Source: Aquabacterium humicola
Lineage (GTDB): Bacteria > Pseudomonadota > Gammaproteobacteria > Burkholderiales > Burkholderiaceae_C
Direction: 5' to 3'
Length of the DNA: 64,000 nucleotides
Assembly (NCBI RefSeq): GCF_030167915.1
Contig: NZ_JARGNB010000005.1
Span: 310,001-374,000, forward strand
Of this stretch, positions 1 through 64,000 are shown piece by piece. Position 1 is the first letter of the stretch. Each line of letters begins with the position of its first letter. The notes below the pieces were generated by a model. The model saw only the letters and a program-made list of their open reading frames with translations, had not been told where the DNA came from and did no database searches. The position numbers and the translations under genes were made by a program.

Positions 1-748
1 CGTAGCGGGCATGCGGGAAGCCGCAGTGGCGGCCCTGGCGCAGCGCGGGCAGCTGCTGCCAGCCGGGGCGCTGCGGCATCGTGGCGACATCGCGGTCCAC
101 CGCCATCACGAGGTCGGGCGGATGCCGCGGCACCCACTCGGGGTTGAGCTTGGGGAAGGCGCCCAGCGCGGCCGGCACCGCGTTCGCGAGGCCCAGGCGG
201 GTCAGCGTCTCGCCGATGAACGAGGCTTCGCCGGCTGCATAACCGGCGCTGTCGATCTCGAAGTAGACGCGCGCGCCGCGATAACTTCGCGGCACGCGCG
301 CGGCCGCGGCGTCGATGCGCGCCTGGATGCCGCGCCACAGCGGCTCGGCGCGGCCCGGCAGCTGCAGCAGGCGCTCGAGCTCGACCAGCGAGCGGCGCAC
401 GTCCTCGTGGGTGTCCGAACGCAGCACCTGCACGTTCAGGCCCAGCGCCTGCAGCCGTTCGACGACGCGTGCCGACGGCGCCGCGAGCACGAGCTCGGGC
501 TTCAGCGCGACGATGCGCTCGACCTGCGCATCGTCGAGCCCACCGAGCTTCGGCAGCGTGGACACCTGCTCGGGCCAGTTCGAGAAGCGGTCGACGCCGA
601 CCAGGCGTTCGCAGGCACCGAGCGCGCAGACGCTCTCGGTCAGCGACGGCAGCAGCGAGACGATGCGCTGCGGACCCGCGGCGCCGCTCGACAGCGTCAC
701 GCCTGCGAGCAGTGCGGCGCAGACGAAGCGAAGGCGGCGCAGGGGCAT
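1..748 (-). CDS. btuF: Cobalamin ABC transporter substrate-binding protein, BtuF-like (3' end cut by window edge)
   Basis: Periplasmic vitamin B12-binding protein that would deliver cobalamin to an inner-membrane BtuCD-type permease. The visible 249 residues begin with a basic, hydrophobic signal peptide (MPLRRLRFVCAALLAGV). The class III binding-protein signature follows (RIVSLLPSLTESVCALG, then LVGVDRFSNWPEQV and LPKLGG), and then the long backbone-helix region. The reading frame is open to base 1, so the C-terminus lies outside the window; the family is usually 270-300 residues. The ATG overlaps the stop of cobU by one base (TGATG), so the two are translationally coupled. The family call is firm. 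The choice of B12 rather than another corrinoid or siderophore rests on the neighbouring btuB, cobU and riboswitch. Confidence 0.85.
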   Translation of the reverse strand, partial: MPLRRLRFVCAALLAGVTLSSGAAGPQRIVSLLPSLTESVCALGACERLVGVDRFSNWPEQVSTLPKLGGLDDAQVERIVALKPELVLAAPSARVVERLQALGLNVQVLRSDTHEDVRRSLVELERLLQLPGRAEPLWRGIQARIDAAAARVPRSYRGARVYFEIDSAGYAAGEASFIGETLTRLGLANAVPAALGAFPKLNPEWVPRHPPDLVMAVDRDVATMPQRPGWQQLPALRQGRHCGFPHARY

Positions 749-1305
749 CACGGATTCTCCCGCGGCAGGTTCAACGCGCGGCCGGCGACCATCAGGGTCA
801 CGCGCTCGCACGCCCCGGCGATGCGCTGGTGCAGCGCGCCGAGCGCATCGACGACGTGGCGCGCTTCGGGCGACATCGGCGACAGGCCGAGGCCGATCTC
901 GTTGGACACCAGCACCACCGGACCGGCGGCGGCCTGCAGCGCGCCGAGCAGCGCGTCGACCGTCGCCTGCCAGGCGGCGGCGTCGAGCCGCGGCCCTTGC
1001 ATCGGCATCAGCAGGTTGGTCGTCCACAGCGTCAGGCAGTCGATCACCAGCAGCCGCTGCGGCGCCGCATGCAGGCGCAGAGCCTCGGCCAGCGCGCGCG
1101 GTTCTTCCAGCGTGCGCAGCGCCGGCACACGCGCCGCGCGATCGAGCTGATGACGCGCGATGCGAGCGGCCATCTCGGCATCGCCGGCGAGCGCGGTGGC
1201 GATCAACAGCGCGTCGCGGCCGGCTGTGGCCAGCCAGGCGGCCGCGCGGGCCTCGGCCGCGCGCGACTTGCCGCTCTTCTGCCCGCCGAGGATCAGCTCG
1301 TGCAT
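748..1305 (-). CDS. cobU: Bifunctional adenosylcobinamide kinase / adenosylcobinamide-phosphate guanylyltransferase
   Basis: CobU/CobP (185 aa) phosphorylates adenosylcobinamide and then transfers GMP to it, making AdoCbi-GDP for nucleotide-loop assembly in B12 synthesis and salvage. The P-loop GGQKSGKS sits at residues 7-14. His52 (IARHQ) is in the position of the guanylylated histidine. The motifs DCLTLWTTNLL and VSNEIGLGL are also typical of the family. I chose ATG at 1305 because AAAGGG lies 6 bases upstream of it; an in-frame GTG at 1320 would add five residues and has no better ribosome site. It is the second gene of the riboswitch-headed operon, 27 bases after btuB and overlapping the next gene by one base. 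Confidence 0.95.
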   Translation of the reverse strand: MHELILGGQKSGKSRAAEARAAAWLATAGRDALLIATALAGDAEMAARIARHQLDRAARVPALRTLEEPRALAEALRLHAAPQRLLVIDCLTLWTTNLLMPMQGPRLDAAAWQATVDALLGALQAAAGPVVLVSNEIGLGLSPMSPEARHVVDALGALHQRIAGACERVTLMVAGRALNLPRENP

Positions 1306-1332
1306 CGCCGCCCTTTGCACTTTGCCGTTTGT

Positions 1333-3243
1333 TCAGCGCCCGGCGAAATCCCAGCGCACGCCGATCCAGCCTTGCCGGCCGAGTGCCTGGTAGTCGCGCA
1401 CCGGTTCGATGTCGCGGTCGGTGGCGTTCAACACCTTGGCTTCGAGCTGCCATTGCGGCGCGAAGCGCCAGCGGGCGCGCAGGTCGATCGTCGTGTAGGC
1501 GGCCATCGTCTTGCCGCCGTCGGGCCGGTCGCCGACGTTCAGCGCGGCGACGCCGATCAGCCACGGGCCGGCGTCGTAGTCCAGCGACACACTCGCCTGG
1601 TGCGCGGCGCGGCGCTGCAGGCGCTGGTTCGTGTCGGCGTCCTTGGCGTCGAGGAAGTCGATCGCCGCGCGGCCCTGCCAGGGTCCCGCCTGCAGCCCGC
1701 CGTTGAGGCTGAGGCCTTCCAGCCGCGCGCGCCCGATGTTCGCGGCGCAGCCGTAGCTGTAGCCGGGATCGTTCGGGCAGCGCGCATTGTCGGCCTCGTA
1801 GGCCACGAGGTCGCGCGCGCGGGTGCGCCACGCGGTGGCCGAGACGTGTGCGCCGGACCAGCGGCCGTCGATGCCGAACTCGAAACTCTTCGAGCGCTCG
1901 GGGCGGATCGTCGCGACGCCGTAGCCGGGGTAGTAGAGGTCGTTGAAGCTCGGCGCCTTGAACGACTGGCCGGCCAGCGCCCGCACGCGCCAGCCGGCGG
2001 CGAGGGCGTAGGACGCGCCGAGGCGGCCGGTGTTCACACCACCATAGACCGAGTTGTCGTCGCGGCGCAGGTCGGCCTGCATGGACAGTCCGTTGAAGCT
2101 GCCGGCGTAGGCCAGCACCAGCGCGTCGTTGTCGCGCGCGACGTCGCCGAGGTAGCTCGTCGACAGCGCCTCTTCGCGCAGCCCTTCGTAGGCCACGGTC
2201 AGGCGCTGCTCGGCGGCGATGCGCCACGTCGCCTGCGCGTCGAGCTGGCGGCGCTGCGTGCGGAAGCGGTCGATCTGGCGGCCGCCGGTGTGCGAGTCGC
2301 CTTCCTGCGTCGCGAAACGCAGCAGCGAGGTCCAGTCGCTGCCCCAGCGGCCGTGCCAGGACAGCGCGCCGACCTGGGTCTCGAGCCGGTTGCGGAAGTC
2401 GGGAGAGGGGTCCTGGGCATAGGTCGGCGGCAGGAACTCGCTGGCGTCGTACTGGCTGTTCAGGCGCGTCTCGAGCCACATCGCTTCGACGCGGTGGTCC
2501 TTCGTGGGCTGCCAGCCGAGCCGGGCCTGCGCGCTCGTGCGCCGGAAGCCGTCGGCATCGGGATTGTGGTTGCCGAAGCGGTCGTTGGGTCGCAGCGTCG
2601 ATTCGCCTTCGAGTCGCTCGTGCGAGACGCCGCCGGCGAGGTCGACCGCGCCGAAGGAGGCGCCGGCGTGCAGCGAGCCCTCGCGCGCACCGTAGCCGCC
2701 GGCGGCCACGCGCGCCGACGCGTACGGCACGCCGTCGCCGCGGCGGGTGAAGATCTGCACGACGCCGCCGGAACCATCGGCACCGTAGAGGCTGGACGCG
2801 GGGCCGCGCAGCACCTCGATGCGCTCGATCGCGGCCAGCGGCAGCGATTCCATCTCGGCGTAGCCGAGCGTCGCCGAGCCGATGCGCACGCCGTCGACCA
2901 GCACCAGCGTATTGCCGGAGCCGGCGCCACGGATGAAGAGGCTGGCATTGGCGCCGGGGCCGCCGTTGCGCGAGACCTGCACGCCGGCTTCGCGGCGCAG
3001 CAGGTCTTCGATCGAATCGGCGGTCGAGCGGTTGATGCGCTCGGCATCGATCACCACGACATCGGCGGCGACCTTGCTGGCCGGCAGCGGTTCGCGGGCA
3101 CCGACCACGACGATCGGTTCGGCCGGGGGCTTGGAGGACTGTGCGCCGGCGGGCAGCGCGGTGGCCGCGATGGCGGCGAGGGCAACGACGGGCAGGGACG
3201 TGCGCGGCGCAACGGCGCGGCGCGGGGAGGAGCGGAAGGACAT
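1333..3243 (-). CDS. btuB: TonB-dependent outer-membrane cobalamin receptor
   Basis: A 636-aa outer-membrane beta-barrel importing cobalamin with energy from TonB-ExbBD. A signal peptide ends near LPAGAQ (residue 35). A TonB-box-like stretch (EPIVVVGAREP) and the plug domain follow (IEDLLRREAGVQVSRNGG, LFIRGAGSGNTLVLVDGVRI, IEVLRGPASSLYGADGSGGVVQI). The barrel then runs to the end (GVRWDF near the C-terminus). ATG at 3243 is preferred: an in-frame ATG at 3393 lies inside the cobalamin riboswitch aptamer and would put 50 non-signal-like residues before the signal peptide. No strong Shine-Dalgarno sequence precedes 3243. Gene order (riboswitch, btuB, cobU, btuF) fixes the substrate better than the barrel sequence does. 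Confidence 0.92.
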   Translation of the reverse strand: MSFRSSPRRAVAPRTSLPVVALAAIAATALPAGAQSSKPPAEPIVVVGAREPLPASKVAADVVVIDAERINRSTADSIEDLLRREAGVQVSRNGGPGANASLFIRGAGSGNTLVLVDGVRIGSATLGYAEMESLPLAAIERIEVLRGPASSLYGADGSGGVVQIFTRRGDGVPYASARVAAGGYGAREGSLHAGASFGAVDLAGGVSHERLEGESTLRPNDRFGNHNPDADGFRRTSAQARLGWQPTKDHRVEAMWLETRLNSQYDASEFLPPTYAQDPSPDFRNRLETQVGALSWHGRWGSDWTSLLRFATQEGDSHTGGRQIDRFRTQRRQLDAQATWRIAAEQRLTVAYEGLREEALSTSYLGDVARDNDALVLAYAGSFNGLSMQADLRRDDNSVYGGVNTGRLGASYALAAGWRVRALAGQSFKAPSFNDLYYPGYGVATIRPERSKSFEFGIDGRWSGAHVSATAWRTRARDLVAYEADNARCPNDPGYSYGCAANIGRARLEGLSLNGGLQAGPWQGRAAIDFLDAKDADTNQRLQRRAAHQASVSLDYDAGPWLIGVAALNVGDRPDGGKTMAAYTTIDLRARWRFAPQWQLEAKVLNATDRDIEPVRDYQALGRQGWIGVRWDFAGR

Positions 3244-3319
3244 CGGGACTGCTGGGGACGCTTGGACGTGCCGTCCTGCTTCCCCGCAGGCGGACACCGT
3301 ACGGCGCATCGTCCTGGAC

Positions 3320-3552
3320 GGACGGCACACCACCTCGTTGGCCGGTATCCGGGCTGGCGGAGACGGCCCCTGTGCCCTTCCCGGACGCTTCATCGCGGCC
3401 AGTGGGATGTCGACAGGAGCTGAAGGTGGAAACCTTCGTCCGCTTACCGTTGCGGGGGCAGCTCAGGTTGAGGTTTCGCCGGTGGCGTCGCCTGTCCTGA
3501 TTCCCGTTGAACTGCGCCGCCGCAAGACTGCTTCGGCGCGAGCACCAACGGC
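3320..3552 (-). promoter_or_regulatory. Cobalamin (adenosylcobalamin-type) riboswitch upstream of btuB
   Basis: Read on the minus strand, the leader has the family's conserved blocks in order. These are TTGGTGC (about 3549-3543), GGGAATCAGGACAGGCG (3505-3489), GCTGCCCCCGCAACGGTAAG (around 3455), CCCACTGGC, GGGAAGGGC, and the B12 box AGCCCGGATACCGGC (3355-3341). Past the B12 box, GTGCCGTCC (3328-3320) is perfectly complementary to GGACGGCAC (3276-3268), a likely part of the expression platform that spans the approach to the btuB ATG. No T tract follows, so translational control is more likely than termination; that point is inference. The boundaries are approximate. The rest of the 343-base gap before nth (3553-3586) shows nothing recognisable. 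Confidence 0.93.
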
Positions 3553-3586
3553 GTGCATCATACCGTCGCTTGCGGCGCGGGCCGCT

Positions 3587-4231
3587 TCACGCCCGGGGCG
3601 TAGCGCCGAGGCGGAAGTAGTCGCACCAGCGGCTGACCGCGCAGGCGCTGCAGTGCGGCGTGCGCGCGACGCAGACATAGCGGCCATGCAGGATCAGCCA
3701 GTGGTGGGCCTCGATCCGGTAAGGCTCGGGCACGCGCTCTTCGAGGCGCAGCTCGACGTCGATGACGTTCTTGCCGGGCGCCAGGCCGGTGCGGTTGCTG
3801 ACGCGAAAAATGTGCGTGTCGACCGCCATCGTCGGTTCGCCGAACGCCACGTTCAGCACCACGTTGGCGGTCTTGCGGCCGACGCCCGGCAGCGCCTGCA
3901 GGGCCTCGCGCGCACGCGGCACCTGGCCGCCGTGCTGCTCGACGAGGATGCGGCAGGTCTCTACAAGGTGCTTGGCCTTCATGCGGTACAGGCCGATCGT
4001 GCGGATGTACTCGGTCAGGCCCTCGACGCCGAGCGCGAGGATCTTCTGCGGCGTATTGGCGACCGGGAACAGGCGCCGCGTCGCCTTGTTGACGCCCACG
4101 TCGGTGGCCTGCGCCGACAGCAGCACGGCGGCCAGCAACTCGAAGACGGTGGTGTATTCGAGCTCGCTCGCCGGCTGCGGGTTGGCGGCGGCAAGCGTCG
4201 CGAAGAAGGGTTCGATGTCGGCGGTCTTCAT
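3587..4231 (-). CDS. nth: Endonuclease III (DNA glycosylase/AP lyase)
   Basis: Removes oxidised pyrimidines and cleaves the abasic site in base-excision repair. The 214-residue protein matches the E. coli enzyme (211 aa) almost position for position. The helix-hairpin-helix is LPGVGRKTANVVLN with catalytic Lys120, and the catalytic aspartate is Asp138 in VDTHIFRV. The C-terminal [4Fe-4S] ligands are Cys187, 194, 197 and 203 (C-X6-C-X2-C-X5-C). The frame stays open far upstream through GC-rich sequence, but homology begins at ATG 4231, 8 bases after the EamA gene stops. It is the last gene of a three-gene minus-strand unit with the rnfB-like gene, echoing the rsx-nth linkage of enterobacteria. 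Confidence 0.97.
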   Translation of the reverse strand: MKTADIEPFFATLAAANPQPASELEYTTVFELLAAVLLSAQATDVGVNKATRRLFPVANTPQKILALGVEGLTEYIRTIGLYRMKAKHLVETCRILVEQHGGQVPRAREALQALPGVGRKTANVVLNVAFGEPTMAVDTHIFRVSNRTGLAPGKNVIDVELRLEERVPEPYRIEAHHWLILHGRYVCVARTPHCSACAVSRWCDYFRLGATPRA

Positions 4232-4239
4232 CGGCGGTT

Positions 4240-5181
4240 TCAGCGCTGGAAGCGGGATTTCAGCAAGGGCTGGATCTGGATCGCGACGATGCAGGCCAGG
4301 ATCAGCGCGGCGCCGGCGAAGCCGCTGGCGCTCAGCCGGTCGCCCATGAACAGCGCGCCGAAGAACGCCGCGAAGACGGTCTCGGACGACAAGATGATCG
4401 CCGCATCGGCCGGGTGCGCATGGCGCTGGCCGACCACCTGCAGCGTGAAGCCGATGCCCACCGAGACGATGCCGGTGTAGAGGATGGCGCCCGCGGCGGT
4501 GCGCAGGCCCTCGGTGCTGATCGGCTCGGTGGCCAGGCCCAGCACCCCGCTGAGCAGCGCGCAGACCAGGAACTGGCCGCAGGCCAGCGTGTAGGCGCCG
4601 CGCAGCCGGTTGGCGATGCGGCCGACCAGCAGCACGTGGAAGGCCCAGGGGATCGTGCTGGACAGCACCCACAAGTCGCCCGGCGACAGCGCGGACAGGG
4701 ACGCGCCGGTCATCAGCCAGGTGCCGGCGAGGCAGCCGATCGAGGCCGGCCAGATGCTCCAGTGCGGCAGCTGGCGCAGCAGCAACCACGCCAGCAGCGG
4801 CACCAGCGGCACGTACAGCGCGGTCAGGAAACCGGCGTTGGTGACGCTGGTGCTGATCAGCCCGATCTGCTGCAGCACGACGCCGATGCACAGCAGCGCG
4901 CCCAGCAATCCGACCCACGCGAGGTCGCGCCCGCCGGTGCGGTGGCCGTCGCGGCGCAGCTGCTGCTGTTCGCGCAGCGCCAGCGGCAGCACGACCAGCG
5001 CGCCGAGCAGGAAGCGCACGCCGGTGAAGGTCAACGGGCCGACGCCGGCCATGCCCAGCGCCTGGCCGACGAAGGCCGAGCCCCAGATCAGCGCGGCCAG
5101 CAGCAGCAGCCCGCCCGATTGCAGGCGCGACAGCGGCGCCGGGCCGGAGGCGATCGGCCCGCGTGGCAGCGTGGCGCTCAT
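4240..5181 (-). CDS. EamA/DMT-family inner-membrane transporter
   Basis: Predicted 10-helix drug/metabolite transporter of 313 residues with two EamA repeats. The first opens with [19 protein letters not shown]. The second is around residues 165-300 and ends with [22 protein letters not shown], a typical EamA closing segment. Substrate cannot be read from sequence; members export amino acids, metabolites or drugs. Its ATG overlaps the stop of the rnfB-like gene (ATGA) and it ends 8 bases before nth, so the three are probably one transcript. Nothing links it functionally to either neighbour. Confidence 0.88.
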
Positions 5182-5936
5182 CGGGCCGTTCCGCCGGAAG
5201 GGTCGCTGCTGCTGCCGCTGCCGCCGCTGCCGCTGCCGCCGCCGCCACCACTGCGAGAGCGCGCGCGGGCCAGCGCCACTTCGATCACCGCGCGCTTGGC
5301 GGCGATCGCGTCGGGATCCTCCAGGCGGGTCTGGTTCTCCAGGTCCGCCAGCTTCGCGGCGGCCTTGGCGGCCAGGCGCTCGTCGTTCTCGCGCTTGTCG
5401 CGCTCGACGCGGAACTGGTGGAAGGCGTAGCGGTCGCGCGCGGTGGCCGCCTGTTCGGGCGACCACGCGTCCCAGCCGGTGCGCTGGCCGCTGACGTCGG
5501 CCAGCGCGATGCAGTCGACCGGGCAGACCGGGATGCACAGCTCGCAGCCGGTGCACAGGTGGTCGATCACCGTGTGCATCAGCTTCGGCGCGCCGACGAT
5601 GCAGTCGACAGGGCAGGCCTTGATGCACAGCGTGCAGCCGATGCACCAGGCCTCGTCGATGATGGCGAGCTTCAGCGGGCCTTCGTGGCCGCGCTCGGTG
5701 TCCAGCGGCCGCGGAGCGCGGCCGGTGATCTCGGCGAGGCGCACGATGCCTTCGGCGCCGCCCGGCGGGCAGCGGTTGATGTCGGCCTCGCCGGTGGCGA
5801 TGGCCTCGGCGTAGTGGCGGCAGTCGGGGTAGCCGCAGCGCGTGCATTGCGTCTGCGGCAGCGCGGCGTCGATGCGCTCGGCGAGCGCGGCGATCGCGAT
5901 GGAATCGGTGGCGGATCGGGCAGCGGTGGCGGTCAC
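5178..5936 (-). CDS. rnfB: RnfB-like Fe-S electron transport protein, soluble form
   Basis: 252-residue multi-cluster ferredoxin of the RnfB/RsxB family. An N-terminal Fe-S domain has Cys31, 34, 39 and 56 ([10 protein letters not shown] ... NRCPPGG). Two bacterial 4Fe-4S motifs follow, [16 protein letters not shown] near residues 97-112 and [16 protein letters not shown] near 127-142. The transmembrane anchor found at the N-terminus of canonical RnfB is absent. The C-terminus is a charged segment followed by a Gly/Ser-rich tail. No rnfA, C, D, G or E is nearby. It starts with GTG at 5936, only 6 bases downstream of GATAAT, and heads a transcript with the EamA gene and nth. A role in electron supply to Fe-S or redox proteins is plausible but inferred. 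Confidence 0.85.
5204..5251. repeat. GC-rich triplet tract in the 3' end of the rnfB-like gene
   Basis: A run of imperfect CTG/CCG triplets on the plus strand encodes the Gly/Ser-rich tail on the minus strand. Such triplet tracts are prone to slippage. In-frame length change would only lengthen or shorten the tail. Confidence 0.6.
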
Positions 5937-5942
5937 CGCCGG

Positions 5943-5948
5943 ATTATC
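5943..5948 (-). promoter_or_regulatory. Candidate -10 element for rnfB-nth unit (leaderless)
   Basis: GATAAT lies 6 bases before the GTG start of the rnfB-like gene, which would place transcription initiation at or next to the start codon. No convincing -35 is seen 17 bases upstream. Confidence 0.45.
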
Positions 5949-5999
5949 CCCAGGGGTGACCGGCCAGCCGCCGAAGGGGCCGGCGTGGCGCGAGGTCCG

Positions 6000-7343
6000 T
6001 CAGGCGCGCTTGCCGTTGCGCTTGCGCGGCGCCGGCGCGATGTCCAGGCGTTCCTCGTCTCGGTTGAAGCGCTCGATGAAGCGCTTGATCTCCGGGTAGA
6101 CCTTCTCGCGCCAGCGGCGGCCCGAGAAGATGCCGTAGTGGCCGGCGCCTTCGACGTCGTAGTGGAACTGGCGCGTCTTCGGGATGCCGGTGCACAGCTC
6201 GTGCGCGGCCTTGGTCTGGCCGGCGCCGGAGATGTCGTCGAGCTCACCCTCGACCGTCAGCAGCGCGCTGGTGGTGATGTCCTGCGGCCGCACCAGCGTG
6301 CCCTGGACGTCCCAGGTGCCGTTGACCAGCGCGAAGTCCTGGAACACGGTCTTGATGGTGTCCAGGTAGTACTCGGCCGGCATGTCGAGCACGGCGTTGT
6401 ACTCGTCGTAGAACTGCCGGTGCGACTCGGCGCTGTCGTCATCGCCGCGCACGAGATCCAGGAAGTAGTCGTAGTGCGACGACAGGTGGCGGTCCGGGTT
6501 CATCGCGACGAAGCCGGTGTGCTGCAGGAAGCCCGGGTAGACGCGGCGACCGGCCCCGGGGAAGTTCGGCGGCACGCGGTAGATCACGTTGTTCTCGAAC
6601 CACTCGAAGCTCTTGTTCATCGCCAGGTTGTTCACCGCGGTCGGCGATCGGCGGGCATCGATCGGGCCGCCCATCATCGTCAGCGTGCGCGGCGTGAACT
6701 CGCCCTTGGTGGCCAGCAGCGACACCGCGGCCAGCACCGGCACCGTGGGCTGGCAGACCGAGATGACGTTGACCTCGGGGCCGATGTGGCGGATGAACTC
6801 CTGCACGTAGGCGATGTAGTCGTCGAGGTGGAAGGGGCCCTGGTCGGTCGGGACGTTGCGCGCGTCGGTCCAGTCGGTGATGAACACCTTGTGGTCGTGC
6901 AGCAGCATCTTGACGGTGTCGCGCAGCAGCGTGGAGTGGTGGCCCGACAGCGGGGCGACCACCAGCACGGCCGGCTGCGACTTCATCTTCTCGAGCACCG
7001 GCGCGACGTCGGTGAAGCGCTTGAAGCGAAGCAGCCGGCAGAAGGGCTTGGTGATCGGCACCTGCTCCTGCACGGCGACCTCGACGCCAGCGACCGTGGC
7101 GGTGCGGATGTCGAACTGCGGCTTCTCGTACTCCTTGGCCAGCCGGTGCATCAGGTCGAAGCCCGCGGACACGCGCTGGGCCAGCGGCGTGTGCGTGAAC
7201 GGCGACAAGGGATGGTTGTAGAGCTTCGACGAGGCGCTAGCGAACTCGGCGAACGGCGCCATCAGAGCGCGCTGGGTTTCATACCACTGGTACAGCATTC
7301 GAAGCGACTCCGGAATCAGGTCAGGCATGCTGCGGCGCAGCAT
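6000..7343 (-). CDS. phaZ: Intracellular polyhydroxyalkanoate depolymerase
   Basis: Mobilises stored polyhydroxybutyrate granules in the cytoplasm. The 447-residue sequence is of the Ralstonia PhaZa1 type: an alpha/beta hydrolase in which the nucleophile is cysteine (Cys197 in VCQPTVP). The probable acid is in GELDDISG and the histidine in VEGAGHYGIFSGRRW. There is no signal peptide, consistent with action on native intracellular granules. The start at 7343 is supported by TAGTAT ending 6 bases upstream; the next ATG (7328) would remove five residues and has no ribosome site. It stands alone; no phaC, phaA or phasin genes are in the window. Confidence 0.93.
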   Translation of the reverse strand: MLRRSMPDLIPESLRMLYQWYETQRALMAPFAEFASASSKLYNHPLSPFTHTPLAQRVSAGFDLMHRLAKEYEKPQFDIRTATVAGVEVAVQEQVPITKPFCRLLRFKRFTDVAPVLEKMKSQPAVLVVAPLSGHHSTLLRDTVKMLLHDHKVFITDWTDARNVPTDQGPFHLDDYIAYVQEFIRHIGPEVNVISVCQPTVPVLAAVSLLATKGEFTPRTLTMMGGPIDARRSPTAVNNLAMNKSFEWFENNVIYRVPPNFPGAGRRVYPGFLQHTGFVAMNPDRHLSSHYDYFLDLVRGDDDSAESHRQFYDEYNAVLDMPAEYYLDTIKTVFQDFALVNGTWDVQGTLVRPQDITTSALLTVEGELDDISGAGQTKAAHELCTGIPKTRQFHYDVEGAGHYGIFSGRRWREKVYPEIKRFIERFNRDEERLDIAPAPRKRNGKRA

Positions 7344-7349
7344 GAAGGA

Positions 7350-7355
7350 ATACTA
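7350..7355 (-). promoter_or_regulatory. Candidate -10 element for phaZ (leaderless)
   Basis: TAGTAT, four of six matches to consensus, ends 6 bases before the ATG at 7343. It is one of several similar arrangements in this window. Confidence 0.35.
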
Positions 7356-7461
7356 CCCTGAACATGGTGACGGCGCATGGCGCAATTGCACGTGCGGAAA
7401 AACACGTAACTATCAGGGCAATCGTTGGCTTCGACCTCCTCCCGGCGGGTGGCCTGCAAAG

Positions 7462-7486
7462 AAAAAGGCCCGGTCAAGCCGGGCCT
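7462..7486 (-). terminator. Rho-independent terminator of the aminotransferase gene
   Basis: On the minus strand an 8-bp stem (AGGCCCGG / CCGGGCCT, 7486-7479 with 7473-7466) encloses a 5-base loop and is followed by TTTTT. It lies just downstream of the aminotransferase stop at 7508. Confidence 0.88.
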
Positions 7487-7507
7487 CCGGGCGTGTGTAA
7501 CCCTGGT

Positions 7508-8704
7508 TCAGAGCACCTTGGCGATCGACGACGCGACGTAGTCGATGTTGTTCGAGTTCAGCGCCGCGACGCAGATGCGGCCCGAATCGACGCCATAGAC
7601 ACCGAATTCGCTGCGCAAACGCTGCATTTGCGCTACCGACAGGCCGGAGTAGCTGAACATGCCGACCTGCGACTGGATGAAGCCGAAGTCCTGCTTCACG
7701 CCGGCGGCCGCCAGCTTCTCGACCAGCAGCGAGCGCATCTGCTTGATGCGCTGGCGCATGCCGGCGAGCTCTTCCTCCCACATCTTGCGCAGCGCCGGCG
7801 TGTCCAGCACGGTGGCGACGACCTGGGCACCGTGGGTCGGCGGGTTCGAGTAGTTCGTGCGGATCACGATCTTCAGCTGCGACAGCACCTTGCTCGCCTC
7901 TTCCTTGCTGGCGCAGACGACGCTCAAGGCGCCGACGCGCTCGCCGTAGAGCGAAAAGCTCTTCGAGAACGAGGTCGACACGAAGAAGTCCATGCCCGAG
8001 TCGACGAACTGCTGGATCACCGCGCCGTCCTCGGCAATGCCCTCGCCGAAGCCCTGGTAGGCCATGTCCAGGAAGGCAATCAGGTTGCGCTGCTTGAGCA
8101 CCGCGACGACCTTCGTCCACTGAGCCGGCGTGATGTCGTAGCCGGTGGGGTTGTGGCAGCAGGCATGCAGCACGACGACGGTGCCGGCCGGCGCCGCGTC
8201 CAGCGCCGCGAGCATCGCGTCGAAGCGCACGCCACGGTTCTCGGCGTCGTAGTACGGATAGGTCTCGACCGGGAAGCCGGCGTTGGTGAACAGCGCGCGG
8301 TGGTTCTCCCAGCTCGGGTCGCTGATCAGCACCTTGGCGCCCGGCTGCAGCTTCTTCAGGAAGTCGGCGCCGATCTTCAGGCCGCCGGTGCCGCCGAGGG
8401 CCTGCACGGTGGCCACGCGGCCGGCCTTCAGGATCGCGCTGTCGGCGCCGAACACGAGGCCCTGCACGGCCTTGTCGTAGGCGGCGATGCCGTCGATCGG
8501 CAGGTAGCCGCGCGGCTTGTGCGCCTCGACCAGCTGGTGCTCGGCGGCCTGCACGCAGTTCAGCAGCGGCAGTTTGCCGTTGTCGTCGAAATACACGCCG
8601 ACGCCGAGGTTCACCTTGGCGGGGTTCGTGTCGGCGTTGAATTGTTCGTTCAGGCCCAGGATCGGGTCGCGCGGGGCCATGTCGACGGCGGCAAACAGCG
8701 TCAT
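7508..8704 (-). CDS. tyrB: Aromatic-amino-acid / aspartate aminotransferase (class I)
   Basis: PLP-dependent transaminase of 398 residues, subclass I-alpha, interconverting aspartate, tyrosine or phenylalanine with their 2-oxo acids using 2-oxoglutarate. The N-terminus MAPRDPILGLNEQFNAD and LGVGVYFDD are typical. Lys248 in STSFSKSFSLYGERVGAL forms the Schiff base. HNPTG and the arginine region around RTNYSNPPTHGA complete the site. It is divergent from uvrB across 155 bases and ends at a clear terminator. Aspartate versus aromatic preference cannot be settled by eye; this chromosomal position in Burkholderiales is usually annotated as the aromatic enzyme. Confidence 0.9.
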   Translation of the reverse strand: MTLFAAVDMAPRDPILGLNEQFNADTNPAKVNLGVGVYFDDNGKLPLLNCVQAAEHQLVEAHKPRGYLPIDGIAAYDKAVQGLVFGADSAILKAGRVATVQALGGTGGLKIGADFLKKLQPGAKVLISDPSWENHRALFTNAGFPVETYPYYDAENRGVRFDAMLAALDAAPAGTVVVLHACCHNPTGYDITPAQWTKVVAVLKQRNLIAFLDMAYQGFGEGIAEDGAVIQQFVDSGMDFFVSTSFSKSFSLYGERVGALSVVCASKEEASKVLSQLKIVIRTNYSNPPTHGAQVVATVLDTPALRKMWEEELAGMRQRIKQMRSLLVEKLAAAGVKQDFGFIQSQVGMFSYSGLSVAQMQRLRSEFGVYGVDSGRICVAALNSNNIDYVASSIAKVL

Positions 8705-8859
8705 CTCGGAAGCATCCTGTCAGAAGGGTGGCAGCAGCCGGCAGGGGTTGGCGGAGGGAAGGGCTGCAGGCCCCGCGGTTGCTGCGCTACCCTGTCTGGC
8801 TGACTGAGGCAGCGGGACCAACCCCGTGAGCCGCGCGATTTTAGTTCAGGGATTACCCG

Positions 8860-10956
8860 ATGACCGAGACCGTCACTGCCGACACACTGGCCGCGCCGCA
8901 GGGCGAGTTCGTGACCTTCCCCGATTCCCCGTTCCAGCTGTTCCAGCCGTACCCACCCGCCGGCGACCAGCCGACGGCGATCGAACAGCTCGTCGAAGGC
9001 GTCCATGACGGGCTGGCCTACCAGACGCTGCTGGGCGTCACCGGCTCGGGCAAGACCTTCACGATGGCCAACGTGATCGCCCGGCTGGGGCGGCCGGCGA
9101 TCGTCTTCGCGCCGAACAAGACGCTGGCCGCGCAGCTGTACAGCGAGTTTCGCGAGTTCTTCCCGAAGAACGCGGTCGAGTACTTCGTCAGCTACTACGA
9201 CTACTACCAGCCCGAGGCCTACGTGCCGCAGCGCGACCTGTTCATCGAGAAGGACTCGTCGATCAACGAGCACATCGAGCAGATGCGGCTGTCGGCGACG
9301 AAAAGTGTGCTGGAGCGCCGCGACACGGTCATCGTCGCCACCGTCAGCGCGATCTACGGCATCGGCAAGCCCGAGGACTACAGCGAGATGCGCTTCATCG
9401 TGCGCTCGGGCGACAAGATCGGCCAGCGCGACGTCATCGCGCAGCTGATCCGCATGCAGTACACGCGCAACGAGGCGGACTTCGCGCGCGGCACCTTCCG
9501 TGTGCGGGGCGACACGATCGACGTCTTCCCGGCCGAGCATTCGGAGCTGGCGATCCGCATCGAGCTCTTCGACGACGAGATCGAGTCGCTGTCGCTGCTG
9601 GACCCGCTGACCGGGCGCATCCGTCAGAAGGTGCCGCGCTTCGTGATCTATCCGTCGAGCCACTACGTGACGCCGCGCGACCGCGTGCTGGCGGCGATCG
9701 AGACCATCAAGGTCGAGCTGCGCGAGCGCCTGGCCGAGCTGGTCGCCGCCGGCAAGCTGGTCGAGGCCCAGCGGCTGGAACAACGCACGCGCTTCGACCT
9801 CGAGATGATGCAGGAGGTCGGCCACTGCAAGGGCATCGAGAACTACACGCGCCACCTGTCCGGCGCGCGCCCGGGTGATCCGCCGCCGACGCTGGTGGAC
9901 TACCTGCCGAAGGACTCGATCATGTTCCTCGACGAAAGCCACGTGCTGATCGGCCAGCTCGGCGGCATGTTCAACGGCGACCGGGCGCGCAAGGAAGTGC
10001 TGGTGGAGTACGGCTTCCGTCTGCCCAGCGCGCTCGACAACCGGCCGCTGAAGTTCCAGGAGTTCGAGGGCAAGATGCGGCAGGCGATCTTCGTCTCGGC
10101 GACGCCGCAGACCTACGAGCAGCAGCATGCCGGCCAGGTCGTCGAGCAGCTGGTGCGGCCGACCGGCCTCGTCGACCCGATCGTCGAGGTGCGGCCCGCG
10201 GCGACCCAGGTCGACGACGTGCTGCAGGAGATCCGCGACCGCGTCGAGGTGCGCGAGCGGGTGCTGATCACCACGCTCACCAAGCGCATGGCCGAGCAGC
10301 TGACCGACTACCTGACGGACAACGGCGTCAAGGTGCGCTACCTGCACTCCGATGTCGACACCGTGGAGCGTGTCGAGATCATCCGCGACCTGCGGCTGGG
10401 GGTGTTCGACGTGCTGGTGGGCATCAACCTGCTGCGCGAAGGCCTGGACATCCCGGAGGTCTCGCTGGTGGCGATCCTGGATGCCGACAAGGAAGGTTTC
10501 CTGCGGGCCGAGCGCAGCCTGATCCAGACCATCGGCCGCGCGGCGCGCAACGTCAACGGCCACGCGATCCTCTACGCGGACAAGATGACCGAGTCGATGC
10601 GCAAGGCCATCGGCGAGACCGATCGCCGGCGCCAGAAGCAGATCGCGCACAACGAGGCGATGGGCATCGTGCCACGCACGGTCAGCAAGCAGGTGCGCGA
10701 GATGATCGACGGCATCGTCGCAGCGCAGGACGACAAGACCAAGCTGAAGGGCTTCGTCGATGCAGCCGCCGGCGAAGGCCTGAGCGAGAAGGACCTCGCC
10801 AAGCGCATCAAGCTGCTCGAGAAGCAGATGCTCGAGCATGCCAAGAACCTGGAGTTCGAGAAGGCGGCGCGGGTGCGCGACCAGCTGGCCGCGCTGCGGG
10901 AACAGGCCTTCGGCGCCGGTGGCGCGCACGACGCCAGCGCGCTGCCGGCGCGCTGA
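8860..10956 (+). CDS. uvrB: UvrABC excinuclease subunit B
   Basis: Damage-verifying helicase-like subunit of nucleotide excision repair. The 698 residues carry Walker A GVTGSGKT at 59-66, the damage-probing beta-hairpin region [12 protein letters not shown], the Walker B motif FLDESHV, the helicase motif near RAARNVNG, and a C-terminal UVR domain ([16 protein letters not shown]) that contacts UvrC/UvrA. The N-terminus has a short extension before [15 protein letters not shown] weak ribosome site (CAGGGA) precedes the ATG. The 155-base gap to the divergent aminotransferase has a half-match to a LexA box only. Confidence 0.98.
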
Positions 10957-10982
10957 CGCGCTCGGCGAGGCCCGCGGTCGGC

Positions 10983-10988
10983 TACGAT
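10983..10988 (+). promoter_or_regulatory. Possible -10 element for the phosphatase gene
   Basis: TACGAT (four of six matches) ends 7 bases before an in-frame GTG at 10996. If used, the gene would be leaderless from GTG rather than starting at the ATG at 10987, which this hexamer overlaps. Confidence 0.25.
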
Positions 10989-11502
10989 GCCGGCCGTGCT
11001 CTTCTTCCGCCGCAAACCTTTGCCCGAGATCAACGTCCTGATGGTGTGCCTGGGCAACATCTGCCGCTCACCAACGGCGGAAGGGGTGTTGCGCACGAAG
11101 TTGGCCCGCGCGGGACTGGATGGCCGCGTTGGCGTGGCGTCAGCGGGCACGCATGGCGAGCGCGGTGGTGCGCCCGATGTGCGGGCGGTCGCCGCCGCTG
11201 CAAAACGCGGTTACGACTTGTCGAGCATCCGCTCGCGGCGCGTGTCCAGCGAGGATTTCGACCGCCACCAATGGGTGCTGGCGATGGACGGGGAGAACCT
11301 CGAGCATCTGCAGCGACTCTGCCCGGCGCCGCTGCACGATCGCCTCGGGCTGCTGTTGCGCCACGCCCCGGCGCTGGGGCTGCAGGACGTGCCGGACCCC
11401 TACTACGGCGGGCCGGCCGGCTTCGAGCACGTGCTCGACCTCATCGAGCCGGCGTGTGACGGCCTTGTCTTGACGCTTCGCAAGCGGCTGGGAACTTCCT
11501 GA
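10987..11502 (+). CDS. Low-molecular-weight protein-tyrosine phosphatase
   Basis: Cytoplasmic phosphatase (171 aa) of the LMW-PTP fold. The P-loop VCLGNICRSPTAEG has nucleophile Cys21 and arginine six residues on (C-X5-R-S). The general acid loop DPYYGG is present near the C-terminus. Such enzymes dephosphorylate tyrosine kinases of capsule systems or small phospho-substrates; no kinase or polysaccharide gene is nearby, so the substrate is unknown. The start could be ATG 10987 or GTG 10996. It lies between uvrB and iscR, a standard Burkholderiales position. Confidence 0.93.
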   Translation: MPAVLFFRRKPLPEINVLMVCLGNICRSPTAEGVLRTKLARAGLDGRVGVASAGTHGERGGAPDVRAVAAAAKRGYDLSSIRSRRVSSEDFDRHQWVLAMDGENLEHLQRLCPAPLHDRLGLLLRHAPALGLQDVPDPYYGGPAGFEHVLDLIEPACDGLVLTLRKRLGTS

Positions 11503-11505
11503 GGC

Positions 11506-11530
11506 AATCTCGACCGAATTAGTCGGCTTC
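11506..11530 (+). promoter_or_regulatory. IscR type 1 binding site, upstream copy
   Basis: The core GACCGAATTAGTCGG matches the type 1 consensus halves GACT and AGTCRR, with the expected AT-rich 5-base centre. In E. coli, [2Fe-2S]-IscR binds such sites and represses its own operon. Confidence 0.75.
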
Positions 11531-11539
11531 AGATATACT
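11510..11539 (+). promoter_or_regulatory. Probable isc operon promoter between and under the IscR boxes
   Basis: TATACT (11534-11539) is a good -10, with TCGACC (11510-11515) as a possible -35 at 18 bases. The -35 lies in one IscR box and the -10 runs into the other, the arrangement expected for direct repression. Confidence 0.5.
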
Positions 11540-11559
11540 TGACTACGGCAGTCGGAATT
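11535..11559 (+). promoter_or_regulatory. IscR type 1 binding site, downstream copy
   Basis: ATACTTGACT, centre ACGGC, then AGTCGGAATT. This matches the 25-base type 1 consensus nearly throughout and is the better of the two copies. It overlaps the likely -10 and start point. Confidence 0.85.
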
Positions 11560-11668
11560 CGACCGCCATTCGGGTAAACCCGTCGGCACACTGCCGGCCT
11601 GACAGCCGCTCACCCACAACGGTCGTCAAGCTGCGGCATTCTGCCGCAGGGCACTCAGGAGAAACCCC

Positions 11669-12202
11669 ATGCGTCTGACCACCAAAGGCCGCTTCGCCGT
11701 GACCGCGATGATCGATCTGGCCCTGCGCTCGAACAACGGGCCGGTCGCGCTCGCGGCGATCAGCCAGCGGCAACAGATCTCGCTGTCCTACCTGGAGCAG
11801 CTGTTCGGCAAGCTGCGCCGCCATGAGCTCGTCGAGAGCACGCGCGGCCCCGGCGGCGGTTATTCGCTGGGTCGCAAGGCCGAGGAGATCACCGTCGCCG
11901 ACATCATCGTGGCGGTCGACGAGCCGATCGACGCCACCGGCTGCGCCGGCAAGGAAAACTGCATGGGCGACGATGCCGGCCGCTGCATGACCCACGACCT
12001 GTGGGCCAGCCTGAACCAGAAGATGATCGAGTACCTCGATTCCATCTCGCTGAAGAAGCTCGTCGACGACCAACTCGCCAAGGGCGTGTCGATCGAGGAA
12101 GCGCCGATCAAGCGCGCGATCTCGACCGTGCCGGTCGTCAAGCCGATCAAGGTGACGGCGCCGAATTCGGTGTTCGCACTCGGAAGCGCCATGTCGAAGT
12201 AG
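11669..12202 (+). CDS. iscR: Fe-S cluster assembly regulator IscR (Rrf2 family)
   Basis: A 177-residue winged-helix repressor that senses Isc capacity through a [2Fe-2S] cluster. The DNA-binding part is residues 1-60 ([11 protein letters not shown] ... [29 protein letters not shown]). Ligand candidates are Cys92, Cys98, Cys106 and His109 ([22 protein letters not shown]). The third cysteine is two residues later than in E. coli IscR (C92, C98, C104, H107). A strong ribosome site (AGGAG) precedes the ATG. Two type 1 boxes upstream imply autorepression when cluster-loaded. It is first gene of the isc operon. Confidence 0.97.
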
Positions 12203-12287
12203 GCGGCGCCCTGTCGTAGCAGCGCGCCGCGCGCGCTGTCGACAAGACGCACGCGACGCAGTCCCAGACCCAGCCAACCGCCAATCC

Positions 12288-13502
12288 ATGACCCCGCATT
12301 TCCCGATCTACCTGGACTACGGCGCAACGACGCCGGTGGACCCGCGTGTCGTCGACGCGATGATCCCGTGGCTGCGCGAACACTTCGGCAACCCGGCATC
12401 GCGCAGCCACGCGTGGGGCTGGGAAGCGGAAGAGGCGGTGGAAAAGGCGCGCGTGCAGGTGGCCGAGCTGGTGGGAGCTGACCCGCGCGAGATCGTCTGG
12501 ACCTCGGGCGCGACCGAGTCGAACAACCTCGCGATCAAGGGCGCTGCGCAGTTCTACAAGACGCGCGGCAAGCACCTGATCACCGTGAAGACCGAGCACA
12601 AGGCGGTGCTCGACACGACGCGCGAGCTGGAGCGCCAGGGTTTCGAGGTGACCTACCTGCCGGTGCAGGAAGACGGCCTGATCGACCTCGACCAGTTCAG
12701 GGCCGCGCTGCGGCCGGACACCATCCTGGTCTCGGTGATGTTCGTCAACAACGAGATCGGCGTGATCCAGGACATCCCGACGATCGGCGCGCTGTGCCGC
12801 GAGCGCGGGATCATCTTCCACGTCGATGCCGCGCAGGCCACCGGGAAGGTGGCGATCGACCTCGCGAAGCTGCCGGTCGACCTGATGAGCCTGGCCTCGC
12901 ACAAGACCTACGGCCCGAAGGGCATCGGCGCGCTGTACGTGCGCCGCAAGCCGCGCGTCCGCATCGAGGCCCAGATGCACGGCGGCGGCCACGAGCGCGG
13001 AATGCGCTCGGGCACGCTGCCGACGCACCAGATCGTCGGCATGGGCGAAGCCTTCCGCATCGCCCGCGAGGAGATGGGCACCGAAAGCGAGCGCATCCGC
13101 ATGCTGCACAACCGGCTGCTGACCGGGCTGCAGGACATCGAGCAGGTCTTCGTCAACGGCGACCTCGAGCGGCGCGTGCCGCACAACCTCAACATGTCGT
13201 TCAACTTCGTCGAGGGCGAGTCGCTGATCATGGGCGTCAAGGGCATCGCGGTGTCGTCGGGCTCGGCCTGCACGTCCGCGAGCCTGGAGCCGAGCTACGT
13301 GCTGCGCGCGCTTGGCCGCAGCGACGAGCTGGCGCACTCGAGCCTGCGCATGACGATCGGCCGCTTCACCACCGAAGCGGAGATCGACTACGCGGTGCAC
13401 ATCCTGAAGGACCGCGTCGCAAAGCTGCGCGAGCTGTCGCCGTTGTGGGAGATGTACCGCGACGGCGTCGACCTGAGCACGATCGAGTGGAGCGCGCACT
13501 GA
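12288..13502 (+). CDS. iscS: Cysteine desulfurase IscS
   Basis: PLP enzyme (404 aa) that takes sulfur from cysteine as a persulfide and passes it to IscU and other acceptors. The PLP lysine is in [17 protein letters not shown]. The mobile-loop cysteine is in [17 protein letters not shown], the IscS-type (group I) signature. The C-terminus [21 protein letters not shown] is the conserved IscU-contact tail. Second gene of the isc operon, 85 bases after iscR and 46 before iscU. Confidence 0.98.
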
Positions 13503-13548
13503 CGCAGCGAGCGCGCACTGAATATTCGGAAATCGTTGGAGCACGGAC

Positions 13549-13983
13549 ATGGCATACAGCAGCAAGGTCATCGACCACTACGAAAACCCGCGCAACGTCG
13601 GCTCGTTCGAGAAGGGCGATGAGACGGTCGGCACCGGCATGGTCGGCGCCCCGGCCTGCGGCGACGTGATGAAGCTGCAGATCAAGGTCAACCCGGCCAC
13701 CGGCCTGATCGAGGACGCGCGCTTCAAGACCTATGGCTGCGGCTCGGCGATCGCGTCGTCGTCGCTGGTCACCGAATGGGTCAAGGGCAAGACGCTCGAC
13801 GAGGCGATGACGATCAAGAACACGACGATCGCCGAGGAGCTGGCGCTGCCGCCGGTGAAGATCCACTGCTCGATCCTCGCCGAGGACGCGATCAAGGCGG
13901 CCGTCAAGGACTACCAGGCCAAGCACGGCGATGCCGCGGCCCAGCCGGCGGCTGCCGAGGCCGCCGGCGCAGCAGCCCGCTGA
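13549..13983 (+). CDS. iscU: Fe-S cluster scaffold IscU with an Ala-rich C-terminal extension
   Basis: Scaffold on which [2Fe-2S] clusters are built. Cys37 (GAPACGD), Cys64 ([11 protein letters not shown]) and Cys107 (KIHCSIL) are the three ligands, and Asp39 is present. The HscA-recognition motif LPPVK is at 100-104. The conserved part ends near residue 126, the usual length. The last 18 or so residues ([16 protein letters not shown]) are a low-complexity tail not found in E. coli IscU (128 aa) and probably disordered. A ribosome site (TTGGAG) precedes the ATG. Confidence 0.97.
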
Positions 13984-13987
13984 TCCC

Positions 13988-14311
13988 ATGGCCGTCACGC
14001 TCTCAGAGGCCGCCGCCCGTCACGTCGCCCGCTACATCGCCCGCCGCGGCAAGGGCGTCGGTGTGCGGCTGGGCATCAAGACCACCGGCTGCTCGGGCCT
14101 GGCCTACAAGCTCGAGTACGCCGACGAGGTGGCCCCGGAAGACCACGTGTTCGAAGGCCACGGCGTCAAGGTGCTGGTCGATCCGAAGAGCCTGCCGTAC
14201 ATCGACGGCACCGAGCTCGACTTCGTGCGCGAGGGCTTGAACGAAGGCTTCAAGTTCCACAACCCGCGCGAGAAGGATCGTTGTGGCTGCGGGGAATCCT
14301 TCCGCGTCTGA
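13988..14311 (+). CDS. iscA: Iron-sulfur cluster assembly protein IscA
   Basis: A-type carrier (107 aa) that accepts and delivers clusters or iron. The invariant cysteines are Cys35 (TTGCSG), Cys99 and Cys101 (CGCGESF), identical in position to E. coli IscA. The frame is open upstream within iscU, but homology begins at ATG 13988, four bases after the iscU stop, so translation is probably coupled. It is followed by a 96-base gap with a strong hairpin before hscB. Confidence 0.97.
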
Positions 14312-14336
14312 CGCCTGCAGCGCCCCCGATGCGACG

Positions 14337-14370
14337 ACGGCGCGGTGTGGTTCGACCGCGCCGTTGTCTT
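14337..14370 (+). promoter_or_regulatory. Intra-operon hairpin between iscA and hscB
   Basis: A 10-bp perfect stem (ACGGCGCGGT / ACCGCGCCGT, 14337-14346 with 14355-14364) with an 8-base loop is followed by the weak U-rich stretch TGTCTTGT. It could attenuate transcription or stabilise the upstream iscRSUA mRNA; the T tract is too interrupted for a confident terminator. Confidence 0.5.
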
Positions 14371-14407
14371 GTCCGACCCGACCTCAACTGACCTTGCGCT
14401 CTCCCCG

Positions 14408-14926
14408 ATGAAGCTCAGCGACGACGACTTCACGCTGTTCGGCCTGCCGCAGCGCATGGCGCTCGATCGCCGTGAGCTCGACGAGCACTGGCGGCAACTG
14501 CAGGCGACGGTGCACCCGGACCGCTTCGTCGCCGAGGGCACCGCCGCACAGCGGGTCGCGATGCAGTGGGCCGTGCGGGTCAACGAGGCCTACCGGCGCC
14601 TGAAGGACCCGCTGACGCGCGCAGCCTACCTGTGCGAGTTGCGCGGCGCCCCGATCGATGCCGAGAACAACACCGCGATGCCTGCGGCGTTCCTGCACCA
14701 GCAGATGGACTGGCGCGAGGCGCTCGACGACGCGCACGACGCACCGGCGGTCGAGCAGATCGATGCCGACGTCGCCGCGCACGAAGCGGCGCTGCTCGAA
14801 CGGCTGCGCCACGCGCTGGACGACACGCCCGACACCGCGGCCGCCGCGCAGCAGGTGAGGGCGCTGATGTTCGTCGCCCGCTTCCGCGAAGACATCCACC
14901 GCCGGCTCGAGGCGCTCGACGCCTGA
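14408..14926 (+). CDS. hscB: Co-chaperone HscB (J-type, Fe-S assembly)
   Basis: A 172-residue J-domain protein that recruits holo-IscU to HscA and stimulates its ATPase. The J domain is at the N-terminus ([20 protein letters not shown] ... ) with the HPD motif at residues 36-38 (TVHPDRF). [22 protein letters not shown] follows. A helical C-terminal HSCB domain, which binds IscU, occupies the rest. The Zn-binding N-terminal domain of eukaryotic HscB is absent, as usual in bacteria. The start at 14408 follows homology; there is no strong ribosome site. Confidence 0.96.
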
Positions 14927-14960
14927 CCGACGACACCCGACAACGAAGAACGCCGCCGCC

Positions 14961-16817
<1,857 letters not shown>

Positions 16818-16834
16818 AGACTGAAGCCCCGGCC

Positions 16835-17173
16835 ATGCCCGTCATCAAGATCCTGCCGCATCCCGAGTACTGCCCCGAGGGCGATCGCATCGAGGCGCCG
16901 CGCGGCACGTCCATCTGCGAGGCTCTGCTCGAGAACGGCATCGCGATCGAGCATGCCTGTGAGATGAGCTGCGCCTGCACCACCTGCCACGTCATCGTGC
17001 GCGAGGGCCTGGCGTCGCTGAACGAGCAGGAGGAAGAGGAAGAGGACATGCTCGACCGCGCGTGGGGCCTGGAGCCGCAGTCACGTCTGAGCTGCCAGGC
17101 GATCCTGGCGGACACCGACGTGACGATCGAGATTCCGAAGTACTCGATCAATCACGCCAAAGAGAACCACTGA
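16835..17173 (+). CDS. fdx: ISC-type [2Fe-2S] ferredoxin
   Basis: Adrenodoxin-type ferredoxin (112 aa) supplying electrons for cluster synthesis on IscU. Cluster ligands are Cys42, Cys48, Cys51 and Cys87 (HACEMSCACTTCHV ... SCQAI), the same numbers as in E. coli Fdx. The acidic run EQEEEEEDMLD just before the last ligand is typical of the partner-binding face. It is the last gene of the operon; no iscX follows, and the next gene is on the other strand. The GC-rich hairpin just downstream lacks a T tract. Confidence 0.97.
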   Translation: MPVIKILPHPEYCPEGDRIEAPRGTSICEALLENGIAIEHACEMSCACTTCHVIVREGLASLNEQEEEEEDMLDRAWGLEPQSRLSCQAILADTDVTIEIPKYSINHAKENH

Positions 17174-17227
17174 TCGGACAGACGCCGGGCGGGACCGGCG
17201 CTTCGTGCCGGCCGGGGCGCTCGAGGC

Positions 17228-17896
17228 TCAGGTGTACGTTTCCCAGGCGCGGTGCTCGTCCGTGTCCAGGTGCGGCAGCGTGTTGTAGGTCACCAGCATG
17301 TGCCGCTTCGGCGTGAACGCGAACTCGGTGACCGAGCTGTTGCGGATGCGCAGGTTCAGCTCGATCGTCGTCTCGGGCGGCGTCTGCAGCACCAGACCCA
17401 TCGCGGTCGAGATCGGCCCGCCGCTGGAGACCATCAGCACGTCGCCTTCGTGCTTCGTGCGCACGTGGTCCAGCGCGCCTTCGATGCCGGCGACGAACTC
17501 GCGGTAGCTGGGCATGCCGGCGGGCTGCACCTCGGCCGCCATCCATGCGCGCAGTCCGTCGCGCAGCAGGCGGAAGTGGTGGCGCACCATTTCGGGGGTT
17601 TCGGGCTTCTGCAGCTTGTGCGGATGCACCGTGGCGATCACCGCTTCGCTGTCGTACTCGTTCAGGCCGGCCCAGGGCAGGGCGTCCTGCGTCACGCCGA
17701 GGCCCTCGGCGATCGACTGCCACGACTGCAGGTGGCGGTTCAGCGTACCGGTGACCACCGCCTCGAAACGCGCGCCGCGCTCGCGCAGGTACTCGCCCAG
17801 GCGGCGGCATTGCCGGTGGCCGAGCTCGCTCAACTGGTCGTAGTTCGCGGCACCGAACGAGGCCTGGCCGTGGCGCACCAACAAGAGTCGTCCCAT
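17228..17896 (-). CDS. Histidine phosphatase (phosphoglycerate-mutase-like) family protein lacking the usual second histidine
   Basis: A 222-residue cytoplasmic protein opening with the family signature LLLVRHGQASFG, whose histidine would be phosphorylated. SELGHRQCRRLGEYL and VVTGTLNRHLQS also fit. Where most members have S-H-G-G late in the chain, this one has MVSSGGPISTAMG, so the second active-site histidine is replaced by serine. Substrate is unknown; it may be a phosphatase with altered chemistry. The ATG lies 7 bases after GACAAT, suggesting a leaderless transcript. It is convergent with the isc operon and downstream of the nrt terminator. Confidence 0.85.
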   Translation of the reverse strand: MGRLLLVRHGQASFGAANYDQLSELGHRQCRRLGEYLRERGARFEAVVTGTLNRHLQSWQSIAEGLGVTQDALPWAGLNEYDSEAVIATVHPHKLQKPETPEMVRHHFRLLRDGLRAWMAAEVQPAGMPSYREFVAGIEGALDHVRTKHEGDVLMVSSGGPISTAMGLVLQTPPETTIELNLRIRNSSVTEFAFTPKRHMLVTYNTLPHLDTDEHRAWETYT

Positions 17897-17903
17897 GGGC
17901 GGG

Positions 17904-17909
17904 ATTGTC
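17904..17909 (-). promoter_or_regulatory. Candidate -10 element for the histidine phosphatase gene (leaderless)
   Basis: GACAAT (four of six matches) ends 7 bases before the ATG at 17896, with no Shine-Dalgarno sequence between. Confidence 0.35.
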
Positions 17910-17952
17910 GAATGGCATTCGACCGTCGCTTGTCACGACCGCGACCCGGTCG

Positions 17953-17990
17953 AAAAAACACCCTCCGGCGCGCTGCGCGACGGAGGGTGT
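17953..17990 (-). terminator. Rho-independent terminator of the nitrate transporter operon
   Basis: On the minus strand a 10-bp perfect stem (ACACCCTCCG / CGGAGGGTGT) with a 13-base GC-rich loop is followed by TTTTT and more. It lies about 100 bases after the nrtD stop and separates that operon from the histidine phosphatase gene. Confidence 0.93.
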
Positions 17991-18086
17991 GGACGAAAGG
18001 GCACGTGCCCTGCTGAGGAGATAGACAGACGCCGTTGCGAGCGCCGATCGATCTTTAGCAATGCCTATGCCAATGGGGCCGGCGGC

Positions 18087-18884
18087 TCAGGCCGCCTTCT
18101 CAACATGGCCGTGCCGCGTGTACAGGAAGTCCAGCACTTCCTTGCGGCAGTGCACGTAGGTGGCATCCTCGGCCAGCGCGACGCGGTTGCGCGGCCGCGG
18201 CAGCTCGACGGTGAGGATCTCGCCGATCGTCGCCGCCGGCCCGTTGGTCATCATCACGATGCGGTCCGACAGCAGCACGGCCTCGTCGACGTCGTGCGTG
18301 ACCATCACCACCGTGCTCTGCGTGCGCGCGACGATCTTCAGCAGCTCGTCCTGCAGGTGCGCGCGCGTGAGTGCGTCGAGCGCGCCGAAGGGTTCGTCCA
18401 TCAGCAGCACCTTCGGCTCCATCGCCAGCGCGCGCGCGATGCCCACGCGCTGCTTCATGCCGCCGGAGACCTCGTGCGGCCGCTTGTTCAGCGCATGGCC
18501 CATGCCGACGAGCTCCAGCGCCGCCTTGGCGCGCGCCTTCAGCTGCGCCTTCGATTCGCGCTCGCCGAAGACACGCTCGACCGCCAGGTAGACGTTCTCG
18601 AAGCAGGTCAGCCACGGCAGCAGCGAGTGGTTCTGGAACACCACCGCGCGCTCGGGACCGGGCGCGTTGATCTCGCGGTTGTCGCACAGCAGCACGCCGG
18701 ACGTCGGCTGCAGCAGGCCGGCGATCAGGTTCAGCAAGGTCGACTTGCCGCAGCCCGAGTGGCCGATCAGCGTGACGAACTCGCCCTTGGCGACCGTCAG
18801 GTCGATCTCGCGCAGCGCGTGGAAACGGCCCTGCTTGGTGTTGAACACCATCTCGGCGTTCTGGACCTGGATGAAGTTCTTCAT
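18087..18884 (-). CDS. nrtD: Nitrate/nitrite ABC transporter ATP-binding protein
   Basis: ATPase subunit (265 aa) of the NrtABD/NasFED nitrate importer. Walker A is GHSGCGKST near residue 40, the Q-loop is VVFQNHSLLPWLT, the signature is EVSGGMKQRVGIARAL, and Walker B is VLLMDEPFGALD. Sequence features (QNHSLLPW and the C-terminal RPRNRVALAED region) match the nitrate/sulfonate/taurine class, and nrtA and nrtB upstream decide for nitrate. The 19-base gap from nrtB holds a GGAGG ribosome site. Last gene of the operon, followed by a clear terminator. Confidence 0.93.
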   Translation of the reverse strand: MKNFIQVQNAEMVFNTKQGRFHALREIDLTVAKGEFVTLIGHSGCGKSTLLNLIAGLLQPTSGVLLCDNREINAPGPERAVVFQNHSLLPWLTCFENVYLAVERVFGERESKAQLKARAKAALELVGMGHALNKRPHEVSGGMKQRVGIARALAMEPKVLLMDEPFGALDALTRAHLQDELLKIVARTQSTVVMVTHDVDEAVLLSDRIVMMTNGPAATIGEILTVELPRPRNRVALAEDATYVHCRKEVLDFLYTRHGHVEKAA

Positions 18885-18903
18885 GTCGGTGCCTCCTGGC
18901 GCG

Positions 18904-19827
18904 TCAGCCGTCGAACGAGAAGCGCTTGGCCACGGCCATCAGCAACTGCTCGAGCGCGAGGCCGACGATGCCGATCACGAAGATCGCGATGATGATGTGC
19001 TGCACGTTCAGGTTGTTCCACTCGTCCCAGACCCAGAAGCCGATGCCTACGCCGCCGGTGAGCATTTCCGCCGCGACGATCACCAGCCACGCGGTGCCCA
19101 CCGACAGGCGCACGCCGGTCAGCATGTAGGGCAGCACCGCCGGGAACAGGATGCGCGTGATGACCTTCCACTCCGACAGGTTCAGCACCTTGGCGACGTT
19201 GAGGTAGTCGCTGGGCACGCGCTGCACGCCGACCGCGGTGTTGATGATCATCGGCCAGATCGAGCAGATGAAGATGGTCCAGATCGCCGCCGGGTTGGCG
19301 GACTTGAACACCAGCAGGCCGATCGGCAGCCAGGCCAGCGGCGACACCGGCCGCAGCAGGCTCACCAGCGGCGAGACCATGCGGTTCAGGAACTCGAAGC
19401 GGCCGAGCATGAAGCCCATCGGAATGCCGACCAGCGCCGCGAGGCCGAAGCCGATGCCCACGCGCTGCAGCGAGCTGAGGATGTTCCAGCCGATGCCCTG
19501 GTCGTTGGGTCCCTTGCGGTAGAAGGGATCGGCGAAAAGCTTCACCGCGGCGTCGAAGGTCATCGCCGGGGTCGGGAAGCTCGTGCTCTTGATCGTCAGC
19601 AGCGCCCAGATGCCGATCAGCAGCGCCAGGCCGATGATCGGCGGCAGCACCTTCAGCGCGAGGCCGCGCCAGTCGAACGGCGCCCGCGCGGTCGTGGCCT
19701 TCGGGACGCTCACCTTGGGCGCTGGCACCGCCGGCGCTTCCTTCGCGGCGGGTGTCGCCGTGCGCGCCGCGGCGCGTTCGTCGGCGACGGCGTCGAGCGG
19801 GGAATGGAAAACGGCGCTGACCATCAT
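18904..19827 (-). CDS. nrtB: Nitrate/nitrite ABC transporter permease
   Basis: Inner-membrane permease subunit of 307 residues. A cytoplasmic Ala-rich N-terminal stretch (about 65 residues) precedes six predicted helices, the first at LPPIIGLALLIGIWALL. SLQRVGIGFGLAALVGIPMGFMLGR is the family's conserved region. The cytoplasmic EAA-type loop that contacts the ATPase falls near YLNVAKVLNLSEWKVITRILFPAVLPYMLTG. Its ATG overlaps the nrtA stop (ATGA). Confidence 0.93.
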   Translation of the reverse strand: MMVSAVFHSPLDAVADERAAARTATPAAKEAPAVPAPKVSVPKATTARAPFDWRGLALKVLPPIIGLALLIGIWALLTIKSTSFPTPAMTFDAAVKLFADPFYRKGPNDQGIGWNILSSLQRVGIGFGLAALVGIPMGFMLGRFEFLNRMVSPLVSLLRPVSPLAWLPIGLLVFKSANPAAIWTIFICSIWPMIINTAVGVQRVPSDYLNVAKVLNLSEWKVITRILFPAVLPYMLTGVRLSVGTAWLVIVAAEMLTGGVGIGFWVWDEWNNLNVQHIIIAIFVIGIVGLALEQLLMAVAKRFSFDG

Positions 19828-21101
19828 GCGGCTCCCAGGGCCTTGACCTTGAACGAGTCGGCGTACTTCGCCGGGTCCTTGCCATCCCAGACGACGCCGT
19901 CGAGCAGCTTCGACGCGCGCATCGGGTCCTTCGGCACGTTGATCTTCAGCGCCGACGCGGCCTGCTTGTACAGCTCGATCTGGTTGATCTGCTTCGCGAC
20001 GGCGAGGTAGTCAGGGTGGTCCTTCAGCAGGCCCCAGCGCTTGTGCTGCGTCAGGAACCACATGCCGTCGCTCAGGTACGGGAAGGTCACCGTGCCGTCG
20101 TTGAAGAACTTCATGTGGTTCGGATCGTCCCAGGTCTTGCCCAGGCCGTTCTGGTAGCGGCCGAGGATGCGCTGGTTGATCGCGTCGACGCTGGTATTGA
20201 CGTAGCTCTTGTCGGCCACGACCTCGGCCATCTTCATCTTGTTCTGCAGGCCGGCATCGATCCAGCGGCCGGCCTCGATGATGGCCATCGTCACCGCGCG
20301 CGCGGTGTTCGGGTACTTCTTGACGAAGTCCGCCGTCGTGCCGAGCGCCTTTTCCGGATGGTCCTTCCAGATGTCCTGCGTCGTCACGCCCGTGATGCCG
20401 ATGCCGTCCATGATGGCGCGGTGGCCCCAGGGCTCGCCGACGCAGTAGCCGTCCATGTTGCCGACACGCATGTTGGCCACCATCTGCGGCGGCGGCACGG
20501 TGATGACCTTGGCGTCCTTCATCGGATTGATGCCGACGCTGGCGAGCCAGTAGTACAGCCACATCGCGTGCGTGCCGGTCGGGAAGGTCTGCGCGAAGGT
20601 GTACTCGCGCTTGTCGGTGGCCATCAGCTTGGCCAGCGACGGGCCGTCGACCGCGCCCTTGTCGGCGAGCTTCTTCGACAGCGTGATGGCCTGGCCGTTG
20701 TGGTTCAGGTTCATCAGCACGGCCATGTCCTTCTTCGGCCCGCCGATGCCCAGGTGCACGCCGTAGACCAGGCCCCACAGCACGTGGGCCATATCCAGCT
20801 CGCCGTTGACCAGCTTGTCGCGCACGCCGGCCCAGGAGGCCTCCTTGGTCGGGATGATCTTGACGCCGTATTTCTTGTCGAAGCCCAGCATCGAGGCCAT
20901 CACGACGCTCGCGCAGTCGGTCAGCGGGATGAAGCCGATGCGCACCTCTTCCTTCTCGGGCTTGTCGGAGCCCTGCGCATACACCGCGGCCTGCAGGCCG
21001 GGGATCATGCCGCTGGCACCGGCGGTGGCAGCGGTCGCCGCTGCGGCCTTGATGACGGTACGGCGTCCCATGTCGATCGGGTCCTTCGGGCTGGATGGCA
21101 T
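19824..21101 (-). CDS. nrtA: Nitrate/nitrite-binding protein with Tat-type signal
   Basis: Periplasmic nitrate receptor (425 aa) of the NrtA/NasF family. A twin-arginine-like leader (DMGRRTVIKAAAATAATAG) with a cleavage region near AVYAQG directs export. The conserved body includes VRIGFIPLTDCASVVMAS, GVRDKLVNGELDMAHVLWGLVYG, GPKKDMAVLMNLNHNGQAITLS and the pocket segment GYCVGEPWGHRA. The start at 21101 is chosen because an upstream in-frame ATG (21152) lies inside the leader terminator. The presence of a signal argues against this being the cytoplasmic sensor NasS, which is a homologue without one. Confidence 0.93.
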   Translation of the reverse strand: MPSSPKDPIDMGRRTVIKAAAATAATAGASGMIPGLQAAVYAQGSDKPEKEEVRIGFIPLTDCASVVMASMLGFDKKYGVKIIPTKEASWAGVRDKLVNGELDMAHVLWGLVYGVHLGIGGPKKDMAVLMNLNHNGQAITLSKKLADKGAVDGPSLAKLMATDKREYTFAQTFPTGTHAMWLYYWLASVGINPMKDAKVITVPPPQMVANMRVGNMDGYCVGEPWGHRAIMDGIGITGVTTQDIWKDHPEKALGTTADFVKKYPNTARAVTMAIIEAGRWIDAGLQNKMKMAEVVADKSYVNTSVDAINQRILGRYQNGLGKTWDDPNHMKFFNDGTVTFPYLSDGMWFLTQHKRWGLLKDHPDYLAVAKQINQIELYKQAASALKINVPKDPMRASKLLDGVVWDGKDPAKYADSFKVKALGAA

Positions 21102-21119
21102 GTGAGTCTTTCGAGCTGG

Positions 21120-21177
21120 AAAAACAAAAGGCGTCCGCACCGTCGGGCTCACTGATGGAGCCTTGGGTGGGGACGCC
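21120..21177 (-). terminator. Leader terminator (attenuator) controlling nrtABD
   Basis: On the minus strand GGCGTCC (21177-21171) pairs with GGACGCC (21136-21130) and is followed directly by TTTTGTTTTT (21129-21120). It ends 18 bases before the nrtA ATG. The 34-base loop region contains a further small stem (GGCTC / GAGCC). Position downstream of the two ANTAR-type hairpins makes it the probable target of NasT antitermination. Confidence 0.9.
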
Positions 21178-21191
21178 GTCGTCCTGGCCGT

Positions 21192-21256
21192 GACCGGTCG
21201 TCGTTGACTGGTCCGTGCAGTTCAATGTGCGGGCCCGTCGCCGTTGACCGGCCCGC
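21192..21256 (-). promoter_or_regulatory. Two-hairpin ANTAR recognition motif in the nrt leader RNA
   Basis: Hairpin 1 (21256-21229) has a 7-bp lower stem GCGGGCC/GGGCCGC-type pairing, a 1x1 mismatch, GTC/GAC, and the hexaloop AACGGC. Hairpin 2 (21213-21192) has GACC/GGTC, a 1x1 mismatch, GTC/GAC, and the hexaloop AACGAC. A 15-base linker separates them. Both loops have A at position 1 and G at position 4, the hallmark of RNAs bound by ANTAR antiterminators such as EutV, NasR and NasT. The leader then runs into the terminator at 21177. Confidence 0.88.
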
Positions 21257-21266
21257 AGGGACTATC

Positions 21267-21281
21267 GCAATCGCCGTGCCA
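21267..21281 (-). promoter_or_regulatory. Sigma-54 promoter of nrtABD
   Basis: TGGCACGGCGATTGC matches the RpoN consensus (TGGCAC-N5-TTGC), with GG and GC exactly 10 bases apart. The start point would fall near 21256, at the first base of ANTAR hairpin 1. An NtrC-type activator site would be expected upstream, within or near the nasT 3' end; I did not identify one. Confidence 0.85.
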
Positions 21282-21374
21282 GGTCCGTGAGGGGTGTTCC
21301 GGGCTGCTGGTGCACCAACTCGGTGTTCTGATGCATGCCGGCTGTGCCTGCCGCGGCCTGCGGACGCACCGCGA

Positions 21375-22013
21375 TCAGGCCAGCAGGTCCGCCGCGTCGA
21401 GCATGCGCTGCGCGAGGTCCGCGAGCTTCAGCCCCTTGTCCATCGCCGCCTTGCGCAGCCGGGCATAGGCTTCCGGCTCGCTCAGCGCATGGCGGTGCAT
21501 CAGCAGGCCTTTCGCGCGCTCGACGACCTTGCGCTCCTCGAGCTGGCTGCGCGCGTCGGCCAGCTCGCGACGCATCGATTCCTCGACCTGGAAACGCGCC
21601 ATCGCGACGTCGAGCACCGGCTTCACGCGTGCCGGCGCGAGGCCCGCGACCACATAGGCGCTGACGCCGTTGGCGATCGCGTCGCGCATGTGCGTGGTGT
21701 CGCCGTCGTCGGTGAACAGCACGATGGGCCGCCGCGCATCGCGCGTGGCCATCACCACGTGCTCCAGCGTGTCGCGGGCCTGACTCTCGGCGTCGACGAT
21801 GATGAGATCCGGCTGGATCTGCGCTAGGCGCTCGGGCAGGAAGATGTCCGAGGGCAGCACCGCGACGATGTTGTAGCCGCTCTCCAGCAGCCCGATGCGC
21901 AGGCTGCGCGAGCGCTCCGCGGCGCCGAGGTCCTCGTCGTCGGCGTCCGGGCCCGGCGTCAGCGACTCGGGCGCGATGATCACGATGCGCAGCGATGGCG
22001 CGGGTTCTGCCAT
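21375..22013 (-). CDS. nasT: NasT-type ANTAR response regulator (antiterminator)
   Basis: A 212-residue RNA-binding regulator. Residues 1-130 form a receiver-like domain ([10 protein letters not shown] ... DLIIVDAES ... [11 protein letters not shown]). A coiled-coil link ([27 protein letters not shown]) leads to a C-terminal ANTAR domain with the conserved alanines and leucines ([21 protein letters not shown] ... [15 protein letters not shown]). In Azotobacter and Pseudomonas, NasT binds a two-hairpin leader and prevents termination when nitrate releases it from NasS. Here the matching leader lies immediately downstream, before nrtA. No nasS gene is in the window. It is divergent from tsaD with only 42 bases between. 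Confidence 0.92.
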
Positions 22014-22042
22014 GCCTGGGCTCGTGCAACTTTCGCGCCACC

Positions 22043-22048
22043 TAGAAT
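22043..22048 (+). promoter_or_regulatory. Candidate -10 element for tsaD (leaderless)
   Basis: TAGAAT (five of six matches) ends 7 bases before the tsaD ATG, with no Shine-Dalgarno sequence between. Confidence 0.5.
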
Positions 22049-22055
22049 TCCGCCG

Positions 22056-23090
22056 ATGAACGTGCTGGGCATCGAATCCTCCTGCGACGAGACCGGCGTG
22101 GCGCTGGTGTCGACGTCGCCCGGTGGTGCGCTGCCCCGATTGCGTGCCCACGCGCTGCACAGCCAGGTGCAGATGCACGAGGCCTACGGCGGCGTGGTGC
22201 CCGAGCTGGCCTCGCGCGACCACATCCGCCGCGTGCTGCCGCTGACGCGCAGCGTGCTGGCCGAGGCCGGCGCGACGCTGGCCGACATCGACGTGGTGGC
22301 GTACACCAAGGGCCCGGGGCTGGCCGGCGCGCTGCTGGTCGGCGCCGGGGTCGCCTGCGCACTGGCCGCGGCGCTGGACAAGCCGACGCTCGGCGTGCAC
22401 CACCTCGAGGGCCACCTGCTGTCGCCCTTCCTGTCGGCCGATGCGCCGAGCTTCCCCTTCGTCGCGCTGCTGGTCTCGGGCGGGCACACGCAGCTGATGC
22501 GGGTCGACGCGGTCGGGCAGTACGAGCTGCTCGGCGAGACCATCGACGATGCCGCCGGCGAAGCCTTCGACAAGTCCGCGAAGCTGCTGGGCCTGGGCTA
22601 CCCCGGCGGTCCGGCGCTGGCGCGGCTGGCCGAAGGCGGTCGGCCCGACGCCTACGCGCTGCCGCGGCCCCTGCTGCACAGCGGCGACCTCGATTTCTCG
22701 TTTGCCGGACTCAAGACCGCGGTGATGACCCAGCACCGCAAGCTGGGCTCCGAGCCGACGGCGCAGCAGCTCGCCGACCTCGCCGCGTCGACGCAGGCGG
22801 CGATCGTCGAGGTGCTGGTGAAGAAATCGCTGCGCGCGCTGAAGGCGACCGGGCTGCAGCGCCTCGTCGTCTCCGGCGGCGTCGGCGCCAATGCGATGCT
22901 GCGTCAGCAGCTCGATGCCGCGGCGCTGCGGCGCGGCTTGCGCGTGCACTACCCCGAGCTCGCGCTGTGCACCGACAACGGCGCGATGATCGCGCTGGCC
23001 GCGGCGATGCGGCTCGATGCGGGCGCCGCGAACGCGGCCCGCGACTATGCCTTCGATGTGCGGCCGCGCTGGCCGCTGGACCAGATCTGA
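22056..23090 (+). CDS. tsaD: tRNA N6-adenosine threonylcarbamoyltransferase subunit TsaD
   Basis: Catalyses the final step of t6A formation at position 37 of ANN-decoding tRNAs, working with TsaB and TsaE. The 344-residue Kae1/Qri7-family protein starts with [14 protein letters not shown]. The metal-binding HXXXH is His116-Leu-Glu-Gly-His120 ([12 protein letters not shown]). [12 protein letters not shown] and [11 protein letters not shown] form the nucleotide-binding region, and the third metal ligand region is near [10 protein letters not shown]. It is essential or near-essential in most bacteria. A TAGAAT hexamer 7 bases upstream suggests leaderless translation. Confidence 0.97.
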
Positions 23091-23097
23091 TCCCCCG

Positions 23098-24402
23098 ATG
23101 ACTACAGCTTTCCTGCGCCGCCGGCGCATTGCTGCCGCGTTCGCCGCGGCGTTCCTTTCCGCCGGTCTCGCTGGTGTCTCGCTCGCGCAGCAACCCGCAC
23201 CCGAACCGATCCGGCTGGCGATGATCGAGGGCCTGTCGGGCCCATTCGCCAACGCCGGCGAGGCGGTGTTCCGCAACCTGCACTGGGCCGTCGAGCGGGT
23301 GAACCAGCGCGGGGGCGTGAAGCTGCCGGGCGGCGCGCGCAAGCTCGAACTGGTGCGCATGGACAGCAAGGGCAACGCCGAGGAAGCGCTGTCGGTGCTG
23401 CGCGGCGCGCTCGACCAGCGCATCGGCTATGTGCTGCAGGGCAACAGCTCTGCGGTGGCCGCCGCGCTGATCGACGCGCTGAACAAGCACAACGAGCGCG
23501 AGCCCTCGCGCCGCGCGCTGTTCCTGAACTACTCGGCCGTCGAGCCGGCGCTGACCAACGAGCGCTGCAGCTTCTGGCACTTCCGCTTCGATGCGCATGC
23601 CGACATGCGCCTGGCGGCGCTGATGGACGTGCTGAAGGACGACCGCGGCGTGCAGAAGGCGTATCTCATCGGCCAGGACTACAGCTTCGGCCAGTACGTC
23701 GTGAAGCAGGCCCGCACGATGATCGAGGCGCGGCGGCCCGATGTGCAGATCGTCGGCGAGGAACTGCACCCGATGGGCCGGGTGAAGGACTTCCTGCCCT
23801 ACGCCACCAAGATCCGCGCCAGCGGTGCGCAGGCGGTGGTCACCGGCAACTGGGGCAACGACCTGACCCTGCTGGTCAAGGCGGTGCGCGACCTCGGCGT
23901 GCCGGTCAAGTTCTACACCTTCTACGGCAACGCGCTGGGCGTGCCGGCGACGCTGGGTGAAGCGGGCGTCGGCTCGGTGCTGGCGGTCGCCGAGTGGCAT
24001 CCGAACCTGGGCAATGCGCCGTCGGATGCGCTGGTGGCCGCGTTCCGCAAGCGTTATCCCGATCCGAAGGACGACTACCTGCATGCGCGCATGCAGGCGA
24101 TGATCGAGCTGCTGGCGCAGGCGATGGAGCGCGCGAAGAGCGCCGACCCGGTGGCGGTGGCCCGTGCGATGGAAGGGCTGGAGCTCGATGCGGCGCCGCT
24201 CGGCGGCGTGCATGCCGGCTGGATGCGCGCCGACGACCACCAGTTCCAGCAACCACTGGTGGTGAGCCAGATGGACAAGCTGGGCGCGCCGGGCGTCAAG
24301 CACGATGTCGAGGGCTCTGGCTACGGCTTCCGCACCGTGCGCCGCTTCGATGCGAAGCAGGTCGAGGCATCGCACACCTGCCGCATGAAGCGGCCCGACT
24401 GA
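23098..24402 (+). CDS. ABC transporter substrate-binding protein, branched-chain amino acid/amide type
   Basis: Periplasmic type I binding protein (434 aa). It has a signal peptide (FLRRRRIAAAFAAAFLSAGLAGVSLAQQ) and a Leu/Ile/Val-binding-protein-like body: IRLAMIEGLSGPFANAGEAVFRNLHWAVERVNQRGG, then YVLQGNSSAVAAAL, then YLIGQDYSFGQYV. No permease or ATPase genes are adjacent, so it is an orphan that would have to use a transporter encoded elsewhere or act as a sensor. Ligand unknown. It begins 7 bases after tsaD and ends 19 before an aminotransferase gene. The start at 23098 is set by the signal peptide. Confidence 0.88.
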   Translation: MTTAFLRRRRIAAAFAAAFLSAGLAGVSLAQQPAPEPIRLAMIEGLSGPFANAGEAVFRNLHWAVERVNQRGGVKLPGGARKLELVRMDSKGNAEEALSVLRGALDQRIGYVLQGNSSAVAAALIDALNKHNEREPSRRALFLNYSAVEPALTNERCSFWHFRFDAHADMRLAALMDVLKDDRGVQKAYLIGQDYSFGQYVVKQARTMIEARRPDVQIVGEELHPMGRVKDFLPYATKIRASGAQAVVTGNWGNDLTLLVKAVRDLGVPVKFYTFYGNALGVPATLGEAGVGSVLAVAEWHPNLGNAPSDALVAAFRKRYPDPKDDYLHARMQAMIELLAQAMERAKSADPVAVARAMEGLELDAAPLGGVHAGWMRADDHQFQQPLVVSQMDKLGAPGVKHDVEGSGYGFRTVRRFDAKQVEASHTCRMKRPD

Positions 24403-24421
24403 AGCCGCGAAGGACTGCAAG

Positions 24422-25585
24422 ATGCGCGAGACGATTGCCAACCTGCCGGGGTCGAAGATCCGCGAGGTGGCCAATGCCGGCCTCGGCCGAGACGACGTGC
24501 TGGCCTTCTGGTTCGGCGAGAGCGACCAGGTGACGCCGGAACCGGTGCGCCAGGCGGCGGCCGAGTCGCTGGCGCGCGGCGAGACCTTCTATTCCCACAA
24601 CCTCGGCCTGGTCGAACTGCGCGCGGCACTGCGCGGCTACACCAGCGCGCTGCACGGCGATCCGGGGGACGACCGCATCGCCGTCACCTCGTCCGGTGTC
24701 ACCGCGCTGATGCTCGCGATGCAGTTGCTGGCGCAGTCCGGCGACGAGGTGGTCGTCGTCACGCCGGTGTGGCCCAACCTGCCGGCGCAGCCGGCGATCC
24801 TCGGGGCCCGGGTCCGGCGCGTGGCGTTGCGGCCGGACGCCGCCGGCGCATGGCGACTGGACCTGGACCAGTTGCTCGCGACGGTGACGCCGGCCACGCG
24901 CGTGCTGCTGCTGAACGCGCCGAACAACCCCAGCGGCTGGACGCTGTCGCGCGCCGAACAGCAGGCGATCGTCGAGCATTGCCGGCGCACCGGCACGTGG
25001 ATCGTCGCCGACGAGGTCTACGAGCGGCTGTGGTTCGGCTCGGGCAGCATCTGCGCGCCGAGCTTCCTCGACGTCACGACGCCCGACGACCGGCTGATCG
25101 TCGTGCACAGCTTCTCGAAGAGCTTCCTGATGACCGGCTGGCGTCTGGGCTGGATGGTGCTGCCGCGCGGTCACCTCGATGCGATGGGCAAGCTCATCGA
25201 GTTCAACAGCTCCTGCGCACCCGTGTTCGTGCAACGCGGCGGGCTCGCCGCGCTGGCCGATGCCGAGGCCTCGGTGCCGGCGCTGATCGGCCACCTGAAG
25301 ACCTGCCGCGACACGCTGTGCGCTGCGCTCGGCGCCTTGCCCGGCGTGCGCCTGGCGACCCCCGATGGCGGCATGTATGCCTTCCTGCAGGTGCCGGAGC
25401 TCCCCGAGGCGCGCGATTCGCTGGCCTTCGCGAAGCGCCTCGTCGCCGAGCACGGCCTGGGGCTGGCGCCCGGCGCGGCCTTCGGCGACGAAGGCGAAGG
25501 CTGGCTGCGCTGGTGCTTGGCCTCGCGTGACCCGGCGCGGCTCTTGCAGGGTGTCGAGCGCCTGCGGTCGGCACTTCGCCTATAA
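24422..25585 (+). CDS. PLP-dependent aminotransferase, class I/II
   Basis: A 387-residue fold-type I aminotransferase. The active-site lysine is in VVHSFSKSFLMTGWRLGW. PNNPSGWTLSRAEQQAIVEHC and the C-terminal RWCLASRD segment (carboxylate-binding arginine) are typical of the class I-gamma aspartate/alanine-like group. Substrates cannot be assigned. It follows the orphan binding-protein gene closely, so the two may be co-transcribed with tsaD. The stop codon TAA overlaps the -10 of rpsO. Confidence 0.88.
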   Translation: MRETIANLPGSKIREVANAGLGRDDVLAFWFGESDQVTPEPVRQAAAESLARGETFYSHNLGLVELRAALRGYTSALHGDPGDDRIAVTSSGVTALMLAMQLLAQSGDEVVVVTPVWPNLPAQPAILGARVRRVALRPDAAGAWRLDLDQLLATVTPATRVLLLNAPNNPSGWTLSRAEQQAIVEHCRRTGTWIVADEVYERLWFGSGSICAPSFLDVTTPDDRLIVVHSFSKSFLMTGWRLGWMVLPRGHLDAMGKLIEFNSSCAPVFVQRGGLAALADAEASVPALIGHLKTCRDTLCAALGALPGVRLATPDGGMYAFLQVPELPEARDSLAFAKRLVAEHGLGLAPGAAFGDEGEGWLRWCLASRDPARLLQGVERLRSALRL

Positions 25586-25586
25586 T
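25581..25586 (+). promoter_or_regulatory. -10 element of the rpsO promoter
   Basis: A perfect TATAAT that overlaps the stop codon of the aminotransferase gene. The start point would be near 25593, giving a leader of roughly 165 bases. No good -35 is visible at 16-18 bases. Confidence 0.65.
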
Positions 25587-25759
25587 CCGCGAGTTTTGTG
25601 CGCCTGCCCGGGTTGAATTCGGGCCGGCACGCAGGACGAAGCAAGCACGGCGCGGGTCGGTTTCACCCGCGGCCGCAAGTGGCAACCGGAAACCGCGACG
25701 GCTGAGATCCCACCAGAAGGGGTCCGTCGGGCGGCTTCCAATACTCAGGAAACGTACCC

Positions 25760-26029
25760 ATGTCCGTCGCCGATATCAACCGCGCCGAAATCGTCAAGAG
25801 CAACGCCCGCGCTGCCAACGACACCGGCTCTCCCGAAGTGCAGGTGGCCCTGCTGACCGCCCGCATCAACGAACTGACCCCGCACTTCAAGACCCATCTG
25901 AAGGATCACCACGGCCGTCGCGGCCTGCTGAAGATGGTCAGCCGCCGTCGCAAGCTGCTGGACTACCTGAAGGGCAAGGACGCTGACCGCTACACCGCGC
26001 TGATCCACAAGCTCGGCCTGCGCAAGTAA
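25760..26029 (+). CDS. rpsO: 30S ribosomal protein S15
   Basis: Primary 16S rRNA-binding protein of the small-subunit platform, 89 residues, the universal length. The conserved text includes [49 protein letters not shown] and the ending HKLGLRK. The ribosome site is AGGAAA, 10 bases upstream. The long, structured leader may allow S15 autoregulation as in other bacteria (inference). It ends at a strong terminator before pnp, the classic rpsO-pnp order. Confidence 0.99.
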
Positions 26030-26043
26030 GCAGCCCACCATCG

Positions 26044-26083
26044 AAAGAGCCTGTCTGGACCTCCTCCAGCACAGGCTCTTTTG
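26044..26083 (+). terminator. Rho-independent terminator after rpsO
   Basis: AAGAGCCTGT pairs with ACAGGCTCTT around an inner CTGGA/TCCAG stem, followed by TTTT. It partly insulates pnp from rpsO transcription. Confidence 0.93.
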
Positions 26084-26114
26084 ACTTTGGAGCGTGCCGA
26101 TTCAGTCGCAGCTG

Positions 26115-26162
26115 TGTCATTCCACCGCCGCCCGAGCAGTCCGGGGCCTCGTTGGAATGGCA
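26115..26162 (+). promoter_or_regulatory. Long hairpin in the pnp leader (possible RNase III/PNPase autoregulation site)
   Basis: TGTCATTCCA (26115-26124) pairs with TGGAATGGCA (26153-26162) over 10 bp including one G-U. A second GCCC/GGGC stem sits within the enclosed 28 bases. It lies about 80 bases before the pnp ATG. In E. coli the pnp leader hairpin is cut by RNase III and PNPase then destabilises its own mRNA; equivalence here is inferred from position only. Confidence 0.5.
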
Positions 26163-26244
26163 TGCCGCTGAACCCGGCTCAACAGACGCTCCCGGTCGAC
26201 CGGCGCCACCGCCAGAGTGCGCCCTCCAAGAACCGGAGACACCC

Positions 26245-28581
26245 ATGAGCATGTTCAACAAGATCACCAAGACCTTCCAGTGGGGCCCCCATCAGGTCAC
26301 GATGGAAACCGGGGAGATCGCCCGCCAGTCCAGCGGCGCCGTCGTTGTCGACATCGAAGGCACCGTGGTGCTGGCCACCGTCGTCGCACGCACCGAAGCC
26401 AAGGCCGGCCAGGACTTCTTCCCGCTGACGGTCGACTACATCGAGAAGACCTACGCCGCCGGCAAGATCCCGGGCAGCTTCTTCAAGCGTGAAGGCCGCC
26501 CGAGCGAGCTGGAGACGCTGACCAGCCGCCTGATCGACCGCCCGATCCGCCCGCTGTTCCCCGAGGGCTTCTTCAACGAGGTGCAGGTCGTCATCCATGT
26601 GCTGAGCCTGAACCCCGAGGTGCAGGCCGACGTCGCCGCGATGATCGCCACCAGCGCCGCGCTGAGCGTCTCCGGCATCCCGTTCAACGGACCGATCGGC
26701 GCCGCGCGTGTCGGCTACGTCAACGGCGAATATGTGCTGAACCCGGGCAAGACCCAGCTCGCCGAGTCGAAGATGGACCTCGTCGTCGCCGGCACCGAAG
26801 CCGCGGTGCTGATGGTCGAGTCCGAGGCCGACCAGCTGAGCGAAGAAGTGATGCTCGGCGCCGTGGTCTTCGGCCATGAGCAGGGCAACGTCGCGATCAA
26901 CGCCATCCACGAGCTCGTGCGCGAGGCCGGCAAGGCCGAATGGCAGTGGCAGGCCCCGGCGAAGGACGAAGCCTTCATCGCCAAGGTCACGCAGCTGGCC
27001 GAAGAGCCGCTGCGCGCTGCCTACCAGATCCGCAGCAAGCAGGCCCGCACCCAGGCCACGCGCGAGGCGTACGCGAACACGCTGGCCGCGCTGAAGGCCG
27101 AAGGCGCCGAGTTCGACAGCGTGAAGGTCGAAGGCCTGCTGTTCGACATCGAGGCCCGCATCGTGCGCGGCCAGATCCTCGCCGGCGAGCCGCGCATCGA
27201 CGGCCGCGACACCCGCACGGTGCGCCCGATCGAGATCCGCACCGGCGTGCTGCCGCGCACCCACGGCTCGGCGCTGTTCACGCGCGGCGAGACGCAGGCG
27301 CTGGTGATCTCGACGCTGGGCACCGACCGCGACGCGCAGCGCATCGACGCGCTGGCCGGCGAGTTCGAAGACCGCTTCATGCTCCACTACAACATGCCCC
27401 CGTTCGCCACCGGCGAAACCGGGCGCGTGGGCAGCCCGAAGCGGCGCGAGATCGGCCACGGCCGCCTCGCCAAGCGCGCGCTGATCGCCGCGCTGCCGAG
27501 CAAGGAAGACTTCCCGTACTCGATCCGCGTCGTCTCGGAGATCACCGAGTCGAACGGTTCGTCGTCGATGGCCTCGGTCTGCGGCGGCTGTCTGGCGCTG
27601 ATGGACGCCGGCGTGCCGATGAAGGCGCACGTCGCCGGCATCGCGATGGGCCTGATCAAGGAAGGCAACCGCTTCGCGGTGCTCACCGACATCCTGGGTG
27701 ACGAGGACCACCTCGGCGACATGGACTTCAAGGTGGCCGGCACCACCGCCGGCGTGACGGCCCTGCAGATGGACATCAAGATCCAGGGCATCACGAAGGA
27801 GATCATGCAGGTCGCGCTGGCGCAGGCCAAGGAAGCGCGCATGCACATCCTGGGCAAGATGCAGGAAGCCGTCGGCGAGGCGAAGACCGAGGTCTCGCAG
27901 TTCGCGCCGCGCCTGTACACGATGAAGATCAACCCGGAGAAGATCCGCGACGTGATCGGCAAGGGCGGTGCGACGATCCGCGCGCTGACCGAGGAAACCG
28001 GCTGCACGATCGACATCGGCGAGGACGGCACCATCACCATCGCCTCCACGGATGCCGACAAGGCGGAGTTCGCGAAGAAGCGCATCACCGAGATCACCGC
28101 CGAGGCGGAGATCGGCAAGGTGTACGAGGGCCCGATCACCAAGATCCTGGACTTCGGCGCGCTCGTGAACATCCTGCCGGGCAAGGACGGCCTGCTGCAC
28201 ATCAGCCAGATCGCGCACCAGCGCGTCGAGAAGGTCACCGACTTCCTGCAGGAAGGCCAGGTCGTCAAGGTCAAGGTGCTGGAGACCGACGAGAAGGGCC
28301 GCATCAAGCTGTCGATGAAGGCGCTGCTCGACAAGCCCGAGGGCTACGAGGAAGAACGCTTCGAGCGCGGCCCGCGGGGTGACCGGGGTGACCGCGGTGA
28401 TCGTGGCGACCGGGGCCCGCGTGGCGATCGCGGCGACCGCGGCGATCGTCCGCCGCGCCGCGAGCGCAGCGATCGTCCGGACCGTGCCGAGCAGCCGCGC
28501 GAAGGCGGCGAGGGCACGCCCGAGGGCGACGCAGCTGCCGAGACGCGTGGCGTCGAGCAACAGCAGCAGGACCAGCAGTAA
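26245..28581 (+). CDS. pnp: Polynucleotide phosphorylase with RGD-repeat tail
   Basis: 3'-5' exoribonuclease (778 aa) using phosphate to degrade RNA, a degradosome component. Two RNase PH-like domains flank an all-helical linker. The second holds the catalytic region ([27 protein letters not shown]). KH ([21 protein letters not shown]) and S1 ([33 protein letters not shown]) domains follow. About 75 further residues are low-complexity, rich in Arg-Gly-Asp repeats, then Glu/Gln-rich. The ATG at 26245 has a GGAG ribosome site 7 bases upstream; the frame is open further upstream without homology. Confidence 0.98.
28369..28455 (+). repeat. 9-bp-period repeats encoding Gly-Asp-Arg in pnp
   Basis: Successive GGYGAYCGB-type 9-base units, with two GPR interruptions, encode a (GDR)n tract. 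Third-base variation between units shows they are selected at protein level rather than freshly duplicated. Confidence 0.8.
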
Positions 28582-28596
28582 ACCGGCTGCGCGGCG

Positions 28597-29589
28597 ATGC
28601 GTGCGATCGGACTGAACGGCTTCGGTGGCCCCGAGGTGCTGGTCGAGACGACCCGTCCCGATCCGGTGCCGGGGACTGGCGAGTTGCTGGTGCGCGTCAG
28701 CGCGTCCGGCATCAACCGTCCCGACGTGCTGCAGCGCAAGGGCGCCTATGCGCCGCCGCCCGGTGCGTCGGACCTGCCGGGGCTGGAGATCGCGGGCAGC
28801 ATCGTCGGCGGCGACGCCGGCGAACTGGCAGCGGCGGGCTTCGCGCTCGGCGATCGTGTCTGTGCGCTGGTGGCCGGCGGGGGTTATGCCGAGCTGTGCG
28901 TCGTGCCGATCCCGCAATGCCTGCCGGTGCCGAAAGGCCTGTCCGACGTCGAGGCAGCGAGCCTTCCAGAGACCTGCTTCACCGTCTGGTCCAACGTCTT
29001 CGATCGCGCGCGGCTGCAGCCCGGCGAGACGCTGCTGGTGCAGGGCGGCTCGAGCGGCATCGGCGTCACCGCGATCCAGCTGGCGAAGGCGCATGGCGCG
29101 ACGGTGATCGTCACCGCCGGCAGCGATGACAAGCTCGAGGCCTGCAAGGCACTGGGCGCCGACGTCGGCATCAACTACCGCACGCAGGACTTCGTCGCCG
29201 AGGTCAAGGCAGCGACCGGCGGTCGCGGCGCCGACGTGATCCTCGACATGGTGGCCGGCGACTATGTCGGCCGCGAGCTGCAGTGCCTGGCCGACGACGG
29301 CCGCCTCGTGATCATCGCGGTGCAGGGCGGCATCAAGAGCGAAGTCAATGCCGGCGAGATCCTGCGCCGGCGGCTGACGATCAGCGGCTCGACCTTGCGG
29401 CCGCGGCCGGTGGCCTTCAAGGGTGCGATCGCGGCGTCGCTGAAGCAGCACGCGTGGCCGTGGATCGAGGCCGGGAAGGTCAAGCCGGTGATCAACCGCG
29501 TGTTCCCGGCGGCGCAGGCGGCCGAGGCGCATGCGCTGATGGAATCGAGCCAGCACGTCGGCAAGATCGTGCTGGACTGGAAAGGCTGA
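28597..29589 (+). CDS. NAD(P)H:quinone oxidoreductase, zinc-free MDR family
   Basis: A 330-residue medium-chain reductase of the QOR/PIG3 type that reduces quinones or enones with NAD(P)H. The nucleotide-binding fold is at [38 protein letters not shown]. The N-terminal catalytic domain has [34 protein letters not shown]. It lacks the Cys/His zinc ligands of alcohol dehydrogenases. It lies 15 bases after pnp and 10 before tpiA, so it is probably part of the pnp-tpiA-secG transcript. The exact substrate is unknown. Confidence 0.93.
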
Positions 29590-29599
29590 AGGAAGACCT

Positions 29600-30340
29600 A
29601 TGCGACGCAAGCTCGTGGCCGGCAACTGGAAGATGCACGGCAACCACAAGGCCAACGCAGAGCTGCTGGCCGGCATCGCCGCGGCGCGGCCGTTCGGCTG
29701 CGACGTCGCGGTCTGCGTGCCGTTCCCGTACCTGTCGGAGACGGCGGTCGCGCTGGCCGGCACCGACCTGCGCTGGGGCGCGCAGGATTGCTCCGCGCAC
29801 GAGCAGGGCGCCTACACCGGCGAAGTGTCGGTCGGCATGCTGGCCGAGTTCGGTTGCCGCTACGTCATCGTCGGCCACTCCGAGCGCCGCCAGTACCACC
29901 ACGAAAGTGACCAGCTCGTCGCCGACAAGGCCAAGGCCGCACTGGCGCGCGGCGTGACGCCGATCGTCTGCGTCGGCGAGACGCTGGCCGAGCGCGACAC
30001 CGGCCAGACCGAGGTCGTGGTCAAGCGGCAGCTGTCGGCGGTCATCCATACGCTGGGCCACTGCGCCGGCGAGATGGTGGTGGCCTACGAGCCGGTGTGG
30101 GCGATCGGCACCGGCCGCACCGCCACGCCGGAGCAGGCGCAGGCCGTGCACGCGGTGCTGCGCGCGCAGCTGCAGGCCGCGACGGCGCATGCCGCGACGA
30201 TGAAGATCCTGTACGGCGGCAGCGTCAAGCCGGACAACGCGGCAACCCTGTTCGCGCAACCCGACATCGATGGCGGCCTGATCGGCGGCGCGAGCCTGAA
30301 GGCCGCCGACTTCGTCGCCATCTGCCGCGCGGCCGGCTGA
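29600..30340 (+). CDS. tpiA: Triosephosphate isomerase
   Basis: Interconverts dihydroxyacetone phosphate and glyceraldehyde 3-phosphate in glycolysis and gluconeogenesis. The 246-residue TIM barrel has the catalytic Lys in GNWKMHGN, His in [10 protein letters not shown], and the catalytic Glu plus mobile loop in [15 protein letters not shown]. The phosphate-binding [10 protein letters not shown] and GGLIGGASL follow. The ribosome site is GGAAG. It is directly followed by secG, a common gene pair in proteobacteria. Confidence 0.99.
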
Positions 30341-30383
30341 AGCCCGCGCGCGTCCCTTCGAAGAATCCTGGAGAGAACAGAAC

Positions 30384-30800
30384 ATGCAAGTGTGGATGAA
30401 CCTCGTGCTCGTGCTGCAGCTGGTCGCGGCGCTGGCGATGATCGGCCTCGTGCTGGTGCAGCACGGCAAGGGTGCGGACATGGGCGCGTCCTTCGGCAGC
30501 GGCGCCTCGGGCAGCCTGTTCGGCGCCACCGGCAGCGCGAACTTCCTGTCGCGCTCGACGGCCGTCTGCGCGACGATCTTCTTCATCTGCACGCTGGTGC
30601 TGGCCTACATGGCCAACACCCGAAGCGGGGGGCAGGCGCCGACGGGCCGCGAGAGCGTGCTGGACCGCGCGGCCATCTCGGCGAGTGCGCCGTCGGCACC
30701 CGCGCAGGCGCAGATCCCGGGCGCAGCACCCGCGCCGCAGGCCGTGCCCGTGGCGCCTCCAGCGCCGGCCGCATCCGCCGGCGAGATCCCGACCAAGTAA
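30384..30800 (+). CDS. secG: Protein translocase subunit SecG
   Basis: Small inner-membrane subunit of SecYEG (138 aa). It has two transmembrane helices, MNLVLVLQLVAALAMIGLVLVQH and STAVCATIFFICTLVLAYMAN. The conserved loop GADMGASFGSGASGSLFGATGSANFLSR lies between them. The Ala/Pro-rich C-terminal tail of about 55 residues makes it longer than E. coli SecG (110). A good GGAGAG ribosome site precedes the ATG. Confidence 0.96.
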   Translation: MQVWMNLVLVLQLVAALAMIGLVLVQHGKGADMGASFGSGASGSLFGATGSANFLSRSTAVCATIFFICTLVLAYMANTRSGGQAPTGRESVLDRAAISASAPSAPAQAQIPGAAPAPQAVPVAPPAPAASAGEIPTK

Positions 30801-31018
30801 GAGGGCCCGGGAGGCCGTGCCGGAACGCGACGGATCGGCATCACGAACGCGATCGTTTGATGCAGGTCCAAGGCCGTGCGAGACCGTGGCGCAACAGGCG
30901 TGCGACAAGCGTGTTCCGGGCGGCGGTTTCGAGGTGTTTTCGGCTTAGAATGCGCGGCTGTTCGGGGCGCCATCCTCATGCCAACCGAACGTTGAGCGGA
31001 CCTCAGGTCCGGACCCGT
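30801..31018. other. Non-coding gap between secG and tRNA-Leu
   Basis: I see no gene here. TAGAAT at 30946-30951 is a plausible -10 for the tRNA, about 70 bases upstream of its 5' end. No rho-independent terminator for secG is visible. Confidence 0.4.
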
Positions 31019-31103
31019 GCCGACGTGGTGAAATTGGTAGACACGCTATCTTGAGGGGGTAGTGGCGAAAGCTGTGCGAGTTCGAGTCTCGCCGTCGGCA
31101 CCA
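31019..31103 (+). tRNA. tRNA-Leu (anticodon GAG)
   Basis: The acceptor stem is GCCGACG / CGTCGGC with discriminator A and an encoded CCA end (31101-31103). The anticodon stem is CTATC / GGTAG around the loop TTGAGGG, giving anticodon GAG at 31053-31055. A long variable arm (TGGCGAAAGCTG) marks a class II tRNA, and the T arm is GCGAG-TTCGAGT-CTCGC. It reads CUC and CUU leucine codons. Confidence 0.97.
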
Positions 31104-31260
31104 CAAGGATTCCAGGCAATCCAGGTTCTCATCCGGTACCTGGGTTGCGCGCCCTGCCAGCAGGGAGCACAAGGGGGCGCACCGTTGCGGCACTGAACGT
31201 GTTGTCACCGGAGCGCCTTTTTTTCGCCGGATCGCTTCACACGCCACGACGCCGACGCAC
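31104..31260. other. Non-coding gap between tRNA-Leu and nuoA
   Basis: It should hold the tRNA end and the nuo promoter. I can point only to a small inverted repeat (CCAGGT / ACCTGG near 31130) and a 7-base T tract at 31218-31224 without a convincing stem. No clear promoter hexamers are visible, and no Shine-Dalgarno sequence precedes nuoA. Confidence 0.4.
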
Positions 31261-31620
31261 ATGGACCTGCAACAGTACCTGCCTGTCATCCTGTTCATCC
31301 TGGTCGGAGTGGCAGTGGGTGTCGCGCCCCAGGTCCTCGGCTTCGTCTTCGGCCCCAACCGGCCCGATGCGCAGAAGAACAGCCCGTACGAATGCGGCTT
31401 CGAGGCCTTCGAGGACGCGCGCATGAAGTTCGACGTGCGCTACTACCTCGTGGCCATCCTCTTCATCCTGTTCGACCTCGAGATCGCCTTCCTCTTCCCC
31501 TGGGCGGTCGCGCTGAAGGATGTTGGCGCCACCGGCTTCTGGGCCATGATGATCTTCCTCGGCATCCTCGTGGTCGGCTTCGTCTACGAGTGGAAGAAGG
31601 GCGCCCTGGATTGGGAATAG
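31261..31620 (+). CDS. nuoA: NADH-quinone oxidoreductase subunit A
   Basis: Membrane-arm subunit at the quinone-site junction of complex I, 119 residues with three helices ([72 protein letters not shown]). The conserved loop [15 protein letters not shown], including the mobile cysteine, is intact. First gene of a 14-gene nuo operon; nuoB follows after 12 bases. Confidence 0.98.
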
Positions 31621-31632
31621 CAAGGAATCGCC

Positions 31633-32112
<480 letters not shown>

Positions 32113-32125
32113 CGACAAGGTCCTC

Positions 32126-32725
32126 ATGACAGCCCGTCTAGACAACCTGCAGGCCGCGCTCGAGAGTGTGCTCGGCCCGAAGATCCAGCACTTCAAGCGC
32201 GAGCGCGGCGAGATCACGATCACCGTCGCCGCCGCCGACTACCTCGGCGTCGCGCAGCAGTTGCGCGACGCTCCGTCGCTGAAGTTCGAGCAACTCACCG
32301 ACCTCTGCGGCGTCGACTACTCGACGTACAAGGACCAGGCGTGGGACGGTTCACGCTACTGCGTCGTCACGCACCTGCTGTCGATCAGCAAGAACTGGCG
32401 CCTGCGCCTGAAGGTCTTCGCCACCGACGACGACGTGCCGGTGCTGCCGAGCCTGACCGAGGTCTGGGCCGCCGCGAACTGGTACGAGCGCGAGGCCTTC
32501 GACATGATCGGCGTGATCTTCGACGGCCATATCGACCTGCGACGCATCCTCACCGACTACGGCTTCATCGGCCACCCGCTGCGCAAGGACTTCCCGGTGT
32601 CGGGCCACGTCGAGATGCGCTACGACCCCGAGCAGCGCCGCGTGATCTACCAGCCGGTGACGATCGAGCCGCGCGAGATCACGCCGCGCATCATCCGCGA
32701 GGACAACTACGGCGGTCTCCACTGA
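32126..32725 (+). CDS. nuoC: NADH-quinone oxidoreductase subunit C
   Basis: Peripheral-arm 30-kDa-type subunit (199 aa), here separate from NuoD as in most bacteria other than E. coli, where they are fused. The conserved signature [41 protein letters not shown] is intact. It ends in [15 protein letters not shown], typical of betaproteobacterial NuoC. No cofactor. 15 bases before nuoD. Confidence 0.98.
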
Positions 32726-32740
32726 GTTCGGACGTCATCC

Positions 32741-33994
32741 ATGGCTGAAATCAAGAACTACACGCTGAACTTCGGACCGCAGCATCCGGCGGCCCACGGC
32801 GTGCTGCGCCTCGTGCTCGAGCTCGACGGCGAGGTGATCCAGCGCGCCGATCCGCACATCGGCCTGCTGCACCGCGCGACCGAGAAGCTCGCCGAGAGCA
32901 AGACCTACATCCAGTCGCTGCCGTACATGGATCGTCTCGACTACGTGTCGATGATGAGCAACGAGCACGCGTACTGCCTGGCGATCGAGAAGCTGCTGGG
33001 CATCGAGGTGCCGCTGCGGGCGCAGTACATCCGCGTGATGTTCGACGAGCTGACGCGCCTGCTGAACCACCTGCTGTGGCTCGGCGCGCACGGCCTCGAC
33101 TGCGGCGCGATGAACATCCTCATCTACTGCTTCCGCGAGCGCGAGGACATCTTCGACATGTACGAGGCGGTCTCGGGCGCGCGCATGCACGCGGCCTACT
33201 ACCGCCCGGGCGGCGTCTACCGCGACCTGCCGGACTCGATGCCGCAGTACCAGCCGTCGAAGCTGCGCAACGCGCGCGCGATGGCGCAGCTCAATGAGAA
33301 CCGCCAGGGCTCGCTGCTCGACTTCATCGACGACTTCTGCCGCCGCTTCCCGAAGAACGTCGACGACTACGAGACGCTGCTGACCGACAACCGCATCTGG
33401 AAGCAGCGCACCGTGGGAATCGGCGTCGTGTCGCCCGAGCGCGCGATGAACCTCGGCCTGACCGGCCCGATGCTGCGCGGCTCGGGCATCGCCTGGGACC
33501 TGCGCAAGACGCAGCCCTACGAGGTCTACGATCGCATGGACTTCGACGTGCCGGTCGGCGTCAACGGCGACACCTACGACCGCTACCTCGTGCGCGTCGA
33601 GGAGATGCGCCAGTCGAACCGCATCATCCAGCAGTGCGTGGCCTGGCTGCGTGCGAACCCCGGGCCGGTGATCATCGACAACCACAAGGTGGCGCCCCCT
33701 CCGCGCGTGGACATGAAGTCCAACATGGAGGAGCTGATCCACCACTTCAAGCTCTTCACCGAAGGCTTCCGCGTGCCCGAAGGCGAGGTCTACTCGGCGG
33801 TGGAGCATCCGAAGGGCGAGTTCGGCATCTACCTGGTGTCCGACGGCGCCAACAAGCCCTACCGCCTGAAGATCCGCGCGCCGGGCTTTTCGCACCTTGC
33901 CGCGCTCGACGAGATGGCGCGCGGCCACATGATTGCCGACGCGGTCGCGATCATCGGCACCATGGACATCGTGTTTGGCGAGATCGATCGATGA
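32741..33994 (+). CDS. nuoD: NADH-quinone oxidoreductase subunit D
   Basis: 49-kDa subunit (417 aa) forming most of the quinone-binding pocket, derived from the NiFe hydrogenase large subunit. It opens [52 protein letters not shown] and the C-terminal [15 protein letters not shown] are conserved. It is followed by a 71-base spacer with a palindromic GC-rich element before nuoE. Confidence 0.98.
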
Positions 33995-34023
33995 AATTTC
34001 GCCGGGCCGTTCCCAAGAAATCT

Positions 34024-34062
34024 GCTCCCCCTCGGGGGGAAGGCGCGCAGCGCCAAGGGGGC
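34024..34062 (+). repeat. Palindromic GC-rich element that supplies the nuoE ribosome-binding site
   Basis: CCCCC-TC-GGGGGG (34027-34039) can fold locally, and GGCGC-GCA-GCGCC (34042-34054) forms a second hairpin. Then AAGGGGG (34055-34061), the nuoE Shine-Dalgarno sequence, could instead pair with the first C run. The layout resembles dispersed intergenic palindromes common in Burkholderiales genomes; only one copy is seen in this window. Confidence 0.55.
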
Positions 34063-34065
34063 TAA

Positions 34066-34587
34066 TTGAATCTCTCAGACGCCCAACAAGCGCGCATCGC
34101 GACGCTTCCGCCCGCGACGGTCGAACGCTTCGCGAAGGAAGTCGCCAAGTACCCCGCAGAACAGCGGCAATCGGCCGTGATGGCCTGCCTGGCCATCGTG
34201 CAGCAGGAGCAGGGCTGGATCTCCGGCGATGCCGAGGAGGCGATCGCCGCCTACCTCGGCATGGCGCCGATCGCGGTGCGCGAGGTCACGACCTTCTACA
34301 ACATGTACAACCAGCGGCCGGTGGGGCAGTTCAAGCTGAACGTCTGCACCAACCTGCCGTGCCAGCTGCGCAACGGCGAGCATGCCCTGCAACACCTGTG
34401 CGAGAAGCTCGGCGTGGAAGAGGGCGGCACGACGGCCGACGGCCTCTTCACCGTGCAGAAGTGCGAGTGCCTCGGCGCCTGTGCCGACGCGCCGGTGATG
34501 CTGGTCAACGACCGCCAGATGGTCAGCTACATGAGCAACGACCGCCTCGACGACCTGATCGCGACGCTCAAGTCGCAGGCGAAGTGA
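34066..34587 (+). CDS. nuoE: NADH-quinone oxidoreductase subunit E (TTG start)
   Basis: 24-kDa-type subunit (173 aa) holding the off-pathway [2Fe-2S] cluster N1a. Ligands are in [10 protein letters not shown] and [13 protein letters not shown], with the thioredoxin-like fold around. The start is TTG at 34066, four bases after a strong AAGGGGG ribosome site; no ATG fits the N-terminus ([29 protein letters not shown]). The stop overlaps a possible GTG start of nuoF. Confidence 0.96.
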
Positions 34588-34598
34588 GCGTCATCACC

Positions 34599-35978
<1,380 letters not shown>

Positions 35979-35995
35979 TCCCGAAGAAGCCGCAC

Positions 35996-38320
35996 ATGAT
36001 CGAAATCGAACTCGACGGCAAGAAGGTCGCGGTCGCCGAAGGCAGCATGGTGATGCATGCGGCCGACGCCGCCGGCACGACGATCCCGCACTTCTGCTAC
36101 CACAAGAAGCTCAGCATCGCGGCCAACTGCCGCATGTGCCTGGTCGACATCGAGAAGGCGCCGAAGCCGATGCCGGCGTGCGCCACGCCGGTGACGCAGG
36201 GCATGATCGTGCGCACGAAGAGCGAGAAGGCGCTGAAGGCGCAGAAGTCGGTGATGGAGTTCCTGCTCATCAACCACCCGCTCGACTGCCCGATCTGCGA
36301 CCAGGGCGGTGAATGCCAGCTGCAGGACCTGGCCGTCGGCTACGGCGGCAGCGGCTCGCGCTACGAGGAAGAGAAGCGCGTCGTCTTCCACAAGAACGTC
36401 GGCCCGCTGATCTCGATGGAAGAGATGACGCGCTGCATCCACTGCACCCGCTGCGTGCGCTTCGGCCAGGAAGTGGCCGGCGTGATGGAGCTAGGCATGA
36501 TCCATCGCGGCGAGCACAGCGAGATCACGACGATGACCGGCGGCACGGTGGATTCCGAGCTGTCGGGCAACATGATCGACATCTGCCCGGTCGGTGCGCT
36601 GACCAGCAAGCCCTTCCGCTACTCCGCCCGCACCTGGGAGCTGTCGCGGCGCAAGAGCATCAGCCCGCACGACTCCACCGGCGCCAACCTGATCGTGCAG
36701 GTCAAGGGCGGCAAGGTGATGCGCGTCGTGCCGCTGGAGAACGAGGACGTCAACGAGTGCTGGATCGCCGACCGCGATCGTTTCAGCTACGAGGCGCTCA
36801 ACAGCGAGCGCCGCCTGACGACGCCGATGATCAAGCAGGGCGGCCAATGGAAGGCCGTCGACTGGAACACCGCACTCGGCTACGTCGCCGACGGCTTGAA
36901 GCGCATCCAGACCGAGCACGGCAGCACCGCGATCGGCGCGCTGGCCACGCCGCACCGCACGGTCGAGGAACTGCACCTGCTGGCCAAGCTGGTGCGTGGT
37001 CTGGGCAGCCAGAACATCGACACGCGCCTGCGCCATGCCGACTTCGGCAATGCGGCGCCCGCGGGCCGGGCCCGCTGGCTGGGCATGCCCATCGCCAGCC
37101 TGTCGACGCTGGACCGCGTCTTCATGATCGGCTCGTTCCTGCGCAAGGACCATCCGCTGTTCGCGCAGCGCATCCGCCAGGCGGCGCGCCGCGGCGGGCT
37201 GGTGTACAGCCTGAACGCGGCACACGACGACTGGGCGATGCCGGTCGCCGGCCGGCTCACGGCAGCACCCGCCGCCTGGGCCCAGGCACTCGCTGACATC
37301 GCGGGTTATGTGGCAACGGCCAAGGGTCTCGCCGCACCGGCCAATGCGCTGGTCAACGACGACGCCAAGGCGGTCGCCGACGCCCTGTTGTCCGGCGAGC
37401 GCAAGGCCATCCTGCTGGGCAATGCGGCCACGCAGCATCCGCAAGCAGGCCAGTTGCTGGCGCTGGCGCAGTGGATCGCCGAGCACACCGGCGCGAAGCT
37501 CGGCCACTTCGGCGAGGCCGCGAACTCGGTCGGCGCCCAGTTGGTGCAGGCGCTGCCTGGCGACGGCGGGCTGAACGCGGCCCGCATGCTGACCGAGCCG
37601 ATGAAGGCGCTGCTGCTGCTCGACGTCGAGCCGGCGCTCGATGCGGCGAACGCCGCCGCCGCGCGCGCCGCGATGAATGGCGCCGGCCTCGTCGTCGCGC
37701 TGACCTCGTTCGAGGACGCCGCGGTCGACAACGCCGACGTGCTGCTGCCGATCGCGCCGTTCACAGAAACCGCCGGCACCTTCGTGAATGCCGAAGGCCG
37801 GGTGCAGCGCTTCCACGGCGTCGCCAAGCCGGTCGGCGAGACGCGGCCGGCGTGGAAGGTGCTGCGCGTGCTGGGCAACCTGCTGGGCCTCGCCGGCTTC
37901 GGCCACGAGACTTCGGACGAAGTGCTCGCCGAGGCCTTGGGCGACCTCGCGACGGTCGCGGACCGCCTCGACAACCGCAGCAATGCCGCGATCGACGTCG
38001 GCGCGCCCGCTGCCGGCGGGCTCGAGCGCATCGCCGACGTGCCGATCTACAGCACCGACGTGCTGGTGCGTCGCGCGGTGTCGCTGCAGCGCACCGCCGA
38101 TGCGGCGCCGCCGGTGGTCACGATCGCCCCGGCGCTCGCGTCGCGGCTGGGCGTCGTCGCCGGCGCCGAGGTGCGGGTATCGCAGGGCAGCGCCAGCGCG
38201 GTGCTGCCGGTGCGCATCGACAGCGCGACCGCCGACAACGCCGTGCGCGTGCCGGCTGGTCACCCGCTGACCGCGACCTTGGGCGCGATGTTCGGCCCGA
38301 TCAGCATCGACAAGGCCTGA
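35996..38320 (+). CDS. nuoG: NADH-quinone oxidoreductase subunit G
   Basis: 75-kDa subunit (774 aa) carrying clusters N1b, N4 and N5. The N-terminal [2Fe-2S] ferredoxin domain has [21 protein letters not shown]. The His-ligated 4Fe-4S motif is [32 protein letters not shown] plus DICPVGAL hold N4. A catalytically dead molybdopterin-type domain fills the rest. A homologue-specific extra cluster (N7) cannot be excluded by eye. It is one base short of abutting nuoH. Confidence 0.97.
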
Positions 38321-38321
38321 C

Positions 38322-39422
38322 ATGTTCGAGCAAATCAACCAACTCGGCGTGCACTATCTCGGCGGCACGCTCTGGCCGGTGGTCTGGTCGGTCATCAAGA
38401 TCGTCGCGCTGGTCGCGCCGCTGATGATCTGCGTCGCCTACCTCACGCTGTGGGAGCGCAAGGCCATCGGCTGGACGCAGATCCGGCCGGGCCCGAACCG
38501 CGTCGGGCCCTACGGCCTGCTGACGCCGATCGCCGACGCGGTCAAGCTGATCTTCAAGGAGATCATCCGTCCGACCGCGGCGAACAAGGGCCTGTTCTTC
38601 CTCGGCCCGGTGATGACCATCATGCCGGCGCTGGTCGCGTGGGCAGTCATACCTTTCGGCCCGGAAGTCGCGGTGTCGAACATCAACGCCGGCCTGCTGT
38701 TCCTGATGGCGATCACCTCGCTCGAGGTTTACGGCGTGATCATCGCCGGCTGGGCCTCGAACTCGAAGTACGCCTTCCTCGGCGCGCTGCGCGCGTCGGC
38801 GCAGATGGTCAGCTACGAGATCGCGATGGGCTTTGCGCTGGTCGTGGTGCTGATGGTCTCGGGCAGCCTGAACATGACCGAGATCGTGCTCGGCCAGGGC
38901 AAGGGCTGGTTCGCCGAACGCGGCCTGACCTTCCTGTCGTGGAACTGGCTGCCGCTGCTGCCGATCTTCGTCGTCTACTTCATCTCCGGCCTGGCCGAGA
39001 CCAACCGCCATCCGTTCGACGTCGTCGAAGGCGAATCCGAGATCGTCGCCGGCCACATGATCGAGTACTCGGGCATGGCCTTCGCGATGTTCTTCCTGGC
39101 CGAGTACGCCAACATGTGGCTCGTCTCCGCGCTGGCGGTGACGATGTTCCTCGGCGGCTGGACCGCGCCCATCAGCTTCGGCGCGCTCGGCATGGACACG
39201 CCGGCCTTCATCGCGCAGACCGCGTGGTTCTGGGACTGGCTGTGGTTCTTCGGCAAGACCTTCGTCATCGTGACGATGTTCCTGTGGGTGCGCGCGACCT
39301 TCCCGCGCTACCGCTACGACCAGATCATGCGCCTGGGCTGGAAGATCTTCATCCCGGTCACGCTGGTCTGGCTGGTCGTGGTCGGTGCCTGGATGCAGAC
39401 GCCCTTCAACATCTGGAAGTGA
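38322..39422 (+). CDS. nuoH: NADH-quinone oxidoreductase subunit H
   Basis: Eight-helix membrane subunit (366 aa) forming the heel and quinone entry of complex I. Conserved segments are [40 protein letters not shown], the acidic loop [30 protein letters not shown], and [18 protein letters not shown]. The start is one base after the nuoG stop (TGACATG), indicating coupled translation. Confidence 0.98.
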
Positions 39423-39429
39423 AATCCCA

Positions 39430-39921
39430 ATGGCTTCCGCACTGAAAGACTTCGTCAGCAGCTTCATGCTGCTGGAACTGCTGAAGGGCATGAAGCTCAC
39501 CGGCCGGCATTTCTTCCAGAAGAAGATCACCGTGCAGTTCCCGGAGGAGAAGACGCCGCTGTCGCCGCGCTTCCGCGGCCTGCACGCGCTGCGCCGCTAC
39601 GAGAACGGCGAGGAGCGCTGCATCGCCTGCAAGCTGTGCGAGGCGGTGTGCCCGGCGCTGGCCATCACCATCGAATCCGATGTGCGCGACGACGGCTCCC
39701 GCCGCACGACGCGCTACGACATCGACCTGACCAAGTGCATCTTCTGCGGCTTCTGCGAGGAAAGCTGCCCGGTCGACTCGATCGTCGAGACGCACATCTT
39801 CGAGTACCACGGCGAAAAGCGCGGCGACCTGTACTTCACGAAGGACATGCTGCTGGCCGTCGGTGACCGCTACGAGAAAGAAATCGCCGCCAACAAGGAG
39901 GCCGACGCGAGGTACCGCTGA
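39430..39921 (+). CDS. nuoI: NADH-quinone oxidoreductase subunit I
   Basis: Ferredoxin-like subunit (163 aa) with two 4Fe-4S clusters, N6a and N6b, in [12 protein letters not shown] and [14 protein letters not shown]. These wire NuoG to NuoB. The start at 39430 is set by homology ([29 protein letters not shown]). A 77-base gap follows before nuoJ. Confidence 0.98.
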
Positions 39922-39998
39922 CGCCTTCGGCCCACACCCGTGCAATCAGAAGCCGGGACCGGGCCAGGAGGAGCGCGGGCGCTCAAGCCGCTCACACC

Positions 39999-40652
39999 AT
40001 GAATACCACCGGCGCACTGTTCTACCTGTTCTCCGCCGTGCTGCTGTTCGCTTCGTTCCGTGTCATCACGGCGAAGAGCACCGTGCACGCCGCGCTCTAC
40101 CTGGTGCTGGCCTTTGCCAACGCCGCCGTCATCTGGATGCTGCTGAAAGCCGAGTTCCTCGCGATTGCGCTGGTGCTCGTCTACGTCGGCGCGGTGATGG
40201 TGCTGTTCCTGTTCGTCGTGATGATGCTCGACCTGAAAGGGGACGAGTTCCGCGACGGCTTCTGGAAGCACCTGCCGCTGGCCGGCCTGATCGGCGCGGT
40301 CATCGCGCTCGAGATGGCGCTGGTGCTGATGGGCGGCTTCCGCCTGACCGAAGCGCCGGCGCTCGACCCCGCGCTCGCGAAGCTGGGCAATACCCGGCTG
40401 CTGGGCATCGAGGTCTATACGAAGTACCTGTACCCGCTGCAGGTCGCCGCCGTGCTGCTGCTGGTGGCCATCGTCGCCGCGATCGCGCTGACGCTGCGCC
40501 GCCGCAAGGACAGCCGCTACCTCGACCCGGGGCAGCAGGTGAAGGCGAAGAAGGCCGACCGCCTGCGCATCGTGAAGATGTCGCCGGTGATCGACGCGCC
40601 GGCCGCGCCGCCGGCGGCCCCCGCCGCGCCTGCCGCAGGAGAGAAGAAATGA
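39999..40652 (+). CDS. nuoJ: NADH-quinone oxidoreductase subunit J
   Basis: Five-helix membrane subunit (217 aa). Helix 3 region [18 protein letters not shown] contains the pi-bulge segment implicated in the active/deactive transition. [21 protein letters not shown] is typical. The last 25 residues are Ala/Pro-rich ([18 protein letters not shown]). The stop overlaps the nuoK start (ATGA). Confidence 0.97.
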
Positions 40653-40966
40653 CATTGGGTCCGATCACGCTCGGTCACTACCTGTCGCTCGGCGGCCTGC
40701 TGTTCGCGCTGTCGGTGATCGGCATCTACCTGAACCGCCGCAACCTGATCGTGCTGCTGATGGCGATCGAGCTGATGCTGCTGGCGGTGAACCTCAACTT
40801 CGTGGCCTTCTCGCACTACCTGGGCGACATGGCCGGCCAGGTGTTCGTGTTCTTCATCCTCACGGTGGCGGCCGCCGAATCGGCGATCGGCCTCGCGATC
40901 CTCGTGGTGCTGTTCCGCAACCGCGCGACCATCAACGTCGAAGAGCTCGACGCGCTGAAAGGCTGA
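40649..40966 (+). CDS. nuoK: NADH-quinone oxidoreductase subunit K
   Basis: Three-helix membrane subunit (105 aa) linking the quinone end to the antiporter-like subunits. Buried glutamates are in [19 protein letters not shown] and [18 protein letters not shown], part of the central polar axis. The ATG overlaps the nuoJ stop by four bases; nuoL starts 6 bases after the nuoK stop. Confidence 0.98.
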
Positions 40967-40972
40967 CCGCGC

Positions 40973-43000
<2,028 letters not shown>

Positions 43001-43024
43001 AGACACGCGGGCGGAGAACAACAA

Positions 43025-44503
43025 ATGGGTCTGTTGAGTGTTTCGATCTGGCTGCCGATCGCCTTCGGCGCCTTGCTGCTCGCGCTGGGGAAGGACGACA
43101 ACGCGCCGCTGGTGCGGCGTGTCGCGTTCGTCGGCGCGCTGGCGAGTTTCCTGGTCACGATTCCGCTGGTCACCGGCTTCAACACCGGCAGCGCCGCGCT
43201 GCAGTTCGTAGAGAACCTGCCGTGGATCGAGCGCTTCAACGTGCGCTACCACCTCGGCGTCGACGGCATCTCGGTGTGGTTCGTGCTGCTGACGGCGTTC
43301 ATCACGGTGATCGTCGTCGTCGCCGGCTGGGAGGTCATCACCGAGAAGGTCGCGCAGTACATGGGCGCCTTCCTGATCCTGTCGGGCCTGATGGTCGGCG
43401 TGTTCTCGGCGGCCGACGGCCTGCTGTTCTACGTCTTCTTCGAGGCGACGCTGATCCCGATGTACATCATCATCGGCGTCTGGGGCGGCCCGCGGCGTGT
43501 CTACGCGGCGTTCAAGTTCTTCCTGTACACGCTGGCCGGCTCGCTGCTGATGCTGGTCGCACTGTGCTACCTGTACTTCAAGTCGGGCGGCAGCTTCGAC
43601 ATCGCCACCTGGCACAAGCTGCCGCTGTCGATGCCGGCGCAGACACTCTTGTTCTTCGCGTTCTTCGCGGCCTTCTCGGTGAAGGTGCCGATGTGGCCGG
43701 TGCACACCTGGCTGCCGGATGCCCACGTCGAGGCGCCCACCGGCGGTTCGGTGGTGCTGGCGGCGATCATGCTGAAGCTCGGCGCCTACGGCTTCCTGCG
43801 CTTCTCGATGCCGATCGCTCCCGACGCCAGCCGCGAGTACGACTGGTTCATCATCGCGCTGAGCCTGATCGCGGTGATCTACATCGGCCTCGTCGCGCTC
43901 GTGCAGCAGGACATGAAGAAGCTGGTCGCGTACTCGTCGATCGCGCACATGGGCTTCGTGACGCTGGGCTTCTTCATCTTCAGCGAGCTCGGCATCTCGG
44001 GCGGCCTGGTGCAGATGATCTCGCACGGCTTCGTCTCGGGCGCGATGTTCCTGGCGATCGGCGTGCTGTACGACCGGGTGCATTCACGCGAGATCTCGTC
44101 CTACGGCGGCGTCGTCAATACCATGCCGAAGTTCGCGGCCTTCGCGCTGTTCTTCGCGATGGCCAACTGCGGCCTGCCGGGCACCGGCGGCTTCGTCGGC
44201 GAGTGGATGGTGATCCTCGGCACCGTGAAGACGAGCTTCTGGATCGCCGCGCTGGCCGCGACCGCGCTGATCTTCGGCGCCGCGTACACGCTGTGGATGT
44301 ACAAGCGCGTGTACTTCGGCGATGTCGCGAACGATGACGTCAAGGCCCTGAAGGACCTCGATGCGCGCGAGTTCGGCGTGATGGCCGCGCTGGCGATCGC
44401 GACGCTGTGGATGGGCGTCTATCCGAAACCCTTCACCGACGTGATGCACCACTCGGTGAACCAGCTGATCACGCACGTGTCGGCGTCCAAGCTCGTCAAG
44501 TGA
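43025..44503 (+). CDS. nuoM: NADH-quinone oxidoreductase subunit M
   Basis: Antiporter-like proton-pumping subunit (492 aa, about 14 helices). FFEATLIPMYIIIGVWGG has the conserved Glu, and AFSVKVPMWPVHTWLPDAHVEAPTGGSVVLAAIMLKLGAYGFLRF has the Lys and the discontinuous-helix region. A ribosome site (GGAG) precedes the ATG. It is 10 bases from nuoN. Confidence 0.98.
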   Translation: MGLLSVSIWLPIAFGALLLALGKDDNAPLVRRVAFVGALASFLVTIPLVTGFNTGSAALQFVENLPWIERFNVRYHLGVDGISVWFVLLTAFITVIVVVAGWEVITEKVAQYMGAFLILSGLMVGVFSAADGLLFYVFFEATLIPMYIIIGVWGGPRRVYAAFKFFLYTLAGSLLMLVALCYLYFKSGGSFDIATWHKLPLSMPAQTLLFFAFFAAFSVKVPMWPVHTWLPDAHVEAPTGGSVVLAAIMLKLGAYGFLRFSMPIAPDASREYDWFIIALSLIAVIYIGLVALVQQDMKKLVAYSSIAHMGFVTLGFFIFSELGISGGLVQMISHGFVSGAMFLAIGVLYDRVHSREISSYGGVVNTMPKFAAFALFFAMANCGLPGTGGFVGEWMVILGTVKTSFWIAALAATALIFGAAYTLWMYKRVYFGDVANDDVKALKDLDAREFGVMAALAIATLWMGVYPKPFTDVMHHSVNQLITHVSASKLVK

Positions 44504-44513
44504 GGACACCGGG

Positions 44514-46019
44514 ATGACTTCGATGACCGACATGAACTGGATGGTGAGCTGCCCCGAGGCGGTGCTGTTGATCGCAGCCTGCGCGGTGGCCCTGGTGGAC
44601 CTCTTCGTCACCGACCCGCAGCGACGGCCGACCTTCTGGCTGACGCAACTGAGCTTCGCGGTGGTGGCCGCGCTGCACCTGTGGCAGTACGACGCCGGCC
44701 TGTCGCTGTACGGCATGCAGGGCATGGTCGTCAGCGACCCGATGGGCCATCTGCTGGCCTTCTTCGCGTGCGTCGCGATGATGGTCACCGTGGCCTATGC
44801 GCAGCCCTATATCGCCGCGCGGGAGATGCTCAAGGGCGAGTACTTCGTGCTGTCGATGTTCGTGCTGCTGGGCATCATGGTGATGATCGCGGCGAACAAC
44901 TTCCTCGTGATCTACCTCGGCCTCGAGCTGATGAGCCTGTCGCTGTACGCGCTGGTCGCGCTGCGGCGCGACCACGGCGTGTCGACCGAGGCGGCGATGA
45001 AGTACTTCGTGCTCGGCGCGCTGGCCTCGGGCTTCCTGCTCTACGGCCTGTCGATGATGTACGGCGCCACCGGCTCGCTCGAGATCCCGAAGGTCTACGA
45101 GGTCATCGCCAAGGGCAAGGTGAACCAGCAGGTGCTGGTCTTCGGCATCGTCTTCGTCGTCGCCGGCCTGGCGTTCAAGCTCGGCGTCGTGCCCTTCCAC
45201 ATGTGGGTGCCCGACGTCTACCAGGGCGCGCCGACGGCGGTCACGCTGCTGATCGGCGGCGCGCCGAAGCTGGCCGCCTTCGCGATCACGATCCGCCTGC
45301 TGGTCGAGGGCATGCTGACGCTCGCGGCGCACTGGCAGCAGATGCTGATCGTGCTGGCGGTGGGCTCGCTGATCATCGGCAACCTCGCGGCCATCGCGCA
45401 GAGCAACCTCAAGCGCATGCTGGCCTACTCGACCATCTCGCAGATGGGCTTCATGCTGCTGGCGCTGACGGCCGGCGTGCTGGGCACCGAGACCAAGACC
45501 GCGGGCAATGCCTACAGCTCGGCGATGTTCTACGTCGTCACCTACGTGCTGACGACGCTGGGCACCTTCGGCCTGATCATGGTGCTGTCGCGCCAAGGCT
45601 TCGAGAACGAGGAGATCAACGACCTCGCCGGCCTCAACAAGCGCGCGCCGTGGCTCGCCGGCGTGATGACGGTGTTCATGTTCTCGCTCGCCGGCGTGCC
45701 GCCGATGGTCGGCTTCACCGCGAAGTTCGCGGTGCTGCAGGCGCTGGTGGCCACCGACGTCGCGCTCTACGTGTGGCTGGCGGTCATCGCCGTGATGCTG
45801 TCGCTGGTCGGCGCCTTCTACTACCTGCGCATCGTCAAGGTCATGTACTTCGAGGAGCCGTCGGGACCGCACGCGGGGCTGCCGGCCACCGCGGGCAGCA
45901 CCACCGGCATCAACGCGCTGCTGGCCGTCAATGGCTTCGCGGTGCTGGCCTTCGGCGTGATGCCGGGCAGCCTGATGGCGATGTGCCGCGACGCGATCCT
46001 GAAGGCGCTGGCGACCTGA
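44514..46019 (+). CDS. nuoN: NADH-quinone oxidoreductase subunit N
   Basis: Third antiporter-like subunit (501 aa, about 14 helices). Conserved parts are FLVIYLGLELMSLSLYALVALRRD and GLAFKLGVVPFHMWVPDVYQGAPTAVTLLIGGAPKLAAFA. Either ATG 44514 or ATG 44523 could start it; the first is used, preceded by GAGGACACCGGG. It ends the canonical nuo set; two small conserved genes follow on the same strand. Confidence 0.97.
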   Translation: MTSMTDMNWMVSCPEAVLLIAACAVALVDLFVTDPQRRPTFWLTQLSFAVVAALHLWQYDAGLSLYGMQGMVVSDPMGHLLAFFACVAMMVTVAYAQPYIAAREMLKGEYFVLSMFVLLGIMVMIAANNFLVIYLGLELMSLSLYALVALRRDHGVSTEAAMKYFVLGALASGFLLYGLSMMYGATGSLEIPKVYEVIAKGKVNQQVLVFGIVFVVAGLAFKLGVVPFHMWVPDVYQGAPTAVTLLIGGAPKLAAFAITIRLLVEGMLTLAAHWQQMLIVLAVGSLIIGNLAAIAQSNLKRMLAYSTISQMGFMLLALTAGVLGTETKTAGNAYSSAMFYVVTYVLTTLGTFGLIMVLSRQGFENEEINDLAGLNKRAPWLAGVMTVFMFSLAGVPPMVGFTAKFAVLQALVATDVALYVWLAVIAVMLSLVGAFYYLRIVKVMYFEEPSGPHAGLPATAGSTTGINALLAVNGFAVLAFGVMPGSLMAMCRDAILKALAT

Positions 46020-46038
46020 GCCGCGGCGTGCATTCGCG

Positions 46039-46338
46039 GTGACGGCCTCGATCTGGCTGCTGCTCGGCTTCGGTTTCGTCGCGGCCAACCTGCCGTTCCT
46101 CAGCGAGCGCGTGCTACTGGTCGGACCGCGGCCGGCGCACAAGTCCTTCTGGTGGCGGCTGCTCGAGCTGCTGCTGCTGGCCGGGCTGACGATCGCCATC
46201 GGCACGGCGATCGAGGCGCGCATCGGCCAGCGCCACCCGCAGGGCTGGCAGTTCTATGCCATCGCGCTGTGCTTGTTCGCGACCTTCGCATTCCCGGGCT
46301 TCGTCTGGCGGCATCTGCGGCGTCACCGGCCCCAATGA
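46039..46338 (+). CDS. DUF2818 family small membrane protein (GTG start)
   Basis: A 99-residue inner-membrane protein with three predicted helices (IWLLLGFGFVAANLPFL, LLELLLLAGLTIAIGTAIEARIG, FYAIALCLFATFAFPGFVW). It starts with GTG at 46039, 19 bases after nuoN. The text NLPFLSERV ... QGWQFYAI ... FAFPGFVWR is the DUF2818 pattern. In betaproteobacteria this family sits right after nuoN, so a role in complex I assembly or stability is a reasonable guess but unproven. Confidence 0.88.
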   Translation: MTASIWLLLGFGFVAANLPFLSERVLLVGPRPAHKSFWWRLLELLLLAGLTIAIGTAIEARIGQRHPQGWQFYAIALCLFATFAFPGFVWRHLRRHRPQ

Positions 46339-46350
46339 AGATCGCCGTCC

Positions 46351-46356
46351 GATAAT
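46351..46356 (+). promoter_or_regulatory. Candidate -10 element for the DUF1178 gene (leaderless)
   Basis: GATAAT ends 9 bases before the ATG at 46366, so an internal promoter could give an almost leaderless mRNA independent of the nuo operon. Confidence 0.45.
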
Positions 46357-46365
46357 GACGGCCGG

Positions 46366-46815
46366 ATGAAGGTCTTCAACCTGCGCTGCGCGCGCGATCA
46401 TGTCTTCGAGGGCTGGTTCGCTTCGGAAGAGGCGTACAGCGAGCAGCGCGCGCGTGCACTCGTCGAATGCCCGCTGTGCGGCGACCACGAGGTCGTGCGC
46501 CTGCCGTCCGCGCCGCGCCTGAACCTGTCCGGTGCGCGTGAGGAGAAGCCGGGGCCGGTGGTGCAGTCGCCGGATGCCCCCTCGCTGGAAGCGATGTGGA
46601 TGAAGGCGGTGCAGCACGTGCTGCAGAACACCGAGGACGTCGGCGCGCGCTTTTCCGAGGAAGCCCGCCGCATCCACTACGGCGAGGTCGAACGCCGCGG
46701 CATTCGCGGCGAGGCGACGCCGCAGCAGCGCGAGGCGCTGGCCGAGGAGGGCATCGAGGTGATGCAGATGCCGATGCCCAAGGCGCTCGAAGGCGGCGGC
46801 GGCAAGGTGCACTGA
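46366..46815 (+). CDS. DUF1178 family protein
   Basis: A 149-residue cytoplasmic protein. The N-terminus has a probable zinc ribbon: Cys8 in FNLRCARDHVFEGWFAS and CPLCG about 30 residues later. It has a variable Pro-rich middle and a conserved C-terminal half (ARRIHYGEVERRGIRGEATPQQREALAEEGIEV). Function unknown. The family recurs downstream of nuo operons in Burkholderiales. Confidence 0.88.
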   Translation: MKVFNLRCARDHVFEGWFASEEAYSEQRARALVECPLCGDHEVVRLPSAPRLNLSGAREEKPGPVVQSPDAPSLEAMWMKAVQHVLQNTEDVGARFSEEARRIHYGEVERRGIRGEATPQQREALAEEGIEVMQMPMPKALEGGGGKVH

Positions 46816-46849
46816 ACGCCGCCACGTGCGCAGGCGACGGCGCAGGCCC

Positions 46850-48265
46850 TCAGAGCACGCGGCCGGGATTCATCCGGTTCTGCGGATCCAGCGCCTGCTT
46901 GATCGCGCGCATCAGCTTCAGGGCCACGGGCGACTTGCGCTCGGCCAGCTCGTCGCGCTTCAAGGCGCCGATGCCGTGCTCGGCCGAGAACGAACCGTCG
47001 AAGGCCTGCACCGCGTCGTAGACGATGCGGTTGATGCCGTGCTCGTGCGCCGCCAGGAACGCGCCGGCCGGCGTGCCTTCCGGCGCCTGCACGTTGTAGT
47101 GCAGGTTGCCGTCGCCGAGGTGGCCGAAGTTGACGAGCCGCACGCCGGGATAGGCTTCGCGCAGCGCGGCATCGGTGCGCTCGCAGAAGGCGGGAATCGC
47201 CGACACCGGCAGCGCGATGTCGTGCTTGACGTTGAGACCCTCTTCGGCCTGCGCCAGCGGGATCGATTCGCGCAGATGCCACAGCGCAGCCGACTGCGCG
47301 AGGCTCTCGGCGACCGCGGCATCGCCGATCAGCGCCTGCTCCAGCGCCGCCTCCAGCAGCGACTCGAAGCGGGTGCGCGCCGTGTCGAGGCCCTCGGTAT
47401 CGGCGTACTCCAGCAGCACGGTCCACGGCGCGGGGGCCAGCGGCCGCGGCAGCTGCGGGAAATGCCGGTGCACCAGCGCCAGCGCGAAGTCGCCCATCAC
47501 CTCGAAGCCGGTGAGCCCCGGGCCGAGCCGCGACTGCGCGAGCGCCAGCAGCGCGACGCACTGGGCCAGGTTCGCGCAGGCCGCCAGCGCGGTCAGGCTG
47601 GCCGCGGGTTTCGGATGCAGCTTCAGGGTGGCCGCGGTGATGATGCCCAGCGTGCCCTCGCTGCCGATGAAGAGGTCGCGCAGGTCGTAGCCGGTGTTGT
47701 CCTTGCGCAGGCCGGCCAGGCCGTCCCAGACCTCGCCATCGGCGGTGACCACCTCCAGGCCCAGGCAGAGCTCGCGCGCGTTGCCGTAGCGCAGCACCTG
47801 CGTGCCGCCGGCGTTGGTCGCGAGGTTGCCGCCGATCGTGCAGCTGCCCTCGGCCGCCAGGCTCAGCGGCAGCAGCAGACCGGCGTCGTCGGCCTGTTGC
47901 TGCAGCACCTGCAACACGCAGCCGGCGTCGACGGTCATCGTCAGGTTCGCGGCATCGATGGCCCGCACGCGGTTCATCCGCGACAGGCTCAGCAGCACCT
48001 GCGTGCCGCTGTCGTCCGGCACGCCGCCGCCGACGAGGCCGGTATTGCCCCCCTGCGGCACGACGCTTGCGCCGTGCGCGGCGCAGGCCTTCACGACCGC
48101 GGCCACCTCGGCCGTGCTGCCCGGCCGCACGACGGCCAGCGCCTTGCCGCGCCAGCGCTTGCGCCAGTCGAGCTCCCAGGCCGACAGGTCGCCGTCGACC
48201 AGGACCTGCGGCGCCCCGACGGCGGCGCGCAGCGCATCGATCAGCGCAGCGGCGTCCATGGTCAT
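46850..48265 (-). CDS. FAD-linked 2-hydroxy-acid oxidoreductase (GlcD/D-2-hydroxyglutarate dehydrogenase-like)
   Basis: A 471-residue PCMH-type flavoprotein oxidising a D-2-hydroxy acid (glycolate, D-lactate or D-2-hydroxyglutarate). The FAD-binding motif VVPQGGNTGLVGGGVPD is near residue 75, and CTIGGNLATNAGGTQVLRYGN and LFIGSEGTLGIIT follow. The C-terminal cap has the metal/substrate segments NFGHLGDGNLHYNV and SFSAEHGIGALKRDEL. It lacks GlcE and GlcF partners nearby, which favours a stand-alone dehydrogenase. The ATG overlaps the stop of the DUF2069 gene (ATGA). Confidence 0.92.
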   Translation of the reverse strand: MTMDAAALIDALRAAVGAPQVLVDGDLSAWELDWRKRWRGKALAVVRPGSTAEVAAVVKACAAHGASVVPQGGNTGLVGGGVPDDSGTQVLLSLSRMNRVRAIDAANLTMTVDAGCVLQVLQQQADDAGLLLPLSLAAEGSCTIGGNLATNAGGTQVLRYGNARELCLGLEVVTADGEVWDGLAGLRKDNTGYDLRDLFIGSEGTLGIITAATLKLHPKPAASLTALAACANLAQCVALLALAQSRLGPGLTGFEVMGDFALALVHRHFPQLPRPLAPAPWTVLLEYADTEGLDTARTRFESLLEAALEQALIGDAAVAESLAQSAALWHLRESIPLAQAEEGLNVKHDIALPVSAIPAFCERTDAALREAYPGVRLVNFGHLGDGNLHYNVQAPEGTPAGAFLAAHEHGINRIVYDAVQAFDGSFSAEHGIGALKRDELAERKSPVALKLMRAIKQALDPQNRMNPGRVL

Positions 48266-48660
48266 GCGTTCGATCCCGCCTTGGCCTTCGCCAGCGCCAG
48301 GCGGTGCCGCACCTGGGCCGCGCAGGCGCCGAACAGCAGCACGCACAGCAGCACCTGCGTCCAGGCCAGGGGCACCACCAGGCCGCTGCTGCTGGTCGCG
48401 CGCACGATGCCTTCGGTGAAGTACAGCCACACCAGCAGGCTCAGCCAGCGGTAGGTGTAGAGCCGGTGCTTCAGCAGTCCGGCGAGCGGAATGGCCAGCG
48501 GCACGACCTTCAGCGCCCAGGTGCGCTGGCCCGTGGGCGCGAGCCACAGTTCCCACGCCAGGCCCAGCACGATCAGCGAGAGCAGGCTCGCCACCGCGAC
48601 GAAGCGCGTGCGTCGCACGAAGCCGTCTGGTGATGGGGCAGGGGACGGCAGGTCGGTCAT
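48262..48660 (-). CDS. DUF2069 family membrane protein
   Basis: A 132-residue inner-membrane protein with about four helices (FVAVASLLSLIVLGLAWELWLAP, LKVVPLAIPLAGLL, WLSLLVWLYFTEGIVRA, WTQVLLCVLLFGACAAQVRHRL). ALKVVPLAIPL and YTYRWLSLLVWLYFTEG are the family signature. Function unknown. I chose ATG 48660; an ATG at 48684 would add eight residues. It is translationally coupled to the downstream FAD oxidoreductase and divergent from the YihY-type gene. Confidence 0.87.
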   Translation of the reverse strand: MTDLPSPAPSPDGFVRRTRFVAVASLLSLIVLGLAWELWLAPTGQRTWALKVVPLAIPLAGLLKHRLYTYRWLSLLVWLYFTEGIVRATSSSGLVVPLAWTQVLLCVLLFGACAAQVRHRLALAKAKAGSNA

Positions 48661-48693
48661 CGTCAGCGCGGGCACGGCTGGCATGATAGCCGG

Positions 48694-50016
48694 ATGACCC
48701 TCGACGACCCCGCCGCGAACGCAGCGCCGACCGGTGCAGGAACCGGCATGCAGGTCGCTGCGCCGAGCGGCGCGCAACCGGGCGCCTTCACGCAGGACGC
48801 CGTGCGCCGCCGCCTGCGCACGCAGCTGCGCCGCCTGCTCGACGTGCTGCGCACCTGGCCCTGGTTCGAGACGGTCAAGATGCTGCGCCACCGCTTCCGC
48901 GAGGACCACCTCGGCCTCACCGCCAGCAGCCTGACCTTCACCACCCTGATCGGCCTCGTGCCGCTGGCCACCGTCACGCTGGCGCTGTTCTCGGCCTTCC
49001 CGATGTTCGGCCGCTTCCAGCTCGCGCTGCAGCAGTACCTGATCCAGAGCCTGGTGCCGGACACCATCGCGCGGCCGGTGCTGCAGGCGCTGACGCAGTT
49101 CGCCGCCAAGGCCAGCCGGCTTGGCAGCGTCGGCCTGATCGTGCTCGGGCTCACCGCGCTGGCGCTGGTGTTCACGATCGACCGCACGCTCAACGGCATC
49201 TGGCGGGTCAACAAGCCGCGGCCGCTGGCGCAGCGCGTGCTCGTCTACTGGGCGGCGATGACGCTGGGCCCGCTGCTGCTCGGCGCCAGCCTGACGCTCA
49301 CTTCCTACGCTATCTCGGCATCGAAGGGCATCGTCGGCGAACTGCCCGGCGGCGTCAGCCTGCTGCTGGGCCTGGTCGAGTTCGGCCTGCTGGCCACCGG
49401 CATGGCCGGGCTGTTCCGCTTCGTGCCCAACACGCACGTGCAGTGGGCGCATGCCTGGGCCGGCGGGCTGTTCGTCGCCGTCGGCTTCGAGATCGCCAAA
49501 CGCCTGCTGGCCTGGTACGTCGCCGCGGTGCCGACCTATTCGGTGGTCTACGGCACCTTCGCCACCTTGCCGATCTTCCTGCTGTGGATCTACCTCGGCT
49601 GGGTCATCGTGCTGCTCGGCGCGGTGATCGCGGCCTATGCGCCGAGCCTCGCGATGCGCGTGGTGCGGCTGCCCGACCGGCCCGGCCAGCGCTTCGCGCT
49701 CGCGGTGTCCATCCTGCGCCTGCTGGCCAATGCCCGCGGCGAGGCGCAACGCGGCTTCAGCCCAGAGGCGTTGGCCGGAGCGCTGCGCATCGATCCGCTG
49801 CAGGTCGAGCCGGTCACCGAGGCGCTGGTCGCGCTGGACTGGTGCGGCCGGCTCGACGAAGAGGGCGCCCAGCGCGTGGTGCTGCTGATCGACCCCACGC
49901 AGACCCCGGCGGCGCCGCTGATCGACAAGCTGCTGCTGGCCGACAAGCAGGCCACCGGAGCCTTCCGCAACCGCGCCGGCTTCGCGGCGCTGACGGTCGA
50001 AGCCCTGATCCACTGA
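48694..50016 (+). CDS. YihY/BrkB family inner-membrane protein
   Basis: A 440-residue UPF0761/YihY protein (historically misnamed ribonuclease BN). About 60 N-terminal cytoplasmic residues precede six helices. The conserved start of the membrane domain is DHLGLTASSLTFTTLIGLVPLATVTLALFSAFP, and the end is YGTFATLPIFLLWIYLGWVIVLLGAVIAAY. The C-terminal 110 residues look like a winged-helix domain. Function is unsettled. No strong ribosome site. Confidence 0.9.
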   Translation: MTLDDPAANAAPTGAGTGMQVAAPSGAQPGAFTQDAVRRRLRTQLRRLLDVLRTWPWFETVKMLRHRFREDHLGLTASSLTFTTLIGLVPLATVTLALFSAFPMFGRFQLALQQYLIQSLVPDTIARPVLQALTQFAAKASRLGSVGLIVLGLTALALVFTIDRTLNGIWRVNKPRPLAQRVLVYWAAMTLGPLLLGASLTLTSYAISASKGIVGELPGGVSLLLGLVEFGLLATGMAGLFRFVPNTHVQWAHAWAGGLFVAVGFEIAKRLLAWYVAAVPTYSVVYGTFATLPIFLLWIYLGWVIVLLGAVIAAYAPSLAMRVVRLPDRPGQRFALAVSILRLLANARGEAQRGFSPEALAGALRIDPLQVEPVTEALVALDWCGRLDEEGAQRVVLLIDPTQTPAAPLIDKLLLADKQATGAFRNRAGFAALTVEALIH

Positions 50017-50034
50017 ACGCCACTGCCGAACGCG

Positions 50035-50040
50035 GATAAT
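50035..50040 (+). promoter_or_regulatory. Candidate -10 element for hrpA (near-leaderless)
   Basis: GATAAT, five of six matches, ends 10 bases before the GTG start of hrpA, leaving a predicted leader of only 3-4 bases. Confidence 0.45.
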
Positions 50041-50050
50041 CCGCGCTCCC

Positions 50051-53000
50051 GTGAATCCGAACGCCCCCCAGAAGGCGGCGCCCGAAGCGCGTTCGCCGCG
50101 ACCGCCGCGCACGCCCCGGGCCCCCGGACCGGAAGCGCGCCGCGGCGCACCGCGCCCGGCCAACCCGGTCCCGCCCATCACCTATCCCGAATCGCTGCCG
50201 GTCTCCAGCCGGCGCGAGGAGATCGCGCGCGCCATCCGCGAGCATCCGGTGGTCATCGTCTGCGGCGAAACCGGCTCTGGCAAGACCACGCAGCTGCCGA
50301 AGATCGCACTCGAGCTCGGGCGGGGCATCGGTGCCGGCGGCCGCGGGATCATCGGCCACACGCAGCCACGCCGCATCGCCGCGTCCAGCGTCGCCAAGCG
50401 CATCGCCGACGAGCTGCAGTCGCCGCTCGGCGAGGTCGTCGGCTACAAGGTGCGCTTCCAGGACCGGCTGCAGGCGGGCGCGTCGGTCAAGCTGATGACC
50501 GACGGCATCCTGCTCGCCGAGACGCAGAACGATCCCGACCTGCGCGCCTACGACACGCTGATCATCGACGAGGCGCACGAGCGCAGCCTCAACATCGACT
50601 TCCTGCTCGGCTACCTGCGCCAGCTGCTGCCGCGCCGGCCCGACCTGAAGATCATCGTGACCTCGGCGACGATCGACGCCGATCGTTTCGCGCAGCATTT
50701 CGCCTCGATCCGTGGGCCAGCGCCAGTGATCCAGGTGTCGGGCCGCTTGTACCCCGTCGAGCAGCGCTGGCGTCCCTTCGAGGAGTCGAAAGAGCACGAC
50801 CTCAACGACGCGATCGCCGACGCGGTCGACGAGCTGTGGCGCGGCGGTCCCGGCGACATCCTCGTCTTCCTGCCCGGCGAGCGCGAGATCCGCGAAGCCG
50901 CCGACCACCTGCACAAGCACCTGGCCCAGCAGCATCGCGGCGGCCCGCAGCCCGAGATCCTGCCGCTGTTCGCGCGCCTGTCGCAGCAGGAACAGGATCG
51001 CGTCTTCGAAGCCGGCAACGGCCGCCGCATCGTGCTGGCCACCAACGTCGCCGAGACCTCGCTGACGGTGCCCGGCATCCGCTACGTGATCGACTCGGGC
51101 CAGGCGCGGGTGAAGCGCTACAGCTTCCGCAACAAGGTCGAGCAGCTGCAGGTCGAGCCGATCAGCCAGGCCGCGGCGAATCAGCGCGCCGGCCGTTGCG
51201 GCCGGGTGTCGAACGGCACCTGCATCCGCCTCTACGACGAGGCCGACTTCGCCGGCCGCCCGCGCTTCACCGATCCGGAGATCCTGCGCTCGTCGCTGGC
51301 CGGCGTGATCCTGCGCATGAAGAGCCTGCACCTGGGCTCGGTCGAGCAGTTCCCGTTCCTCGAGCCGCCGCGGGCGAAGGCGATCGCCGACGGCTACGCG
51401 CTGCTCGGCGAACTCAACGCCGTCGACGACGACAACGAGCTCACGCCGATGGGCCACGAGCTCGCGAAGCTGCCGCTCGACCCGCGCATCGGCCGCATGA
51501 TCATCGAGGCGCGCGAACGCCATTCCCTGGCGGAAGTGCTGGTGATCGCCTCGGCGCTCAGCGTGCAGGACGTGCGCGACCGCCCGCTCGAACAGCAGCA
51601 GGCGGCGGACGAGAAGCACAAGAAGTTCGACGACGAGAAGAGCGAGTTCAGCGGCTACCTGAAGCTGTGGAACTGGCTCGAGGAAGTGCGCGGCGCGCCG
51701 GTCCAGGCCGCGCCGGGCGAGGGCGCTGGCGCCACCGCCGCCGCGAACAAGCCGGTCCACAAGCTCAGCCACCGCAAGCAGGAACAGCTGCTGCGCGAGC
51801 ACTTCATCAGCCCGCGCCGCGTGCGCGAATGGCGCGACATCCACTCTCAGCTGCACACGGTGGTGGCCGAACACGGCTGGCGCCTGAACGGCTCGCCGGC
51901 CACCTACGAGCAGGTGCACCTGGCGATGCTCGCCGGCCTGCTCGGCAACGTCGGCGTCAAGCACGACGAGGAGGACTGGTACCTCGGCGCGCGCGGCATC
52001 AAGTTCTGGCGCCATCCGGGCGCGCACCTGTCGAAGAAGCCGGGCCGCTGGCTGATCGCCGCCGAACTGGTCGAGACCACGCGGCTGTTCGGCCGCGGGC
52101 TCGCGAACATCGACGTGCAGTGGATCCCGGCCATCGCCGGCCACCTGCTCAAGCGCCAGCTGCTCGAGCCGCACTGGGAGAAGAAGGCGGCCGAGGTGAT
52201 CGCGCTCGAACGCGCCACGTTGTATGGCCTCGTCGTCTACAACAACCGGCGCGTGAACTTCGCGAAGGTCGATGCGAAGGCCGCGCGGGAGCTCTTCATC
52301 CGCGCCGCGCTGGTCGACGGCGACTGGGACACGAAGCTGCCCTTCCTCGCGCACAACCGCAAGCTGGTCGCCCAGGTCGAGGAGCTCGAGCACAAGTCGC
52401 GCCGCCAGGACGTGCTGGTCGACGACGAGCTGATCTACGCCTTCTACGACCAGCAGCTGCCCGCCGACGTCGCGTCGGGCGCATCGCTGGAGCGCTGGTA
52501 CCGCGAGGAGTCGAAGCGCCAGCCGCGTCTGCTGCAGATGTCGCGCGACGAGCTGATGCGGCACGAGGCCGCCGGCATCACGACCGCGAGCTATCCGAAG
52601 ACGATCCGCCTCGGCGGCATCGACTGCAGCGCGAGCTACCTGCACGAGCCGGGCGACGCCAAGGACGGCGTCACGGTGACGGTGCCGATCTATGCGCTGA
52701 ACCAGGTCAGCGAAGAGCGTTGCGAGTGGCTGGTGCCCGGCATGCTGGCCGGCAAGGTGACGGCGCTGATCAAGAGCCTGCACCAGAAGCCGCGGGCGCG
52801 GCTGCAGCCGCTGGCCGAGTTCGTCGCCGAGTTCGTGGAGCTGACGCCCTTCGGCGACGGCGCGCTGATGGACGTGCTGCTGAAGGCGGTGCGCGAGCGC
52901 ACGCAGCTGGCCGTGCAACGGAACGACTTCAAGCTGGAAATGCTTGCGCCCCACCTGTTCATGAACTTCCGCGTCGTGGACGAACACGGGCGGCAGCTGG

Positions 53001-54043
53001 GCATGGGTCGCCACCTCGCGACGCTGAAGGCGGAGCTCGGCAGCCAGGCCCGCTCGGCGTTCCAGGCCCTGGCGGCCCTGAAGCTGGGTACGGCCTCAAC
53101 CGACGCGCCCGCACCGGCACCCGCGGCGGCTCACCGTGGCGCAGCCCGCCCGGCCGGCGCGGCCGCGACGCCGCCGGCGCCGGCGCCGGCCGCGCCGGCC
53201 GCCTACACCGCCTGGACCTTCGGCGAGCTGCCCGAGCTGATGGAGCTGAAGAAGGGCGGCCAGACGCTGGTCGGTTTCCCGGCGCTGATCGACAAGGGCG
53301 CGCAAGTCGAGATCGAGGTCTTCGACGAGCCCGAGGTCGCCGCGGCGAAGCACCGCGCCGGCCTGCGCCGGCTCATCGCGCTGCAGATCAAGGAGCCGCT
53401 GAAGTACCTCGAGAAGAACTTGCCGGACCTGCAGAAGATGGCGGTGCCGTATATGGCGCTCGGCACGCTGGAGGAGCTGCGCCAGCAGATCATCGACGTC
53501 GCGCTCGACCGCGCGTTCCTCGGCGACCCGCTGCCGACCGATCAGGCCGGCTTCAAGGCGCGCATCGACGAAGGCCGCGGCCGCCTGAACCTGATCGCGC
53601 AGGAAGTCGCGCGCGCCGCCGGCGCGGTGCTGGCCGAGTTCGCCGTCGCGCAGCGCAAGCTGAAGGACAGCCGGCCGCCCAAGGAGGTGGCCGATGACAT
53701 CGCGGCGCAGCTGCAGCGCCTGGTGCCCAAGCGATTCGTCGCCAGCACGCCGTGGTCGCAGCTGCAGCACCTGGTGCGCTACCTCAAGGCGATCACGCTG
53801 CGCCTGGACAAGCTGCGGGCCGACCCGGTGCGCGATGCGCAGCGCCTGGCCGAGCTGCGCCCGCTGGAACAGCGCTGGCAGCGCCGCGTCGCCGAGCTCA
53901 AGGGAACGGCCGACGCGCGGCTCGACGAGTACCGCTGGCTGCTCGAGGAGTTGCGGGTGAGTTTCTTCGCGCAGGAGCTGCGCACGCCGCAGCCTGTGAG
54001 CGTCAAGCGCCTGGACAAGGCCTGGCAACAGCTCAGCAGCTGA
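50051..54043 (+). CDS. hrpA: ATP-dependent RNA helicase HrpA (DEAH box, GTG start)
   Basis: A 1330-residue DEAH/RHA helicase that acts on collided or stalled ribosomes and mRNA in bacteria. Walker A is GETGSGKTTQ near residue 75, and DEAHERSLNIDFLLGYL, VTSATIDADRF and QRAGRCGRVSNGTCIRLY give motifs II, III and VI. HA2 and OB-fold regions and the long bacterial DUF3418 C-terminal domain follow. A Pro/Ala-rich linker (about 1018-1055) interrupts the C-terminal part. It starts at GTG 50051, where the upstream sequence offers a -10 but no ribosome site. Confidence 0.95.
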   Translation: MNPNAPQKAAPEARSPRPPRTPRAPGPEARRGAPRPANPVPPITYPESLPVSSRREEIARAIREHPVVIVCGETGSGKTTQLPKIALELGRGIGAGGRGIIGHTQPRRIAASSVAKRIADELQSPLGEVVGYKVRFQDRLQAGASVKLMTDGILLAETQNDPDLRAYDTLIIDEAHERSLNIDFLLGYLRQLLPRRPDLKIIVTSATIDADRFAQHFASIRGPAPVIQVSGRLYPVEQRWRPFEESKEHDLNDAIADAVDELWRGGPGDILVFLPGEREIREAADHLHKHLAQQHRGGPQPEILPLFARLSQQEQDRVFEAGNGRRIVLATNVAETSLTVPGIRYVIDSGQARVKRYSFRNKVEQLQVEPISQAAANQRAGRCGRVSNGTCIRLYDEADFAGRPRFTDPEILRSSLAGVILRMKSLHLGSVEQFPFLEPPRAKAIADGYALLGELNAVDDDNELTPMGHELAKLPLDPRIGRMIIEARERHSLAEVLVIASALSVQDVRDRPLEQQQAADEKHKKFDDEKSEFSGYLKLWNWLEEVRGAPVQAAPGEGAGATAAANKPVHKLSHRKQEQLLREHFISPRRVREWRDIHSQLHTVVAEHGWRLNGSPATYEQVHLAMLAGLLGNVGVKHDEEDWYLGARGIKFWRHPGAHLSKKPGRWLIAAELVETTRLFGRGLANIDVQWIPAIAGHLLKRQLLEPHWEKKAAEVIALERATLYGLVVYNNRRVNFAKVDAKAARELFIRAALVDGDWDTKLPFLAHNRKLVAQVEELEHKSRRQDVLVDDELIYAFYDQQLPADVASGASLERWYREESKRQPRLLQMSRDELMRHEAAGITTASYPKTIRLGGIDCSASYLHEPGDAKDGVTVTVPIYALNQVSEERCEWLVPGMLAGKVTALIKSLHQKPRARLQPLAEFVAEFVELTPFGDGALMDVLLKAVRERTQLAVQRNDFKLEMLAPHLFMNFRVVDEHGRQLGMGRHLATLKAELGSQARSAFQALAALKLGTASTDAPAPAPAAAHRGAARPAGAAATPPAPAPAAPAAYTAWTFGELPELMELKKGGQTLVGFPALIDKGAQVEIEVFDEPEVAAAKHRAGLRRLIALQIKEPLKYLEKNLPDLQKMAVPYMALGTLEELRQQIIDVALDRAFLGDPLPTDQAGFKARIDEGRGRLNLIAQEVARAAGAVLAEFAVAQRKLKDSRPPKEVADDIAAQLQRLVPKRFVASTPWSQLQHLVRYLKAITLRLDKLRADPVRDAQRLAELRPLEQRWQRRVAELKGTADARLDEYRWLLEELRVSFFAQELRTPQPVSVKRLDKAWQQLSS

Positions 54044-54168
54044 GGCAAAGCCGGTCTTGCGCCGGCGTGCCCGGGGTGCGAAATACCGCACGGAACGACT
54101 CGACGGTTACCGCCCGGTTTCGAAACTTAATAGGGGCTGACGCGGATGGAGCCCGATCGAGGCCTCCC

Positions 54169-54174
54169 TACAAT
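54169..54174 (+). promoter_or_regulatory. Candidate -10 element for the TonB-domain gene
   Basis: TACAAT, five of six matches, lies 76 bases before the TTG start, leaving room for a leader with a conventional ribosome site. Confidence 0.45.
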
Positions 54175-54250
54175 CCGGCCCGCACCGATACGCCCAGGGG
54201 CCATTTCAGCCCCGTTGACGGCGCCAAAAGCGTCGCGTTGGGAGGTTCCC

Positions 54251-55006
54251 TTGAGGACGTACATACTGGCCGCCGCCGGCCTCTGCTGCATCAACCTGGC
54301 TTCGGCCCAGACCGCCGCCGAGATCGCCGAGCGCATGGAACGCGCCAAGCGCGATGCCGCGAACCCGCTGCGCATCATCATCGAGGCCGCCCAGGTCAAG
54401 CGCACGAAGGCGACGGAGACGGCCACGCCGGCGCCCGCGCCCGCGCCGGCACCCGCCGCGGTCGCGCGTCCGACGCCCGCAGCCGCCCCGGCACCGACGG
54501 TTGCGGCCAGCCCGCGACCGAGCCGCAGCGAAACGGCCACCGCCGGCGCCACGCCATCGACCCGGTCGGCGTCGCCCGCACCGGCCGCCGTCGCCGAGCC
54601 GATCCCCACGCCGGAGCCGACCGTCGCGGCCGCCCCCGCCAGCGCGGTGCCGGCGCCCGCGCCCGAAGCCTCGGCCGCCATGGCCGCACCGACCCAGCTG
54701 GCCGCGACCACGCCACGCGCCGCGCCGCCGGCCCCGCCCGCCGATGCGATCGCGCCGCTGAAGCTGGTGCGCTACGTCGAGCCCGAGATCCCGTCGCGCA
54801 TCCGCTCGCGCCTGAAGGCGAGCAACGAAGTGACCGTGCTGCTGAAGGTGAACCCGGACGGCAGCGTCGCCGGCGCCGACATCCGCCAGACCACCAGCCG
54901 AGCGCTCGACGCGGTGGTGCTCGACGCGGTCAAGCAGTGGCGCTACGACCCGGTTCCCGAGCCGCGCGAGCACGCGGTGCAGCTGGTGTTCAACCTCAGC
55001 GAGTGA
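54251..55006 (+). CDS. Exported protein with TonB C-terminal domain (TTG start)
   Basis: A 251-residue protein. TTG at 54251 is the likely start: GGGAGG lies 6 bases upstream and it opens a clean signal peptide (RTYILAAAGLCCINLASAQ, cleavage after ASA). A helical segment (TAAEIAERMERAKRDAANP), a 120-residue Ala/Pro-rich linker, and a TonB-C domain follow (LVRYVEPEIPSRIRSRLKASNEVTVLLKVNPDGSVAGADIRQTTSRALDAVVLDAVKQWRYDP). Unlike TonB it would be cleaved and lack a membrane anchor, so energy transduction is doubtful. No exbB or exbD is nearby. Confidence 0.85.
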   Translation: MRTYILAAAGLCCINLASAQTAAEIAERMERAKRDAANPLRIIIEAAQVKRTKATETATPAPAPAPAPAAVARPTPAAAPAPTVAASPRPSRSETATAGATPSTRSASPAPAAVAEPIPTPEPTVAAAPASAVPAPAPEASAAMAAPTQLAATTPRAAPPAPPADAIAPLKLVRYVEPEIPSRIRSRLKASNEVTVLLKVNPDGSVAGADIRQTTSRALDAVVLDAVKQWRYDPVPEPREHAVQLVFNLSE

Positions 55007-55039
55007 CCCTGCCGGCAACGCCGGACCGACCCACGCCGC

Positions 55040-55753
55040 CTAACGGCTGAACAGCGCGAGGGCGCGGTCCATGCCGCCCTCTTCGATCGAGATCATCGCC
55101 TGCTCGCGCACCGCGGGCTTGCCGTGGAAGCAGATCGACAGCCCGGCCACCGACATCATCGGCAGGTCGTTCGCCCCGTCGCCGACGGCGATGGCCTGGG
55201 CGCTCTCGATGCCCATCAGCTCGCACACTTCCAGCAGCACGCGGCGCTTCTCGGCGCCGTCGCAGATGTCGCCCCACGGGCGGTCGACCATGCGGCCGGT
55301 GAGCCGGTCGTGCTCGATCTCCAGCATGTTGGCGCGCGCGAAGTCCAGCTTCAGCCGGTGCCGCACACGCTCGCTGAAGAAGGTGAAGCCGCCGGAGACC
55401 AGCAGCGTCTTCAGCCCCGCTGCCTGCAGCGCCTGCACGAACTGCTCGACGCCCGGGTTCAGGCGCAGCTTGTCGTTGTAGACCGACTCCAGCGCCGACG
55501 ATGGCACGCCGCGCAGCAGCTGCACGCGCCGGCGCAGGCTTTCCTTGTAGTCGGCGATCTCGCCGCGCATCGCCGCCTCGGTGATCGCCGCGACTTCCGC
55601 CTTGCGGCCGGCCGCGGCGGCGATTTCGTCGACGCACTCGATGTTGATCAGCGTCGAGTCCATGTCGAACGCGACGAGGCGGTAGTCGGCCAGCGGCAGC
55701 GGCGGCGTGACGCCGCGCACGAAGAGGCCGGGGGCGAATTCGATCGCGCTCAT
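55040..55753 (-). CDS. serB: Phosphoserine phosphatase
   Basis: Last enzyme of serine biosynthesis, a HAD-family phosphatase of 237 residues. The nucleophile Asp30 and acid Asp32 lie in VAFDMDSTLINIECVDEIA. The motif II serine is in LLVSGGFTFF, and motif IV is AVGDGANDLPMMSVAGLSI. It lacks the N-terminal ACT-like extension of E. coli SerB (322 aa), as in many betaproteobacteria. The start at 55753 is chosen by homology; there is a GCAG but no strong ribosome site. It lies 11 bases downstream of sppA. Confidence 0.96.
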   Translation of the reverse strand: MSAIEFAPGLFVRGVTPPLPLADYRLVAFDMDSTLINIECVDEIAAAAGRKAEVAAITEAAMRGEIADYKESLRRRVQLLRGVPSSALESVYNDKLRLNPGVEQFVQALQAAGLKTLLVSGGFTFFSERVRHRLKLDFARANMLEIEHDRLTGRMVDRPWGDICDGAEKRRVLLEVCELMGIESAQAIAVGDGANDLPMMSVAGLSICFHGKPAVREQAMISIEEGGMDRALALFSR

Positions 55754-55764
55754 CTGCCGGCGGA

Positions 55765-57720
55765 TCACGGCGCGCTGCAGAAGCAGTGCACGACGGTCGA
55801 GAAGGGCTGGCGGCGGTCGGTCAGCTCCGAAAGCCACGACAGCTCGCGGCCGATGTCGCGTACTTCGGGCGGCAGCACCGCGAGCGGGCCGCCGGCCTGC
55901 TGCGCCGCTTCGGCCAGGTAGGGCATCGCCGCCTGCACCGCGCCGGCGCCGAAGAAGCTGAGCATGCGGGCCAGTCGCCCCGGCTCGCGTTCGACATAGA
56001 CGATGCGGTAGCCGGGCGACACCTTTGCGCGCGAGGCCGCGGCGTCGAGCGCATCGCGGAAGCTGCCGAGCCGGTCGACCAGGCCGCGTTCCTTCGCCTG
56101 GGCGCCGGTCCAGACGCGGCCCTGCGCCACGTCGTCCAGCTTCTCCGGCGTCGTCTTGCGCGCGGCGGCGGCCTTGGCGGTGAAGTCCGTGTAGATGCGG
56201 CCGACGGTCGACTGCACCAGCGCCGCGAAGCGCGGGTCCATCGGCTTGCGCGGGTCGTAGGCGTGGGTCAGCCAGGTGGTGCCGTAGCCGGCGGTATTGA
56301 CCGACAGCTTGGACATCAGGCCCTCGGCCGTGGGCAGCATCGCGAAGACACCGATCGAGCCGGTCAGGGTCGCCGGATCGGCGATCACCTCGTCGGCGGC
56401 CATCGAGATCCAGTAGCCGCCCGACGCGGCGACATCGCCCATCGACACGACCACCGGCTTGCCGGCCGCCCGCGTCAGTTCCAGCTCACGGCGCACCAGC
56501 TCGGAGCCGAAGGCACTGCCGCCCGGCGAGCGCACGCGCAGCACGATGGCCTTGACGTGCTTGTCGTCGCGCGCCTGGCGCACCAGCTCGGCGGTCGAGC
56601 GGCCGCCGACGGCCCCCGGAGGGGCATCGCCGTCGCTGATCTCGCCCTCGGCGACGATGACGCCGATCGCGTCGCCGGTGGGCAGCTGCGGGCCCTGGCG
56701 GGCCAGGTATTCACCGAAGCCGATCTGGCGGAAGGTCTTGCCGTCGGCGTCCTTCGCGCCGCGCTCGATGATCATCGCGCGCAGCTCGTCGCGGGTCTTC
56801 AGGCCGTCGACCAGCTTGGTCTCCAGCGCCAGCCTGGCGATGTCGCCGCCGGCGGCCGGCAGGCGCTGCGGCAGTTCCTCGATGCCCTTGGCGATGTGGC
56901 CCGCGGGCAGCTTGCGCGCGGCCTCCACGCTGGCCGTGTAGTCGGCCCACAGGCCGTCGTACAGCTGCGCGTCGGATTCCAGCGTCTCCTTCGACGGCGC
57001 CTTCGCGAAGTAGGGCTCGCCGAAGTTCTTGTACTTGCCGGCGCGGATGACGTTGGCGCTGACGCCCAGGCGGTCGAAGGCCTCCTTGTAGTAGTTGCGC
57101 AGCCGGCCGAAGCCTTCCATGTAGACCAGGCCCATCGGGTGCACGTAGACCTCGTCGGCATGCGCGGCGAGGAAGTACTGGCGCTGGTCGTAGCCCGAGC
57201 CCCAGGCGACGACCTTCCTGCCGCCGGACTCCTTCTTGTAGCGGACCAGCGCCTGCGCCACTTCGCGCAGGTTCGGCAGGCCGCCGCCGGCGAAGTCGTC
57301 GAGCACCAGCACGACGCCGGCGATCTTCGGGTCCTTCGCCGCGAGTTCCAGCGCGCGCAGCACGTCGCGCAGCTGCACCTGGTCGTCGGGCTCGCCGCGC
57401 AGCTGCTTCATCGCGCGGTCGCGTGCATTGCCGGAGCGCTGGTCGACCAGCGGGCCGCTCAGGTTCAGCACCAGCATGGTCTTGTCGAGGATCGGCGGCG
57501 GGCCGCTGCGCAACCAGGCGACGAAGATCGCGCCGACGATCAGCAGGAACAGGAAGTTCAGCACCAGCCGGCGGCTGCCGTCGACCAGCCACCACAGGCC
57601 GCCGAAGATGCGGCGCAGCAGGCCGGGGCGCCGCGGCGCGGCCGGCGGCGGGCTGGACGGCGCGGGCACCGGGGAAGGCGCGGGGGCGGGCACCGCGGCG
57701 GGTGTGAGGTCGTCGTTCAT
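55765..57720 (-). CDS. sppA: Signal peptide peptidase SppA, 67K type
   Basis: Inner-membrane serine protease (651 aa) degrading cleaved signal peptides. A Pro/Ala-rich cytoplasmic N-terminus leads to one transmembrane helix (about residues 52-70, LVLNFLFLLIVGAIFVAWL). Two tandem S49 domains follow. The catalytic Lys is in the N-terminal one (VIRAGKYKNFGEPY) and the Ser in the C-terminal one (SMGDVAASGGYWISMAADEVIA), as in the E. coli enzyme. The ribosome site is AGGAA. A 41-base gap separates it from mfd upstream. Confidence 0.96.
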   Translation of the reverse strand: MNDDLTPAAVPAPAPSPVPAPSSPPPAAPRRPGLLRRIFGGLWWLVDGSRRLVLNFLFLLIVGAIFVAWLRSGPPPILDKTMLVLNLSGPLVDQRSGNARDRAMKQLRGEPDDQVQLRDVLRALELAAKDPKIAGVVLVLDDFAGGGLPNLREVAQALVRYKKESGGRKVVAWGSGYDQRQYFLAAHADEVYVHPMGLVYMEGFGRLRNYYKEAFDRLGVSANVIRAGKYKNFGEPYFAKAPSKETLESDAQLYDGLWADYTASVEAARKLPAGHIAKGIEELPQRLPAAGGDIARLALETKLVDGLKTRDELRAMIIERGAKDADGKTFRQIGFGEYLARQGPQLPTGDAIGVIVAEGEISDGDAPPGAVGGRSTAELVRQARDDKHVKAIVLRVRSPGGSAFGSELVRRELELTRAAGKPVVVSMGDVAASGGYWISMAADEVIADPATLTGSIGVFAMLPTAEGLMSKLSVNTAGYGTTWLTHAYDPRKPMDPRFAALVQSTVGRIYTDFTAKAAAARKTTPEKLDDVAQGRVWTGAQAKERGLVDRLGSFRDALDAAASRAKVSPGYRIVYVEREPGRLARMLSFFGAGAVQAAMPYLAEAAQQAGGPLAVLPPEVRDIGRELSWLSELTDRRQPFSTVVHCFCSAP

Positions 57721-57761
57721 GGGGTTCCTGGGAAATTCGGGCCGCGGTCCGGGCGGCGATG

Positions 57762-61214
<3,453 letters not shown>

Positions 61215-61223
61215 GCGGCGGGG

Positions 61224-61260
61224 CAAAAGCAAGACGCCCCGGCGCTCGGGTGCCGGGGCG
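61224..61260 (-). promoter_or_regulatory. Hairpin plus T-rich tract in the mfd leader
   Basis: On the minus strand CGCCCCGGC (61260-61252) pairs perfectly with GCCGGGGCG (61243-61235) over a 8-base loop and is followed by TCTTGCTTTTGCC, just 10-20 bases before the mfd ATG. It could act as an attenuator or read-in terminator. Confidence 0.55.
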
Positions 61261-61275
61261 GCTCAACGGGTGAAT

Positions 61276-61281
61276 TCTAGA
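61276..61281 (-). promoter_or_regulatory. Candidate -10 element for mfd
   Basis: TAGAAT on the minus strand, part of the palindrome TTCTAGAA that also supplies the ispD -10 on the other strand. It would give mfd a leader of about 55 bases that includes the hairpin. Confidence 0.4.
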
Positions 61282-61283
61282 AT
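61278..61283 (+). promoter_or_regulatory. Candidate -10 element for ispDF (leaderless)
   Basis: TAGAAT ends 7 bases before the ispD ATG, with no ribosome site between. Confidence 0.5.
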
Positions 61284-61290
61284 CCTGCGA

Positions 61291-62013
61291 ATGAGTTCAT
61301 ACGCTGTCGGCCTGGAGCCGCGCTGCTTCGCACTGGTGCCCTGTGCGGGCATCGGCGAACGCGCGGCCACCGGCGGCCCGAAGCAATACGCGCTCCTGCA
61401 CGGCCAGGCACTGGTGGCGCACACGCTGGCCGCATTGGCCGCGGTCTCGCGGATCGCGGCGACGCTGGTCGTGCTGGCGCCCAACGATGCGCTGTTCGAA
61501 TCCGCCGTGCCCGGCTTCGGTGTCGCCGACGGTCAGTGGTTGGCCCGCTGCGGCGGGGCCACGCGCGCAGAGACGGTCGCCAACGGCCTCGACGAGTTGC
61601 TGGCGCGCGGCGCCCGGCCGCACGACTGGGTGCTGGTGCACGACGCGGCCCGCGGTTTGCTCCGGGCCGAGTGGGTCGACCGGCTGATCGACGCCTGCGC
61701 CGACGACGAGGTCGGCGGCCTGCTCGCGCTGCCGGTGGCCGACACCTTGAAGCAGGCCGGCAGCGACCGTGGCGACCGCATCGACAGCACCGTCTCCCGC
61801 AGCGGCAAGTGGGCCGCGCAGACGCCGCAGATGTTCCGGCTCGGCTTGCTGCGCCCGGCGCTGGCGCACGCGGGCGGCGAGGTCACCGACGAAGCCAGCG
61901 CGATCGAAGCGCTGGGCCACGCGCCGAAGCTGGTGCGGGGCGAGGCCGAGAACTTCAAGCTCACCTGGCCCGGCGACTTCGCGCTGGCCGAACGACTGCT
62001 GAGGACCCGATGA
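61291..62013 (+). CDS. ispD: 2-C-methyl-D-erythritol 4-phosphate cytidylyltransferase
   Basis: Third enzyme of the MEP isoprenoid pathway, transferring CMP from CTP to MEP (240 aa). The CTP-binding loop is [31 protein letters not shown] holds the conserved HDAAR motif, and TLKQAGSD and [13 protein letters not shown] are typical. The start at 61291 fits homology. It overlaps ispF by four bases (ATGA), the usual ispDF pairing. Confidence 0.97.
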
Positions 62014-62519
62014 CTCATTTCCACTGGCGTGTCGGCGAAGGCTGGGACACCCACCAGCTGGTCACCGGACGGCCGCTCATCCTGGGCGGCATCACGATTC
62101 CGCACAGCCATGGGCTGCTCGGCCATTCGGATGCCGATGCGCTGCTGCATGCGATCACGGACGCGCTGTTCGGCGGCGCCGGCCTGGGCGACATCGGCCG
62201 CCACTTCCCGGACACCGACCCGGCCTTCCGCGGCGCGGATTCGTTCCAGCTGCTGACCGAAGCCGGGCGCCGCGTGCGCGAAGCCGGATGGCGCGTCGGC
62301 AACATCGACTCGACCATCGTCGCGCAGGCGCCGAAGATGGCGCCGCACATCCCGGCGATGCGCGCGCGCATCGCGGTGGCGCTCGGCATCGAGGAGTCGG
62401 CGGTCAACGTCAAGGCGAAGACCGCCGAGCAGATGGGCCCGGTCGGCGAGGGCCGGGCCATCGAAGCCCGCGCGGTCTGCCTGCTGTGGCGCACGCCCGG
62501 CGAGCCCAGCCCCTCGTGA
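62010..62519 (+). CDS. ispF: 2-C-methyl-D-erythritol 2,4-cyclodiphosphate synthase
   Basis: Cyclises CDP-ME-2-phosphate in the MEP pathway (169 aa, trimer). Metal ligands are Asp13, His15 (GEGWDTHQL) and His47 ([11 protein letters not shown]). The C-terminal [22 protein letters not shown] is the conserved nucleotide-binding region. It has Trp-Asp-Thr-His where most have Phe-Asp-Val-His. Coupled to ispD; ispE and other pathway genes are not here. Confidence 0.97.
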
Positions 62520-62544
62520 CCCGCGCGGGCTTCGCGGCCGCGTC

Positions 62545-63051
62545 TCAGCCGACGTGGATCGTGACGTTGCGCGGCTTGGCCTCCGCGGCCTTCGGCAGCT
62601 CGATCTTCAGCACGCCGTCCCGGTAGATGGCGCGGGCCTGGTCGCTCTTGACCGGCACGGGCAAGCTGACGCGACGCTGGAAGCTGCCGTACGCGCACTG
62701 CAGCGTGCGCCAGCGGCCTTCGGTCGACTCGCGCTCGAAGCGCTTCTCGCCACGCACGTGCAGCGTGTCGCCGATCACCTCGACGTCGAAGTTCTTCTTG
62801 TCCATGCCCGGAACCTCGAGCCGGACGACGAGGCGCCGGTCGTCCTCGAACACGTCGCCGCCGAGCATCGCCCAGGACTGCGACGGCAGGAAGCCGGCGT
62901 CGTCGATGTCGCCACGCGCCGGGAGATTGGCCGACTCACCGGCCCGGAAGCGCGTCAACGCGCCGCCGGCCGACTCGCGCAGCCGATGGAAGCCTTCGGT
63001 CACGGTGTCCTTCAGCGAACCGAGGCCGTGCTTGATGTCGTGCATCTTCAT
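62545..63051 (-). CDS. Hsp20/alpha-crystallin family small heat-shock protein (copy 1)
   Basis: A 168-residue ATP-independent holdase. About 60 N-terminal residues precede the alpha-crystallin domain (DVFEDDRRLVVRLEVPGMDKKNFDVEVIGDTLHVRGEKRFE ... GSFQRRVSLPVPV ... YRDGVLKIELPK). ATG 63051 is preferred because GGAGG lies 5 bases before it; ATG at 63063 or 63045 is possible. The C-terminus is short (RNVTIHVG). Third gene of a tandem trio on this strand. Confidence 0.93.
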   Translation of the reverse strand: MKMHDIKHGLGSLKDTVTEGFHRLRESAGGALTRFRAGESANLPARGDIDDAGFLPSQSWAMLGGDVFEDDRRLVVRLEVPGMDKKNFDVEVIGDTLHVRGEKRFERESTEGRWRTLQCAYGSFQRRVSLPVPVKSDQARAIYRDGVLKIELPKAAEAKPRNVTIHVG

Positions 63052-63126
63052 CGGATCCTCCATTCGTGTGGCGTCGAGGCGGTCCGGCGCCCCCCGGGGC
63101 GATCCGGACCGCGGCGCGACGCAAGT

Positions 63127-63522
63127 TCAGCCGACGTTGACCGCGATCTTGCGCGGCTGGGCGTGCGGCGCCTTCGGGATGCGCACGCGCAGCACGCCCT
63201 GGTTCAGCTCGGCGCTGACCTTGTCGGCATCGAGCTCCTTGCTCAACGCGAACCCGCGGCGGTAGCGGGACAGCTGCACCTCGGCATGGTGCGCTTCCAT
63301 GCCCTGGGGCACGGTCAGCGCCACCTCGGCCTCGATGGCCAGCGTGTCGCCTTCGACGCGCAGGTTCAGCTTGTCGCGCGGCACGCCCGGCAGGTCGGCG
63401 TACAGCGTGATGCCGGTCGAATCCTCGATCACGTCCACCGGCGGCCACAGCGCCAGGTCCTGGCGCGACGAATCGCGTTGCGCGACGCTGTTGTCAGCGG
63501 TCTTGGTCACGGCGTTGCTCAT
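63127..63522 (-). CDS. Hsp20/alpha-crystallin family small heat-shock protein (copy 2)
   Basis: 131 residues. The alpha-crystallin domain (PVDVIEDSTGITLYADLPGVPRDKLNLRVEGDTLAIEAE ... YRRGFALSKELDADKVSAELNQGVLRVRIPK) has a short N-terminus and ends RKIAVNVG. An AGGAG ribosome site 8 bases before ATG 63522 decides the start. It is separated by 75 bases from copy 1 and 17 from copy 3. The three copies differ clearly, so they are old paralogues rather than a recent duplication. Confidence 0.93.
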   Translation of the reverse strand: MSNAVTKTADNSVAQRDSSRQDLALWPPVDVIEDSTGITLYADLPGVPRDKLNLRVEGDTLAIEAEVALTVPQGMEAHHAEVQLSRYRRGFALSKELDADKVSAELNQGVLRVRIPKAPHAQPRKIAVNVG

Positions 63523-63539
63523 GGTCTTCGCTCCTGGAT

Positions 63540-63977
63540 TCATTGCACTTGGATGCGGCGCGGCTGCGCGGCGGCGCGGCGCTGGATGCTGATGTGCAGC
63601 ACGCCATCGGTGTACTTCGCGCTCACGGCGTTCGGGTCGATGTCGTCGGGCAGGCTGACGACGCGGCGGAAGCGGCCGTTGAAGCGCTCGTTGGCGTGCA
63701 CGGTCACCTTCTCGTCGCTCTTCGGCAGCGCTTCCTTGCGCTCGCCGGCCAGCGTCAGCACGCCGCGGTCGAGGTTGACGTCGATGCTCGCCGGGTCGAG
63801 CCCCGGCGCGAAGGCATAGACCTCGACGCTCTGCGGCGTGCCGCCGACGTTCAGCGCCGGGTAGCCGCCGCGGCCGACGCCGCGGATGCCGGGCGATTGG
63901 TCAAACACCTGCTGCATCTCGCGCTGCAGGCGGTCCATTTCTGCGAACAGGTCGCGCGGAAACAGGCTTCGATACAT
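63540..63977 (-). CDS. Hsp20/alpha-crystallin family small heat-shock protein (copy 3)
   Basis: 145 residues. The N-terminal MYRSLFPRDLFAEMDRLQREMQQVFD is the amphipathic helix common in class A bacterial Hsp20. The core is SVEVYAFAPGLDPASIDVNLDRGVLTLAGERK ... ERFNGRFRRVVSLPDDIDPNAVSAKYTDGVLHISIQR. The ribosome site AAGGA precedes the ATG. It is first in the trio; any heat-shock promoter or ROSE-type thermometer upstream would lie beyond the right edge of the window. Confidence 0.94.
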   Translation of the reverse strand: MYRSLFPRDLFAEMDRLQREMQQVFDQSPGIRGVGRGGYPALNVGGTPQSVEVYAFAPGLDPASIDVNLDRGVLTLAGERKEALPKSDEKVTVHANERFNGRFRRVVSLPDDIDPNAVSAKYTDGVLHISIQRRAAAQPRRIQVQ

Positions 63978-64000
63978 GGCGTGGTCCTTCGTCGGTTGGT

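Follow-up and report, generated by a model that had tools for sequence, protein, structure and literature searches.

A sigma-54 promoter and a three-hairpin ANTAR-type leader before nrtABC as a putative two-step switch of nitrate uptake

Between nasT, the gene of an ANTAR protein, and the nitrate transporter operon nrtABC lies a leader that raises two questions, namely how the uptake of nitrate is controlled at this locus and which protein reads the RNA. The locus was analysed within a 64 kb stretch of DNA (C40:310001-374000, referred to here as the window) of a genome of 7.4 Mb in 44 contigs. The reading favoured here, with a probability of roughly 0.72, is a two-step switch in which a sigma-54 start is followed by ANTAR antitermination through a pair of hairpins, H2 and H3, to control nitrate uptake.

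Judging from the promoter, the first step would be the firing of the sigma-54 promoter under nitrogen limitation, after which RNA polymerase, as the structures and their conservation suggest, would make the hairpins H1, H2 and H3 in turn. Left unaided, H3 would be displaced by the 3' arm of the terminator and transcription would end before nrtA. An active ANTAR dimer would load on the early canonical hexaloops of H1 and H2 and would then move to H3 or stabilise it, blocking the terminator so that nrtABC is read. H2, whose end lies 7 nt from H3, is the likely P1 and H3 the likely P2 of the working pair with this linker, and H1, which stops 43 nt short of H3, probably serves for early loading.

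Layout of the leader and its operon

The sigma-54 box, the hexaloops AACGGC and AACGAC, the terminator and the nrtA start that the preliminary description had listed from 21281 to 21101 on the minus strand are all present (Table 1), the whole leader being contained between the end of nasT (21375) and the nrtA ATG (21101). The letters TGGCAC-N5-TTGC provide both the -24 and the -12 element of a sigma-54 promoter. The proposal of a sigma-54 box combined with an attenuator of the ANTAR type before nrtABC, with nasT directly upstream, is supported at the level of the sequence; the predicted start on the first base of H1 is roughly reproduced, with a +1 predicted just inside H1, and in 60 of the 67 leaders that have an H1 this hairpin begins no more than about 6 nt away from the predicted +1. 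The attenuator itself had to be redrawn. Both of its two described hairpins exist, but the competitor of the terminator is a third one, H3, which had been overlooked, and the terminator stem is longer than the 7 bp claimed, with runs of 7 and 4 bp separated by a mismatch and a further stem inside. H3 and the 5' arm of the terminator have the letters GGCGTCC (7 bases) in common, and H3 and the terminator are mutually exclusive; neither H1 nor H2 overlaps the terminator.

Table 1. Features of the locus (window positions, except where a contig or locus prefix is given)
Feature	Position	Strand	Remarks
nasT	22013-21375	-	receiver-like domain and ANTAR RNA-binding domain; PF03861 E 1.6e-20; start deduced by back-counting along the translation
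Sigma-54 (-24/-12) box TGGCACGGCGATTGC	21281-21267	-	TGGCAC-N5-TTGC
Predicted +1	~21255	-	inferred from the sigma-54 box
H1, promoter-proximal hexaloop hairpin	21257-21228	-	loop AACGGC, C:G closing pair
H2, middle hexaloop hairpin	21213-21192	-	loop AACGAC, C:G closing pair
H3, third hairpin	21184-21171	-	GGAC-GACGGC-GTCC
Intrinsic terminator	21177-21130	-	5' arm 21177-21166, 3' arm 21141-21130
Terminator T-tract TTTTGTTTTT	21129-21120	-	
nrtA, substrate-binding protein	21101-19824	-	PF13379 338.8 bits; Tat-type (RR) N-terminus
nrtB, nitrate ABC transporter permease	19827-18904	-	TIGR01183 248.6 bits, cut-off 209.05
nrtC, nitrate ABC transporter ATPase	18884-18087	-	TIGR01184 340.3 bits, cut-off 291.8
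Sigma-54 box for small RNA	18072-18058	-	3' of nrtC
Candidate sigma-54-dependent small RNA, ~94 nt	18046-17953	-	predicted
ANTAR-PilJ protein (ANTAR protein, two PilJ stretches at the C-terminal end)	G000:C40:300736-302049 = L021:4736-6049	+	
nirB	C40:294981-297368		

Folding of 21256-21108 gave -70.7 kcal/mol (z -4.74), with 0 of 200 shuffles as stable, and the part with H1 and H2 (21256-21192) reached z -2.97, matched by 2 of 200; H2 alone (21222-21188) did not go beyond shuffles, 20 of 200 being equally good (z -1.58). When the transcript was folded as it grows, H3 appeared at lengths of 86-117 nt and was replaced by the terminator at 126 nt. A combined scan for a sigma-54 box, an A1/G4 hexaloop, a second hexaloop and a T-run matched the 64-kb window once, at 21281, and an Rfam scan at curated cut-offs returned no family at the position of the leader. 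The window also holds a cobalamin riboswitch at 3323-3564 on the minus strand (71.3 bits).

The operon does serve the transporter only, as had been stated, since nirB lies elsewhere with a sigma-54-like box of its own, TGGCATTCGTATTGC, about 30 nt before its ATG as read by eye, a distance too short for such a leader. The region before the MFS transporter gene of this genome was considered as a further leader and rejected, a GGCAC-N5-TTGC box and strong hairpins being found there by eye with no clear A1/G4 pair.

The promoter of nasF in Klebsiella oxytoca is a sigma-54 promoter. The nasF leader, which is antiterminated by the ANTAR protein NasR, resembles the present one in its A1/G4 hexaloops, C:G closing pairs and terminator before nitrate assimilation genes, but it has two hairpins against three here, and NasR senses nitrate directly via a NIT domain, as far as the excerpts of PMC7496416 go. 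The excerpts of PMC3795266 and PMC5424462 describe for Paracoccus denitrificans a nasT that adjoins the genes whose leader NasT controls, as it does here, and a nasA leader of which two hairpins were studied; that NasT works with NasS, which was not found in the present genome, and that leader controls nasABGHC, whereas the one described here precedes the transporter alone. With the EutV dual hexaloop the present leader has in common a P2 shared between hairpin and terminator, and it differs in an extra upstream hexaloop and in a P2 loop starting with G (PMC3369931 and PMC8934654, in part). Judged by its sequence, the leader is a variant of this known kind: H1 and H2 supply two hairpins with A1/G4 hexaloops and C:G closing pairs, H3 overlaps the terminator as the second hairpin of a pair should, and the genome has four ANTAR protein matches, one of which is nasT directly upstream. 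The loop of the overlapping hairpin, GACGGC, does not have A1, and it is for this reason that the leader is classed as a variant and not as a plain ANTAR dual-hexaloop member. A literature search, judged from its listings, yielded nothing on a three-hairpin ANTAR leader.

A further sigma-54 box lies 3' of nrtC and is followed by a candidate small RNA, for which single folds predict a hairpin, a single-stranded UAUCUCCUCAGC, a GGGC/GCCC hairpin and a terminator. The same layout follows nrtC in five of six relatives examined and is absent in G143, a member of the same genus. A search with the box plus TCTCCTCAG, a pattern by whose construction the core is constant among matches, gave one match each in 14 of 150 genomes and none in the backward control; judged by fold and terminator, 13 of the 14 look genuine (the exception is L238), and 12 of these 13 likely copies lie within 0.7 kb after nrtC. 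The candidate matched nothing in Rfam above the cut-offs, and alignment-based folding gave just four pairs, in none of which both bases change, this small number being attributed to hairpins that were not aligned with each other.

The leader among relatives and its likely counterpart, the narK RNA family

The compact fusion of promoter and antiterminator, which the preliminary description had singled out as notable, proved to be the usual layout. Among the 80 nasT-relative loci fetched, the best of 184, a sigma-54 box lies 3' of nasT in 72 and no matching box in 8. In 71 of them nrtA comes next, no more than 1.2 kb away, the other nine including contigs that end early. These 71, together with the window's own, made up the 72 leaders that were parsed, and an H3-type hairpin is present in 70 of them. 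Upstream of H3, canonical hexaloops (A1/G4, C:G closing pair, at least 5 bp) number one in 41 of the 70 leaders, two in 28 and none in 1, so counted; with 4-bp stems allowed, 37 have one and 33 two. One canonical upstream hexaloop appears in about 2% of shuffles, as against 69 of the 70 H3-bearing leaders having at least one. The inner pairs of H1 (67 leaders) and of H2 are kept through several pair types, and the outer pairs break more often; H3 hardly varies, changes being confined to its third pair (GC 55, AT 15), and covariation therefore says little for H3. The combined scan matched 63 of the 80 loci on the nasT strand (17 fail), none on the opposite strand and none of 400 shuffles, figures to be read with the scans tuned on such leaders and the relatives not independent. 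Twenty further loci, with a nasT 41-61% identical, have H3 in 14, all with A1, and upstream of it one hexaloop in 13 and two in 1. A quick tree of NasT (70 rows) calls for at least 13 changes in the number of hairpins and for at least 5 in base 1 of the H3 loop. The layout of sigma-54 box, hexaloops and terminator is common in these Burkholderiales.

A search was made with a model, R1, built from 15 leaders that include the window's own. In this genome a single leader was returned, again the window's own (E 2.4e-21; next match 3.1), and in the family R1 leaders occur in 86 of 150 genomes. Twenty stretches around R1 matches were inspected: in 15 the leader precedes a gene of the nrtA-like, nirB-like or MFS type, and in the other 5 no served gene could be recognised. 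Elsewhere in the family the leader is thus a regulon element, and in this genome one operon was found. Six of those 15 stretches (L282, L284, L286, L292, L293 and L298) carry two leaders, before nirB-like, MFS or nrtA-like genes, and some of the six have three hexaloops as read by eye.

The Rfam family RF03032, the narK RNA, is reportedly due to Weinberg et al. in 2017. With 23.3 bits against a gathering cut-off of 43.2, the window leader falls outside the family by that measure, and in a search of the whole genome it ranks at E 0.099, with two unrelated places scoring higher; when the targets up to E 10 were followed up through gene maps and their letters by eye, the two places that outranked the true leader showed no such leader and were discarded. 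The RF03032 consensus starts with GGCaCAgcucUUGCU, a sigma-54-like box, continues with a hairpin with the loop AACGGC and then has ACGACAAAGACGUCGC, which is able to form CGAC-AAAGAC-GUCG; unlike the window leader, the model includes neither the middle hairpin nor the remainder of the terminator. Across 300 genomes of the order there were 54 matches at E 0.01, chance ones such as this genome's own among them, and 3 pass the cut-off. The 30 best loci include 27 with a sigma-54 box, two hexaloops and a T-run, as against 0 of 30 on the opposite strand and 1 of 600 shuffles, and the next queried gene is nrtA in 19, MFS in 4, a CmpA-labelled binding protein in 1 (where nrtA is present) and none in 6. 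From these sequences we infer that the narK RNA is an ANTAR leader plus its promoter, and it looks like the same element as the window leader. A literature search on narK RNA and RF03032, outside which the source paper lay, found no link between narK and ANTAR.

The reader protein and the nitrate input

An ANTAR protein, NasT, is encoded directly upstream of the leader, as had been proposed, and other proteins may read the RNA besides NasT, for whose usual sensor, NasS, no gene was found. NasT has matches in the PDB to EutV (6wsh) and NasR (4akk). Tyr164, Arg168 and Met172, which contact RNA in EutV according to the part of PMC8934654 available, fall on Y, R and M of NasT in an alignment of the two proteins. 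The NasT receiver has A at the position of K in YLVKP of EutV, and its sequence suggests that it is not phosphorylated.

Of the NasS-NasT system, a NasT-like ANTAR protein is present and a cytoplasmic NasS was not found in the genome, where the PF13379 matches are NrtA (340.5 bits, Tat-type) and a CmpA-like protein (286.9), the next scoring 99.9; NasS-like proteins encoded next to nasT in three further genomes reach 255-301 bits. When 15 genomes, this one included and G104 being just 76% complete, were searched for NasS, all 23 matches at E 1e-55 were closer to the NrtA or the CmpA-like query than to the three NasS queries. A NasS in the guise of either protein was considered and is less likely though conceivable: NrtA shares 40-52% identity with the three NasS queries but begins with a Tat-type N-terminus, and the CmpA-like protein is 26-30% identical to them. 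At two loci (L073 3894-6509 and L155 3915-5999) the leader is followed by an NrtA-like frame with no evident Tat-type start, NasS-like in this respect, and then by another NrtA-like gene, whose product has 34% identity to the window NrtA.

PilJ domains sense nitrate, as in NarX. The ANTAR protein with PilJ stretches, encoded near nirB and divergent from the MFS transporter gene, is a possible one-component nitrate sensor, and a doubtful but conceivable alternative is that this protein, somewhat like NasR, reads the leader rather than NasT. It draws on the gene's divergent position and on two genomes, G011 and G133, which keep nrtABC with a sigma-54/hexaloop/terminator leader (L240 and L241) and no adjoining nasT: a search at E 1e-20 gave no nasT match in either, at E 1e-5 G133 has no ANTAR match other than the ANTAR-PilJ protein, and G011 has it together with one weak ANTAR match of 31 bits. 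Such relatives have the protein as this genome does, which argues that NasT may not be the only reader. Weighing against the alternative, the H3 hexaloop of G133 looks eroded by eye, and in 5 of 20 genomes scanned (G129, G103, G064, G006 and G108) the nasT beside nrtA is the single ANTAR match. The two sets of genomes taken together indicate that either protein may serve; in this genome NasT is the most probable reader, a role that it may share with the ANTAR-PilJ protein.

The probable working pair and the loop of H3

The choice of hairpins within the two-step switch depends on what has been published for other ANTAR sites. As described in the parts of PMC7496416 and PMC8934654 consulted for this comparison, the second hairpin of the known sites overlaps the terminator, and lengthening the linker by 20 nt put an end to antitermination by EutV; H2 and H3 are taken as the working pair because of these two facts, with H1 as an extra early site. 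A pair of H1 and H3 was set aside on account of its 43-nt spacing.

An unlikely alternative is that H1 and H2 alone form the antiterminator bound by NasT, H3 being merely part of the terminator. In its favour, H1 and H2 have the sole canonical A1/G4 loops here, and H3 has G1 and is capable of a tetraloop: the predicted fold of the window H3 is GGACG[ACGG]CGUCC at -6.0 kcal/mol, better than the hexaloop, and the A1 version of H3 is predicted as an open hexaloop at -4.0 kcal/mol. Base 1 of the H3 loop is G in 30 of 70 leaders (GACGGC in 16, GAAGGC in 9, GATGGC in 5), and in these, the window included, G1 can pair with C6. Descriptions of ANTAR sites give the loop an A1 and a G4, and in the structure of EutV A1 makes no specific contact, its proposed role being to prevent pairing across the loop; EutV would, as PMC8934654 suggests in the part seen, reject folding of the tetraloop type. 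The G1 of H3 and its tetraloop fold count against the two-step switch, as A1 has been described for ANTAR sites. Two canonical upstream hairpins are found in 18 of the 30 leaders with G1 in H3 as against 10 of the 40 with A1, counts that are suggestive, with too few independent comparisons (2 to 5 pairs) on the supported branches of the tree to establish a link. Against the H1 and H2 reading stands the absence of overlap between either hairpin and the terminator, in contrast to the published second hairpins (PMC7496416, in part), and the presence of H3 in 70 of 72 leaders when two canonical upstream hairpins occur in 28 of 70 (33 with 4-bp stems). That the attenuator is unregulated, its terminator merely setting the level of nrtABC or yielding a short leader RNA that acts elsewhere, is very improbable: trans-acting leader RNAs exist, and with NasS not found NasT has no known nitrate input, but the hexaloop letters, the closing pair and the overlap of H3 with the terminator are far above shuffles, beside an ANTAR gene.

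Put together as a single proposal, which is tentative, the leader would be a three-site ANTAR switch in which two promoter-proximal canonical hexaloops load the dimer and an H3 lacking A1 is self-closed by G1:C6, in which NasT without NasS would be interchangeable with the ANTAR-PilJ nitrate sensor, and of which the narK RNA would be the same element, promoter included. Many natural leaders break the A1 rule in exactly the hairpin that competes with the terminator, and the leader extends the two-hairpin picture of ANTAR switches. It raises the question of how a nitrate signal would reach NasT if there is no NasS, or whether sensing falls to a second ANTAR protein, and it points to a function for narK, an RNA family of the database.
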